Source of the DNA: an uncultured Oscillospiraceae bacterium
GTDB taxonomy: Bacteria; Bacillota; Clostridia; Oscillospirales; Ruminococcaceae
Direction: 5' to 3'
Length of the DNA stretch: 47,406 nt
NCBI GenBank assembly: GCA_949298535.1
Contig: CASFXA010000079.1
Span: forward strand, 1-47,406
Shown: positions 1 to 47,406 of the stretch, piece by piece
Layout of the letters: every line of letters starts with the position of its first letter
Numbering within the stretch: the first letter of the stretch is position 1
The notes under the pieces: generated by a model
Seen by the model: the letters and a program-made list of their open reading frames with translations, nothing else
What the model was told of the DNA's origin: nothing
The model's database searches: none
Position numbers and translations under genes: made by a program

Positions 1-206
1 GTCAGTTCCTGACCAGCCAGAGGCTTGTCGCTGTCGGTGGAGGAGGAAGCCTCAGAGGAGGCTTCAGAAGAGGCCTCGGAGGAAGCGGGCGCGGAGGAGG
101 AGGGAGCTGCCGAAGAAGCGGAGGAGGCGGCGGAAGAACCGCAGCCGGAAAGCATGGAGAGAGCCAGCAGGGAAGCAAGAATCATAGAAAGCATCTTTTT
201 CATCAT
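1..206 (-). CDS. Lipoprotein, N-terminal part only (runs off window)
   Basis: Begins with two adjacent ATG codons behind an AGAGGA ribosome site. The protein starts MMKKMLSMILASLLALSMLSGCGSS in two pieces: a basic n-region, a hydrophobic stretch and a lipobox LSGC, so it should be processed by Lgt and Lsp and anchored by a lipidated cysteine near residue 20. A linker of about 40 residues made almost only of Ser, Ala, Glu and Pro follows, then the window ends. This architecture is typical of ABC substrate-binding lipoproteins of Oscillospiraceae, but no binding domain is visible, so the function is open. It lies 47 bp downstream of argH on the same strand and may be cotranscribed with it. Confidence 0.75.
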   Translation of the reverse strand, partial: MMKKMLSMILASLLALSMLSGCGSSAASSASSAAPSSSAPASSEASSEASSEASSSTDSDKPLAGQEL

Positions 207-253
207 AAAGTCCTCTTTTCTCTTTTTAAATTGAGCGGAAGGTTCCGCCGGGG

Positions 254-1591
254 TCAGAGCATCTCTTTCTTGATGCCCTTTTGCAGGATATTGTCGTAAT
301 CAATATAGGAATAAATAGCGTCGTCAAAAACCGGGGAGAAGGTGAGCAGTTCTTCCAACGTCAGTTCCTCAATGGCCTTTCCGTGATCCTCACAGTAGAT
401 GACGATTTCTCCCACAATACCGTGGGCATCCCGGAAAGCGACTCCCTTTTTCACCAGGTAGTCGGCCACTTCGGTGGCGTTGAGGAAGCCCTTTTTCACC
501 GCTTGTTTCATGGCTTCCGGCTTTGCCTTGAGGGTGCCGATCATTCGGTCCATCATTTGCAGGGAACCGGTGACCACATCCAGGGCGTCGTAGAAGGTGG
601 ATTTATCCTCCTGGAGGTCCTTGTTGTAGGCCAGAGGCAGCCCTTTCATGGCGCACAGCAGGGTGAACAGATTTCCGTACACCCGCCCGGTTCGTCCTCG
701 CACCAGCTCCGCTCCGTCAGAATTCTTTTTCTGGGGCATGATGCTGGAACCGGTGGTGTAGCGGTCATCCAGCACCACGAAACCAAATTCTGCACTGGTC
801 CACAGCACCAATTCCTCTGCCAGACGGGACAGGTGCATCATCAGGATGCTGAAATCCGCCATGGTTTCCAACACGAAATCCCGGTCAGACACGCCATCCA
901 GGAAATTCTTGCAGGGGCCGCCCTTGAATCCCAGCAGCTGAGCGGTGTAGGCCCGGTCAATGCTGTGGGTGGTGCCTGCCAGAGCGCCGCAGCCCAGGGG
1001 GGATTGGTCCATGATTTCCAGCGCGTTGGAAAGTCGTCGCTTATCCCGCTCCATCATCTCATAATAAGCCAGCAGATGGTGTTTAAAGGTGACCACCTGG
1101 GCCCGCTGGAGGTGGGTATATCCCGGCATGATCCAGGGATTTTCTTCCGCCACCCGCTGGAGGGTATTCTGGAAAGTTTCAATCAGCTGGATGACGCCGG
1201 CGGTCTGGGCCTTGACATAGAGCTTCATGTCCACGTTGCACTGATCGTTGCGGCTGCGGGCGGTGTGGAGCTTTTTGCCCACATCCCCCACCTTGCGGAT
1301 CAGATTCAGTTCCACAAAGGTATGTACATCCTCATATTCCGGGCCGTAAACCAGTTTTCCCTGCTGATACTCTTCCAGCAATTCCTGGAGCCCCTTGGTG
1401 AGGGTATCGCCCTCCTGGGCGGTGAGCATCCCACATTTGACCTGCATGGCCACATGGGCCAGGCTTCCCTGTATATCCGGTTCCACCAGCCAGTCGGTTC
1501 GGCAGCGTCCGCTGTTGAAGCGCTGCATCAGCGCATCCTCATCCTCTCGGAAGCGTCCGCCCCAAAGTCTGGTTTCGTAAGCGTTTGACAT
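254..1591 (-). CDS. argH: Argininosuccinate lyase
   Basis: Cytoplasmic enzyme that splits argininosuccinate into arginine and fumarate, the last step of arginine biosynthesis. The 445 residues match the usual family length. Visible signatures are HTARSRNDQ near residue 108 and the fumarase/aspartase-superfamily loop GSSIMPQKKNSD near residue 282, which carries the catalytic serine; the substrate-binding motif MPGYTHLQRAQ is near residue 155. It starts at ATG behind AGGAGG. No argG is next to it, so the pathway is split across the chromosome. A sigma-A promoter lies directly upstream (1634-1662). Confidence 0.97.
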   Translation of the reverse strand: MSNAYETRLWGGRFREDEDALMQRFNSGRCRTDWLVEPDIQGSLAHVAMQVKCGMLTAQEGDTLTKGLQELLEEYQQGKLVYGPEYEDVHTFVELNLIRKVGDVGKKLHTARSRNDQCNVDMKLYVKAQTAGVIQLIETFQNTLQRVAEENPWIMPGYTHLQRAQVVTFKHHLLAYYEMMERDKRRLSNALEIMDQSPLGCGALAGTTHSIDRAYTAQLLGFKGGPCKNFLDGVSDRDFVLETMADFSILMMHLSRLAEELVLWTSAEFGFVVLDDRYTTGSSIMPQKKNSDGAELVRGRTGRVYGNLFTLLCAMKGLPLAYNKDLQEDKSTFYDALDVVTGSLQMMDRMIGTLKAKPEAMKQAVKKGFLNATEVADYLVKKGVAFRDAHGIVGEIVIYCEDHGKAIEELTLEELLTFSPVFDDAIYSYIDYDNILQKGIKKEML

Positions 1592-1633
1592 GATGTCCTC
1601 CTGTGGGCCGTTGGCCCTCCGTTGTTTTGCATC

Positions 1634-1662
1634 ATTATACGCCTGAAAAAATAATTATGCAA
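1634..1662 (-). promoter_or_regulatory. argH promoter with partial ARG-box-like sequence
   Basis: On the minus strand TTGCAT, 17 bp, TATAAT. The -35 and spacer read TGCATAATTATTTTTTCA, which partly resembles an ArgR box (TGAAT-N4-ATTCA half-sites), so arginine repression is plausible but the match is weak. Confidence 0.6.
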
Positions 1663-1771
1663 TAGGTTTTTAGAAATATTCTGTTTTGTACATAAATATT
1701 ACATAAAGTTGGAAAATATAGGGCTATTTACCTATTATTATGAAATAAAAATCAAAAAGGAAACGACTATT

Positions 1772-1830
1772 TATGCCTGGATAATCCTGTATCCAGGCAT
1801 AAAAATCCGCTCCGGCACCGGCCGGAGCGG
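1772..1830 (-). terminator. mgtE terminator plus adjacent inverted repeat
   Basis: Directly after mgtE, CCGCTCCGGC and GCCGGAGCGG (1807-1830) form a perfect 10-bp stem with a 4-nt loop, followed on the minus strand by ATTTTTA: a classical intrinsic terminator. Immediately beyond it, TATGCCTGGAT and ATCCAGGCATA (1772-1801) form a second perfect 11-bp stem without a T-tract. Confidence 0.8.
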
Positions 1831-1845
1831 GCAAACAACGAAATT

Positions 1846-3264
1846 TTATTCTGTCAGGTGCATCAGCTGCAGCAGTACCAACCAGGTTAAGCCATAATAG
1901 GAAACCACTGCCACCAGGTCGTTGACCGTCGTAATCAGGGGCCCAGAGGCCACCGCGGGGTCAATTTTCATCTTTTGAAAACAGAGCGGCACCACCGTTC
2001 CGGCGACGCTGGAAAGCATCATGGACAGCAGCAGCGCCCCGCCGATGCAGGCGGAAATCGAAAAGGAAAACAGGAGGGACTTTCCTTTCCAGATCCAGAC
2101 GTAGAAACCGATGGCGGCGAAGGCGATCACTCCCAGAATGATACCGTTGAGCAGGCCGACCCGGCCCTCCTTAAATATCAGGGAAAGTTTTTGGCTGCCG
2201 GTAAGGCGCTCATCTGTCAGCACCCGGATGGTCACTGCCAGGGACTGGGTGCCTACATTGCCTGCCATATCCAGCACCAGGGACTGGAAGCAGACCACCA
2301 GCGTCAGCTGCGCCACCACACCCTCGAAGAGCCCCACCGCTGTGGACACCACCATCCCAAGCCCCAGCAGGATAATCAGCCAGGGCAGACGTTTGCGGAT
2401 GCTTTTCGCCACCGGCTCCCGCAGATCTTCCTCCGCCAGAAGTCCCGCCAGCCGGGCGTAATCTTCCCCCATTTCATCGTCCACCACCTGGATAAAATCC
2501 TGCGCGGTGATGACCCCCAGCAGGCGGTTGTCGCTGTCCAGCACCGGGATGGAATCCTCGGAATAATCCTTGATCCGCTCCATGCAGTCCTCCAGCTGTT
2601 CCTGGGCGTAGACATAGGGGTAAGAGGTGGTGATGATGTTTTCCAATGGCGTATTTTCCCGGGCGATAATCAGATCCTTCAGGTCGATGGCGCCATAGAA
2701 GATCTCTCCCTCCTCCACCACATAGAGGGTGGAGATATTGTCGTGTTCCGCCGCCTGGGCGATCAGCTGCCCCATGGCCTGGCGCACCGATGCGCCGGCG
2801 GTGATGCGGATGAAGTTGGTGGTCATGATGCTCCCCGCCTCATCCTCGTCAAAGGAGCGGAGCAGGGTGATGTCCCGCCGGGTGGATTCATCCATCAGCT
2901 CCAAAAGCAGATTCCGCTGCTCCTTATTCAGTTGCCGCAGATGATCCACCGCCCGGTCAGGCTCCATGTGGGAGAGGACCTCCAGTTTTTTGCGGATGCT
3001 CAGTTCTCCGAAATAGGGACTGTCCAGGGGAGCGTATTCCAGAACATCCGACAGGGTTTCCGGGTCCAAAATATGATACAGCCGCTCCCGCTGTTCCGGG
3101 GACAGAAGCTCCAAAACAGCGGCCAAATCATTTTCATGATAGTTGGCCAATTTTTTCCGCAAAGCGGGGGGCGAGATGGGGCTGCGGATGATTTCCGCCA
3201 ATTCCGCCGTATAATTCCGATGCTGTCCGCTGTTTTCCAACAGCAGTTCTTTTTTCTGCTCCAT
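1846..3264 (-). CDS. mgtE: MgtE-family magnesium transporter
   Basis: Membrane Mg2+ channel. The start chosen is the ATG at 3264 behind GGGAGG; a longer frame to 3345 has no ribosome site and unlikely sequence. The 472 residues show the standard order: an acidic N domain of superhelical repeats (about 1-130), a CBS-domain pair (about 135-265) that senses cytosolic Mg2+ and gates the pore, a connecting helix, and five membrane helices at the end. The last helices contain DPAVASGPLITTVNDL, matching the family motif with the pore aspartate. A strong promoter lies 344 bp upstream, so the mRNA has an unusually long leader. Confidence 0.95.
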   Translation of the reverse strand: MEQKKELLLENSGQHRNYTAELAEIIRSPISPPALRKKLANYHENDLAAVLELLSPEQRERLYHILDPETLSDVLEYAPLDSPYFGELSIRKKLEVLSHMEPDRAVDHLRQLNKEQRNLLLELMDESTRRDITLLRSFDEDEAGSIMTTNFIRITAGASVRQAMGQLIAQAAEHDNISTLYVVEEGEIFYGAIDLKDLIIARENTPLENIITTSYPYVYAQEQLEDCMERIKDYSEDSIPVLDSDNRLLGVITAQDFIQVVDDEMGEDYARLAGLLAEEDLREPVAKSIRKRLPWLIILLGLGMVVSTAVGLFEGVVAQLTLVVCFQSLVLDMAGNVGTQSLAVTIRVLTDERLTGSQKLSLIFKEGRVGLLNGIILGVIAFAAIGFYVWIWKGKSLLFSFSISACIGGALLLSMMLSSVAGTVVPLCFQKMKIDPAVASGPLITTVNDLVAVVSYYGLTWLVLLQLMHLTE

Positions 3265-3607
3265 GGTGCATCCTCCCTTTCTGTCGCGCCGGCTGAGGGC
3301 CGGCTTGGAAAGCTCTCCCGGTTTCCATGGGGACAGACACAGCAAGACGCTCCGGAACCAATCAAAAAGCCATTGCCTCCGGAGAACTTGCTCTGCCGGT
3401 TCCCAAAAGCGGTCCGGAAGATCCTGTTCAGAAGGGGCAATGGCAAATATTCCGTGGGAAAATCAGCCTGGAGACTTCAGCGGCGTCGCAGAAATCCTCA
3501 GACCCGGATCATATTCCACTGCCCGTTTTCGATCACAGCTACTGCCGCCGTCCATTTCCTCACCTCCCAAAACTTCGGAAAAGGCCATTCTCTCTTTATG
3601 CGAGGCC
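3265..3607 (-). promoter_or_regulatory. Long mgtE leader with a possible upstream ORF
   Basis: About 335 nt separate the expected transcription start from the mgtE start. The leader contains GGGAGGTGAGGAAATGG, i.e. a strong ribosome site and an ATG that opens a 30-codon frame, and an AGCCGGC/GCCGGC stem just before the mgtE ribosome site. Magnesium transporter genes are often controlled by leaders (M-box, short leader peptides). The AGGTGAGG segment recalls the M-box core, but I cannot recover the rest of the M-box by eye, so no riboswitch is claimed. Confidence 0.4.
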
Positions 3608-3637
3608 ATTGTAGCATCGGGTTGTTGCATTTGTCAA
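3608..3637 (-). promoter_or_regulatory. mgtE promoter (sigma-A)
   Basis: Minus strand TTGACA, 18 bp, TACAAT; consensus -35 and near-consensus -10. Confidence 0.75.
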
Positions 3638-3827
3638 CATTTTAAATGTGCCGGGTTTGTAAACTTTTCTCCTTCCGGGGTGTCCGGGAATTTTCCTGAC
3701 ATCGGCCTGAAGGCCCCTTGCGGTGGTGAAGATGAAAAAGCTGCCGCCATTCGCCTTGGCCTTCCGCTGGGAAGAAGGATCGGGACCGCGTAACGACAGG
3801 GAAATTCCAAAGAGCAGGCGGCTTGTA

Positions 3828-3856
3828 TTGAAAAAAAGAGACTTTTGTGTCATAAT
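3828..3856 (+). promoter_or_regulatory. Promoter of the NSS transporter gene
   Basis: TTGAAA (3828-3833), 17 bp, CATAAT (3851-3856), about 55 bp before the start codon. It is divergent from the mgtE promoter about 190 bp away; nothing else is recognisable between them. Confidence 0.65.
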
Positions 3857-3913
3857 ATATCGGCTGCCCTTTTGCCCCAGGAAAATTTATCCGGCAGCGG
3901 AAAGAGGTTTTTT

Positions 3914-5272
3914 ATGGATTCATCCGCCAGAAGCAGCTTTACCAGCCGCTTGGGCTTTGTGTTGGCAGCCGCCGGCTCCGCTGTAGGCCTTGGGAATATC
4001 TGGAGATTTCCTTACCTGGCCGCGAAATACGGAGGCGGCATTTTTCTGCTGGTATATGTTGTGCTTGCTCTTACCTTCGGTTTCACGCTGATGACCGCCG
4101 AGATCGCCATTGGCCGCAAAACCGGCCTGAGCGCTGTGAAAGCCTATGAGGTGCTGGACCGGCGCTTTGGATTTGTAGGGATTTTATCCTCCCTGGTGCC
4201 GATGATTATTCTGCCTTATTATACTGTCATCAGCGGCTGGGTGGCGAAATATTTCTTCACCTATCTGACGGGGGGCGGACAGCAGGCCGTCGCGGAGGGA
4301 TATTTCAAAAGTTTCATCAGCAGCACCTGGTCCCCTATTTTTTGGTTTCTCCTCTGCCTGCTGGCCACCTTCGCAGTGGTGATGATGGGGGTGGAAAAGG
4401 GTGTGGAAAAGTGCAGCAAGCTGCTGATGCCCTTTCTGGTGGTGCTGTCGGTGGTGATCGCCATTTTTTCCATCACCCGTCCCGGCGCCTGGGAAGGGGT
4501 GCTGTACTATATTCTGCCGGATCCCTCCCGCTTTTCAATAATGACGGTGGTGGCCGCCATGGGACAGATGTTTTACTCCATGTCTCTGGCCATGGGGATT
4601 ATGATTACCTATGGTTCCTACATGAAGAAGGACACCGACCTGGCCCACTGCGTAGGGCAGATTGAAATTTTTGACACCGGCATCGCCTTCCTGGCGGGAC
4701 TGATTATTATTCCTGCGGTGTTTGCCTTTTCCGGAGGGGATGCAGACGCCCTCAATGCGGGGGCGGGGTTAATGTTCATCACCCTGCCGAAGGTGTTTGG
4801 CAGCATGAGCATGGGAGGCATTGTGGGAGCGGTGTTCTTTCTGCTGGTCCTTTTTGCCGCCATCACCTCCACCATCTCCCTGATGGAGGCGATTGTTTCG
4901 ATTTTTCTGGATCGGTTTCATGTTTCCCGCCCGCAAGCCTGTTTGGCGGTGCTGGTGATTTGTTTGGTGCTGGGACTGCCTTCCTCTCTGGGTCAGGGGT
5001 CCTGGGCGGCCATCACCTTCCTGGGAATGAATATTCAGGATTTCCTGGATTTCATCAGCAACTCGGTGATGATGCCCATTGCCGCTTTCTGCACCTGCAT
5101 TTTTGTTTCCCGGGGCGTGGGGGTCAGCGCCATTCTGGAGGAAGTAAAACATTCCTCCCATTTCCATCGGGAGAAGCTGTTTGTGGTGATGATCCGTTAT
5201 ATCGCGCCGATTTTTATCATTGCTGTGCTGGTCAGCTCCGTTCTCAGCGCCCTCAACATTGTGGTTATCTGA
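3914..5272 (+). CDS. Sodium-dependent transporter, NSS/SNF family
   Basis: Sodium-coupled symporter of the LeuT fold, probably for an amino acid. The ATG at 3914 is behind AGAGG; the longer frame upstream overlaps the promoter. The 452-residue protein opens with SRLGFVLAAAGSAVGLGNIWRFPY, the unwound TM1 signature that holds both Na+ and substrate in LeuT, here split as SRLGFVLAAAG and SAVGLGNIWRFPY. About eleven hydrophobic segments follow, the bacterial number. The substrate cannot be deduced; family members carry leucine, tyrosine, tryptophan and others. It stands alone with its own promoter and terminator. Confidence 0.93.
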   Translation: MDSSARSSFTSRLGFVLAAAGSAVGLGNIWRFPYLAAKYGGGIFLLVYVVLALTFGFTLMTAEIAIGRKTGLSAVKAYEVLDRRFGFVGILSSLVPMIILPYYTVISGWVAKYFFTYLTGGGQQAVAEGYFKSFISSTWSPIFWFLLCLLATFAVVMMGVEKGVEKCSKLLMPFLVVLSVVIAIFSITRPGAWEGVLYYILPDPSRFSIMTVVAAMGQMFYSMSLAMGIMITYGSYMKKDTDLAHCVGQIEIFDTGIAFLAGLIIIPAVFAFSGGDADALNAGAGLMFITLPKVFGSMSMGGIVGAVFFLLVLFAAITSTISLMEAIVSIFLDRFHVSRPQACLAVLVICLVLGLPSSLGQGSWAAITFLGMNIQDFLDFISNSVMMPIAAFCTCIFVSRGVGVSAILEEVKHSSHFHREKLFVVMIRYIAPIFIIAVLVSSVLSALNIVVI

Positions 5273-5301
5273 CCGGTGCTGTTTTTCCGCTTTGAACGGA
5301 A

Positions 5302-5350
5302 AGCCCGCCTTTCCCGGGTGTATTTCCCGGGTGGGGCGGGCTCTTTGATT
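5302..5350 (+). terminator. Terminator of the NSS transporter gene
   Basis: AGCCCGCC (5302-5309) pairs with GGCGGGCT ending at 5341, with an inner CCCGGG/CCCGGG stem, followed by CTTTGATTT. Confidence 0.75.
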
Positions 5351-5907
5351 TGTCTCCCGTAGCAGGGAAGGCAGCTGGAGAAAAGGAGAGGCCATCCAGG
5401 GGAAGACTCCCCGAAGGCAGCGGCCCTTTGGAGGATCGTTGCTGAAATGACAGCGGTTTCTCCATGCGGAGCGGATGAAGAGGCGCGCTTCTGTTTTCCC
5501 TGGGGGAGATGGCTCGCTGCTTTTGGATAGAAGGAGATGGAAGGGCTTTTTTCGGGATGGATGTGGCTGTGCCGCCGTCCTGTTCCCGTTTTAGCGGCAG
5601 GGTCTGCGGTTGGCTCAAAGGATGCCAGACAGTTTCCTTTTGAAGTCTGAAAAGAAAATGTACAAAAGCCGGCCAATGGCCGGCTTTGTTTGCAGATGAT
5701 GAAACTGCCTCTGGCTGAAACAGAGGCGGGAAGAAAATTACTCAGGACTTTCGGGAAAATCCGTCAGGGCAAAGGCCGGGATAGGGGCCAGCTATAGGGC
5801 CAGCCCCCCAGGGAGCCTGAAATTGAAGCCGCTCTGCCCATGGGGATGGAATCCGCTGGTTCCCGGAACCCTGTATCCGCCGGGGCGGATCTTTTTGCGG
5901 CCACGAT
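5351..5907. other. Non-coding gap between NSS gene and coaBC
   Basis: No frame here has a ribosome site or protein-like composition. The one clear element is the hairpin AAAGCCGGCC-AAT-GGCCGGCTTTG at 5664-5690 with A- and T-rich flanks, a bidirectional terminator placed well beyond the coaBC stop. Confidence 0.6.
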
Positions 5908-7119
5908 TTATTTCGCCGTTCCTCCCCGCCGGCGAAGAATCTCATCCAGCAGGCTGTGGGCCGCCTCGTCTTTGGACTGAAGGGGCAGGGGACGTTCCCC
6001 GTCCTCGGCGATCAAAGTGAGATGGTTGGTATTTCCTCCGAAGCCGGCGCCCTCCTCCCGGATGCTGTTGGCTGCGATCAGATCCAGATTCTTTTTGGTC
6101 AGCTTTTTCCGGGAGTTTTCCAGCAGGTCTCTGGTTTCCATGGAAAATCCGCACAAAAATTGTCCCGGCGTTTTATGCGCTCCCAACCATCCCAAAATGT
6201 CCTGGGTCCGCTCCAGACGAAGAACCAGATCGCTGCCATCATCGGACTTTTTAATTTTGTCTCCGGCTATTTGAGCGGGACGATAGTCGGCCACCGCTGC
6301 GGCTTTGATGATGATGTCCTGCTCCGGGGCCCGGCTGGTCACCTCCTGGAACATTTCCTGAGCGGCAGTGATTTCCACTGTTTCCACATAGGCAGGGCGG
6401 TGCAGCTGAGTGGGCCCGGTGACCAGAGTCACCTGAGCGCCTCTGGCGGCGGCAGCCCGGGCGATGGCATAGCCCATTTTCCCGGTGGAATGATTGGTGA
6501 GATAGCGCACCGGATCCAGGGCTTCCTGAGTGGGGCCGGCGGTGACCAGCACCCGCAATCCGGTCATATCCTGAGGGTGGGCCAGCCGGTGAAGGATGCT
6601 TTCCAGCAGATCCTCCGGTTCCGGCATCTTTCCCAGTCCCACAGCCCCGCAGGCCAGGCGGCCCGCCGCCGGAGTGAGAACTTCCCAGCTATATTTCCGC
6701 AGGGTTTCCAGGTTATCCTGAGTGACGGGATTTTCATACATCTTGGTATTCATGGCGGGGGCGGCGATTTTGGGACAGTTGCAGGCCAGAACGGTGGTGG
6801 TGAGCATATCGTCGGCGATGCCGTGGGCCAGCTTTGCCAAAACATTGGCGGTTGCGGGAGCGATCATCACCAGATCCGCCTGATCTGCCAGGGAGATATG
6901 CTCCACCTGATAGCTGTGGTTCCGGTCAAAGGTATCGGTCACCGTCCGGTTTCCGGTGAGGCTTTCAAAGGTGAGGGGTGAAATAAACTCGGTGGCGTTT
7001 TTGGTCATAATAACCTGTACGTTGCAATGCTGCTTAACCAGGGCGGAGGTGAGCGCCGCCGCTTTGTAGCAGGCAATCCCGCCGGTGATTCCCAGCAGGA
7101 CGGTTTTTCCCTTGAGCAT
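5908..7119 (-). CDS. coaBC: Bifunctional phosphopantothenoylcysteine decarboxylase / phosphopantothenate-cysteine ligase
   Basis: Cytoplasmic enzyme of coenzyme A synthesis: the C-terminal CoaB domain joins cysteine to 4'-phosphopantothenate using CTP and the N-terminal flavoprotein CoaC domain decarboxylates the product. The 403 residues have the usual fused length. The CoaC half (about 1-180) shows GITGGIACYKAA, the flavin-binding IAPATANVLAKLAHGIADD, PAMNTKMYENP and the flap cysteine in RLACGAVGLGKM. The CoaB half (about 190-400) shows VTAGPTQEALDPVRYLTNHSTGKMG in two adjoining motifs (VTAGPTQEALDPVR, NHSTGKMG) and AAVADYRP. It faces away from coaX, which catalyses an earlier step. Confidence 0.97.
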   Translation of the reverse strand: MLKGKTVLLGITGGIACYKAAALTSALVKQHCNVQVIMTKNATEFISPLTFESLTGNRTVTDTFDRNHSYQVEHISLADQADLVMIAPATANVLAKLAHGIADDMLTTTVLACNCPKIAAPAMNTKMYENPVTQDNLETLRKYSWEVLTPAAGRLACGAVGLGKMPEPEDLLESILHRLAHPQDMTGLRVLVTAGPTQEALDPVRYLTNHSTGKMGYAIARAAAARGAQVTLVTGPTQLHRPAYVETVEITAAQEMFQEVTSRAPEQDIIIKAAAVADYRPAQIAGDKIKKSDDGSDLVLRLERTQDILGWLGAHKTPGQFLCGFSMETRDLLENSRKKLTKKNLDLIAANSIREEGAGFGGNTNHLTLIAEDGERPLPLQSKDEAAHSLLDEILRRRGGTAK

Positions 7120-7259
7120 AAGATTGTCCCTCTCTTTCCGGTTTTGGGAAAAGTGATTTTTGCCGTGTCTGGCAGCCGGCTTCCCGTTTGCAAGAAGGAA
7201 ATCCCCTTTCCCGGAAAGGTTGTCCGGTCCGCCTTTTGCAGCTTTTTGAAGACGGTTTC

Positions 7260-7288
7260 AGTATAACAAATCCTCTGACTGATGTAAA
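7260..7288 (-). promoter_or_regulatory. coaBC promoter
   Basis: Minus strand TTTACA, 17 bp, TATACT, giving a leader of about 135 nt in which I recognise no known riboswitch. Confidence 0.65.
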
Positions 7289-7351
7289 GGCGGACGGCGG
7301 GCGGAGGACCTTGCAGCAACAGGGAAAAACCTTATTTGCCGTTGGTTTTTC

Positions 7352-7381
7352 TTGCAATTGCCGTCCCTGCCGCGTTATAAT
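7352..7381 (+). promoter_or_regulatory. Promoter of the ECF-coaX operon
   Basis: TTGCAA, 18 bp, TATAAT. It is divergent from the coaBC promoter; the -35 boxes are about 63 bp apart. The leader of about 110 nt before the start codon has no recognised motif. Confidence 0.7.
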
Positions 7382-7498
7382 AAAGACGCCTCCGGGGCCT
7401 TTCCGTCATACCCATAGGGATGGCAGGAGCTTACAGGCTTTGGGGCAAAATTTGATTTGCGCTGTATCCTGTGGGAACAGCAGCAGGAGGTTTTACAA

Positions 7499-8173
7499 TT
7501 GAATCAGCACAACAAACAGGCGAATCCCAGTTCCAGCCGGAAGGCCCTGCGGGACATGACGCTTTTGTCCCTCTTCACGGCGCTCATCATCCTGATGGCC
7601 TGCACCCCCATCGGACTGATTGATCTGCCCCTCATCAAGGCCACCATCCTCCATGTGCCGGTGATTATCGGCGCGATTTTGCTGGGCCCCAAACGGGGGA
7701 TTTTTCTGGGGGCGGTTTTCGGCGTCACCAGTGTGGTGAAAAATACATTGGTGCCCAGTCTGCTTGCCTTTGCTTTCAGCCCTTTGATCCCGGTTCCCGG
7801 CGCTTCCCGGGGCAGTTTGTGGGCCCTGGTGATCTCCATGGTGCCCCGGATGCTTATCGGTTTGGTCAGCTGGGCGGTATATGCGCTGCTTTCCAGAATT
7901 TTGGGAAAGAAACTTCATGGCCGCACCATCAGCATGGCGGTTGCCGCCGTGATGGGGGCCATCACCAACACCGCTTTGGTGATGGGGCTGATTTATCTGC
8001 TGTTCCAGGACGCCTACGCTCTGGCCAACAATTTGCCGGTGGCCCAGGTTTCCGCAGCGATTTTGGGGATTGTGGCCGGCAACGGTGTCCCCGAGGCCAT
8101 TGCAGCCGCTGTGCTGGTGCCTGCCGTGGCCCTGCCCCTGCAAAAGGTTTTGTCCAGGGGTTTTGCATCCTGA
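7499..8173 (+). CDS. ECF transporter S component, probably for pantothenate
   Basis: Small integral membrane substrate-binding subunit of an energy-coupling-factor importer. The start is TTG at 7499, 8 nt after AGGAGG; the upstream ATG at 7457 has no ribosome site. The 224-residue protein has a polar N-terminal 20 residues and then about six hydrophobic segments; HVPVIIGAILLGPKRGIFLGAVFG (here HVPVIIGAILLGP then KRGIFLGAVFG) is typical of S components. It must borrow the shared EcfA/A'/T module encoded elsewhere. coaX follows after 23 bp and coaBC is divergent, which supports a pantothenate (PanT-like) role; this assignment rests on context. Confidence 0.85.
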   Translation: MNQHNKQANPSSSRKALRDMTLLSLFTALIILMACTPIGLIDLPLIKATILHVPVIIGAILLGPKRGIFLGAVFGVTSVVKNTLVPSLLAFAFSPLIPVPGASRGSLWALVISMVPRMLIGLVSWAVYALLSRILGKKLHGRTISMAVAAVMGAITNTALVMGLIYLLFQDAYALANNLPVAQVSAAILGIVAGNGVPEAIAAAVLVPAVALPLQKVLSRGFAS

Positions 8174-8196
8174 GAGGATAAAGGAGACGATGGGCG

Positions 8197-8970
8197 ATGA
8201 TTATTGTTCTGGATGTGGGAAATACCAACACCGTTATCGGCGGTTATGAAGGGGAGGAGCTTCGCTTCAGCCTGCGGATGTGCAGTGACCGCACCCGCAC
8301 CGCCGACGAATATGTGTTTTATCTCCGGGGGCTGCTGCAGGATCGGCAGGTGGATCTCTCCCAGGTGGAGGGAGGAATTATTTCCAGCGTGGTGCCGGAA
8401 TTGCGCTACCTTTTGCGCCGGGCAATGGAGCGCCTGACGGGGAAAAATTTCCTGGTGGTCTCCAACGAGATGAACCTGGGAGGCATGGAGATCAAAATGG
8501 ATATTCCCCGCCAGCTGGGAGCGGACCTGGTGGTGGATGCCGTGGCGGCCCTCTCCCTTTACCGTCCGCCGCTGGTTATCTTTGATCTGGGCACCGCTAC
8601 CACCATGTCGGTCATCGACCAGGAGGGCAACTATATCGGAGGCGCCATCATTCCCGGTTTGCGTCTGTCCATGGATGCCCTTTCCGCCCGGGCGGCTCAG
8701 CTGCCTTTTATCAACCTGGATGAACCGCCTCTGACCTTCATCGGCAAGAACACTGTGGATTGCATGAAGTCCGGCGCTTTCTACAGCACCGCCGCCATGT
8801 TGGATGGCATGGCCCGTCGGGCGGAGGAGGAACTGGGCCAGCCGGTGACGGCGGTGGCCACCGGAGGGCTGATGGGAGTGGTGTATCCCTTCTGTCGTTA
8901 TCCTATTCATTATGATGAAAATCTGCTGCTGACCGGGTTGCTGCGGCTGTATCATCTCAACTGCCGGTAA
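8197..8970 (+). CDS. coaX: Type III pantothenate kinase
   Basis: Phosphorylates pantothenate with ATP, the committed step of CoA synthesis; the type III enzyme is not feedback-inhibited by CoA and needs a monovalent cation. The 257 residues are the usual length. Motifs are DVGNTNTVIG at 6-15 (phosphate loop), GADLVVDAVAAL at 108-119 (the usual GADR motif has Leu instead of Arg here, while the catalytic Asp110 is kept) and DLGTATT at 130-136. The ATG at 8197 is preceded by GGAG at about 10 nt; an ATG at 8189 is out of frame. Cotranscribed with the ECF S component. Confidence 0.96.
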   Translation: MIIVLDVGNTNTVIGGYEGEELRFSLRMCSDRTRTADEYVFYLRGLLQDRQVDLSQVEGGIISSVVPELRYLLRRAMERLTGKNFLVVSNEMNLGGMEIKMDIPRQLGADLVVDAVAALSLYRPPLVIFDLGTATTMSVIDQEGNYIGGAIIPGLRLSMDALSARAAQLPFINLDEPPLTFIGKNTVDCMKSGAFYSTAAMLDGMARRAEEELGQPVTAVATGGLMGVVYPFCRYPIHYDENLLLTGLLRLYHLNCR

Positions 8971-9446
8971 TTTTCCGGGACAAGACTGGAGAAACGCGGC
9001 TGGTCTGGCCAAAGTTCGGCTTTGGCGGAACCCCAGGTTTTCCGAACTGGCGGGCGCGGGATGGGGAAAATCAGACCAATGCCTGAATTTTGATGGTTTC
9101 AGATGATGTTTCTTTTTGGCAATCGTTTTTTGATAAACAAAGGGGCGTCTCCATCACAGATGGGGACGCCCCTCAGACTGTCGCGAAACCCATTTTCAAA
9201 AGGAAAACAACATTCAAAATCATAAAAATCAGGACACGCGCCTGATTTTTATACCACGACCCGCGCCCACAGGGTCGGGAAACCGGGGGTATCGCCGCTG
9301 GTTTCTCCAGGAACCAGAATCGTATCCAGGGGGTATGGGATACCCCTTTATCTTTGTCTGAACCACAAATCCGGATGGAGGACAACCTTTTTCCGCCCGC
9401 CGGAGATTCCGGAAACTTTCCCCGGAGGAGGATTCTTCCCGGAGCT
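8971..9446. other. Convergent intergenic region between coaX and deoC
   Basis: No gene. It holds a strong stem-loop of 15 bp with one G.T pair (AGGGGCGTCTCCATC, 9141-9173 overall) followed on the minus strand by TTTGTTTAT, and the inverted repeat at 9222-9252. A third short repeat GGGGTAT-GGG-ATACCCC (9334-9351) is followed by TTTATCTTT on the plus strand and could stop coaX transcription. Confidence 0.55.
9222..9252. terminator. Bidirectional terminator between coaX and deoC
   Basis: ATAAAAATCAGG and CCTGATTTTTAT form a perfect stem around a 7-nt loop with U-tracts on both strands. Confidence 0.75.
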
Positions 9447-10100
9447 TTAAGCCTCCTCCATAATTTTGACGCCGCTGCTGCTGCCCAGGCGTTCACAGCC
9501 CAGGGCCAGGTACATTTCGCAGTCGGCCCTGGTGCGGATACCCCCTGCCGCCTTCATTTTCACCGGCGTTTTCAGGTATTTCCGGAACAGCCGGATGTCC
9601 TCCGCGGTGGCTCCCCGGCTGCCATAACCGGTGCTGGTTTTAATGAAATCCGCTCCCGACTGTTCCACAATCCGGCAGGCGGAGGCGATCTGCTCCTCGT
9701 TCAGATAGCAGGTTTCCACAATCACCTTGATGGTTCCTCCCCGGCTGTGGACCATCTGGGTAATGAGCTGAACCTCCTCCAGGACCCCTTGCTCATCTCC
9801 GGCCAGCAGCCGCCCCACGGGGATCACCATATCGATTTCCTGGGCGCCGTCTGCCAATGCTCCGGCGGTTTCCGCCAGTTTTACCGCCGTGGTGTTGGCG
9901 CCAAAGGGAAATCCCACCACGCTGCAAACCTTCACGTCGCTTCCTGCCAGTTCCTCCCGTGCCAGGGATACATAGCAAGGATTGACGCATACCGAAGCGA
10001 AATGATAGGTTTTTCCCTCCCTGCAGACCTGGCGAATTTCCTCAGGTGTAGCGGTTGGTTTGAGAAGAGTGTGATCGATATAACGGTTCAGTTCCATCAT
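9447..10100 (-). CDS. deoC: Deoxyribose-phosphate aldolase
   Basis: Cleaves 2-deoxyribose 5-phosphate to glyceraldehyde 3-phosphate and acetaldehyde in deoxynucleoside catabolism. The 217 residues match the short Firmicute form. The Schiff-base lysine is Lys154 in FIKTSTGYG; the activating Lys183 lies in VKMKAAGGIRT and Asp90 in EIDMV; the N-terminal IDHTLLKP and VVGFPFGANTT motifs are typical. The two first codons are both ATG behind AAAGGAG. No other deo genes are near; it follows an SDR gene by 153 bp and may be read with it. Confidence 0.96.
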   Translation of the reverse strand: MMELNRYIDHTLLKPTATPEEIRQVCREGKTYHFASVCVNPCYVSLAREELAGSDVKVCSVVGFPFGANTTAVKLAETAGALADGAQEIDMVIPVGRLLAGDEQGVLEEVQLITQMVHSRGGTIKVIVETCYLNEEQIASACRIVEQSGADFIKTSTGYGSRGATAEDIRLFRKYLKTPVKMKAAGGIRTRADCEMYLALGCERLGSSSGVKIMEEA

Positions 10101-10253
10101 AGAGCGCTCCTTTGCACTTTGATCTGTTTATGAGGGGAAAGGATCATTGTATCTGCTGAATTCAGATGCCGCAGGCTGTAAGCGGGTTTGCCGCCTGGGG
10201 TTTTCCAGCGCTTCATCCGGTTCGGGCAGGCCGCCGTCTTCGGTCCGGAACGA

Positions 10254-10991
10254 TTAAATCACCAAACCGCCGTTGCAGCCCAGAATCTGTCCGGTAATGA
10301 AGGATGCCCCGGGAGAGGCGAGAAAAACCGCCGCCGCAGCTACATCCTCCGGCCTGCCCAACCGCTCCAAAGGGGTCTCCAGGCGGATTTCTTCCAGAGC
10401 CTGCCGCCCCAAATGGGCGTTCATATCGGTGTCGATCAGCCCCGGAGCGATGGCGTTGACGGTGATTCCAGAAGGCCCCAGCTCCTTGGCCAGAGCCTTG
10501 GTGAAACCGTCCACCGCAGCCTTTGCCGCGGAATAAGCCGCCTCGCAGGAGGCGCCGGTGGTTCCCCACATGGAGGAAATGTTGATGATGCGACCGGAGC
10601 CGCGGCGGAGCATCCCTTCCACCGCCTGGCGGCAGCAAAGGAATACCCCCCGGACATCCACGGCAAACAGACGGTCCCATTCCTCCGCCGTCATCTCCTG
10701 GAACACCCCCTGCCAGCAAATGCCGGCGCTGTTGAGCAAAACCTGAGGCTCCCCCAGTTCCCGGCGAACAAGCCGGAACATCTCAGCCACATCCTCTTCC
10801 TGCGCCACATCCCCCTGAACAGCCAAGGCTCCATGGCCCCAAAGGGCTGTCAGCCGGGAGGCCAGCTCCTGGGCCTGCGCCCTGGAATCCCGGTACCCAA
10901 TGGCCACCTGATAACCTGCCTGGGCAAAAGCGAAGGCGCAGGCTGCGCCAATACCCCGGGAACCGCCGGTAATCAGCACCACAGGTTCCAT
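10254..10991 (-). CDS. Short-chain dehydrogenase/reductase (FabG- or YmfI-like)
   Basis: Classical SDR of 245 residues. The cofactor motif TGGSRGIG is at 8-15, NSAG at 87-90, the catalytic Ser140, and YSAAK with Tyr153 and Lys157; the PGLIDTDM segment follows. Residues IGYRDSRAQ after the second strand suggest NADPH. Family members include 3-oxoacyl-ACP reductase FabG and the elongation factor P 5-aminopentanone reductase YmfI; in Clostridia isolated copies outside a fab operon are often the latter, but sequence by eye does not decide. It starts at ATG behind AGGAG, 38 bp after the upstream membrane protein gene. Confidence 0.85.
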   Translation of the reverse strand: MEPVVLITGGSRGIGAACAFAFAQAGYQVAIGYRDSRAQAQELASRLTALWGHGALAVQGDVAQEEDVAEMFRLVRRELGEPQVLLNSAGICWQGVFQEMTAEEWDRLFAVDVRGVFLCCRQAVEGMLRRGSGRIINISSMWGTTGASCEAAYSAAKAAVDGFTKALAKELGPSGITVNAIAPGLIDTDMNAHLGRQALEEIRLETPLERLGRPEDVAAAAVFLASPGASFITGQILGCNGGLVI

Positions 10992-11029
10992 GGCAATCTC
11001 CTCCTTTTTCTTCCTGAGTCCAAACTTTT

Positions 11030-11713
11030 TTAGCCGCCAAAGAGCATAACGGCTCCTGCAAGGATGCCGATCAGAGCCAATAAATAAAGAACTCCTATGA
11101 CCGCGGCGCTTTTTTTACCCATTTTCCAATATCTTACCGACAGATCCATGGCATCCAGCACATCCAGGCAAAAAGTAAACTGGAGCAATCCATGGAGGAT
11201 CGCTTTTCCCGGACCCATCATTCCCTGGCTCACCGAGGCCCGGATGACCTGAAGGCCGAAAAAGCCTCCCGGCATCAGCGCCAGCCAGGCGAGGAAGGAT
11301 AGAAACGCGAAGATCGTTCCCATCCAGGGCAGCAGCACCGGCAGAGCCAAAAGGATGGTCCCCCGGCTGCCCATCAGCCCCACGATACCGAAAACCATCG
11401 TACACAACAGGATGACAAGGTAGTTGACAACAAAAAAGACCACCAGACCATATTTATGAAGGAGCATCCCTTTGACGCATCCCTCAAGGTCTCCCCGCCG
11501 GTACATCCGGAAGGAGGTCCAAATATTCCCCAGCCAAAGAAATGCGATCAGCCCCCAATAAGCCAGAGCCGCCGCAGCCAGCAGCAGTTTCACCAGCAAA
11601 TGGGTTCCATCCCGGGACAGCAGAGCAGCGGCCACAGAGATGTACAGGATGGTCAGGGGGAGGCAGCAGGTGAGGGCGGCAATGTATCCCAGGGGAAAAG
11701 CAAATTTTTTCAT
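11030..11713 (-). CDS. Polytopic membrane protein of unknown function
   Basis: I do not recognise the family. The start ATG at 11713 is 7 nt after AAAAGGTG. The 227-residue product has about six hydrophobic segments separated by short basic loops (for example SFRMYRRGD near residue 70 and YWKMGKK near 200), so it sits in the cytoplasmic membrane. A soluble-looking catalytic motif is absent. It is the first gene of a minus-strand group with the SDR reductase and possibly deoC, and has its own promoter, divergent from trxB. Confidence 0.75.
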   Translation of the reverse strand: MKKFAFPLGYIAALTCCLPLTILYISVAAALLSRDGTHLLVKLLLAAAALAYWGLIAFLWLGNIWTSFRMYRRGDLEGCVKGMLLHKYGLVVFFVVNYLVILLCTMVFGIVGLMGSRGTILLALPVLLPWMGTIFAFLSFLAWLALMPGGFFGLQVIRASVSQGMMGPGKAILHGLLQFTFCLDVLDAMDLSVRYWKMGKKSAAVIGVLYLLALIGILAGAVMLFGG

Positions 11714-11815
11714 CAAAATACACCTTTTGCTTCAAGCGTCAGTATTCTGGAGGAGAGGATGATAGACCTTTCCAGCGCCGGTTTTCACTGAAAGAAGCAA
11801 CTCTCTTCACCGAGA

Positions 11816-11844
11816 ATTGTATCATAATTCTCCCCATGGCTCAA
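11816..11844 (-). promoter_or_regulatory. Promoter of the membrane protein-SDR group
   Basis: Minus strand TTGAGC, 17 bp, TACAAT, about 95 bp before the start codon. Confidence 0.6.
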
Positions 11845-11872
11845 CAGCATCCATCCGCTGCGGCAAAACTTC

Positions 11873-11902
11873 TTGCAATCTCCGGGGCAATCGGGCTATA
11901 AT
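11873..11902 (+). promoter_or_regulatory. trxB promoter
   Basis: TTGCAA, 18 bp, TATAAT; leader of about 50 nt. Divergent from the promoter at 11816-11844 with 28 bp between the -35 boxes. Confidence 0.7.
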
Positions 11903-11958
11903 GAGGGCAGACGGCCAGATGGCCGTGATGGAACATCAGGAAAGGCGGTATCGAAACC

Positions 11959-12873
11959 ATGTATGATATGATTATCCTGGGGGCTGGCCCCTGTGGACTG
12001 ACAGCGGCGTTATACGCCAAGCGCTATGGGCTCCAGCCCCTGGTCCTGGAGCGGAACATTTACGGCGGACAGATCGCCAACACCCCGGAAGTGGAAAACT
12101 ATCCCGGAATCAAGCACATTGCCGGCGTGGAGCTGGCTATGGCCCTTTACGATCAGGTCACCGCCCTGGGGGTGGAGATCAAGCTGGAGGCGCCGGTCTC
12201 CTGCCGGCTGGATACTCCGGTCAAGGAGGTGCGCACCCAGCAGAACGCCTATGAAGCGCCGGCGGTCATCATCGCCAACGGCGCCCGCCGCCGGAAGCTG
12301 GGTTGTCCCGGCGAGGACCGCCTCACCGGCGCAGGGGTTTCCTATTGCGCCACCTGCGACGGATCCTTTTTCCGGGATCAGGAGGTGGCCATTGTGGGCG
12401 GCGGCAACACCGCCTTGGAGGACGCTTTGTTTTTGGCCAATATCTGCCGCAAGGTCCATCTGATCCATCGGAGGGATCAGTTCCGGGGCAATAAAATTCT
12501 CTCTGACGCGCTGCTGCGCCGGGAGAATATTCAGGTCCATTACGACAGCGTGCCGGAGGAAATCGGCGGCGAGGAGCGGGTGAACCGTCTGACTATCCGG
12601 AATGTGAAAACAGGGGAATCCACAGATCTGGGGGTCACCGGCGTTTTTGTGGCCATCGGTTTGGAACCGGACAACGAGATGTTTGCCGGACAGGTGGAGA
12701 CGGACCGGGCGGGATACCTGCTGGCAGGGGAGGACTGCAAGACCAATCTGGCCGGGGTTTACGCCGCCGGGGACACCAGGACCAAAGCGCTGCGGCAGAT
12801 TGTCACGGCTGCCGCGGATGGAGCGGTGGCTGCGTTTGAAGCCGCCAATTATATCAACTCCCTGGAGGAATAA
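11959..12873 (+). CDS. trxB: Thioredoxin-disulfide reductase family FAD/NADPH enzyme
   Basis: Transfers electrons from NADPH through FAD to a redox-active cysteine pair and on to thioredoxin. The 304 residues match the low-molecular-weight bacterial type. Visible are the FAD-binding ILGAGPCGLTAA at 6-17, the redox centre CATC at Cys130-Cys133, the NADPH motif IVGGGNTALEDA near 145 followed by HRRDQFR, and the second FAD motif GVYAAGDTR near 270. No thioredoxin gene is adjacent, so the partner may be a thioredoxin-like protein elsewhere. Confidence 0.95.
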   Translation: MYDMIILGAGPCGLTAALYAKRYGLQPLVLERNIYGGQIANTPEVENYPGIKHIAGVELAMALYDQVTALGVEIKLEAPVSCRLDTPVKEVRTQQNAYEAPAVIIANGARRRKLGCPGEDRLTGAGVSYCATCDGSFFRDQEVAIVGGGNTALEDALFLANICRKVHLIHRRDQFRGNKILSDALLRRENIQVHYDSVPEEIGGEERVNRLTIRNVKTGESTDLGVTGVFVAIGLEPDNEMFAGQVETDRAGYLLAGEDCKTNLAGVYAAGDTRTKALRQIVTAAADGAVAAFEAANYINSLEE

Positions 12874-13596
12874 CGTTCCGGGGAATTTTGCAGGAAAGAA
12901 ACATTTGAAAAAAACTCCTTGGTATCAAATTGTGAACTGCCCCGGATTGTGTTGTCCGCCCAATCTGGGGCAGTTCATTGTTTGCCAGGGGGGCTTTTGA
13001 TGCCTTCAGGAAAATTTACCCGGCAGGTCATTGAAGAGCAAAAAAGGGATGAAAGCAAAATCTTTCTGAATAAATGGTAATTATTTACTGATTTCCCAAT
13101 ATTTACCTGAAAAATTTCCTCTTTTTTTGGTTCCATTCTGCAAAATTTGTTGTATGATGAGATGGCAGCGTCATGTTGTGGGGCAGGAAGACCGTTTTTT
13201 TCTTTTCCTTAGAAACTGTCAGATGAAAAAGAATATATTCGTTTTTGATTGAATTGGAAAAAAATGTGTATCCAGAAGGCGGATTGAAGGGAAAAGGAGA
13301 GACGATAATCTTTGCAAAAAAGAGGCGATTGCCAACCAAGATTTCACTTTCTTTGGATTTTTTTCTCTTTTTTGTTGCAGCTTTTTCCCGTTTAGTATAT
13401 AATTTGACCAGATATATCTGTCGGCGAAAACTGAATTTTGTGGTGAAGGCGGTGTTTTCCGCTGGCGCACAACAAAGGACAGGGGCGCCGTTTATATTGG
13501 GCCGTCTCAGGGAGTAGATTACAATTCTGGGACGCCGTCAGCGGCCTTCCGGCAAGGATGACCGGCGGCTTATCATAAAAACGGAGGTATGGAACA
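12874..13596. other. Long AT-rich intergenic region downstream of trxB
   Basis: The trxB terminator is the stem TGAACTGCCCC (12933-12943) with GGGGCAGTTCA (12967-12977) followed by TTGTTTG. From about 13000 to 13380 the sequence is much more AT-rich than its surroundings and has no supportable gene. The promoter at 13375-13403 follows, then a leader of about 185 nt to the next start codon. Confidence 0.6.
13375..13403 (+). promoter_or_regulatory. Promoter upstream of the 219-residue unknown gene
   Basis: TTGCAG, 17 bp, TATAAT. Confidence 0.65.
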
Positions 13597-14256
13597 ATGT
13601 CCCAGGAGAAACCGGGAGTGCTCCCGGAAGAGGTTTCAGAATACGAGGGATTGCTGTGCAAGCTGCCTGGCATCGTTCAGGCCAGATTTATATTGGATGA
13701 AGAGCGTCGTCCGGTGGAGCTGCATATTTTGGCGGACAGGAGCAGAAATCCCAAGCAGATTGTGCGGGATGTGCAATCCGCTATGGTGGCCCGGTTTGGT
13801 GTGGAGGTGGACCATCGCATTATCAGTGTGGCCCAGGCGGATTTGCCCTTGCCTGCCAGCGCCAATATCTCCCGGTTGGTTTGCGGGGAAGTGTTGGGAC
13901 GGGTGTCCCGGGGAGGCCGCTTTACAGCCCGGGTGACGCTGGAAGAAGGGGACCGGGAATTTATAGGGGAGGCCGCCGGCAGCGATCTTCCTTACAACAA
14001 GAGGATGATCGTGGCCCAGGCAACCATTATGGCGGTGGAATCCTTTTTGGGGCAGCGGGATCTGTTCACAGTGACAGATGTGGAGTCTGCGGTCATCGCG
14101 GGCCAACAGGCGATTCTGGTGGCGATTGCCCTTCATGACCAGCAGCATCGGGATTTGCTCATTGGCGCGGTGTGCGATCAGGGGGATCTGAACGCCACTG
14201 TGGTGAAAGCCACTTTGGACGCGGTTAACCGGCGGATCCAGGTTTTACAGATTTGA
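13597..14256 (+). CDS. Conserved soluble protein of unknown function, next to HD-GYP gene
   Basis: I recognise the sequence type as conserved but cannot name a domain. The ATG at 13597 is 9 nt after GGAGG; the ATG at 13589 abuts the ribosome site. The 219-residue product has no signal or membrane segment. Residues 16-80 look like one alpha/beta unit: PGIVQARFILDEERRPVELHIL then NPKQIVRDVQSAMVARFG, split here as PGIVQARFILDEERRP and VELHILADRSRNPKQ. Residues 90-215 look like a second unit with two similar halves ending in helices (ATIMAVESFLG, ATLDAVNRRIQ). It precedes a membrane HD-GYP protein, so a link to cyclic-dinucleotide signalling is possible but is only context. Confidence 0.75.
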   Translation: MSQEKPGVLPEEVSEYEGLLCKLPGIVQARFILDEERRPVELHILADRSRNPKQIVRDVQSAMVARFGVEVDHRIISVAQADLPLPASANISRLVCGEVLGRVSRGGRFTARVTLEEGDREFIGEAAGSDLPYNKRMIVAQATIMAVESFLGQRDLFTVTDVESAVIAGQQAILVAIALHDQQHRDLLIGAVCDQGDLNATVVKATLDAVNRRIQVLQI

Positions 14257-14420
14257 AAGAAAGTTTGCGGGGGAGATCATCAGAGGCTCCGTCGCAGCGG
14301 TGTATTCTGTATAGGAAGAAAAGGAGGTTATGGGTACTTCCGGTTGCTTTATATGAGCGGAGCGGATAATGCCTGCTTACCAGCGGATAGCAGAGCCTGA
14401 CCAATAGGAGGGCTCTATTC

Positions 14421-14501
14421 ATGAAGATGAAGATCATGATGGCGATCACTGCTGTTCTGACTTTTGTTCTTTCCAGCGGCGCTTATCTTTCCTGGAAATA
14501 A
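14421..14501 (+). CDS. 26-residue small membrane protein
   Basis: A frame starting ATG 7-8 nt after TAGGAGGG encodes MKMKIMMAITAVLTFVLSS followed by GAYLSWK and stop. It has a lysine-rich start, one membrane-spanning stretch and a basic end, so it would be a single-pass membrane peptide. The excellent ribosome site and hydrophobicity support translation; it is too short for ordinary gene calling. It lies between the unknown 219-residue gene and the HD-GYP gene on the same strand. Confidence 0.6.
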   Translation: MKMKIMMAITAVLTFVLSSGAYLSWK

Positions 14502-14639
14502 GTAGTATTGCAACGCATTTTCCAAAGGCAGCCGGAAGGCCCGTTTCCTATAGATGAATTTCAGCCTGGCCAGGCCCGTGCGGCCACCCTCCGCAGAGGG
14601 TGGCTGTATGGATTTCAGTCGCAGAAGGGAGGGACAGTC

Positions 14640-16001
14640 ATGACAAAAGGCGCGAAGGCTTACCTGAGCGTGGTCATTCTCTGTGGAATGACTGTCATGA
14701 TAAGCTGCGTCCTCTCTTTTGGCCGGGACCTGATGGCAGGGGAGAACCCCACGGGGTTGCTGCAAAATTTTTTGGTGCTGTTGGGGCTGTGTATCCTGTG
14801 CCGCACCATGCCGATTTATATTTCGGAGGATGGGGCGCTGGATATTTCTTTTATCAGTATCCTGTCTTCCGTTGCTATTTTGGGACCAGTATATACGGTG
14901 GCTCTTGTGGCGCTCAGCACCCCCTTTGTGGTGGAATGCGGACGCCGGAAGGGGGATCCGGTTCGTCACATTTTTAATGTGCCGGTGGAAAAGACCCTGT
15001 TCAATCTCTCCAACTGGACCCTGTCCATTTTTTTACCTGGGCTTGTTTATACCAAGCTGGGCGGAGTGCCGGGACAGGTGATTTTTCCGGACGTTTTGTT
15101 GCCGCTGGCGGTTTTTGTGTTGCTGTCTTTGCCGCTGAATGCGCTGCTGCTGGTGGTGCTGTTGAATTTTGGTTCAGGGAAGCCTCTGTTGCCGGAGCTG
15201 GGAAAGGTATTGGTGCTGCTTCTGCCCAATATGCTGGCGGTGACCCCGATAGGTTTGCTGATGGCTTATCTGCTTTCCATGACCAATGGTCCTTACCTGG
15301 CAGTGCTGTTTTTGGCGCCCTTATTGCTGGCGCGTTACGCTTTTAAGCTGTATCTGGACAGCAAGCAGGAGCAGTATATTCTGATTCAAACCCTTATTGC
15401 CACAGTGGAAGCCAAAGATAAGTATACGGAGGGCCATTCCAAGCGGGTGAGCGTCTATGCAGAGGAGATTGCCAGAGCCATGAAGCTGAGCAACACCCGT
15501 TTGGATCACATTCGGATTGCGGCGCTCCTTCATGATATTGGCAAGATCGGCATTGGCGACGCCATTCTCAACAAACCCGGCGCTTTGACACCGGAGGAGC
15601 GGCAGCGGATTATGGACCATCCCTCCATCGGGGTTCATATTTTGGAGCAGGTGGAGCTGCCGGGAAATATCAAGGAAATTATTCTTCACCATCATGAGCG
15701 TTATGATGGCAACGGGTACCCTGACGGCACCGACAAGGACACCACGTCGTTGGAGGCCTTTATTTTGGGGGTAGCGGACGCTTATGACGCGATGACCAGT
15801 GATCGTTCTTATCGTCGGGGGATGCCCCAGGAGGAAGCAATCCGTATTCTTGAGGAAAATAAAGGAGGACAATTCCATCCGCAGGTGGTGGACGCCTTTG
15901 TGGGGGTTCTGCGGAAGCAGGCAGCGGCCAGAGCGGCGGAACTTCAGCGGCAGGAGGCCGGATCCAAGCAGCGGGAGCGACAGAAGGAAGCGGTTTGCTA
16001 G
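14640..16001 (+). CDS. Membrane-anchored HD-GYP domain phosphodiesterase
   Basis: Signalling protein of 453 residues; the start ATG at 14640 is behind GGGAGGGACAGTC, and a longer frame upstream is not protein-like. The N-terminal 240 residues form about eight membrane helices, a probable ligand-sensing module. The C-terminal half (about 250-425) is a complete HD-GYP domain: EGHSKRV, the metal pair His298-Asp299 in LLHDIGKIGI, and HHHERYDGNGYPDG with Gly359-Tyr360-Pro361. Such domains hydrolyse cyclic di-GMP or related dinucleotides. A Gln/Arg-rich tail ends the protein. DUF5317 follows. Confidence 0.93.
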   Translation: MTKGAKAYLSVVILCGMTVMISCVLSFGRDLMAGENPTGLLQNFLVLLGLCILCRTMPIYISEDGALDISFISILSSVAILGPVYTVALVALSTPFVVECGRRKGDPVRHIFNVPVEKTLFNLSNWTLSIFLPGLVYTKLGGVPGQVIFPDVLLPLAVFVLLSLPLNALLLVVLLNFGSGKPLLPELGKVLVLLLPNMLAVTPIGLLMAYLLSMTNGPYLAVLFLAPLLLARYAFKLYLDSKQEQYILIQTLIATVEAKDKYTEGHSKRVSVYAEEIARAMKLSNTRLDHIRIAALLHDIGKIGIGDAILNKPGALTPEERQRIMDHPSIGVHILEQVELPGNIKEIILHHHERYDGNGYPDGTDKDTTSLEAFILGVADAYDAMTSDRSYRRGMPQEEAIRILEENKGGQFHPQVVDAFVGVLRKQAAARAAELQRQEAGSKQRERQKEAVC

Positions 16002-16060
16002 ATTCATGGAAAAGTTCGGGGCAGGAGTGATCCTGCCCCTTTTGGAGGAAGGAGAAGCGT

Positions 16061-16636
16061 ATGCTCCTGGTCTATGTAGCGGCGGCCTCCCTGGCAGTGG
16101 GTCTGCTAAGGGGAGGAAGGTTCCGGTATTTTTCTCAGACGCCCTTTTACGGTTTGTGGCTGCCGATCCTTGCTTTTGGTTTGGAGGCGGCGATTGGCCC
16201 TTTGGTTACGGCGATTCCAGGCTCTCCTGACCGTTGGCTGTGGTTGGTGGTGTTGGGGGAATATCTGCTGCTGGCAGCTTTTCTGTGGTGCAACCGGCAT
16301 TTAAAACCCATCTGGCTTTTGGCGGCAGGAACAGTGGCGAATTTTGCGGTGATTTCCCTCAATCAGTGGAAGATGCCGGTGAGCAGGGCGATTTTGGAGA
16401 TGCCGCAGCTCTCTGAATTTGTGGAGAAGATGACCACTGGAACATTGGTAGAATATGCTCTTATTACCGATTCCACCCGCTTGTGGTGGCTGGGTGATGT
16501 GATCCATTTCGATTTTGTGCCAGGAATGTCCTTTGCCAGCGTGGGGGACTTTCTGTTGGGCGCGGGGATTTTTTGGCTGCTTCAGAAGCTGATGTTCCCC
16601 CCTCAGAATCCTTTTCCTTCAGAGGAAGGCGGCTGA
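16061..16636 (+). CDS. DUF5317-type membrane protein
   Basis: A 191-residue protein starting ATG behind GGAAGGAG. It has about five hydrophobic segments. The region VANFAVISLNQWKMPVSRA near residue 100, the block TRLWWLGDVI near 145 and SVGDFLLGAGIFWLL near 165 fit the pattern of DUF5317 proteins (asparagine-rich NxWxMPV, LGD, SxGD), which often lie beside HD-GYP genes in Firmicutes. The function is unknown; pairing with the preceding phosphodiesterase suggests they act together in the membrane. Confidence 0.8.
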   Translation: MLLVYVAAASLAVGLLRGGRFRYFSQTPFYGLWLPILAFGLEAAIGPLVTAIPGSPDRWLWLVVLGEYLLLAAFLWCNRHLKPIWLLAAGTVANFAVISLNQWKMPVSRAILEMPQLSEFVEKMTTGTLVEYALITDSTRLWWLGDVIHFDFVPGMSFASVGDFLLGAGIFWLLQKLMFPPQNPFPSEEGG

Positions 16637-16645
16637 TTTGCGATA

Positions 16646-16682
16646 AAAAAATCCCCGGAAAGGCGACTGACCGGGGATTTTT
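16646..16682. terminator. Bidirectional terminator between DUF5317 and EamA genes
   Basis: AAAAATCCCCGG and CCGGGGATTTTT with an 11-nt loop, U-tracts on both strands; it ends the convergent genes. Confidence 0.85.
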
Positions 16683-16702
16683 GTTCTTCAGAGAAGCTGG
16701 TG

Positions 16703-17599
16703 TTATGATGCTGTTTTTTCTCCCGCCTGAAGATTGTGCCGGAACAGCAGGATGGCGGTGCCAATGATAATGGCGTAACCCACCAAGCTCCAAAGGTCCG
16801 GCAGCTGGGCGAAAAGGAAGAACCCCAGCACAGCGGAAAACAGGACTTGGGAGTAGTCAAACACCGAGATTTCTTTAGCGGGAGCAAAGCTGTAGGCAGC
16901 GGTTACGCCAAACTGTCCCACCGAGGCGGCGCATCCTGCCAGCAGCAGGGTTCCCAACTGGGAGAGGGTCATGGGGACGTAATGGAAGGCGATCCAGGGC
17001 AGCACTGCCAGACAGGAGAAGAGGGAAAAGAACAGCACAATGGCGGCGCCCGGCTCTCCCCGCTTGCTGAGGCCACGAACACAGGTGTAGGCCGCGCCGG
17101 AAAAACAGGCTCCCAGCAGCCCGATCACCGAGGGAAATACAGCGGAAAAGTCCAGAGAAGGATGAACGATGAACAGGCAGCCTCCAAAGGCGGCGGCGAC
17201 TCCCAGTTTTTGGGCCCTGTCTGCCCGCTCCCCCAGAAACAGCGCCGAAAAAATAATGACGAAAAAGGGGGTGAGTTTATTGATGATGGAGGCATCGGAA
17301 AGAATCAGGTGGTCCACAGCGTAGTAGTTGCACAACAATCCTGCGGTGCCCAGGGAGGCCCGAAGCACCAACAGGGGCAGATTGCTTTTTTTCCAGCAGT
17401 TTTTGGGGCTGGAACTGCGCCAGAGCATTGCGCCGGCCACGGCGGCTGCCACTACATTGCGGAAAAAGGCTTTTTGCACCGAAGGCAAATCCCCGGCCAG
17501 CTTCACAAAAACATTCATTAGCGCAAATCCCAAAGCGGACAAAAGGATGCAGCAAATCCCCATTGCTGTGGGGCTCATGGAAGAAAAAAGCCGTTTCAT
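16703..17599 (-). CDS. EamA/DMT-family transporter
   Basis: Inner membrane protein of 298 residues with ten hydrophobic segments arranged as two EamA repeats (about 10-145 and 160-290), the drug/metabolite transporter fold. TPFFVIIFSALFLGERADRAQ near the end of the first repeat, split as TPFFVIIFSALFLGE and RADRAQK, is the typical conserved edge. Substrates in this family vary (amino acids, nucleotide sugars, drugs), so none is proposed. Its ATG overlaps the stop of the upstream HD-domain gene (ATGA), so the two are translationally coupled. Confidence 0.92.
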   Translation of the reverse strand: MKRLFSSMSPTAMGICCILLSALGFALMNVFVKLAGDLPSVQKAFFRNVVAAAVAGAMLWRSSSPKNCWKKSNLPLLVLRASLGTAGLLCNYYAVDHLILSDASIINKLTPFFVIIFSALFLGERADRAQKLGVAAAFGGCLFIVHPSLDFSAVFPSVIGLLGACFSGAAYTCVRGLSKRGEPGAAIVLFFSLFSCLAVLPWIAFHYVPMTLSQLGTLLLAGCAASVGQFGVTAAYSFAPAKEISVFDYSQVLFSAVLGFFLFAQLPDLWSLVGYAIIIGTAILLFRHNLQAGEKTAS

Positions 17600-18195
17600 C
17601 CCCGCTGTACCTCCGAAGTGCCCTTTTCCCGCAGATAAGTGGATTCCAGATCTGCCAGATGTAGTTTAACCGCCAGAGGATATTTGTCGAAAGCCAGGCT
17701 GATGGCGAAACTTCCTCCCCGGCAGGCTTCATCGAAGCCCCCCATGTGCCAACGGATGGCGGTGGCTTCTGCCGGTTTAAGGCGCACAAACCGCTCGATG
17801 AGGAAGACGCTTTTCTCCCCGTGACCGTAGGGGAAGGAATCCTCCACCACATAGTAGGGCTTTTTTTCCCATTGTCCGGTTTGTTCGTTTTTAACGTTGC
17901 GGGTGGATACCTTGTAAAATTGCGCTTTGCACAGGTCGTGGAGCAGAGCGCACAAAGCGAAGCTCTCCGGATTGTCCTCTCCATCTGTGAAATGCTTTTC
18001 CATCATCGTTTCATAAACGCTGACAGAGTGCATCACCAGGCCTCCCTGGCAGGCGCAGTGGAACCGGGTGCTGGCAGGGGCGGTGAAAAAGTCTGTTCCC
18101 TGGAGCCATTTCAGCAGTTCAGCTGCTCCCTCCCGATGAATATTTTGCGTATAGATGTCCAAAAAACGCTGTTTGTAATCGACATTTTGCTCCAT
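17596..18195 (-). CDS. HD-domain metal-dependent phosphohydrolase
   Basis: Soluble protein of 199 residues. The metal-binding pattern of HD hydrolases is visible: His near residue 56 in LVMHSVSVYE, the HD pair in LCALLHDLCKAQFY near 87, and later histidines in PYGHGEKS near 125 and AIRWHMGG near 148. It should cleave a phosphoester or phosphoanhydride of a nucleotide or related compound; the substrate is unknown. It starts ATG behind AAGGAGATC and is coupled to the EamA transporter gene by a 4-nt overlap. Confidence 0.85.
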   Translation of the reverse strand: MEQNVDYKQRFLDIYTQNIHREGAAELLKWLQGTDFFTAPASTRFHCACQGGLVMHSVSVYETMMEKHFTDGEDNPESFALCALLHDLCKAQFYKVSTRNVKNEQTGQWEKKPYYVVEDSFPYGHGEKSVFLIERFVRLKPAEATAIRWHMGGFDEACRGGSFAISLAFDKYPLAVKLHLADLESTYLREKGTSEVQRG

Positions 18196-18301
18196 CCCGG
18201 TCAGATCTCCTTTTGGTTATGATTGCGGTGAAAAATCTTCTCTGTTTCTGAGGCGAAAGGAAAAACAAAAGCAGAGGGAAGATTTGAAACTCAGCAAAGG
18301 C

Positions 18302-18330
18302 ATTATAGCATATTTTCACGGGATGTGGTA
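18302..18330 (-). promoter_or_regulatory. Promoter of HD hydrolase-EamA operon
   Basis: Minus strand TTACCA, 18 bp, TATAAT preceded by TG (extended -10, TGCTATAAT). Leader of about 100 nt. The same interval serves the divergent small membrane protein gene. Confidence 0.55.
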
Positions 18331-18358
18331 AGATAAAGAAAAAAGGAGGTCTTTTCTG

Positions 18359-18475
18359 GTGAAAAAAGCATTTGCTGTGACGGGACTGATTTTAGGCGTG
18401 GTTGGAGTGATTTGTGGGGCTGCTGCGGTGGTTTTCAGCAGCGTCAGTTTGGGGTCCGGTAAAAAAGGAATCTGA
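18359..18475 (+). CDS. 38-residue small membrane protein
   Basis: Starts GTG at 18359, 9 nt after AAAAGGAGG. The product begins MKKAFAVTGLILGVVGVI and continues CGAAAVVFSSVSLGSGKKGI: two lysines, one hydrophobic stretch of about 22 residues rich in Gly, Val and Ala, and a basic glycine-rich tail. It should be a single-pass membrane peptide. It is divergent from the HD hydrolase gene and 72 bp before the tRNA. Short length and a GTG start keep confidence moderate. Confidence 0.6.
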   Translation: MKKAFAVTGLILGVVGVICGAAAVVFSSVSLGSGKKGI

Positions 18476-18503
18476 CAAAAGATGAAAAAAGAAAAATTAC
18501 CCC

Positions 18504-18532
18504 TTGATTTTCTGGACGAGGTGTTGTATAAT
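18504..18532 (+). promoter_or_regulatory. tRNA-Val promoter
   Basis: TTGATT, 17 bp, TATAAT, ending 15 bp before the mature tRNA. Confidence 0.75.
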
Positions 18533-18547
18533 AGCAAAGCACCCAAC

Positions 18548-18624
18548 GGAGGCGTAGCTCAGCTGGTCAGAGTGCCTGCTTCACACGCAGGAGGTCCACG
18601 GTTCGAGCCCGTGCGTCTCCACCA
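18548..18624 (+). tRNA. tRNA-Val (anticodon CAC)
   Basis: A 77-nt cloverleaf: acceptor GGAGGCG with CGTCTCC (one G.U), D arm TAGCTCAGCTGGTCAGAG, anticodon stem CCTGC/GCAGG with loop TTCACAC, T arm CACGG-TTCGAGC-CCGTG, discriminator A and an encoded CCA. It reads GUG. The gene is monocistronic with its own promoter and terminator. Confidence 0.98.
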
Positions 18625-18626
18625 AC

Positions 18627-18662
18627 AAAAAGTCCGAAGCCAATTTGCGCTTCGGACTTTTT
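18627..18662 (+). terminator. tRNA-Val terminator
   Basis: AAAAAGTCCGAAGC and GCTTCGGACTTTTT, perfect 14-bp stem, loop of 8 nt. Confidence 0.85.
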
Positions 18663-18763
18663 GCTTTGCGCACAAGGCTCCTGCCTGCGGGCGGCAATTC
18701 CGTTCAGTTTTGCTGACAAATGGGATCGCCAAAGGCGTTTTGATTCCCGCTTGCTGTAAAAGA

Positions 18764-18805
18764 GGCCCGGCTTTTTATCATTTGATAAAAAGCCGGGCCG
18801 TTTTT
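18764..18805. terminator. Strong hairpin terminator downstream of the response regulator gene
   Basis: GGCCCGGCTTTTTATCA and its exact complement are separated by two bases (18764-18799), a 17-bp perfect stem; T-rich on both sides, so it can act in both directions. Confidence 0.75.
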
Positions 18806-18818
18806 GGGGAGAAGGGAA

Positions 18819-19499
18819 TTATGTTGGATACCCAGATGGGGTTCCGCTTTCATTCCATTGAAACCGATAACCGATTCCGCGCATAGTGGTGATGCACTTG
18901 CCGTAGTTGCGCAGCTTTGCCCGCAGACGCTTCACATGGGTGTCCACGGTGCGGATATTTCCGTCGTACCCTGTTCCCCAAACGGATTCCAATAACTGGG
19001 ATCTGGTGAGAACCAGTCCCTGATAGCGGGCCAGATACAGCAGCAGATCAAATTCCTTTCGGGTCAGTTCCACTGGACGTCCCCCGATCAGCACACTCCG
19101 TTGCTTGCATCGGATTTCCAATGGGCCGAAAATCATGTCCGGCGTATTTCTCAGATTGGTTACACTGGCGCGCTCCCGGGGGCAGGCGGCTTCCAGCAGT
19201 AAGGGTTTCACATTATAAAGCAATCCTTCAGCCAGGTCCTCCTGGTCTGGATTTTGCTGTCCCTGGGCGATGCTTAACAGCGACAAAGGACTGGTCAAAC
19301 GCATCAGTTGTTTCCGCTTTTCATCCAGACAGGAGCAATCGGCAAGCATGACAGAAACGGCAACCAAAACAACTTGATGTGTCTCTCTGGGCTGTTGAGG
19401 GTCTTCCTCCAAAAGCTGGAACCCTTCCCTGCGCAGGCAATTGCTCAGCAGTTTGCGTACCTGTTCTTCCTCTTGGAGCAGCATCCGTTCTTTTTCCAT
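18819..19499 (-). CDS. Atypical response regulator with OmpR/PhoB-type DNA-binding domain
   Basis: The C-terminal 100 residues (about 122-218) are a clear winged-helix domain: GPLEIRCKQRSVLIGGRPVEL then TRKEFDLLLYLARYQG, TRSQLLESVWG and the recognition part RTVDTHVKRLRAKL, ending MRGIGYRF. The N-terminal 110 residues occupy the place of a receiver but lack the conserved phospho-acceptor aspartate and the DD pair; the stretch VVLVAVSVMLADCS is where the Asp should be. It therefore probably works without phosphorylation. No histidine kinase is adjacent. It is divergent, across 550 bp, from the abundant surface protein gene and is a candidate regulator of it. Confidence 0.88.
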   Translation of the reverse strand: MEKERMLLQEEEQVRKLLSNCLRREGFQLLEEDPQQPRETHQVVLVAVSVMLADCSCLDEKRKQLMRLTSPLSLLSIAQGQQNPDQEDLAEGLLYNVKPLLLEAACPRERASVTNLRNTPDMIFGPLEIRCKQRSVLIGGRPVELTRKEFDLLLYLARYQGLVLTRSQLLESVWGTGYDGNIRTVDTHVKRLRAKLRNYGKCITTMRGIGYRFQWNESGTPSGYPT

Positions 19500-20048
19500 G
19501 TTGCACTTCCTTCCGTAAATCCGGATTTTTTGGCAGGTAATTTTTGCATCATCCGGCAGGCTGAGGGGCGGAAAAGTTCATTTGTTATGGTATCCTCCCC
19601 ATGGATGTAAAATTCGGATTTTATTATACTAAAAACAGATGAAGAATTCTGGCATTGAATGAAAGTTTTCCATGTCTGAAAAATGAACATTTATCTGTTG
19701 TGTGTCCAAATTCCGTCTGCTTTGTCTTTTTCACAGAAAAGCCATAGGAAGGCGGGTAAATGGCAGTTAATTTCAGACACATATGGACAAACAGTGTCGT
19801 AATAATTACAACTTGTAATAAATTTCACATGATTCTCCAATAACCCAGGAAGAATCTTCAGAATATTTGTGCGAAAGTAGTTGTATAAGCAAAAATTTCC
19901 GTGAAATGATCGGAAAATTTACGATGCCTCCACTTTTATTATCGAAAAAGTTCATGAAAATAATTACAGAGTTGTAATATACTAAGCGTGTCGAAAGGAT
20001 AACATCATCCTGACGACATCGACAACAATTTGTTAGGAGGAATTGTGT
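19500..20048. promoter_or_regulatory. Regulatory region upstream of the NPDTG surface protein gene
   Basis: A 550-bp AT-rich gap without genes. It contains two dyads, ATTACA-ACT-TGTAAT (19805-19819) and ATTACA-GAGT-TGTAAT (19963-19978). A candidate -10 TATACT (19978-19983) overlaps the second dyad and no good -35 is present, so activation by a bound factor is possible. The 5' leader contains TGTCG-AA-AGGAT with ATCCT-GA-CGACA (19989-20018), a stable stem near the mRNA 5' end. A weak -10 for the divergent regulator is at 19623-19628 on the minus strand. Confidence 0.55.
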
Positions 20049-21134
20049 ATGAAACCGATCAAAAGGGTATTGTCCCTGGTCCTGGCGGCGGCTATGATGT
20101 CTACCATGGCTTTCGCCACCACCTACGAATGGGGAGATCCCAGCGTAGGCACCTCTGACGTCAATGGTGTCTACACCACCATCAGCGTCAAACCCGGCGA
20201 TACCGTCAAGGTGCCCGCCAGTTATTTCTATAACAGCAAGGGCGAGAATCTTGACATCAAAGAGTACGACCTGGATGACGCCACCTTCACCATTTCCACC
20301 AAGAAGTTCTCCAAGGGCGCGGACCTGGTGGACAAGATCTACCTGGATGATGATTTTGTAAAGATCAAACTGAAACAGAACTACACCCAGGAACTCAAGG
20401 AAAGCAAGGTAAACGTCACCATCTCTGAACTGACGCTCAAATCCAAGAAGACTGTCAAGGACTCCAATGACAACACCGTTCTGCGGAAGAATGACAGCTA
20501 CACCTTCACCGCCGGCAAGGGTGTCACCAGCATGAAGATAAGCGTGGGTTATCCCAAGGAAATCCGCGGCGTGGATACCCAGCTGTCTGTGGATCTGACC
20601 GGCAGCGACGGCATCTTTGTGGAGTGGGACAAGGAAAACTCCACCACCTACGGCACCGCTGAAATCACCTTTGGCGACGTTGCTTATGCGGAAGGCCGGG
20701 TCTATGATGGCGATGAGGTCTACTATGGCTATGACGAGGATGCGGACACCAATATCCTCAAAGCCTATCCCGATGCGGAGCTGACCTTTGTCAACATTCA
20801 CACCAACGGATTCCCCTCCACCATGAATTTTGAGCTGTATGGGGATGAGGATTCCTATGTGTACGAAGTGAAGGACGGCAAGCTGATCAAGTCTTCCCTG
20901 AAGTGGGACAAGGATTCCTATGCCTTCACCGGTAAGATCCGTTCTGCCACCAGCTATGTGATTTCCGATACCAAGCTGGATGTCTCTGCCTCCAGCGATG
21001 CGGAAGGCAACACCGATGCCGGCAACAACGGCAGCAACAACCCCGATACCGGCGCCAATGACGTAGTGGGCGTGGCCACCGCTCTGGCTGTGGTTTCCCT
21101 GATCTCCGCGGGCGCTGTGGCGATGAAGAAGTAA
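20049..21134 (+). CDS. Secreted/cell-surface protein with NPDTG-type C-terminal anchor
   Basis: Protein of 361 residues, ATG 7-8 nt after TTAGGAGG. Residues 1-25 are a signal peptide (KRVLSLVLAAAMMSTMAFA, cut probably after AFA). The body is rich in Asp, Lys, Thr, Tyr and predicted beta structure, with no enzyme motif. Near the end a Ser/Asn/Gly-rich linker leads to NPDTGANDVVG, a hydrophobic helix and a terminal MKK. That resembles a sortase sorting signal, though with NPDTG in place of LPXTG. Codon use is strongly biased (AAG, ACC, GGC), and a 5' stem and strong terminator are present, all suggesting high expression. A role as envelope structural protein is inferred. Confidence 0.85.
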   Translation: MKPIKRVLSLVLAAAMMSTMAFATTYEWGDPSVGTSDVNGVYTTISVKPGDTVKVPASYFYNSKGENLDIKEYDLDDATFTISTKKFSKGADLVDKIYLDDDFVKIKLKQNYTQELKESKVNVTISELTLKSKKTVKDSNDNTVLRKNDSYTFTAGKGVTSMKISVGYPKEIRGVDTQLSVDLTGSDGIFVEWDKENSTTYGTAEITFGDVAYAEGRVYDGDEVYYGYDEDADTNILKAYPDAELTFVNIHTNGFPSTMNFELYGDEDSYVYEVKDGKLIKSSLKWDKDSYAFTGKIRSATSYVISDTKLDVSASSDAEGNTDAGNNGSNNPDTGANDVVGVATALAVVSLISAGAVAMKK

Positions 21135-21192
21135 TCTCCTCTTTATCGCGAATGAATGGGATAGATTCTCATTCCAGGCAACAACAAACAGG

Positions 21193-21230
21193 TCCCCTGT
21201 GCTATCTCCCGGTGGCACAGGGGATTTTTT
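21193..21230 (+). terminator. Terminator of the surface protein gene
   Basis: TCCCCTGTGC and GCACAGGGGA followed by six T. Confidence 0.85.
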
Positions 21231-21652
21231 CATATTGACGGAAGCCCTGGAGCAGGAAGAAGATGATTTGTTTTGAAGGGCGCCGGCAGCAAAAGCGGTT
21301 TGATTCAGGCGATCCGAAAAAGAAAACGACAGCTACAGCGTCCTCTCTCCGTGGGGACGGATGGAGAGAAGTTTTTTGGATTCAGGGAGGTTTTAGTTTT
21401 GGTCTGTTTTTCTCCCGCGACAGAAAGGGGGAGCGTCCCCGCCTTCTGGCCTGACGGAAGAACTTTGGACGATCCGACGGCCCTGTATTTCCACGCTTTT
21501 GGCGCAAAATGGTCCGGATGCGGATAAAATTTCCCTGTTTTTCCCCGCGGTCATTCCCGTGGCTCCACTTGTTTTCGTCACATTTAGGTGCTAGACTAAA
21601 TTCCAGAACCTTCTTTCCGGGAGAAGGGAGCAGAAAGGAATGATGATGGTCC
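21231..21652. other. Gap before the M23 peptidase gene
   Basis: No supportable gene. A candidate promoter TTGTTT (21569-21574), 17 bp, TAGACT (21592-21597) lies about 50 bp before the peptidase start codon. Confidence 0.5.
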
Positions 21653-23059
21653 ATGAGGTTTCCCGTTGGCGCGGCCATTTGCGGCGTTTTGATTTTGTTG
21701 ATGGCGACAGGCTGTAGCGGAAAGGAAGAAAATCCCCCGGTGATTCTGGAGGAACAGCAGGTGATTTCCGCCCAGGAGTTCTCCCCTCCGGCGCTGCTGG
21801 CGACCCTGTCCCAGCAGGAGGAGCCGGTGGAGATTCCGGCTGCGGCTTGGGGGATCGAAGGAACCTTGACAGAGCTGTCTGAAACCACTGCCACCTGTGC
21901 GGTGCCGATGCCTGTGGGTTCAAAGCTGCCTGTTCTCACCCTGGACCCCCCTGCGGACCGGACAGAAGTGGAAATTTTTGCAGGGGATCAATCCCTGTGG
22001 CAGGGAACGCTGGAGGAGCTGGAGGCAGGGGAATGGCAGCCTCCGGCAGGCAGTACGGTGGAGCTGGTGGTGGAGGCCTATTGGCAGCAGTCTGAGGAAG
22101 AGACAATGCAGGCGTCCTATCTTCTGGCAGTGGAGCTGGAGGCCCCTTTGGAGGAGCAGAACACGCCGGAGCCGGAATCTGTGGAACCGCAGCCTGTGGA
22201 GCACAGCGTTTCCCAGGCAGATCCGCCGCAGCAGCAAGAGCAGGAGGATGCTCAACAAAAGGAGGAGCCCTCTGCGCAGCCGGTAACCCTGAGCAGCGAT
22301 TCCATACAGGCGGGGCGCATGGTGGTGATTCGCTATGAAGGGGTACCGGAAGAATATCCCACCATTGAAACAAATTTGGGATTCACGCCGGTCTTTTTTG
22401 AGGATGAGGGCGGTTTGACCGCCTATTTGCCGGTCAATAACGGCTCGGAGCCGGGGGAGTATCAGATCATCGTTCGGTGGTCGGATGGTCAGGTGGAGCT
22501 GCCGCTGACGGTAACGGACGGCGGCTTTGAGGTGGAGATCATCACCATGGATCAGGAGGTGGCGGATTCCACCATCAACAGCAGCTCTGCCAATGCGGAG
22601 TTTGAAACGGTCACCCGGCCCCTGAAAAATCAATCAGATGATGAACAGTATTGGTCTGGACCTTTTGTGATGCCTGTGGCGATGGATCCTGTCCGCACCT
22701 CCAGTTCCTTTGGTTATACCCGGCTGATTAACGGTGTGGCGGATCGGCATAACGGCGTGGATTTTCCCGTGGCGAAGGGAACGCCGGTAACCGCCCCCAA
22801 CAACGGAAGGGTTCTCTACGCGGGATACCTTCAGCTGACGGGAAATACGGTTTGTATTGAACATGGTTTCGGGCTGAAAAGCTGGTACTACCATATGGAC
22901 AGCCTCAGCTGCTCCACAGGAGATTTTTTGGAGACGGGGGATCCGATTGGAGCCGTGGGCTCCACCGGTTATTCCACCGGGCCGCATCTTCATTTTGCTC
23001 TGTCGGTAAACAATGTCTATATCGATCCCTTCCAGCTGATGAACCAGGACTTGTCCTGA
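21653..23059 (+). CDS. M23-family (LytM-type) peptidase lipoprotein
   Basis: Extracytoplasmic zinc peptidase or its inactive relative acting on peptidoglycan; 468 residues. A lipobox LLMATGC at about 15-21 follows a short hydrophobic start. Residues 30-330 are an acidic region with a Gln/Glu/Pro-rich linker (about 165-215) and a beta-rich segment. The M23 domain is at about 345-460: SSSFGYTR, RHNGVDF with His366 and Asp370, and HLHF with His445 and His447, so all zinc ligands and the catalytic His are kept. The ATG at 21653 is 13 nt from AAAGGA, an unusually long spacing, but nearer ATGs are out of frame. It may remodel the wall near the upstream surface protein. Confidence 0.92.
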   Translation: MRFPVGAAICGVLILLMATGCSGKEENPPVILEEQQVISAQEFSPPALLATLSQQEEPVEIPAAAWGIEGTLTELSETTATCAVPMPVGSKLPVLTLDPPADRTEVEIFAGDQSLWQGTLEELEAGEWQPPAGSTVELVVEAYWQQSEEETMQASYLLAVELEAPLEEQNTPEPESVEPQPVEHSVSQADPPQQQEQEDAQQKEEPSAQPVTLSSDSIQAGRMVVIRYEGVPEEYPTIETNLGFTPVFFEDEGGLTAYLPVNNGSEPGEYQIIVRWSDGQVELPLTVTDGGFEVEIITMDQEVADSTINSSSANAEFETVTRPLKNQSDDEQYWSGPFVMPVAMDPVRTSSSFGYTRLINGVADRHNGVDFPVAKGTPVTAPNNGRVLYAGYLQLTGNTVCIEHGFGLKSWYYHMDSLSCSTGDFLETGDPIGAVGSTGYSTGPHLHFALSVNNVYIDPFQLMNQDLS

Positions 23060-23397
23060 GACAGCCGGGCTCTGGGTGGAACCATAAATTCCACCTGGGG
23101 CCTTTTCTGTTTTGGGGCAGCGGGAGCAGCCAAAGAATGGGTTGAGGGAAATAAAACGGAGAGACGGGCAAGGAGATAATTTGAAAATAATCCTTGTATT
23201 GCGCACAAAAGTCCTTCAATTGTAGATATTCTTTTCAAAAATTACCGCGCTTATCCGGTGGTTTTTCAGGAAAAACGGAGAAAAATCCTTGCGGAATGGC
23301 TTTTTAAGCCGTTTTGTAGTATAATAAGAACAGTGCAGAGAGGGCTCTGTACGGGAACCGTGTAAAGTTCAATGAAATAAAAAAGGAGGGCTTTCCC
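23060..23397. other. Gap between the M23 gene and the 53-residue gene
   Basis: A weak hairpin GGTGGAA-N7-TTCCACC near 23075-23095, followed by a T-rich stretch, probably ends the M23 transcript. A -10-like TATAAT is at about 23320 without a convincing -35. No gene seen. Confidence 0.45.
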
Positions 23398-23559
23398 ATG
23401 GACAGTACGATGGAACTTCTTCGGATGAAGAGCAAGCTGGTAGTGTATCGAAACGGTCTGCATCGGGCAAAGGAAAAGGGCGATTTGGATGCAGCGAGAA
23501 ACTGGCTCAACAATATGGTTGAGCTGAAAAAAGAGATCGCCCGCCTTTCTTCCCAGTAA
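23398..23559 (+). CDS. 53-residue helical protein of unknown function
   Basis: ATG 8 nt after AAAAGGAGGG. The product (MDSTMELLRMKSKLVVYRNG then LHRAKEKGDLDAARNWLNNM then VELKKEIARLSSQ) is highly charged and has the heptad spacing of a two-helix bundle: helix 1 about residues 3-26, a GD turn, helix 2 about 30-50. No signal or membrane segment. A good ribosome site, codon use like neighbours and a strong terminator 120 bp downstream support a real gene. I do not recognise the family. Confidence 0.7.
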   Translation: MDSTMELLRMKSKLVVYRNGLHRAKEKGDLDAARNWLNNMVELKKEIARLSSQ

Positions 23560-23675
23560 ATGGCTGGGATGTGACTGACAGGTCTGTGGTTGTGGGAAAA
23601 CCTGGTACAGGTCGGGAATCCTTTGAAGTAAAGGGATATTTCTTTTCCCGCAAAAAATCATACGGACTAAAACGG

Positions 23676-23704
23676 AAATCCAGGGACAGCACCTGGATTT
23701 TTTG
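23676..23704 (+). terminator. Terminator of the 53-residue gene
   Basis: AAATCCAGG-N7-CCTGGATTT followed by TTTT. Confidence 0.8.
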
Positions 23705-24000
23705 TTTTCTGACGCCGCTTGCCGCGGCGGTTTTTCATTTGGAATTAGCGAATAAAAGCCGGGATGCAGTTCCATCCGACGTTTTGCATCGGAAGGGCCG
23801 CCCCGACAATTTTCACAGCAGAAAAATTTCCTCCGAAGCGGTGGGATGAAATTTTATCATAGGGGGTGGACTGAAGAAACACCGGTGAGATGGTAAAAAA
23901 TGCTTCCATTCCCTCCAGCAGTTCCCGGTAGCGGGATGGGAACAGGTGCGGTATACTGAAACCAAGGCCCTGTTAAGGAGCTAAAAAAGGAGGAAATGCA
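23705..24000. other. Gap before the 85-residue gene
   Basis: No gene. A -10-like TATACT occurs at 23952-23957, 43 bp before the next start codon, with no clear -35. Confidence 0.4.
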
Positions 24001-24258
24001 ATGGAATGCAGTTCATTTTATAGTGACATTCAGACAGAGGAAGGAGCCGTTATCCGGTGCAGCTATCGGGTGGTCCGGGAGGGACAGCATAGCTATGGAT
24101 TAATTTGCTGTCAGGAGGGACGCGCGCAGGAGAGATTGTGCCGGCTGCGGAATGTTTCCCGCCATGAAGAAACGGTGGAGGCATTGGCCAGCCTTCTGGC
24201 GGAAAAACAGGTTTTACCGGTACATATTCGGGATGTCCTGGAGGATCTGATGCCCTGA
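24001..24258 (+). CDS. Small soluble protein, DUF6514-like
   Basis: An 85-residue protein, ATG 7 nt after AAGGAGG. It starts with strands around SYRVVREGQHSYGLICC, then NVSRHEETVEALASLLAEKQVLPVHIRDVLEDLMP (helix, turn, helix) split here as NVSRHEETVEALASLL and LPVHIRDVLEDLMP. This layout, Y-x-V...YG-I...V...LP-H-DVLED, is what I recall of DUF6514 proteins of Clostridia; the function is unknown. No membrane segment. A bidirectional terminator follows 113 bp downstream. Confidence 0.7.
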   Translation: MECSSFYSDIQTEEGAVIRCSYRVVREGQHSYGLICCQEGRAQERLCRLRNVSRHEETVEALASLLAEKQVLPVHIRDVLEDLMP

Positions 24259-24370
24259 GAGCCGTCCGCAGACGGCTGCCATGAGGAGAAAAGCAGGCTG
24301 TACCAGGGGCAAGCACACGGATCAAGCCGATGTTACCTCATCCGGCCGTTCTGTACTCTGTTCACCAAAG

Positions 24371-24418
24371 AAAAAACACCTGGACATCAGCTTCAGGCCG
24401 GTGTCCAGGTGCTTTTTT
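24371..24418. terminator. Bidirectional terminator between the DUF6514-like gene and yebC
   Basis: AAAAAACACCTGGACA and TGTCCAGGTGCTTTTTT with a 15-nt loop; U-tracts on both strands for the convergent genes. Confidence 0.85.
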
Positions 24419-24446
24419 ACAGTGGCAGAAAAGAGCGAAGGGGGAT

Positions 24447-25199
24447 TTAGTCCTCCTCCTCTTCCTCAGGAGGATTGCCCCAGTTGTTCCAGACGTTCTG
24501 CACATCGTCGTTGTCGTCCAGAAGATCCAGCAGTTTGCTCATCTTTTCCCGCAGCTCGGGGTCGTCGATATTGGTGGTGGTGACGGGGAGATATTCCACC
24601 TCGCCGGAGGAAAGGGTGTAGCCCTTGGCCTCCAAACCTTCCCGCACTCCCCGGACGTCATTGACGCCAGTGAAGATTTGGATGGAGCCGTCAGCAAAAT
24701 CCACATCCTCGGCGCCCACGTCAAAGCAGTCCTCCAAAACCTTCTCCTCGTCCAGCTCTCCATCGGGATCGTCGATGACCACCACGCCCCGGGGATTAAA
24801 CAGGAAGGAGACGCTGCCAGTCTGTCCCAGATTGCCGCCGCATTTGTCGAAATAGTGGCGCAGATCGCCGGCGGTGCGGTTGCGGTTGTCGGTGAGGGTC
24901 TCCACAATCAGGGCCACGCCGGAGGGCCCGTAGCCTTCATACATCAGTTCTTCATAGTTGTTCTTGTCATCGCTGCCGGCGGCTTTTTTGATGCAGCGGT
25001 CAATATTGTCGTTGGGCATATTGACGCTTTTGGCCTTGGCGATGCAGTCCCGCAGCTTGCCGTTGACGGAAGGATCAGGACCGCCCTCCTTTACCGCCAC
25101 AGAGATTTCCCGGGCCACTTTGGTAAAGATTTTGGCGCGTTGGGCGTCAGATGCGCCCTTTTTCCGCTTAATGTTGTTCCATTTGGAATGTCCAGACAT
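24447..25199 (-). CDS. yebC: YebC/PmpR-family protein (TACO1 homologue)
   Basis: Cytoplasmic protein of 250 residues with the classic start SGHSKWNNIKRKKGASDAQR (within the first 22 residues) and MYEGYGPSGVALIVETLTDN near residue 85. Family members have been described as DNA-binding regulators and, more recently, as ribosome-associated factors that relieve stalling at proline-rich sequences. The three YebC domains are complete; the C-terminus ends in an acidic PPEEEEED tail. It is monocistronic, with a consensus promoter upstream. Confidence 0.96.
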   Translation of the reverse strand: MSGHSKWNNIKRKKGASDAQRAKIFTKVAREISVAVKEGGPDPSVNGKLRDCIAKAKSVNMPNDNIDRCIKKAAGSDDKNNYEELMYEGYGPSGVALIVETLTDNRNRTAGDLRHYFDKCGGNLGQTGSVSFLFNPRGVVVIDDPDGELDEEKVLEDCFDVGAEDVDFADGSIQIFTGVNDVRGVREGLEAKGYTLSSGEVEYLPVTTTNIDDPELREKMSKLLDLLDDNDDVQNVWNNWGNPPEEEEED

Positions 25200-25255
25200 A
25201 GGTTACGTTCCTTTCTCGTTGGTTTCCGCTCAAACGGCAGGTTTCACAAGGATTT

Positions 25256-25285
25256 ATTTTATCACTGCGGCCATGGCCTTGTCAA
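25256..25285 (-). promoter_or_regulatory. yebC promoter
   Basis: Minus strand TTGACA, 18 bp, TAAAAT, about 50 bp upstream of the start codon. The remaining gap to 25517 shows no gene and no strong terminator for the upstream dehydrogenase gene. Confidence 0.75.
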
Positions 25286-25517
25286 GGCGGCGGAAGCTGT
25301 CCGCGCCCTGGAAAAGAGACCGCAGCAAGGAAAAAAACGAAGGCTGGACGCGGGGAAAAGGCGGTCCGCCTTGCATGGGGGACCGTTCCTGCCCTGTCCC
25401 TTCAGGTCCCTTCTTCGCCCCCCCTTTTGGTTTCGCCGGGGAAATGGAACGCCTTCCCAATGGACCGGCGGTACACCTCTCCCGGAACCCAGGGAGAAGG
25501 CGCAGCCACGAAACCGG

Positions 25518-26471
25518 TTATCCCATGATGTTTCTGGGATGTCCCTCCATCCACAGACGGACATTTTCAAAGACCATCTCTCCCCGGATTTCCATGCTTT
25601 CGGCGGTGGCAAAGGCCGCATGGGGGGTGAGAATCACGTTGGGAGCGCTGATGAGAGGATGATCGGTGGGGATGGGCGGTTCCATCTCAAAGACGTCAAT
25701 GCCTGCGCCGGCCAAGGTTCCCTTTTTCAGGGCTTCCGCCAGGGCGGCGTTATCCACCACCACGCCCCGGGCGGTGTTGATGAACAAAGCGGAGGGCTTC
25801 ATCATGGCCAGTTGTTCTTTGCCGATAAGCCCTCTGGTTTGGGGAGTGGCAGGAAGATGGAGGCTGACAATATCGCTTTGGGTCAGCAGCTCCTCCAGCG
25901 TCAGGTATTCCACGCCGTCCGCCACTGTTCCGGGAGCTACAGAACGACGGTTGGCCACCACCCGGCAGCCGAAGGCCCGGGCCAGCTGGGCCACCCGTCC
26001 CCCGATGGCTCCCGCGCCCACAACGCCAAAGGTCTTTCCTTTCAGTTCAAAACCAACCAGGCCGGCTTTGGTGCCGCCGCTGCGGGCTGCTCTGTCGCAG
26101 GCGGGAATCCGGCGCAGCAGGCTGAACACCAGCCCGAACACCAGCTCGGCCACGGAATCAGTGGAATATCCGGCGCAATTGCACACCAGAATTCCTTTTT
26201 CCCTGCACAGTTCCATGGGCAGATGATCCACCCCGGTGAAGGCGACGGAAATCATCCGCAGCTTGGGACAGGCCTCCACCACTTCCGGCGGAAGCGGGGA
26301 ATTGGCGATCATCAGGACGTCGGCGTTTTGAGCCCGGCGGATCAGCTCCGAAGTATCCCGGCATCCGTCGTCGTAGGCTGTAAAAGTATGTCCCTGCGCT
26401 TCAAAGGGAGCGGCCAGCTGCCGCAGTTTTTGCTGGCTGATGGCCAGGGATTCAAGCAAGACGATATTCAT
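25518..26471 (-). CDS. D-isomer-specific 2-hydroxyacid dehydrogenase
   Basis: NAD(P)-dependent reductase/oxidase of 2-keto acids and D-2-hydroxy acids, 317 residues. The ATG at 26471 is 9 nt after GGAGG. The Rossmann motif is GVVGAGAIGGRVA near 147-159; the expected acidic residue after the second strand is absent (CRVVANRRSVAPG), which hints at NADPH. Catalytic residues fit the family: Arg in NTARGVVVDN, Glu in the GIDVFEMEPP region and His in LTPHAAF. Candidates are phosphoglycerate, glycerate or hydroxypyruvate reductase types; context does not discriminate. Confidence 0.9.
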   Translation of the reverse strand: MNIVLLESLAISQQKLRQLAAPFEAQGHTFTAYDDGCRDTSELIRRAQNADVLMIANSPLPPEVVEACPKLRMISVAFTGVDHLPMELCREKGILVCNCAGYSTDSVAELVFGLVFSLLRRIPACDRAARSGGTKAGLVGFELKGKTFGVVGAGAIGGRVAQLARAFGCRVVANRRSVAPGTVADGVEYLTLEELLTQSDIVSLHLPATPQTRGLIGKEQLAMMKPSALFINTARGVVVDNAALAEALKKGTLAGAGIDVFEMEPPIPTDHPLISAPNVILTPHAAFATAESMEIRGEMVFENVRLWMEGHPRNIMG

Positions 26472-27157
26472 CAAAAGAAACCTCCTTGACCGGCACGCCG
26501 GCCCAGATTTACCGGCAGACAGAGCCGGATCATGTTCAGCATAAATCCTCTTTCCCGGAAAGTCAAGAAAGGGAAGAAAAAATGCCCCGGATCAGGGAAT
26601 CCAACCGCTCATTCCCTGCGCCGGGGCGTTTTGTTCAAAGCAAAAAGGAGAATAAGATCCAGCGGGTTTTTTACAGATTGCTGTTTCCATGCCAGGGATC
26701 AGCCTCTGTCTGAAAAGGCGGGGACAAAGGAGCTTGCGGGCTTTCCGCGCCTGTGCGTTTCCGTATTGCGGGGGAGAAAGGGCCGCTGCTCCCCATACCC
26801 TTGCCGAGGGGAACCCCCCAGTGAACAAGGGGGTCAAGGGGCCGGAGGGGGAGAAAAGACAGGCGCCAGCCTGCCTTCTCCCTGCGGCCTGAAGTCTTCT
26901 GTTTTCCTCTCCCGTTCACTCCCCGGAAGTTTTCCGGAGATGGGACGGGCTTCCGGCAAAGTTGGCGATGCAGCCTTCCTTCCGGAGGGCAAGGAGGAAA
27001 GCAGATACGGCCCTGGAAAAGCGTTTTATCTTTGATCCGCTGAGGTCAGGGATCGGTGAAAGAAAGGGGGAAGATTTGCTGCCCATGGGCACACTGGGGA
27101 AAACGCAGGCTGGCTCCTCCGGAAATCCCGCCGAGGCCATGATACGGCTGAGAATAA
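26472..27157. other. Non-coding 0.7-kb region
   Basis: No frame has both a ribosome site and plausible composition. At 26579-26632 GCCCCGG with CAGGGAAT inside pairs with ATTCCCTG and CCGGGGC, flanked by A6 on one side and TTTTG on the other: a strong bidirectional terminator. A second GC-rich imperfect hairpin around GAC-AGGCGCCAGCCT lies at about 26847-26883. Confidence 0.55.
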
Positions 27158-27883
27158 TCAGCCGGACGGTTCGGAATCCTTTACAGATACAGAAGGAGGC
27201 ATCAGGTATCCCACGCCGTTCTCTGTGAGAATGTAGCGGGGAGATCCGGGGAAAGGCTCCAGCTTTCGGCGGATGTTCGTGATGTTCACCCGGAGAATCT
27301 TATTGTTTTCATTATGGTAGGGCCCCCAGATCCGTTCCATAATCCGCCGGTGGCTCAGCACATGGCCGCCGTTGCGGGCCAGCAGTTCCACAATTCGGTA
27401 CTCGATCTGAGTCAAATGGACCTTCACCCCATCCAATTGAACCAACCGACGGGTGAAATCGATGAGCAGCCCTTCATAACAATAGATGCCTGTTGGGCGG
27501 TCAGATTCTGTCAGCCTTCGGCTCAGGCGGATGGCGGCATGGATATAAGCGGGGAACTCCACGTTGCCCCAGGGATAAAAAAGAATATAGTCGGCGCCGA
27601 TATTCAATAAGATTGCGGTTTCCGCTTCGGTTAAAGGGGGAGCCAGAACAAGAATGGGGCGCAGGTACCATTCCCGGAGCTTCTCGATCAGCCATCTGGG
27701 ATCCATGGAGGACATCTCCAGATCCAGCACAACGGCGTCCGGCAGATGGGAGACAGCCAGAGTCATGGTCTCCTGCCCGCTTTTGGCGCAGATGGGAAGA
27801 AACTTTCCTCCCGTCAGGATATGGGACATCCGCTGCAACTTATGGGAATTTTCCGAGGCGACAAGAATTTTTCCTGCAAACAT
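27158..27883 (-). CDS. Orphan OmpR/PhoB-type response regulator
   Basis: The ATG at 27883 is behind AAAGGAG; the longer frame begins in sequence without a ribosome site. Of 241 residues, 5-120 form a receiver-like domain (KILVASENSHKLQRM, then VVLDLEM with the likely phospho-acceptor Asp near 55), but the usual acidic pair after the first strand is SEN here, so phosphorylation is uncertain. Residues 135-230 are a winged helix: YEGLLIDF, VHLTQIEYRIVELLARNGG, RRIMERIWG, LRVNITNIRRKLE and ENGVGYLM. No histidine kinase gene is adjacent. The resemblance is to KdpE-like regulators, at domain level only. Confidence 0.87.
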   Translation of the reverse strand: MFAGKILVASENSHKLQRMSHILTGGKFLPICAKSGQETMTLAVSHLPDAVVLDLEMSSMDPRWLIEKLREWYLRPILVLAPPLTEAETAILLNIGADYILFYPWGNVEFPAYIHAAIRLSRRLTESDRPTGIYCYEGLLIDFTRRLVQLDGVKVHLTQIEYRIVELLARNGGHVLSHRRIMERIWGPYHNENNKILRVNITNIRRKLEPFPGSPRYILTENGVGYLMPPSVSVKDSEPSG

Positions 27884-28602
27884 GGTGAAGAACTCCTTTC
27901 CATCAGAGCGGAGAGGTGAAAGAATCATTTTGAATTATTTTATGCAAAAAATGGAAAAGTCGGAGAAAATCAGGAGATCTGTCAGGATCGATTTATTTTC
28001 ACTTTTGTTCCCCTGAAAGAGAAGAGCTTTCTGGAAAAGGGGATCATTCCCTGAGGTGATTTAAAAAATGGAGGTTCCCCTTGGTTCATTGGGCGCATGG
28101 ACAATCCGCGATCTCCTGGACAGGCGGCATTAATCCTGACAAAATCAGGATTAATGCCGCAGTTTTGCGCTTCTGTAGGTGTGGATCACAGGAGCAAATT
28201 CAAGAGCGGATCCAGATTTTGATGAGATTGACCGCCGTTTATTCTGCCCGGCAGATTCTTCTGAAAGGGGCGTTTTTATTATAACATTGCAGACAAAAGG
28301 AAGGCAATGTTTTTCCGGCGCTGCTTTCCGCACGTCTTCCAATCGGAGAAAAAATCGAAGTTGGAAAACAAAAACTTGCGTTTTTAGCGTTTTCTTAGCG
28401 AAATAAGACTGTACGCGCCCGAAGATTTCAGCTATAATTAATATCAAATTATTTCTAAAATCTTGCGTTAAAAATGAAGTATTTAACATTTTTGTGTGAT
28501 AAAATCAAGTATTTTATGTTTTCACTGTGGCCCCGCGCAAGCTGGAGTTCACGATGAAATAAAACAAAGAACCCTGAAGGAACTATAAGGAGGAACTAAA
28601 GT
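27884..28602. promoter_or_regulatory. Regulatory gap between the orphan regulator and the DUF3798 importer
   Basis: It contains a perfect 16-bp stem (28124-28139 with 28145-28160, 5-nt loop) followed by AGTTTTG, probably a terminator; a TATAAT at 28432-28437 without a convincing -35; and two imperfect 23-bp direct repeats starting at 28471 and 28501, exactly 30 bp apart (AAAATgAAGTATTTaaca and AAAATcAAGTATTTtatg). No gene is supported; a frame at 28081 would run through the terminator hairpin. Confidence 0.5.
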
Positions 28603-29805
28603 ATGACCAAGAAGCTGCTTTGCCTGGCAATGGCTGCCATGATGATTTTTGCAGGCTGCCGTGGCGCTGAAGCTCCCGCCGAACCGGCATCCGACTCCAC
28701 CCCCGCTTCCAGCGCTGCGGAGTCTGCCGCCGAATCCACCCCCGCCGATGCCGGGAATTTTAAAATCGGCATTATCACCGGCACCGCTTCCCAGGGCGAC
28801 GAAGAAATTACTCAGGCCAACAAAATGAAGGAAAAGTACGGGGATATGATCGTGACTGCTACTTATCCCGATAACTTCTCCACCGAGACGGAAACCGTTA
28901 TTTCCAACGCGGTTGCCATGGCCTCCGATCCCGACGTCAAGGCTATCGTCTGGTGCCAGGCGATCCCCGGCACCGCCGCTGCCATTGACAAGGTCCGCGA
29001 GACCCGTCCCGACATGATCTTTATCGCCGGCACCCCCGGCGAGGACCCCGGCGTCATTGATCCCAAGGCGGACGTTGTCCTCCAGGTGGATGAGCCTGGC
29101 TGCGGCATTGTTATTCCTCCCCAGGCTGCCGCCCAGGGCGCCAAGACCATGATCCACTATTCCTTCCCCCGTCACATGAGCTACGCGCTGATTGTGGCCC
29201 GTCATGAGAACCTGAAGAAATACTGCGAGGAGAACGGCATCGAGCTGGTGGACGTCACCGCTCCCGATCCCACCGGCGACAGCGGCATCACCGGCGCGCA
29301 GCAGTTCATTCTGGAGGACGTTCCGCGCCAGATTGAAAAGTACGGTAAGGACACGGTGTTCTTCACCACCAACTGCGGTATGCAGGAGCCTTTGATCCGC
29401 AAGGTTTTTGAGGAAGGCGCTATTTACACTCTCCAGTGCTGCCCCTCTCCCTTCCATGCCTTCCCCGCCGCCCTGAACATCGATATGTCCGGCCATGAGG
29501 CGGATGTGACCTATATGCTGGAGCAGCTCCAGGCCAAGGTGGATGAGGCTGGCATGAGCGGCCGGGTTTCCACCTGGGGCGTTCCCTGCAATATGCTGTT
29601 CGTTTCCGCCGGCGTCGAGTACGCCAAGAAGATCCTGGAGGGCGAGACCAATGGCACCCTGGACGACGCGGTTCTCCGCGCCACCATCCAGGAGTGCGCT
29701 GAGGAATTCTATCCTGGCATCGAGATGACCGTGGAGAACTATGAGGAAAACGGCGCCTCTGTGGCCAACCATTACCTGGTCATGTCTGATTTCGTGACCT
29801 TCTGA
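28603..29805 (+). CDS. DUF3798 substrate-binding lipoprotein of an ABC importer
   Basis: A 400-residue lipoprotein: signal MTKKLLCLAMAAMMIFAGC with lipobox IFAGC at 15-19, an Ala/Ser/Glu/Pro linker to about residue 50, then a two-lobe periplasmic-binding fold starting FKIGIITGTASQGDEE. The pattern matches DUF3798 as I recall it. Several cysteines sit in conserved-looking loops (PGCGIVIPP, TTNCGMQEP, LQCCPSPFHAFP, GVPCNMLF), unusual for a binding protein. Start ATG is behind AAGGAGG. Codon bias is strong, and a terminator separates it from the ATPase gene, so it is probably made in excess over the membrane parts. The ligand is unknown. Confidence 0.88.
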   Translation: MTKKLLCLAMAAMMIFAGCRGAEAPAEPASDSTPASSAAESAAESTPADAGNFKIGIITGTASQGDEEITQANKMKEKYGDMIVTATYPDNFSTETETVISNAVAMASDPDVKAIVWCQAIPGTAAAIDKVRETRPDMIFIAGTPGEDPGVIDPKADVVLQVDEPGCGIVIPPQAAAQGAKTMIHYSFPRHMSYALIVARHENLKKYCEENGIELVDVTAPDPTGDSGITGAQQFILEDVPRQIEKYGKDTVFFTTNCGMQEPLIRKVFEEGAIYTLQCCPSPFHAFPAALNIDMSGHEADVTYMLEQLQAKVDEAGMSGRVSTWGVPCNMLFVSAGVEYAKKILEGETNGTLDDAVLRATIQECAEEFYPGIEMTVENYEENGASVANHYLVMSDFVTF

Positions 29806-29849
29806 TCCATTGGCGTATATCCTGAACTCAAAACCGATCTGAATCACAG

Positions 29850-29890
29850 GACCCGCCAGCTGGCTTTTACAGGCTGGCGGGTCATTTTTT
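29850..29890 (+). terminator. Terminator between binding-protein and ATPase genes
   Basis: GACCCGCCAGC-N12-GCTGGCGGGTC followed by ATTTTTT; expected to be leaky so that downstream ABC genes are made at lower level. Confidence 0.8.
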
Positions 29891-30042
29891 CAGCGGGGCT
29901 TCCTTCTGACGGAGGAAGTGCTTTTGGCGGCAGCGGAGCGCCATGTCCACAGCAGCCGGCGTCAAAAAGCCCTTGACTGGGGGAAAAGCCGCCGGCTTAT
30001 GGACAGAAAGACGCAATCGAAAACAACAAGGGAGGTATGACA

Positions 30043-31653
30043 TTGGAGCGAAGCTATGTCCTGAAAATGGATAATATCTCCAAGGAATACAGCGGCAACC
30101 GGGTTCTCAAAGGGGTCAGCCTTCAGGTGAGACCCGGCGAGATTCATGCCTTGATGGGGGAGAACGGCGCGGGCAAATCCACCCTGATGAACATTTTGTT
30201 CGGAATGCCGGTGATCCACTCCACCGGCGGCTTTGAAGGGTCCATCGAAATTGGCGGCCAGCCGGTGAAGATTGACACGCCGGTCAAAGCCATGGAGCTG
30301 GGAATCGGCATGGTGCATCAGGAATTTATGCTGATCCCCGGTTTTACCGTCACAGAGAATATCAAGATTGGACGGGAGCTGAGCCATCCCAATCTCCTCA
30401 GCCGTCTGGTGGGACGGAGCATGGAGACGCTGGACCTGGCGGCCATGAAAAAGGACGCCAAGGCCGCTTTGGATACCATCGGCCTGAAACTTTCCCCCAA
30501 TGCCAAGGTGGGGGGGCTGCCGGTGGGCTATATGCAGTTTGTGGAGATCGCCCGGGAGATTGACAAAACCGGCATCAAGCTGCTGGTATTTGATGAGCCG
30601 ACAGCGGTGCTTACCGAGAGCGAGGCGGCCCGGCTGCTGGAGACGATGAAGGTCATTTCCTCCCAGGGCATCGCGATCATCTTCATCACCCATCGGCTGG
30701 ACGAGGTGATGGCGGTGGCCGACAGCCTGACTGTGCTGCGGGACGGCGAGTTTGTGGCCCGGCGGGAGATCGCGGAAACCAGCGTGGTGGAGATTGCCGA
30801 GCTGATGATCGGGCGCAAGGTGGAAAAGTTGGTGGAAGACCAGGGAACGGACAATCGAACCCTGTCTGATGACAACATCGCCGTCAGCCTGCGGGATTAC
30901 AGAGTGAATATGCCGGGAGAGCTGGTCAAAGGCATCGACCTGGACATCCGGAAAGGTGAGATTTTCGGCATCGGCGGTCTGGCAGGGCAGGGTAAACTGG
31001 GGATTCCCAATGGCATCATGGGTCTTTACGCCGCTGCTGGAGAAGTGCGGGTCAATGGACAGCTGCTGGATCTGAACCGTCTGGGAGAGGCGCTGCGCCA
31101 CAAGGTGGCCTTTGTTTCCGAGGATCGTCGGGGCGTTGGCCTGCTGCTGGAGGAAAGTATCGAAAAGAATATCGTTTTTTCCGCCATGCAGGTCAATAAT
31201 GACTTTTTCCACAAATACGGCTGGATTCGTCTTCACGACGGCAACGCCACCCGGCGCCATGCCGAGGAGATGGTCAAAAAGCTGGACATCCGCTGCACCG
31301 GCATCCGCCAGACGGCGGGAAGGCTTTCCGGCGGCAATCAGCAAAAGGTTTGTCTGGCCCGGGCCCTGACCCTCAATCCGGAGATCCTCTTTGTGTCGGA
31401 GCCCACCAGAGGCATCGACATCGGCGCCAAAAAGCTGGTGCTGGAATATTTGGTCAAGCTCAATCGGGAACAGGGGATGACCGTTATTGTAGTCTCCTCT
31501 GAGCTGGTGGAGCTGCGGTCAGTCTGTGATCGGATCGCCATTGTTTCCGACGGTCGTCTGGCCAGTATTCTCAAGCCGGATGATTCCGATGCGGACTTCG
31601 GTTTGGCCATGTCCGGCGGGTTGAAGAAAGGAGGCGGTCAGCGTGCGGGATAA
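30043..31653 (+). CDS. RbsA-like double-domain ABC transporter ATPase
   Basis: Energising subunit of the DUF3798 importer, two fused ATPase domains, 536 residues. An ATG at 30037 lies 1 nt after GGGAGG; TTG at 30043 has the proper 7-nt spacing and is preferred. Domain 1 (about 5-245): Walker A GENGAGKST with Lys45, Walker B LLVFDEP with Asp184, but the signature is LPVGYMQ rather than LSxGxxQ. Domain 2 (about 255-520): degenerate Walker A GLAGQGKLG (normal in this family), canonical signature LSGGNQQK, and Walker B ILFVSEPTRGID where Ser452 replaces the Asp. The following permease gene overlaps it by 11 nt. Confidence 0.93.
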   Translation: MERSYVLKMDNISKEYSGNRVLKGVSLQVRPGEIHALMGENGAGKSTLMNILFGMPVIHSTGGFEGSIEIGGQPVKIDTPVKAMELGIGMVHQEFMLIPGFTVTENIKIGRELSHPNLLSRLVGRSMETLDLAAMKKDAKAALDTIGLKLSPNAKVGGLPVGYMQFVEIAREIDKTGIKLLVFDEPTAVLTESEAARLLETMKVISSQGIAIIFITHRLDEVMAVADSLTVLRDGEFVARREIAETSVVEIAELMIGRKVEKLVEDQGTDNRTLSDDNIAVSLRDYRVNMPGELVKGIDLDIRKGEIFGIGGLAGQGKLGIPNGIMGLYAAAGEVRVNGQLLDLNRLGEALRHKVAFVSEDRRGVGLLLEESIEKNIVFSAMQVNNDFFHKYGWIRLHDGNATRRHAEEMVKKLDIRCTGIRQTAGRLSGGNQQKVCLARALTLNPEILFVSEPTRGIDIGAKKLVLEYLVKLNREQGMTVIVVSSELVELRSVCDRIAIVSDGRLASILKPDDSDADFGLAMSGGLKKGGGQRAG

Positions 31654-32731
31654 TGCAAAGGCTTTGGTGCGGCAGGTGGGACTGCCCCGGATTATTATTG
31701 CGGGATTTTTCCTGCTGCTGCTGGTGGCTGCGGGCGGATTTCAGATGGATCTGCTTCAGTTGTGCAGCGACTTTCTCCGCCGGTGGGGAATGTACGGCAT
31801 CCTGGCGCTGGCGATGGTGCCTGCGGTCCAGTGCGGCATCGGTCTGAACTTCGGCATTTCCATGGGTATTGTAGGCGGTTTGCTGGGCGGTCTGATTGTC
31901 ATTGAGTTCCGCCTGGCCAGTATTCCCGCTTTGGTGGAGATTCATCCGCTGCTGGCTCAGTGGGTGGGAATTCTCATCGCCATTCTCATCGGCGTGGTGC
32001 TGGCCGCAGGTATCGGCTGGCTGTATGGCCTGCTCCTCAACCGGGTCAAAGGTTCGGAGATGACGGTGACCACCTATGTGGGTTTCTCCATCATCGCGTT
32101 TATGAATATCCTGTGGACCATCCTTCCCTTCCAGAGCGGCGAGCTGATCTATCCCAACGCCGGCCAGGGTCTGCGGAATACCATCTCCCTGGCGGATTCC
32201 TATTCCGGTGTGATGAACGACACCCTGGCCATTACAGTGGGTTCCCTGACCATCCCTACGGGACTGCTGCTCTTCTTTTTCCTGATGTGTTTGCTGGTCT
32301 GGCTGTTTATGCGCTCCAAGACCGGCGAAGCCATGAGCGCTGCCGGCGCCAACCCCAATTTTGCGCGGGCCAACGGCATCAATGTCAACAAGATGCGTTT
32401 GGTGGGCACCATTCTTTCCACCGTCCTGGCCGCCGTGGGAATTTTGGTTTATGCCCAGGGCTTTGGCTTTATGCAGCTGTATAACGGTCCCATGATGATG
32501 GGCTTTACTTCGGTGGCGGCGGTACTGATCGGCGGTGCTTCTCCCCGCCGGGCCTGTATCTCCCACGTGCTGATCGGAACGTTTTTGTTCCAGAGCATCA
32601 TGGCGCTGGCGCTGCCGGTGGCCAATCAGTTCATCCCCGAGAGCAATCTCTCCGAAGTGATGCGGCTGATTATTTCCAACGGCATCATCATCTATGCGCT
32701 GACTCAGACAGGAGGTGGCAGCCGTGAATAA
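31643..32731 (+). CDS. ABC transporter permease 1 (BPD_transp_2 type)
   Basis: Membrane subunit of 362 residues with 8-10 hydrophobic segments. GTG start 8 nt after GAAAGGAGG. Family features are the NFGISMGIVGGLLGG segment near 73, the coupling loop MRSKTGEAMSAAGANPNFARANGINVNK near 228-255 (split: MRSKTGEAMSAAG, ANPNFARANGINVNK) and VAAVLIGGAS near 300. These are shared with permeases of nucleoside/BMP and ribose-type importers. It overlaps the ATPase gene and is overlapped by permease 2, a tight translational unit. Confidence 0.93.
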   Translation: MRDNAKALVRQVGLPRIIIAGFFLLLLVAAGGFQMDLLQLCSDFLRRWGMYGILALAMVPAVQCGIGLNFGISMGIVGGLLGGLIVIEFRLASIPALVEIHPLLAQWVGILIAILIGVVLAAGIGWLYGLLLNRVKGSEMTVTTYVGFSIIAFMNILWTILPFQSGELIYPNAGQGLRNTISLADSYSGVMNDTLAITVGSLTIPTGLLLFFFLMCLLVWLFMRSKTGEAMSAAGANPNFARANGINVNKMRLVGTILSTVLAAVGILVYAQGFGFMQLYNGPMMMGFTSVAAVLIGGASPRRACISHVLIGTFLFQSIMALALPVANQFIPESNLSEVMRLIISNGIIIYALTQTGGGSRE

Positions 32732-34226
32732 AAGAAAGATCCTGGACCGGCTTTTCGAGCAAAAGGTGGTCATCCTCTTTGTGGTTCTGTGCGTGCTGAC
32801 CATTGTGGCATCCAAACAGCCGCTGACCTTTGTGGCAAACGAGCTGTTTACCCGGATTGCCCGGAACTCCTTCCTGGTGCTGGCCCTCATCATCCCGGTG
32901 CTGGCCGGTATGGGCCTGAACTTTGGCATTGTAATCGGCGCTATGGCGGCCCAGATCGCTGTTTTTCTCACCACCCACTGGGGATTTGTGGGCATCGGCG
33001 GTTTTCTGCTGACAGCCCTGCTGGCAACGCCCATGGCGGTGTTTTTTGGATTTTTGGTAGGCAAGCTCTTCAACAAAGCCAAGGGCTCCGAGATGATCTG
33101 CGGCCTGGTGCTGGGCTATTTCGCAGAAGGTTTGTACCAGTTGCTGTTCCTGTTTATTTTCGGCGGCGTCATTCCCATTGACAATCCCACTTTGATGATC
33201 GCCACCGGCGTAGGAGTCAAAAACACCATCGACCTGAAGGACACCATTAAGTATTCCCTGGACACTGTTCCCATGCTCACCATTCTGGAAATTGGATTCT
33301 ATCTGGTGGTGGCGGCCATTGTCCTTTCTGTGGTAATCAAGCTGGCGAAGAAGCAGCCGGTCCACTGGAAGAAAACCGGGATTGCGCTGATTTTGGCGGT
33401 GGCGATTTATGCCTTGACCTATATCCCCGCGGTGGAGAGCTTCCTGGCGGCGGACCGCCTGCTGCTGCTGTGGGCGGTGGAGCTGTGGGTGGCTTTGGTG
33501 CTGCTGTGGCAGGCCGGGCGGTTTCTGGTGCTGAAGGTGATCCGCAAGGAGGAGCTGGACCTGAAGCGGCTGGCGGCCATCTGTGTGGCGGCGGTGCTGG
33601 TCTATGCGTTGACCTATGTGCCGGCCATCTATGAGGTGCTCATTTATGTCCGCCTGCCTGTGATGACCTATGTCTGCATTGCCGGCCTCTGCCTGCTCAA
33701 TACCGCCCTGATGCGGACCCGTTTGGGCCAGAATATGCGCACCGTGGGGCAGAACCGGGTGGTGGCCAACGCCGCAGGCATCAATGTGGATCGCACCCGT
33801 ATCATCGCCATGATTTTTTCCACTGTTCTGGCCAGCTGGGGACAGCTGATCTTTCTGCAGAATGTGGGAACCTTTTCCACCTATGGCGCCCATACCCAGG
33901 TGGGTCAGTTCGCCATTGCGGCGCTGCTAGTGGGCGGCGCTTCGGTCCAGAAGGCCACCAACAAACAAGCGATTCTGGGCGTGGTGCTGTTCCATACTCT
34001 GTTCATCGTGGCGCCTTTGGCAGGCAAGGAGCTGTTCGGCAACGCCATGATCGGCGAGTATTTCCGCGTCTTTGTTTCCTATGGCGTTATTGCTCTGGCT
34101 CTGGCTATGCACGCCTGGAAGAAGGTGTCTGGAGTGGGACCCTCCACTGATTTTGCCCCGGCTTCCGCAAGCGCTTTGGCCGGCGGAACCTCCGCCCCGG
34201 CTTCCGGAGGCGGAAAGGCGGGCTGA
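32724..34226 (+). CDS. ABC transporter permease 2 with internal duplication
   Basis: Partner permease of 500 residues, about 140 longer than its neighbour. GTG at 32724 is 8 nt after GGAGG. The N-terminal 160 residues and the C-terminal part (MRTRLGQNMRTVGQNRVVANAAGINVDR loop, split: MRTRLGQNMRT and VVANAAGINVDR; LLVGGAS) match the BPD_transp_2 pattern. Between them, about residues 215-330, two similar hydrophobic units occur: IYALTYIPAVESF and VYALTYVPAIYEV, 65 codons apart. The C-terminus is a Ser/Ala/Gly/Pro-rich cytoplasmic or external tail. It ends the operon. Confidence 0.92.
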   Translation: MNKRKILDRLFEQKVVILFVVLCVLTIVASKQPLTFVANELFTRIARNSFLVLALIIPVLAGMGLNFGIVIGAMAAQIAVFLTTHWGFVGIGGFLLTALLATPMAVFFGFLVGKLFNKAKGSEMICGLVLGYFAEGLYQLLFLFIFGGVIPIDNPTLMIATGVGVKNTIDLKDTIKYSLDTVPMLTILEIGFYLVVAAIVLSVVIKLAKKQPVHWKKTGIALILAVAIYALTYIPAVESFLAADRLLLLWAVELWVALVLLWQAGRFLVLKVIRKEELDLKRLAAICVAAVLVYALTYVPAIYEVLIYVRLPVMTYVCIAGLCLLNTALMRTRLGQNMRTVGQNRVVANAAGINVDRTRIIAMIFSTVLASWGQLIFLQNVGTFSTYGAHTQVGQFAIAALLVGGASVQKATNKQAILGVVLFHTLFIVAPLAGKELFGNAMIGEYFRVFVSYGVIALALAMHAWKKVSGVGPSTDFAPASASALAGGTSAPASGGGKAG

Positions 34227-34256
34227 TCCGGAAGACGCCTCACCTTATTAGAAAAA

Positions 34257-34300
34257 CAAAGCCAGCCGTCGTATCCGGAAAAGGATGTGGCGGCTGGTTT
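34257..34300 (+). terminator. Terminator of the DUF3798 ABC operon
   Basis: AAAGCCAGCCG pairs with CGGCTGGTTT around a GC-rich inner stem. The following 220 bp to 34519 show no gene. Confidence 0.75.
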
Positions 34301-34519
34301 CAGTTAGAAGTTCTTCACGGACAAAAAGCAAAAAAGCATCAACTCCGCAGGCGGAAAAACGCCCTTCGTCTGGTCCCATTCAGGTTTTCTGCGGAAAGCG
34401 GGCCCTGGTTTTCCCGGGAGACGGGTGGAAACAGGACAGGATCGTATTACAGAGGAAAAAAGGAAAGGGATCTCCTCCTTCCTGCGGAGGTTTTACCGTT
34501 CTGGTTCAGCGGAAAACCC

Positions 34520-34771
34520 TCAGCCCTTCAGCCCCCGGGCCTGTCGGTCCATATCTTCAATGACGATGTCATAGATCTCCCCCAGGGTGGCGCAGTATTC
34601 CAGCACCTTCCAGGGTTCATTGGTGTGGTAATGGATTTTGATGAGGTCCTCGTCTCCCACCGCCAACAGGCAGTCCCCGGCGAAGTTTTCAGTGAAGTAG
34701 TCATTGATGGCGTCCTCGTCCAGATCTTCCCCCTCAATGAGCAGCTGCGTGTCATATTTGTATTGCAGCAT
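34520..34771 (-). CDS. Free-standing DAK/FakA C-terminal-type domain protein
   Basis: An 83-residue soluble protein; ATG at 34771 behind AAAGGAG, chosen over a longer frame that runs through the promoter. YKYDTQLLIEGEDLDEDAIN, GDCLLAVGDEDLIKIHYHTN and PWKVLEYCATLGEIYDIVIEDM resemble the C-terminal domain of fatty-acid kinase subunit FakA and other DAK2/DegV-linked proteins (GDSLVVVGDEDLVKVHVHT-like). Here it is alone, without the kinase or DAK2 domain. A lipid- or kinase-related accessory role is a guess. Its promoter is divergent from the TPP riboswitch operon. Confidence 0.75.
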   Translation of the reverse strand: MLQYKYDTQLLIEGEDLDEDAINDYFTENFAGDCLLAVGDEDLIKIHYHTNEPWKVLEYCATLGEIYDIVIEDMDRQARGLKG

Positions 34772-34805
34772 CCCGATTCTCCTTTCCCTGTGAATTCTTA
34801 TCTTC

Positions 34806-34834
34806 ATCTTACAATATGACGGACGCCTTTGCAA
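34806..34834 (-). promoter_or_regulatory. Promoter of the DAK-type domain gene
   Basis: Minus strand TTGCAA, 17 bp, TAAGAT. Confidence 0.65.
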
Positions 34835-34877
34835 GAGAAAATCTTTCCCTGCCGCGGCTTGCGGGGCCTTTCCGCCC

Positions 34878-34906
34878 TTGACAAAAATGGGGGAAAGGGT
34901 TATCCT
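34878..34906 (+). promoter_or_regulatory. Promoter of the thiamine salvage operon
   Basis: TTGACA, 17 bp, TATCCT; the transcript starts just before the riboswitch. Confidence 0.7.
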
Positions 34907-34923
34907 GTACAGGAACAACAGAA

Positions 34924-35012
34924 CAGCGCCGGGGAGCTTGTGAAACAGGCTGAGAGGAAGCAAGACAGCTTCGACCCGCAAACCTGATTTGGGTAATGCC
35001 AACGTAGGAATC
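34924..35012 (+). ncRNA. TPP riboswitch (THI element)
   Basis: Aptamer core seen directly: GGGGAGC, AGGCTGAGAGGAAGC then AGCTTCGACCC (P3), AACCTGATTTGGGTAATGCC and AACGTAGGAA. These are the conserved THI-box blocks in the correct order. Bound thiamine pyrophosphate should favour the terminator that follows and reduce thiW-thiM-thiE expression. Confidence 0.95.
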
Positions 35013-35018
35013 GTTTTG

Positions 35019-35057
35019 AAAAAGCAGGGATGCCGTTGGCGTGTCTCTGCTTTTTAT
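35019..35057 (+). terminator. Riboswitch-controlled attenuator
   Basis: AAAAAGCAGGGA with TCTCTGCTTTTT, one G.U pair, followed by ATTG. It lies directly after the aptamer and is the likely expression platform. Confidence 0.8.
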
Positions 35058-35353
35058 TGTTGAGGAAGCCGCCTGGGCTGTTCCGAGGGGAGGAGGGCCG
35101 GAGGAGAAAACAGAAAAAGCCATAACCTGTCAGCAAGGATTTGTTGTACGGCGGGCCGAGGGGGAGCGCCCTGGGCTCGTGCAGGTTTGGACGCAGCGAT
35201 GGGAAGCCGTGTTCCGGCGTGAGAGGAAGCCAGTGAGCTTCGACCGGGGAGAGGGGGAAACCCTGTCCCGTTCCACCCGCCGGGGGAAAGGCTGCGTCAA
35301 AAACAGTTCCATCCCGGAGAGGACAAGCGAAAAAAGAAAAGGAGCTGTTGAAC
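35058..35353 (+). other. Leader between attenuator and thiW, with a P3-like fragment of the THI element
   Basis: A 296-bp stretch without a supportable gene. At about 35218-35245 TGAGAGGAAGCCAGTGAGCT then TCGACC closely repeats the P3 part of the riboswitch (TGAGAGGAAGCAAGACAGCT then TCGACC), but the other conserved THI blocks are missing. Confidence 0.5.
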
Positions 35354-35860
35354 ATGAAACGTATGCAAACAAGAAAGCTGGCTATGGCGGGCCTTCTCAC
35401 TGCGGTTGCGGTGGTGGGCAGTATGTTTTCCTTCCCGATGTTTGGGTCCAAATGCGCCCCCATTCAGCATATGGTCAACGTCATCTGCGGGGTCTTTTTG
35501 GGTCCCTGGTACGGGGTGGGGTCCGCTTTTGTGGCCAGTCTGCTGCGGAATCTGCTGGGCTTGGGAACGCCTATGGCCTTCCCCGGCAGTATGTGCGGAG
35601 CGCTGCTGTGCGGGCTGGTGTACCGGAAGTTCCCCCGCCTGCTGCCCACCTGTATGGCAGAGGTGTTTGGCACCGGCGTTTTGGGAGGTCTGGCGGCCTA
35701 TCCGGTGGCGATTTATATTGTGGGTCAGGATGCCAGCCAGGTGGCCTTTTACGCCTTTATCGTTCCGTTTTTGATCTCCACGGCGGTGGGCTCCGTGATC
35801 GCCGGACTGGCCCTCAGCGCCCTGAGAAGCAGCGGAGCCCTTAAAACACTGTCCGTATAA
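35354..35860 (+). CDS. thiW: ECF transporter S component ThiW
   Basis: Substrate-binding membrane subunit of an ECF importer for the thiazole moiety of thiamine. ATG at 35354 is 9 nt after AAAAGGAG; a TTG two codons earlier is too close. The 168 residues have about five or six hydrophobic segments; APIQHMVNVICGVFLGPWYG near 35 and LLRNLLGLGTPMAFPGSM near 60 are the ThiW hallmarks. It is followed after 27 bp by thiM, whose product phosphorylates the imported hydroxyethylthiazole, and is controlled by the TPP riboswitch. Confidence 0.93.
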   Translation: MKRMQTRKLAMAGLLTAVAVVGSMFSFPMFGSKCAPIQHMVNVICGVFLGPWYGVGSAFVASLLRNLLGLGTPMAFPGSMCGALLCGLVYRKFPRLLPTCMAEVFGTGVLGGLAAYPVAIYIVGQDASQVAFYAFIVPFLISTAVGSVIAGLALSALRSSGALKTLSV

Positions 35861-35887
35861 ATTGTTCTGGAGAAAGGAGCGGAAGCG

Positions 35888-36712
35888 ATGGAAACAGCGG
35901 GAGAGATGTTGGCGCGGCTGCGGGAGCGTCGGCCCATGATCCATGCCATTACCAACGTCGTTACAGCCAATGATGTGGCCAATTTGCTGCTGGCCTGCGG
36001 GGCCCGGCCCATCATGGCTTCCGCCCCGGAGGAGTCGGAGGAAATCACGGCCCTGGCCGATGGCCTGGTGCTGAACCTGGGAACCCCCAATCTTCAAACC
36101 ATTTCCGCCATGTTCCTTTCGGGGAAAAAGGCCAATGCTCTGGGGCTTCCGGTGGTGTTGGACCCGGTGGGGGTGGGAGCAAGCCGTCTGCGGCGGGAAA
36201 CTGCCGCCCGTCTGCTCCGGGAAGTCCGTTTTTCGGTGATCCGGGGGAATATTTCAGAGATCCGCGCCTTGGCCCAGGGCAGCGGATGCCCCGGGGTGGA
36301 TGCCGATACAGCCCAACAGGTGACGGAAGAAACGGTGGGAGAAGCCCTGGAGTTGGTGGGCCGTTTTGCCCGTCACACCGGAGCGGTGGTGGCCGTCAGC
36401 GGAGCGTTGGACCTGGTCAGCGACGGAAGCCAGGCCAGGGTGGTCCGAAACGGCAGGGCAGAAATGGCCCTGGTCACCGGCACCGGCTGTCAGCTTTCCG
36501 CCCTGATAGGCGCTTTTGCCTCGGTTCACAAAGGGCAGATGCTGGACGCCGTCTCCGCCGCTGTGGCGGCGATGGGGCTGGCAGGGGAGCTGGCCTGGAA
36601 CAGAATGACGCCGGGAGATGGCAATGCCACCTACCGCACTGGGATTATTGATGCAGTTTTTACCATGACTCCCCAGGTCCTGGAGAAAGGAGCCCGCGTT
36701 GAAAGTCGATAG
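35888..36712 (+). CDS. thiM: Hydroxyethylthiazole kinase
   Basis: Phosphorylates 4-methyl-5-(2-hydroxyethyl)thiazole with ATP for thiamine salvage. The 274 residues match the family. IHAITNVVTANDVAN near 18-32, LDPVGVGASRLR near 97, NISEIRAL near 120 and the catalytic loop VTGTGCQLSA near 197 are visible. ATG behind AAAGGAG. Its 3' end overlaps thiE by 14 nt, so the two are translationally coupled. Confidence 0.97.
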   Translation: METAGEMLARLRERRPMIHAITNVVTANDVANLLLACGARPIMASAPEESEEITALADGLVLNLGTPNLQTISAMFLSGKKANALGLPVVLDPVGVGASRLRRETAARLLREVRFSVIRGNISEIRALAQGSGCPGVDADTAQQVTEETVGEALELVGRFARHTGAVVAVSGALDLVSDGSQARVVRNGRAEMALVTGTGCQLSALIGAFASVHKGQMLDAVSAAVAAMGLAGELAWNRMTPGDGNATYRTGIIDAVFTMTPQVLEKGARVESR

Positions 36713-37358
36713 AAAACAGTTGACCCTTTATGCCGTCACAGACCGCCGCTGGTTAAGGGGCGCCACCCTGGAAGAGCAGGTGGAGCAGGCCCTGGAGGGG
36801 GGTGTCACCTTTCTTCAGCTGCGGGAAAAGCAGGGAGATCCCCGGGAGATTTTGGAACAGGCTCAAAAGCTGCTGCCTCTTTGCCGCCGCTTTGGGGCGC
36901 CTCTGATTATCAACGATAGTGTGGAGCTGACACTAGCCTGCGGCGCGGACGGCGTTCACCTGGGACAGGGGGATATGAATCCCCGTCAGGCCCGGCGCTT
37001 GTTGGGCCCGGATAAAATCATCGGCGTTTCCGCTCACAATCCCCAGGAGGCCCGGCGGGCGATGGAGGCCGGGGCGGACTATTTGGGGGCCGGGGCGGTG
37101 TTTCCTACCGGCACCAAGACCGACGCCGGCGCTCTTTCCCGGGAGACCTTGGAGGAGATCTGCCGTTCGGTGGAGATCCCGGTGGTGGCCATCGGCGGCA
37201 TCACCAGAGAAAACGTTCTGTCTCTGGCGGGCAGCGGCGTGGCCGGGGCGGCGGTAGTCAGCGCCATTTTTGCCCAGCCGGATGTGAGGAAAGCGGCCCG
37301 GGAGATGGCGGCGCTTTGCCGCAGCGTAGCGCTGTCCGCGAAAAAAGAAGGGGATTGA
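36699..37358 (+). CDS. thiE: Thiamine-phosphate synthase
   Basis: Joins hydroxymethylpyrimidine diphosphate and thiazole phosphate to thiamine phosphate. The 219 residues show LYAVTDRRWL near the start, QLREKQGD (pyrophosphate/pyrimidine binding), IINDSVELTLACGADGVHLGQGD in two adjoining motifs, GVSAHNPQEA, GAGAVFPTGTK and VAIGGITREN. The start is TTG at 36701-36699 reading plus from 36699, 6 nt after GAAAGGAG. No thiC or thiD is present, so the pyrimidine must come from elsewhere. Confidence 0.96.
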   Translation: MKVDRKQLTLYAVTDRRWLRGATLEEQVEQALEGGVTFLQLREKQGDPREILEQAQKLLPLCRRFGAPLIINDSVELTLACGADGVHLGQGDMNPRQARRLLGPDKIIGVSAHNPQEARRAMEAGADYLGAGAVFPTGTKTDAGALSRETLEEICRSVEIPVVAIGGITRENVLSLAGSGVAGAAVVSAIFAQPDVRKAAREMAALCRSVALSAKKEGD

Positions 37359-37466
37359 CCACTCCGGTTTCCTCCTTGCAGGCGGAATGAGAAATGCTCT
37401 CCCAGCGCAGAGAAGAAAATGGGATCCCCCAATACACCTTCATCGGACAAAGGAAAAAGGGTTTTC

Positions 37467-37498
37467 CGCCGCCGGACAGTCCTCCGGCGGCGTTTTCC
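37467..37498 (+). terminator. Terminator of the thiamine operon
   Basis: CGCCGCCGGA-N6-TCCGGCGGCG followed by TTTTCC, 109 bp after thiE. Confidence 0.75.
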
Positions 37499-37804
37499 TT
37501 CCTGCCTTCCGGAGGATCGCTCCATTTCCGGAAAACTCCAAAGGGCCGGAGGAGAAGGCAAAACAGGAGTCTTTCAAGGCCGTAAGCTGCGAAAGGGCGC
37601 CATTTTTCGCAGGAAGATTTCTCCATCACCAAAACCACGCCAAAAGAATGTAGCGTTCCTGTGCGTTCCACTTATGGTCAGCGGCTAAAAGCGCGGAAGA
37701 AAATGCCAGCCACGGTATAAACACAAAGGTCCCGGACCCCATCAAAAGGGATCCGGGACCTTTTTTGTTCTGTTTATTCAGCGTTGGGAAAGAAAGGAAA
37801 CGGA
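37499..37804. terminator. Gap before galT with bidirectional terminator
   Basis: The hairpin AAAGGTCCCGGA / TCCGGGACCTTTTTT (37725-37766), with an inner CCC/GGG, serves the minus-strand gal transcript and any plus readthrough. No gene is seen in the rest. Confidence 0.75.
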
Positions 37805-39295
37805 TCACACCTGCTCCAAAAACCGCAGGAAAGCGGCCTTCCCTTCCTCGGTGCGTTTATATACCCCTGCGTGCTCCAGCACTTTCGCAAAGACCTTGCC
37901 CACTTCTGTCCGAAGAATCTCGCCGGCGTTTTCCGTGGTGAAGGTATACCGTTTTTTCAGCTCCTCCGCCCAGGGAGCGTGTTTTTGCAGCTCCTCGTCG
38001 GCGGCAATGTCCCCGCCGCTGACCAGCATCTTTTCCAACCGGGCCAGTTCCCCTTTCAGGCGAGCCGGCAGCACCGCCAATCCCATCACCTCGATGAGTC
38101 CGATATTCTCCTTTTTGATGTGATGCAGCTCGGCATGGGGATGGTAGACCCCCAGGGGATGCTCCGGCGTGGTGATGTTGTTGCGCAGAACCAGATCCAG
38201 CTCAAAATCATCCCCCCGCCGCCGGGCGATGGGCGTAATGGTGTTATGAGGCTCCCCATCGGTCTCAGCGAAAATAAAGGCGCTCTCATCGCTGTATCCC
38301 CGCCAGCTGGTGAGAATCTTGTCTCCCAATTCCACCAGGCGGGCCGGATCCGGTCCGGTAAGACGGATCACAGACATGGGCCACTTGACAATACCGCTGC
38401 AGACGTCCTCAAAGCCGGGAAAGGTAAAGGGTGTCTCCACAGGAGCTTTCTCCATAGCGAAGGTATAATGGCCTCCCTGGAAATGCTCATGGGCCAGAAT
38501 GGAGCCGCCCACAATAGGCAGATCGGCATTGGAACCCACAAAATAGTGCGGGAACTGCTCTACAAACGCCAGCAGTTTGGCAAAGCAGGAGCGGTCAATC
38601 TTCATGGGGATGTGCTGCTGATTGAATACGATGCAATGCTCGTTGTAATAAACATAGGGGGAATATTGGAGCGCCCAGTCCGCCCCCGCCATTTTGATGG
38701 GGATGATCCGATGGTTCTGCCGGGCCGGATGATTCACCCGTCCGGCATACCCTTCGTTCTCCTTACACAACAGGCACCGGGGATAGTTGGATGCGGGCAG
38801 ATTCCGGGCGGCGGCGATGGCCTTGGGATCCTTCTCCGGCTTGGAGAGGTTGATGGTGATGTCCAGCTGGCCGTACTCCGTTTCCGCTTTCCACTGAATA
38901 TCCCGGGCGATGCGGTCCCTGCGGATGTAATTGGTGTTCTGGCTGAAATCGTAGTACCAATCGGTGGCCTCCTTGGGGGATTGGTCATACAGCCCCCAAA
39001 ACTTTTTGGCCACCTGGGAGGGGCGGGGAGTGAGCCTTCCCATCAGCTCGGTATCCAGCAGATCCCGGTACACCACCGAGTTCTGCTCCAAAACGCCCCG
39101 CTGGGCGGCGTCATCCAACAAGCGGTCCAGCACCTGAGCCAGATGGATTTCTCCCTCCGGCAGAGGCTCCGGCGTATAGCTGTCCAGCTTTAAAGCGTCC
39201 AGCAGGCTGTTGATGGCCCACGTCACATCTCCATCCTCAATGAGGCCCTTGCGTCGGGCATATTCCACCAGCGCGGCGATCTCTTTGTCAACCAT
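37805..39295 (-). CDS. galT: UDP-glucose-hexose-1-phosphate uridylyltransferase, Firmicute type
   Basis: Exchanges UMP between UDP-glucose and galactose 1-phosphate in the Leloir pathway. The 496-residue length and start MVDKEIAALVEYARRKGLI mark the second, Firmicute-type GalT family, which is longer than the E. coli type. The catalytic region GGSILAHEHFQGGHYTFAME (near 270) contains His-x-His-Phe-Gln; VYYNEHCIVFNQQHIPM is nearby. It is the last gene of the gal cluster, starting 3 nt after the galE stop. Confidence 0.96.
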   Translation of the reverse strand: MVDKEIAALVEYARRKGLIEDGDVTWAINSLLDALKLDSYTPEPLPEGEIHLAQVLDRLLDDAAQRGVLEQNSVVYRDLLDTELMGRLTPRPSQVAKKFWGLYDQSPKEATDWYYDFSQNTNYIRRDRIARDIQWKAETEYGQLDITINLSKPEKDPKAIAAARNLPASNYPRCLLCKENEGYAGRVNHPARQNHRIIPIKMAGADWALQYSPYVYYNEHCIVFNQQHIPMKIDRSCFAKLLAFVEQFPHYFVGSNADLPIVGGSILAHEHFQGGHYTFAMEKAPVETPFTFPGFEDVCSGIVKWPMSVIRLTGPDPARLVELGDKILTSWRGYSDESAFIFAETDGEPHNTITPIARRRGDDFELDLVLRNNITTPEHPLGVYHPHAELHHIKKENIGLIEVMGLAVLPARLKGELARLEKMLVSGGDIAADEELQKHAPWAEELKKRYTFTTENAGEILRTEVGKVFAKVLEHAGVYKRTEEGKAAFLRFLEQV

Positions 39296-39298
39296 GAC

Positions 39299-40291
39299 TT
39301 ATACCTCCTCAAATCCGTGGGGATGAGTGCGGTGCCACTCCCAGGCGGTGGCGATAATGGTTTCCAGATCGTTGTACTGAGGCTTCCAGCCCAGGACCTT
39401 CATCGCTTTTTCGGAAGAGGCGATCAGCTGTGCGGGATCTCCTGCCCGACGGGGAGCCATCTCCTCCGGAATGGGATGACCTGTCACCTTCCGGGCACAG
39501 TCCACCACTTCCCGCACCGAGAAGCCCACGCCGTTGCCCAGATTGAAGACGTTGTTCTCGCCGCCCCTGAGGAGATAGTCCAGCGCCAGAATATGAGCCT
39601 GGGCCAGATCGGTGACATGGATATAGTCCCGGATGCAGGTGCCGTCTGGAGTGGCATAATCATTGCCAAAGACCATGATTTTCTCCCGCTGTCCGTTGGG
39701 GACCTGAAGAATGAGGGGGATCAGATGGGTCTCAGGATTGTGGGCTTCGCCGATCTTCCCGGAGCGGTGGGCGCCGCAGGCGTTAAAATACCGCAGGGCC
39801 ACAAACCGCAGACCATGGGCATGGGAAACCCATTTCATCATCTTTTCCATGGACAGCTTGGTCTCGCCATAGCAATTGGTGGGCTCGGTGCGGTCACTTT
39901 CCAGGATGGGTACCCGCTCCGGCTCTCCATAGGTGGCGGCAGTGGAGGAAAAAACGATTTTGTCCACCCCATGGGCCACCATGGACTGAAGCAGCACCAT
40001 GGTACCGTAGAGGTTGTTGTCATAATACTTCAGCGGCTGGGACATGGATTCCCCCACCTGGGAGCAGGCGGCGAAATGGATCACACCTTCGATGTTTTCC
40101 TTCTCAAAGATCTCATCCATGGCCTTCCGGTCCCGGATGTCCGCCTCATAGAACTTCGCCTTGGGATGAACCGCCGCCTTGAAGCCGGTGAGAAGATTAT
40201 CCACAATCACCACATCCCGGCCCGCGTCGATCAGCTCATACACCGTATGGGAACCGATATAGCCCGCGCCGCCCAAAACCAAAACAGACAT
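39299..40291 (-). CDS. galE: UDP-glucose 4-epimerase
   Basis: Interconverts UDP-galactose and UDP-glucose with tightly bound NAD. The 330 residues contain the Rossmann motif GGAGYIGS at 7-14, the catalytic SST at 115-117, Tyr141 and Lys145 in NCYGETKLSMEK, and DYIHVTDLAQAH later, all of the extended SDR pattern. ATG behind AAAGGAGG. It lies 62 bp after galK and 3 bp before galT. Confidence 0.97.
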   Translation of the reverse strand: MSVLVLGGAGYIGSHTVYELIDAGRDVVIVDNLLTGFKAAVHPKAKFYEADIRDRKAMDEIFEKENIEGVIHFAACSQVGESMSQPLKYYDNNLYGTMVLLQSMVAHGVDKIVFSSTAATYGEPERVPILESDRTEPTNCYGETKLSMEKMMKWVSHAHGLRFVALRYFNACGAHRSGKIGEAHNPETHLIPLILQVPNGQREKIMVFGNDYATPDGTCIRDYIHVTDLAQAHILALDYLLRGGENNVFNLGNGVGFSVREVVDCARKVTGHPIPEEMAPRRAGDPAQLIASSEKAMKVLGWKPQYNDLETIIATAWEWHRTHPHGFEEV

Positions 40292-40353
40292 GACACAAAC
40301 TCCTCCTTTATTCTGACAAAAGCCTTTTCAGACCATTCCTGCAAACTTCACCG

Positions 40354-41652
40354 TCAGGGGACCAACACCGCGCCGCCCACAGGACGAATGGACAGAACAT
40401 GGCACCGGCCCTCTCCCAGCACCCGTTCTACCTGGTTCCGGAACTGTTCCAGCATATCCAGAGGCACAAAGGCCTGGATGGTGCCGGCAAAACCGCCGCC
40501 GTGAACCCGGAAAGCGCCTCTGCCCCCCAAGGCCCGTTCCGCTGTGGCCAAAGCGACCGCCATCTCCTGATGGTCGGTCCAGCCGGCGGGAATGACATTT
40601 TGCAGGTACATCCAGGAGGAATAGCCGGACTCCTTGGCCAATCCCAGGAAGGCGTTGAAATCACCGGCGGCCAGAGCGTCCGCTTCAGCAGCTGCCCGAC
40701 GGTCATCCTGGTAGAAGTGCATCGCCCGCAGCACCGCACGATCACCATAATCCTGCCGCAGCTGAGGCAGGCGGTCATAAAACTCCTCCTGAGGCACTTG
40801 GCGCAGCACCTCCTTGCCAAAGGAAGCGGCGATGGCCTTCATTTCGGCAGGAATGGCGGCGTACTCATCGGTCAGATCGGCGTGGTCCGCGCCGGAATCG
40901 ATGATGCACAGGGCGTAGCCCTCTTTTTCCAGATCCACCTTCACCTGGCGGACAATGGGATTTTTCGCGTCCTCAAAATCGATGGACACTGCGCCTCCCA
41001 CCGAGGAGGCCATCTGATCCATCAGGCCGCAGGGCTTGTCAAAAAAGACGTTCTCGGCATACTGGCCCATCTGGGCAATGAGGACGGGATCAAAAGCGTC
41101 GCCGCAGAACAGATGGTTCAGCAGCACCCCTACCAGCACCTCATAGGCGGCGGAGGAGGAAAGCCCGGAACCAGGCAGTACATCAGAAACGGCATAGGCG
41201 TCAAAGCCGGAAATCTGATGGCCCAGCTGCGCCGCCCTGGCAGCCATACCCCGCACCAAAGCGGCGGTGGTGCCCTTTTCTTCCTCCACCGGCTCCAGAC
41301 GGCTCAGGTCCACCGTCACCATGGGCCAGCCCTCGGAAAGAATGCGGATGGAGCCGGTGTCATTAAGAGCGGCACAGGCCAGAATATCCAGATTCACCGA
41401 CGCAGCCAGCACCCGGCCCCGCTGATGATCGGTATGATTGCCTCCCAACTCGGTGCGGCCAGGAGCGGAACAAACCGTCACCTCCGTGCCGTCATCCCTG
41501 CCGAAGGCGGCGCAGAACTGATCCAACACATGGGAAAGACGGCTGCGCTCCCCTGCCAGCGCCTCGCTGCCGGAAACGCACCGCAGCCGGGACAGGCCCT
41601 CGTCCAAAGCGCCCGCAGACAGCTGTCCTTTGAGTTCTTTCATGGAAATCAT
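40354..41652 (-). CDS. galK: Galactokinase
   Basis: Phosphorylates galactose at C1 with ATP; GHMP kinase family, 432 residues. Three ATGs follow the GGAGG; the one at 41652 has 9-nt spacing, while the first (41661) abuts it. Motifs: CSAPGRTELGGNHTDHQRGR near 84 (galactose binding), PGSGLSSSAAYEVLVG near 186 (phosphate loop, with the conserved Ser run) and FRVHGGGFAGTIQAFVP near 382. An N-terminal extension of about 70 residues relative to the E. coli enzyme is seen in clostridial galactokinases. First gene of the gal transcript. Confidence 0.96.
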   Translation of the reverse strand: MISMKELKGQLSAGALDEGLSRLRCVSGSEALAGERSRLSHVLDQFCAAFGRDDGTEVTVCSAPGRTELGGNHTDHQRGRVLAASVNLDILACAALNDTGSIRILSEGWPMVTVDLSRLEPVEEEKGTTAALVRGMAARAAQLGHQISGFDAYAVSDVLPGSGLSSSAAYEVLVGVLLNHLFCGDAFDPVLIAQMGQYAENVFFDKPCGLMDQMASSVGGAVSIDFEDAKNPIVRQVKVDLEKEGYALCIIDSGADHADLTDEYAAIPAEMKAIAASFGKEVLRQVPQEEFYDRLPQLRQDYGDRAVLRAMHFYQDDRRAAAEADALAAGDFNAFLGLAKESGYSSWMYLQNVIPAGWTDHQEMAVALATAERALGGRGAFRVHGGGFAGTIQAFVPLDMLEQFRNQVERVLGEGRCHVLSIRPVGGAVLVP

Positions 41653-41953
41653 GGTCATCATCCTCCACTTGTTATTCCTCTCGCCGGAAGGTAACGCCCA
41701 CCCTTACCGGGAGCATATTTTCTCTGTTCTCCATTATAGCACCGCCATCCATTTTAAAAATGGATTTTTTCATCATCTATATGGAATTATCCCGTTGTTT
41801 GCTCTTCCAAGGGCCAAAACGGTTTAAATGGCGATGTTTTTCTATTCATTTGGCGATTTAAACAAACTTTTCCGTTCTTTTTCTCCATACTTTCTCAGAC
41901 CATTTTAGTGGATCCCCGCTTTTTACGCTGCTGAAAAAGCATAGATTTTTCCG
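41653..41953 (-). promoter_or_regulatory. gal operon promoter and operator-like repeats
   Basis: On the minus strand TGCTATAAT (ATTATA at 41733-41738 plus strand) is an extended -10. A palindrome ATCCATTTT-A-AAAATGGAT (41747-41765) covers the -35 position. Farther upstream, TGGCGAT occurs at 41829-41835 and again at 41851-41857, 22 bp apart, inside a larger GTTTAAAT...ATTTAAAC inverted repeat (41822-41863). Direct repeats two helical turns apart suit an AraC-family activator, and such a gene is the next one upstream. Confidence 0.6.
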
Positions 41954-42817
41954 TCAATCCTCCTGTGGCCGGGAATCCTGTTCCCGGCTGTATTGCCGGG
42001 GGGAAACCCCTTTGAGCTGACGGAAAACCCGGGAGAAGTACAGCGGGTCCTCAAACCCCACCGAATAGGCGATCTCCCGCACCGACAATCCTCCCCGGCG
42101 CAGCAGTTCGCAGGCCCGCTGGATGCGATATTCCAGCAAAAAATGTTTTGGGGACTTGCCATAACGCTCCCGGAAGCTGCGATAAAGGCTGCTTTGGCTG
42201 ACCGCCATAAATTCCGCCAGCTCCTCCACCGTCATGGGCCGCTCATAATGACTCATCATATAAGCAGCCGCGGCCTGGGCGCAGTCCTGGCGAAGGGCGG
42301 GATTGCCGGTGCGCACCAGCCTGGAATTCTGGATCATAAACGACAGCAGCAGATATAACCGCCCGGTGATGGCCACACGGCTCCAGGGGGCAGTCCCATA
42401 ATCATCATAAATGTCGGTGAGCAAACCGGCGATTTGTTGGGGCGCGAACTGCCGCGCCACCGGGCAGCGGGGAGAGAAATCTGTCTGTTCCACCAGCTGC
42501 CGGGCGTCCACTCCGCCAAAGCCCACCCACACATATTCCCATGGGTCCTGCTGGTCGGCAAAATAATGGATGGTGGTGTTGGGAACGGTGAGGAAAGTGT
42601 CTCCTGGCTCCAGCAAATATCTCTCCCCTCCCACCTCCAGCGTTCCCCGTCCAGCCAACACATGGTGAATCAGGTAATGGTCGCGGATCCCGGGGCCCCA
42701 ACTGTAGCCGGGAGAACACCGCTGGCGACCAGTGTTTTGTACATACAGGGAGGACATCTGGGGGGCCAGTTTGTAAGAATATTTGTAGATCTGCTCCAAG
42801 AGCCGCCTCCTCTCCAT
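41954..42817 (-). CDS. AraC-family transcriptional regulator, probable gal regulator
   Basis: The longest frame starts at 42853, but a TATAAT lies only about 10 nt before it; the ATG at 42817 is given as start, without a strong ribosome site, so the first 12 residues are uncertain. The 287-residue product has an N-terminal sugar-sensing cupin-like domain (about 5-150: DHYLIHHVLAGRGTLEVGG, LLEPGDTFLTVP, PWEYVWVGF) and a C-terminal double helix-turn-helix (about 185-280: MTVEELAEFMAVSQSSLYRSF and SVREIAYSVGFEDPLYFSRV). Its position directly upstream of galK on the same strand suggests galactose-responsive activation of the operon. Confidence 0.9.
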   Translation of the reverse strand: MERRRLLEQIYKYSYKLAPQMSSLYVQNTGRQRCSPGYSWGPGIRDHYLIHHVLAGRGTLEVGGERYLLEPGDTFLTVPNTTIHYFADQQDPWEYVWVGFGGVDARQLVEQTDFSPRCPVARQFAPQQIAGLLTDIYDDYGTAPWSRVAITGRLYLLLSFMIQNSRLVRTGNPALRQDCAQAAAAYMMSHYERPMTVEELAEFMAVSQSSLYRSFRERYGKSPKHFLLEYRIQRACELLRRGGLSVREIAYSVGFEDPLYFSRVFRQLKGVSPRQYSREQDSRPQED

Positions 42818-43338
42818 GATGATTTCTCTGCGGCCGTATGTTTGCCGCTCCATATGTTACCATTATACCCGAAAGAAACAAAAGAGAAAAGGGCGAAGGA
42901 GGGATTTTTAAGAAAAGTGCTGAAAAACCGACCCCTTCCAGGGTTCCCCTTTCCGTTTCAATCTGAGGCAGATGCAGGAAAATGTCGGCACAAAAAATCT
43001 CTCCGTCCCAGAGAAAGGTGAAAAACAGTGAGAAACACCCCTCGGGAAATAATTTCCCTCCCTTCAAAAAGCAACCGCCGCCATTTCCGTGTTTGGATGA
43101 GAAAAGGACATTTTCTTTCTTGGGAGAAAATTCTGCTTGTCCTGAACATCCAAAATAACCACCGGAGCGTGGGAATAAACTTTCGCCCCTATGGTTATTT
43201 GGCAAATGTCCCCAGGAAATAAAAGGCTCCGGGTTCTGTTCAGAGCCCGGAGCCTCAATGAATCTGCCCAATGGAAGCGTCTGCCGGCGGTAGAGCGCTG
43301 TCAGCAATCAACCGGCCAGGCGTGAAGTGCCTCCCGCC
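42818..43338. other. Gap between the membrane hydrolase gene and the AraC gene
   Basis: A TATAAT on the minus strand at about 42863-42868 is the likely AraC gene -10. No gene is supported in the AT-rich remainder. The terminator of the 632-residue gene lies at 43221-43256: AGGCTCCGGG with CCCGGAGCCT, followed on the minus strand by TTTATTT. Confidence 0.6.
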
Positions 43339-45237
43339 TTAAAGCATATAATGCTGGACAGTGGTGGTGGTGACGCTGATGAGGGTAAAAAGGACGGACA
43401 GAGCGATTGGGCCCAGCCAGTCTTTCCCGGTGCGGCGATAAAAATACCGCAGCAGCAAGGGAGAGATTATCAATACCCAGTTTTTCAGCGCTACGCTGGC
43501 CACGCCGTTCATATTGCTCCAAAGAACCGTTCCGGTGAGGAAAAGTTTCCCGTACTGAATGGCCCACACCAACAATCCTCCCAGGGAAAAACCGATCCCC
43601 AGGAGCAGCAGATGCCTCCGCTCTTTTCCTGTCTCATCGCACCAGAGGTGGTTGGTCAGCAGGGACATGGACAGCATAAACAGCAGCCAAACCGGCAGGT
43701 ACTGGATGAAATAAATCAGTTTTTCGTTATTGAACTGTCTGACAGACACCTTCCAGAAGCGGAAGTCCACCTGGAACATCCATTTGCTGAAAAAGACCAG
43801 CAGGTACAGCAGGCCAACCACAATCGCCGCGGCGCCTAAAGTCTTGGCAAAATCTTTGCCGCTGAGCTTCAGTTTTGCCTCTGTATCGCCCCCGAGGCCG
43901 GCCTTGCGCAGCTGGTGGGTCCGCAGTGCAAACCACAGCAGATTGCCCGCGGCGAAGATGAGCATCCAGACCATAACGATGTTACATTCGTTCAGGGGAA
44001 AGATGGAGGCGTTGGATTGGGGACCCACCTGGAAGATGAGAATATTGGTGTCGATGTAATTGGTAATCAGGAATCCGATGAGGGAGAAGAGGGTAATCAT
44101 CAGAAGCCCTTCGCAGATCATCTTCTTTTGAGGCTCGCAGCCGCCCTGAATGGTTCCGTCATTGCGGATGGACGCAAAAGCGGGGAGACTCAGCACCAGT
44201 TCTCCAAAAGGAATCACCAGGAAGAACAACCCGATGAGGGCTGCCAAATTAAACAGCTCTTTGATGAGGTACAGCTGGTTGGAGGGGGAGAGGTCTGTGG
44301 AGAGGTGGAAAACGTCGGTGAAGAATTGGATACACTGGGCGGTGACGGTGGGGGAGATAAAATCGGTGAGATGGGTGGTGTTGGGCTGATACAGCACCCG
44401 CAGAGTTCCATCTTCGATGGAGCCATAATAGGTTCCGTTGCCAATCTTGGTTACCGACGGGTCGGCGGAATGGATCATCTCCAACCCTTCCGTGGATTCC
44501 AGCAGATAGCCGTCTCCGGTGGAGGTGGTGAGATTGAGCTCCTCATAGATGCCGAAGACAAAGGCGATGTTGATGCCGGAAATTCTGTCCCACACACCAG
44601 TCAGGGTGCCGGGAGCCATGCCTTCGCAGAAAGCGGCTTTGATTTCCACAAGGCGGTCAGCGTTTGCCTGTTCCTCCTCGGTGACAGCGGCGCCGCCGGG
44701 GGAATCCGGAGCTTGCGCAGCCTCTATGGCCGCCTGATACTGATTGGCGTAGTTTGTGATGACGGCGGAGCAGGCCAGGGTTCCCATAGAATGTCCCATG
44801 ATGGCCACCTGATTTAAGTCAATAAAGTCCATGTTGCCGCCCATGACATAATCCACCATATCCCCCAGACCAATGCCATTTTCCATATAGATGGAATTGA
44901 CAATGCTTTCCGGAGCGTTGCTGGACATCCCGTGGCTGTAGGTGTCGATAGCGATAACCACAACGCCCCGACGGGACAGCTCAATGCAGGCTGCATCCTG
45001 CATTTCTGCGCTGTGGAATCCTCCGTGAACGGTGATGACGCAGGGCAGCTGATGGTCGCTGGAGGCTTCTTTGGGGATAAAGGCCAGGGCGTGAAGCTGC
45101 TGCTGCTTGTCGGTCAGCAGATAGATGTCCCGGATTCTTACCCGGTTGAAATCGGTTTGCAGACAGGCTGCCATCAGATGGGCGATCAGGATGACCGCCA
45201 GGGCGATGCACAGCTGTTTGAGATATTTCTTCCGCAT
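43339..45237 (-). CDS. Alpha/beta-hydrolase fused to a polytopic membrane domain (paralogue 2)
   Basis: Protein of 632 residues, ATG behind AAAGGAG. A hydrophobic N-terminal segment (about 8-25) anchors it and places residues 26-330 outside the cytoplasm. That part is an alpha/beta hydrolase: oxyanion-type HGG at 71-73, nucleophile elbow GHSMG with Ser150, and His289 in NTTHLTDF as the likely catalytic His. Residues 335-632 form about eight membrane helices. It is homologous to the next gene upstream (matching PNTTH/PAETH, C-x-x-FF, VDFRFWKV/QDFRWWQV). Substrate unknown; esterase, lipase or peptidase activity at the outer face is possible. Confidence 0.85.
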   Translation of the reverse strand: MRKKYLKQLCIALAVILIAHLMAACLQTDFNRVRIRDIYLLTDKQQQLHALAFIPKEASSDHQLPCVITVHGGFHSAEMQDAACIELSRRGVVVIAIDTYSHGMSSNAPESIVNSIYMENGIGLGDMVDYVMGGNMDFIDLNQVAIMGHSMGTLACSAVITNYANQYQAAIEAAQAPDSPGGAAVTEEEQANADRLVEIKAAFCEGMAPGTLTGVWDRISGINIAFVFGIYEELNLTTSTGDGYLLESTEGLEMIHSADPSVTKIGNGTYYGSIEDGTLRVLYQPNTTHLTDFISPTVTAQCIQFFTDVFHLSTDLSPSNQLYLIKELFNLAALIGLFFLVIPFGELVLSLPAFASIRNDGTIQGGCEPQKKMICEGLLMITLFSLIGFLITNYIDTNILIFQVGPQSNASIFPLNECNIVMVWMLIFAAGNLLWFALRTHQLRKAGLGGDTEAKLKLSGKDFAKTLGAAAIVVGLLYLLVFFSKWMFQVDFRFWKVSVRQFNNEKLIYFIQYLPVWLLFMLSMSLLTNHLWCDETGKERRHLLLLGIGFSLGGLLVWAIQYGKLFLTGTVLWSNMNGVASVALKNWVLIISPLLLRYFYRRTGKDWLGPIALSVLFTLISVTTTTVQHYML

Positions 45238-45352
45238 AGAAACGCTCCTTTCTCTTGTTCAGGATGGATGTTGCAGGGATTCTTTCCGCAGCCGCTTCCG
45301 GGGAATGTCTGGGGAGATTGGCAGAAGCGGGCCGCGCCTCCGGGACCTGGGC

Positions 45353-45392
45353 AAAAAAGTTCCCCACTGCCCGGATCCGGACAGTGGGGAAC
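45353..45392 (-). terminator. Terminator between the two membrane hydrolase genes
   Basis: GTTCCCCACTG and CAGTGGGGAAC followed on the minus strand by TTTTTT. The downstream gene must be reached by readthrough or by an unseen promoter in 45238-45352. Confidence 0.8.
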
Positions 45393-45423
45393 TTCTCCTG
45401 ACGGTTCAGTCAGCCAGCGCCGG

Positions 45424-47406
45424 TCAGATTCCGAAGAAAATTTCCGAGAAGGTAGTTCCGGTGTAAATGAAGTTGATACCGGTGCTGGAGACCAGGAACC
45501 AGCTGGCCATGAAGCTGTTGACAAAGGTTCCTACCCAGACGTTGTTGGTCAGCTTGTAGAATTTGCGGCTGATGTAAACGGTGATGGGCACATAGAGCAG
45601 AGTGTAATAATAAGTGATGAAGGAGGCAAAGAACTGAGCCTCGCCGCCGGGGGTCTTGGCCTGCATTACCAGCCAGTTGATGAAGCAGCAAACCCAGATG
45701 CCCACGGAGTTGATGAGAACCACATTGAGGGTATCTTTCCACTGGGGAATGTCGTCCCGAACATTGTAGTTGATGGCCATACTCAGGATCAGGAAGCAGG
45801 GGATAAAGGTGACGAAGTAACGAGGCAGAATTCCCCAGTACTCCAGCTTCATCTGAGTGAAGATCACCTGCCACCACCGGAAGTCCTGGCTGAACAGGTA
45901 TTCCACAATGGCCAGCATCATATAAGCCACAAACAGCAGGATGGCGCCCAGGAGCAGGCTCTTCATGACATCCTTGAACTTCATGCGGACATTGAGGCAC
46001 TGAAGATCGGTGCTGCCATACTTCTTACGGTTGGAAAGGCTCCAGCAAATCAGACAGAAGATAGCCAGGATGCTGGTATAGGACAGCAGCTGCGTCGCAG
46101 ACCAGCCGCTGATGTACAGTGGGAAGAAGCGGTTGGTGGGCAGATCAATAAAGCCGAAATACTTAAACACAGGGCTGTTGGACTGGCAGGGATAGTAGAT
46201 GCACCAGAAGGTGCCAAAGGCGATGAGAGCGCCCCACAGCCAATAGCTCTTCTTGTTGATCTTGGATTTCCGGGCGATGGGAGCAGAAATACAGGGGGCG
46301 AAGAATGTGCTCTTTGTCAGCAGTCCTGCCAGGGGAACCAGCATAAAGAGCATAAACAGCATAGCGATGGTGTTGGCGGCGTGACCCCATCCCCACAGCT
46401 GACTGCTGGAAGCCAGAGGAACGGTATTGGGATCAGACAGCTCGCCCCGGTTGTAATTGAACACTGCGGTGAAGAACTCGCAGGTGTTTGCATTGGTGGT
46501 GTTGGAGTAAAAGTTCTTGGAATGGGTTTCCGCCGGCTCGGTAATCATCCGCAGGGTTCTGGATTCCAGCGCATCCTTAAACTCTGTGCTGGCATAGACA
46601 GAGGAGTCGGGCCAGTCGCCGATCTGCACGCTGGATTCAGTGGCGTCGTCAATGACATACCAGCGATCCACATCGATGGTTTCGCCGTTGGTAAACCAGC
46701 TGTCCTTGGCCACGTCGTCGGTGATGAGGTTGCAGTAGCTGTCCCACTGACCGATGTTGTAGCCGATATTCACTTGACCGTTGCGCATCACCTGATAGCC
46801 GCCTACAGTCACCTCTTCACGGGTCAGCAGCTTATATTCCTTCATGCCCAGGCAGAACAGGGCGAAAACACTGTTGTCGATCTTCTCGTGGGTTTCGGCG
46901 GACAGATAGTTATAATACTCCAGTTCATCCGCATTCAGGCGCTCCGCCGCCATGGCGTCGGCGTCCATATCGATCTCTTCCCGGGTGAATGTTTGACCAA
47001 AAACATCACAGAGGATGTTGATCATCTGATCGTTATAGCTGAGACGTCCGCAATCCAGGTCCACAGCGTAATTGGAACGGCGGGCGCCGGCGGAATGGCC
47101 GGTAACGCCGATTCTGGTGGAGTCCACAAATTCCAGACCCCGGACAAAATCGATGGCGTCCCAAACACCGTGAGCGGCGCAGCCGCGGCCGTCGATCCCC
47201 TCGATGCCCTGACCAGATTCATCGTACATGGGCTGTTCGCTGAGACCGGAGCCATAGGCGCTGACATTGAACACCACGAAACCCCGGCGGGCCAGCTCCT
47301 GAGCCAGGCCCCGGAACACGCCATAGTCGCAGCCGCCGCCGTGGTTGACGATCACTGCCGGCAGGCTGTCTTTGTCGGATGTGGCCTCAGGATAATACAG
47401 CTCGCC
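45424..47406 (-). CDS. Alpha/beta-hydrolase fused to a polytopic membrane domain (paralogue 1, start cut by window)
   Basis: The frame stays open to the window edge (GELYYPEATSDKDSLPA precedes the first internal candidate start at 47355), so at least 660 codons and the true start are partly missing. The hydrolase part shows VIVNHGGGCDYGVF (oxyanion), GHSAG nucleophile elbow and a His in PAETHSKNF; an insertion of about 150 residues separates Ser and His. About ten membrane helices follow, ending SEIFFGI. Compared with paralogue 2 the order of domains is identical, and QDFRWWQVIFTQMKLEYW matches VDFRFWKVSVRQFNNEKL. Function unknown. Confidence 0.85.
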   Translation of the reverse strand, partial: GELYYPEATSDKDSLPAVIVNHGGGCDYGVFRGLAQELARRGFVVFNVSAYGSGLSEQPMYDESGQGIEGIDGRGCAAHGVWDAIDFVRGLEFVDSTRIGVTGHSAGARRSNYAVDLDCGRLSYNDQMINILCDVFGQTFTREEIDMDADAMAAERLNADELEYYNYLSAETHEKIDNSVFALFCLGMKEYKLLTREEVTVGGYQVMRNGQVNIGYNIGQWDSYCNLITDDVAKDSWFTNGETIDVDRWYVIDDATESSVQIGDWPDSSVYASTEFKDALESRTLRMITEPAETHSKNFYSNTTNANTCEFFTAVFNYNRGELSDPNTVPLASSSQLWGWGHAANTIAMLFMLFMLVPLAGLLTKSTFFAPCISAPIARKSKINKKSYWLWGALIAFGTFWCIYYPCQSNSPVFKYFGFIDLPTNRFFPLYISGWSATQLLSYTSILAIFCLICWSLSNRKKYGSTDLQCLNVRMKFKDVMKSLLLGAILLFVAYMMLAIVEYLFSQDFRWWQVIFTQMKLEYWGILPRYFVTFIPCFLILSMAINYNVRDDIPQWKDTLNVVLINSVGIWVCCFINWLVMQAKTPGGEAQFFASFITYYYTLLYVPITVYISRKFYKLTNNVWVGTFVNSFMASWFLVSSTGINFIYTGTTFSEIFFGI

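Follow-up and report, generated by a model that had tools for sequence, protein, structure and literature searches.

The window analyzed here, a 47,406-nucleotide stretch of DNA from an uncultured Oscillospiraceae bacterium, encodes at positions 28603–34226 a complete ABC importer that probably takes up short peptides (roughly 55%), most likely di- or tripeptides, on a chassis of the sugar/nucleoside type. We infer import of short peptides from the genomic neighborhood, in which peptidase genes recur beside homologous cassettes. A preliminary description had proposed a complete importer built around a DUF3798 lipoprotein of unknown ligand; open reading frames and Pfam matches bear this out for the lipoprotein, the double ATPase, and both BPD_transp_2 permeases.

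All four genes lie on the forward strand. The gene for the DUF3798 substrate-binding lipoprotein (28603–29805, 400 aa, Pfam PF12683) is followed by those for the double ATPase (30037–31653, 538 aa, two ABC_tran stretches in Pfam), permease 1 (31643–32731, 362 aa, BPD_transp_2 at 5e-22), and permease 2 (32715–34226, 503 aa, BPD_transp_2 at 2.5e-08). By their coordinates, the ATPase and permease 1 genes share 11 bp, and the two permease genes share 17 bp. Permease 2, at about 500 aa, is like that of near relatives and exceeds most distant relatives in length. The N-terminal half of the double ATPase has a good Walker A motif (GENGAGKST) and a degenerate signature; the C-terminal half has a degenerate Walker A motif (GLAGQGKLG) and a good LSGGNQQ signature. 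Because the good Walker A and the good signature lie in opposite halves, one full composite ATPase site would be expected. Such asymmetry is typical of the PnrA/Bmp and RbsB-type (CUT2) importer class. The best NCBIfam matches are the sugar ATPases XylG, GguA, and AlsA, all below their cut-offs, and no named sugar equivalog reaches its cut-off among the best 25 of 188 matches.

Sequence and position place an intrinsic-terminator-like hairpin (29850–29891, forward strand) between the binding-protein and ATPase genes. Its 11-bp stem (29850–29860/29873–29883) is followed by a T run, and its inner part (29859–29878) was matched in a terminator scan that gave 14 terminator-like hits in the region versus 8.0 expected. 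RNA folding of 29806–30036 yields a z score of −2.94, with 0 of 200 shuffles equally stable. A possible role of the hairpin is to maintain an excess of binding protein. The strong codon bias reported earlier for the binding protein was also recovered (Nc 34.8, the lowest of the 25 window genes compared, the next being 37.3; GC3 0.75), a comparison from which expression level is not readable. In the window, the cassette adjoins a response regulator, a FakA-like ORF, and, downstream, a TPP riboswitch with thiW; no peptidase flanks it.

The binding protein matches PF12683 over residues 53–323 (E 2.3e-113; 378.6 bits versus a curated cut-off of 24.6), its sole Pfam match at E ≤ 1e-3. NCBIfam gave no match, and none to a characterized binding family with known ligand was obtained in Pfam, NCBIfam, or the PDB, in keeping with the earlier view of this protein. 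Cys19 stands in a lipobox-like context, as read by eye, and among 138 relatives, 112 likewise have a cysteine there. From its sequence and an AlphaFold model (pLDDT 86.3, pTM 0.82), the protein is predicted to be a lipoprotein with a two-lobe type I binding fold. The nearest solved fold in Foldseek is 3qi7 (TM 0.72 on query, 0.79–0.80 on target), a DUF3798-type structural genomics entry from C. difficile described as a "putative transcriptional regulator." It was also the only solved sequence relative found: searching the PDB by sequence for a relative with bound ligand returned 3qi7 and otherwise adenylate kinases (phmmer, E ≥ 0.04), and the A3 profile matched 3qi7 alone at E ≤ 1 (4.6e-80), in a database that includes a solved structure of the riboflavin-binding RfuA. 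In a profile alignment, 3qi7 differs from the window protein in lacking the FPRH, TNC, and QCC motifs, and we know of no ligand for it. At locus L212, a gene whose motifs deviate in the same way has no ABC genes and lies beside a branched-chain amino acid carrier.

A lack of linkage between DUF3798 genes and these ABC genes would have contradicted the preliminary description, but the linkage is widespread and speaks for it. In loci whose genes were called with a purpose-written gene caller, the order SBP-ABC-P1-P2 is present in 117 of the 138 DUF3798 copies of the first locus set, which includes near-copies and omits L001, L055, L135, and the short duplicates L058–L096. Later copies show it in 39 of 56 cases (34 full and 5 running to the contig end), and 15 of these 56 have no ABC genes. 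At the sequence level, the lipoprotein of type I binding fold, the double ATPase, and the pair of BPD_transp_2 permeases make up a conserved cassette.

Peptidase genes were tallied around the 92 of 134 binding proteins left after 90% dereplication, using hand-picked sets of 78 of 87 genes at +1 and +2 (set A1) and 56 of 86 genes at −1 (set A2, mostly same strand, few opposite). Pfam assigned six downstream genes to M20 and five to M24, and four upstream genes to M42 and three to M24. Among control genes at least three positions away in the same loci (n = 134), M20 occurred twice, and neither M24 nor M42 was among the 25 families listed; 2-hydroxyacyl-CoA dehydratase also appeared in this control (2/134). 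A local M24 profile found 8 of 104 same-strand genes at −1/+1, none elsewhere within −3 to +3, and 0 of 268 further out; the local M20 profile counted fewer genes than Pfam. The flanking types are PepQ-like M24, PepV/PepD/PepT-like M20, and M42 enzymes. Curated cut-offs are passed for dipeptidase PepV (NF005591) at L181, L202, and L205 and for beta-Ala-His dipeptidase (TIGR01893) at L048, and most scanned neighbors score under the curated cut-offs of named peptidases. At L003, the nearest row to the window, a PepT-like gene precedes the cassette and an M24 gene follows it.

A held-out set (56 of 58 copies kept; −1/+1 counts from the 40 cassettes that have two or more transporter genes) reproduces this association. 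M20 or M24 genes account for 14 of 59 same-strand −1/+1 genes, at 12 of 40 cassettes, versus 1 of 183 further away (Fisher 9e-9, which, like the tests below, overstates the association because related loci are treated as independent though the peptidase label is clustered on the tree). Eight of these cassettes (within L222–L231) come from classes centered on discovery genomes. Two of those genomes (G350 and G079) were already peptidase-flanked, so this part, with peptidases as 7 of its 10 flanking genes, is not unbiased. Where sampling was even across the window's class, the counts are 7 of 49 versus 1 of 166 further away (Fisher 1.5e-4). Unlike DUF3798 cassettes, 20 BMP importer cassettes of the same architecture and genome pool (of 40 loci planned) have 32 flanking genes of which none is such a peptidase (Fisher 0.0017 versus 14/59; 0.038 versus 7/49); since the reference peptidases were taken from discovery flanks, other peptidases could escape scoring in both the held-out and BMP sets. 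Pfam agrees with the reference-peptidase scoring for the near genes of the held-out set (M24 7 and M20 7 of 59).

The label was placed on a tree of 138 binding proteins, built by a quick method with no mixture model and giving long-branch warnings; held-out copies at ≤250 bits were excluded from it. The label falls on 28 of the 138 and needs 19 changes, at least 15 of them forced by starred branches, versus a shuffled mean of 25.9; 0 of 500 shuffles are as low. The association recurs across the tree, also close to the window, with and without the cysteines discussed below. Two labeled rows are less regular: at L172 the M20 gene stands at +2, and at L113 the binding-protein gene is not followed by a transporter gene. 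Statistically, the cassette recurrently adjoins exopeptidase-type genes across Clostridia-like lineages.

Several observations count against peptides: the cassette of the window lacks a peptidase neighbor, the label is confined to 28 of the 138 binding proteins, the M20 and M24 families also hydrolyze acyl-amino acids and other amides, and amino-acid genes also adjoin DUF3798 cassettes, although one such family, 2-hydroxyacyl-CoA dehydratase, is seen among the control genes as well. The importer could instead carry free amino acids or derivatives such as N-acyl amino acids and amides, its peptidase-type neighbors being deacylases or a general amino-acid-fermentation neighborhood. Consistent with this alternative, class I/II aminotransferases make up 3 of the 78 downstream genes (in the three related loci L013, L025, and L030), one class V aminotransferase flanks a cassette, alanine dehydrogenase is found in 2/56 genes, and aromatic amino acid lyase in 1/78 and 1/56. 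The M20 neighbors at L140, L122, and L225 score best with unnamed-subfamily and DapE/ArgE-like deacylase models, and the folds that rank next behind 3qi7 include Leu-binding 4q6b, a weak match (TM 0.45/0.52). However, PepQ-, PepV-, PepD-, and PepT-like genes are among the recurrent neighbors, and short peptides are the substrate that these have in common; we consider amino acid import unlikely.

Import of nucleosides, sugars, or a cofactor such as thiamine or riboflavin, as in PnrA, RbsB, or RfuA, appears improbable. The chassis is identical, with its double ATPase and two BPD_transp_2 permeases, and Xan_ur_permease is present in 2 of 78 downstream genes; however, the binding protein has no match to Bmp (PF02608) at the threshold given above, and sugar-binding folds reach at best a TM of ~0.5 on query. 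A riboflavin ligand was suggested by an FMN riboswitch and what by eye is a ribU-like gene directly upstream, and was rejected: the arrangement occurs at only 3 of 40 loci, under one family code, the riboswitch precedes the ribU-like gene, and that gene is 190–400 nt from DUF3798. Thiamine was likewise set aside, as the TPP riboswitch of the window precedes thiW and scans of 40 other loci, same-genus L035 among them, gave none. These riboswitches precede ECF S-component-type genes, and neither FMN nor TPP riboswitches were found in the other 37 of the 40 loci (39 of 40 are under 4 kb and cover chiefly the upstream side). A c-di-GMP-I riboswitch is present at one locus, L059.

The preliminary description had drawn attention to cysteines in PGCGI, TNCGM, LQCCPS, and VPCNM as hints of a metal, thiol, or cofactor ligand. 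All four motifs are present, but only C258 (TNC) and C279/C280 (QCC) are conserved; positions 167 and 329 carry cysteine in 18 and 19 of 138 members, respectively. The triad C258-C279-C280 is CCC in 121 of 138 family members, and its three positions change almost in unison, most often to Asp-Asp-Leu/Thr (10/138) and otherwise to V-S-D or L-C-S. These replacements occur in members that retain the transporter genes, and such members supply 6 of the 28 peptidase-flanked rows; the cysteines thus appear not to determine the class of ligand. Loss of C258 together with C280, with C279 retained, in two related members would fit a C258–C280 disulfide. The metal, thiol, or cofactor proposal is weakened by the poor conservation of C167 and C329, by Cys-free variants that keep the transporter, and by a neighborhood that indicates peptides. 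Import of a metal, thiol, or redox cofactor with the conserved cysteines as ligands is very improbable: CCC is prevalent, and the conservation of His185 and His191 as well as the replacement of Cys by Asp would suit a metal, but V-S-D and L-C-S members adjoin dipeptidase-type genes, and no metal-homeostasis family is among the 25 flanking families listed per tally.

For import of short peptides, we propose that the surface lipoprotein would capture a peptide between its two lobes, in a cleft that the conserved loops after β strands (HYSFPRH, PDP, TNC, and QCCPSP) should line, and would pass the peptide to the permease pair, with ATP hydrolysis powering uptake. Cytoplasmic peptidases would cleave the imported peptide to amino acids. 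The 258/279/280 block, in its C-C-C, D-D-L/T, V-S-D, and L-C-S states, may tune peptide choice.

The fused double ATPase and BPD_transp_2 permeases of CUT2/RbsA-type importers are present in the window cassette, and PnrA/Bmp and RbsB-type importers share its four-gene order; they differ in that their binding proteins belong to another Pfam family. Opp/Dpp peptide importers share the proposed ligand class only. They use SBP_bac_5, BPD_transp_1, and separate ATPases; neither SBP_bac_5 nor BPD_transp_1 is matched among the Pfam hits of the window cassette. To our knowledge, the peptide ABC importers described from bacteria so far rely on a protein family other than DUF3798, which also counts against a peptide ligand. 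A tentative extension, which we regard as possible rather than probable, is that DUF3798 marks an unrecognized, widespread class of peptide ABC importers on the sugar/nucleoside chassis (type I fold, BPD_transp_2) rather than that of Opp/Dpp, in which the cleft triad sets specificity and the cysteines perhaps form a disulfide or contact thiol peptides. If true, gut and oral anaerobes would have a second kind of ABC peptide importer. With a ligand class proposed from gene neighborhoods, checked on held-out copies, and set against a matched control, a so far open annotation can be addressed directly by binding assays.

Of 398 genomes sampled from the window's phylum, 68 contained DUF3798 genes, which also occur in Fusobacterium. 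In published work, as far as the available portions extend, PF12683 is counted among solute-binding-protein signatures, and no assigned ligand was met in literature, mostly non-subscription papers, on the domain, the PDB code, and a few locus tags. The F. nucleatum lipoproteins FN1590 and FN1899 (PMC5551000) and T. pallidum TPANIC_0007 (PMC10600179) carry the DUF3798 domain and are listed or predicted as virulence lipoproteins, with no ligand given in the accessible parts of these papers. According to the accessible part of a further report, FN1590 and FN1899 are up on epithelial co-culture, and opp and dpp are down (PMC12077211).

The window encodes a genuine and conserved importer whose domain family, DUF3798, is known; most likely it takes up short peptides on a sugar/nucleoside chassis. 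The open reading frames confirm the four genes, all on the plus strand, that the preliminary description had placed at 28603-34226, and the lipoprotein is of the DUF3798 type claimed there, matching the Pfam model at 378.6 bits over residues 53-323 of 400 aa. ABC_tran matches the 538-aa protein twice, and both permeases match BPD_transp_2. NCBIfam affords no match to the binding protein, and none of the equivalogs listed for the transporter parts (for the ATPase, the best 25 of 188) reaches its own cut-off. The N-terminal half of the ATPase has an intact Walker A and a degenerate signature, whereas the C-terminal half has a degenerate Walker A and an intact LSGGNQQ; such asymmetry is a familiar trait of sugar-type fused ATPases. 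Permeases 1 and 2 overlap their preceding genes by 11 bp and 17 bp, respectively, and between the binding-protein and ATPase genes lies a hairpin (29850-29891, plus strand) whose 11-bp stem precedes a run of Ts. The codon bias of the binding-protein gene is as strong as described, with the lowest Nc (34.8) among 25 window genes. This value and the hairpin before the ATPase gene would fit production of the binding protein in excess over the rest of the cassette.

The proposed linkage of DUF3798 to ABC genes holds across genomes. In the first locus set, near-copies included, the ATPase and both permeases directly follow 117 of the 138 copies. Nine further copies lie where the contig ends at most four genes on (among them L113, with opposite-strand genes behind), seven have the ATPase but the next genes read differently, and five, all from one genome (loci L133 and L134), lack a transporter gene behind. 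That genome contains five DUF3798 matches, several close together, one of which has two internal stops. In the later set of 56 copies, drawn from class-level searches, the cassette is complete for 39 and cut short for 2, and 15 copies lack an ABC gene behind. The linkage in both sets thus identifies DUF3798 as the binding protein of such importers, although a minority of copies stand alone. DUF3798 has already been published as a solute-binding family, PF12683 being among the signatures in PMC9602780. Its distribution is patchy: 68/398 genomes of the phylum, 44/393 genomes of the class at completeness >=90% (42 above cut-off), and 10/148 genomes of the family. Angelakisella massiliensis (NZ_LT629945.1, L035) has a binding protein 92% identical to that of the window. 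Six loci of one family code (L216-L221) carry weak DUF3798-like genes, mostly in tandem pairs, without adjoining ABC genes; in L216, they are followed by an aspartate-ammonia ligase gene (asnA). DUF3798 proteins of another family code (L125, L127, L129, L130, and L131) are about 100 aa longer, in open frames of 501-548 aa.

AlphaFold2, given 27 aligned sequences, affords a confident model of the binding protein (pLDDT 86.3, pTM 0.82). The best Foldseek match by far is 3qi7, a DUF3798-type entry from C. difficile (TM 0.72 on the query); next, at TM of about 0.4-0.5, also on the query, come type I binding proteins, among them those for leucine, urea, and ribose. Entry 3qi7 is also the only PDB match of the family profile at E <= 1. 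Unlike the family, 3qi7 lacks the FPRH, TNC, and QCC motifs, and a gene with the same aberrant motifs (L212) stands without ABC genes, adjoining a branched-chain amino acid carrier. The solved structure thus represents an atypical member.

Recurrent neighbors were clustered and annotated first, and M24, M20, and M42 peptidases emerged. By Pfam, M20 and M24 account for 6 and 5 of 78 genes in the first two downstream positions, and M42, M20, and M24 for 4, 4, and 3 of 56 genes in the first upstream position. Because the upstream M20 matches viewed singly (L022, L028, and L002, an orthologue of L003) double as M42, the flank total was taken as 18/134. Among 134 control genes at least three positions away, M20 occurs twice, and M24 and M42 are absent among the 25 families listed (Fisher 2.5e-4, related genomes counting as independent here and in the tests below). 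Given 263 M24 genes across the 72 DUF3798-bearing genomes, methionine aminopeptidase included, M24 would rarely be expected at a direct flank by chance.

In the held-out set (40 cassettes), peptidases constitute 14/59 flanking genes versus 1/183 genes further away (Fisher 9e-9); Pfam concurs, with M24 and M20 at 7/59 each. Eight of these cassettes come from classes picked via discovery genomes, two genomes being already peptidase-flanked; their removal leaves 7/49 versus 1/166 (Fisher 1.5e-4). Since this unbiased part has the same sign and is still strong, the odds for a peptide ligand are unaffected by the biased part. BMP importers (PF02608) of the same architecture and genome pool have a peptidase in 0/32 flanking genes (20 cassettes; Fisher 0.0017 versus the whole held-out set, 0.038 versus the 49 genes). 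Response_reg occurs beside held-out cassettes as often as each peptidase family (7/59, Pfam), and in the window an OmpR-type regulator gene (27158-27928, minus strand), divergent from the importer and adjoining it, has a receiver domain that matches weakly (Response_reg E 4.5e-5). In the phylogeny of the 138 binding proteins, the peptidase label is clustered and absent from 110 rows; the flanked state requires 19 changes, at least 15 of them forced by starred branches, and appears four times within the window's own 18-row clade (L003, L031, L022, and L028). It is spread over ten family codes and named loci, e.g., Anaerotruncus and Lachnospiraceae. These counts and this spread lessen the relatedness problem of the Fisher tests without removing it.

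By NCBIfam, the neighbors in L181, L202, and L205 exceed the cut-off of one PepV model and fall short of the older TIGR01886, and that in L048 is a beta-Ala-His dipeptidase above cut-off. For the other neighbors scanned, the closest models, all below cut-off, are Xaa-Pro dipeptidase PepQ for M24 proteins of 360-380 aa; PepT-like, unnamed-subfamily, dipeptidase, or DapE/ArgE-like models for M20; and aminopeptidase models for the one M42 protein. Two long M24 genes (L003, L031) matched no NCBIfam model at E 1e-25; their orthologue in L002 combines M24, Creatinase_N_2, and Peptidase_M24_C in Pfam, an aminopeptidase-P-like make-up.

The window cassette itself has no peptidase neighbor. As a short-peptide importer, it would share its purpose with Opp/Dpp systems, but it does not belong to the Opp/Dpp family. 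Other possible ligands are free amino acids or acyl-amino acids, since amino-acid metabolism genes also flank DUF3798 cassettes; 2-hydroxyacyl-CoA dehydratase is no guide, because control genes contain that family too. A few signals point to a cofactor, namely an FMN riboswitch in 3/40 loci and a TPP riboswitch with thiW in the window; however, both riboswitches appear tied to separate genes. The TPP riboswitch (34920-35027, plus strand; 70.7 bits, above gathering) lies just downstream of the importer, with thiW and two ORFs resembling thiM and thiE by eye behind it (35348-37358, plus strand), and this stretch appears to be a unit separate from the importer. L066, L070, and L076 share one family code with two or three DUF3798 paralogues; one paralogue is preceded, at a distance of 190-400 nt, by the FMN riboswitch and a gene judged by eye to be ribU-like. 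An ORF on the opposite strand (34520-35002, minus strand) overlaps the TPP riboswitch; its only match is FakA-like_M (PF21645), over the 77 residues at the C-terminus, and the product is perhaps a protein of some 80 aa that consists of the FakA middle domain by itself.

The cysteine motifs, earlier considered a possible sign of a metal or thiol ligand, are conserved in part: positions 258/279/280 are CCC in 121 of the 138 members, whereas cysteine occurs at 167 in 18 and at 329 in 19. The exceptions are DDL (9), VSD and LCS (2 each), and DDT, FTH, EGY, and ESN (1 each). In the secondary structure of the AlphaFold2 model, these three positions sit in second-lobe loops right behind beta strands, where type I binding proteins bind their ligands. 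The joint loss of C258 and C280 in the two related LCS members suggests that these residues form a pair. Because VSD, LCS, and DDL/DDT members are also peptidase-flanked (6/28 flanked rows), the cysteines look like an element of specificity or stability rather than a sign that the ligand is a metal or a thiol.
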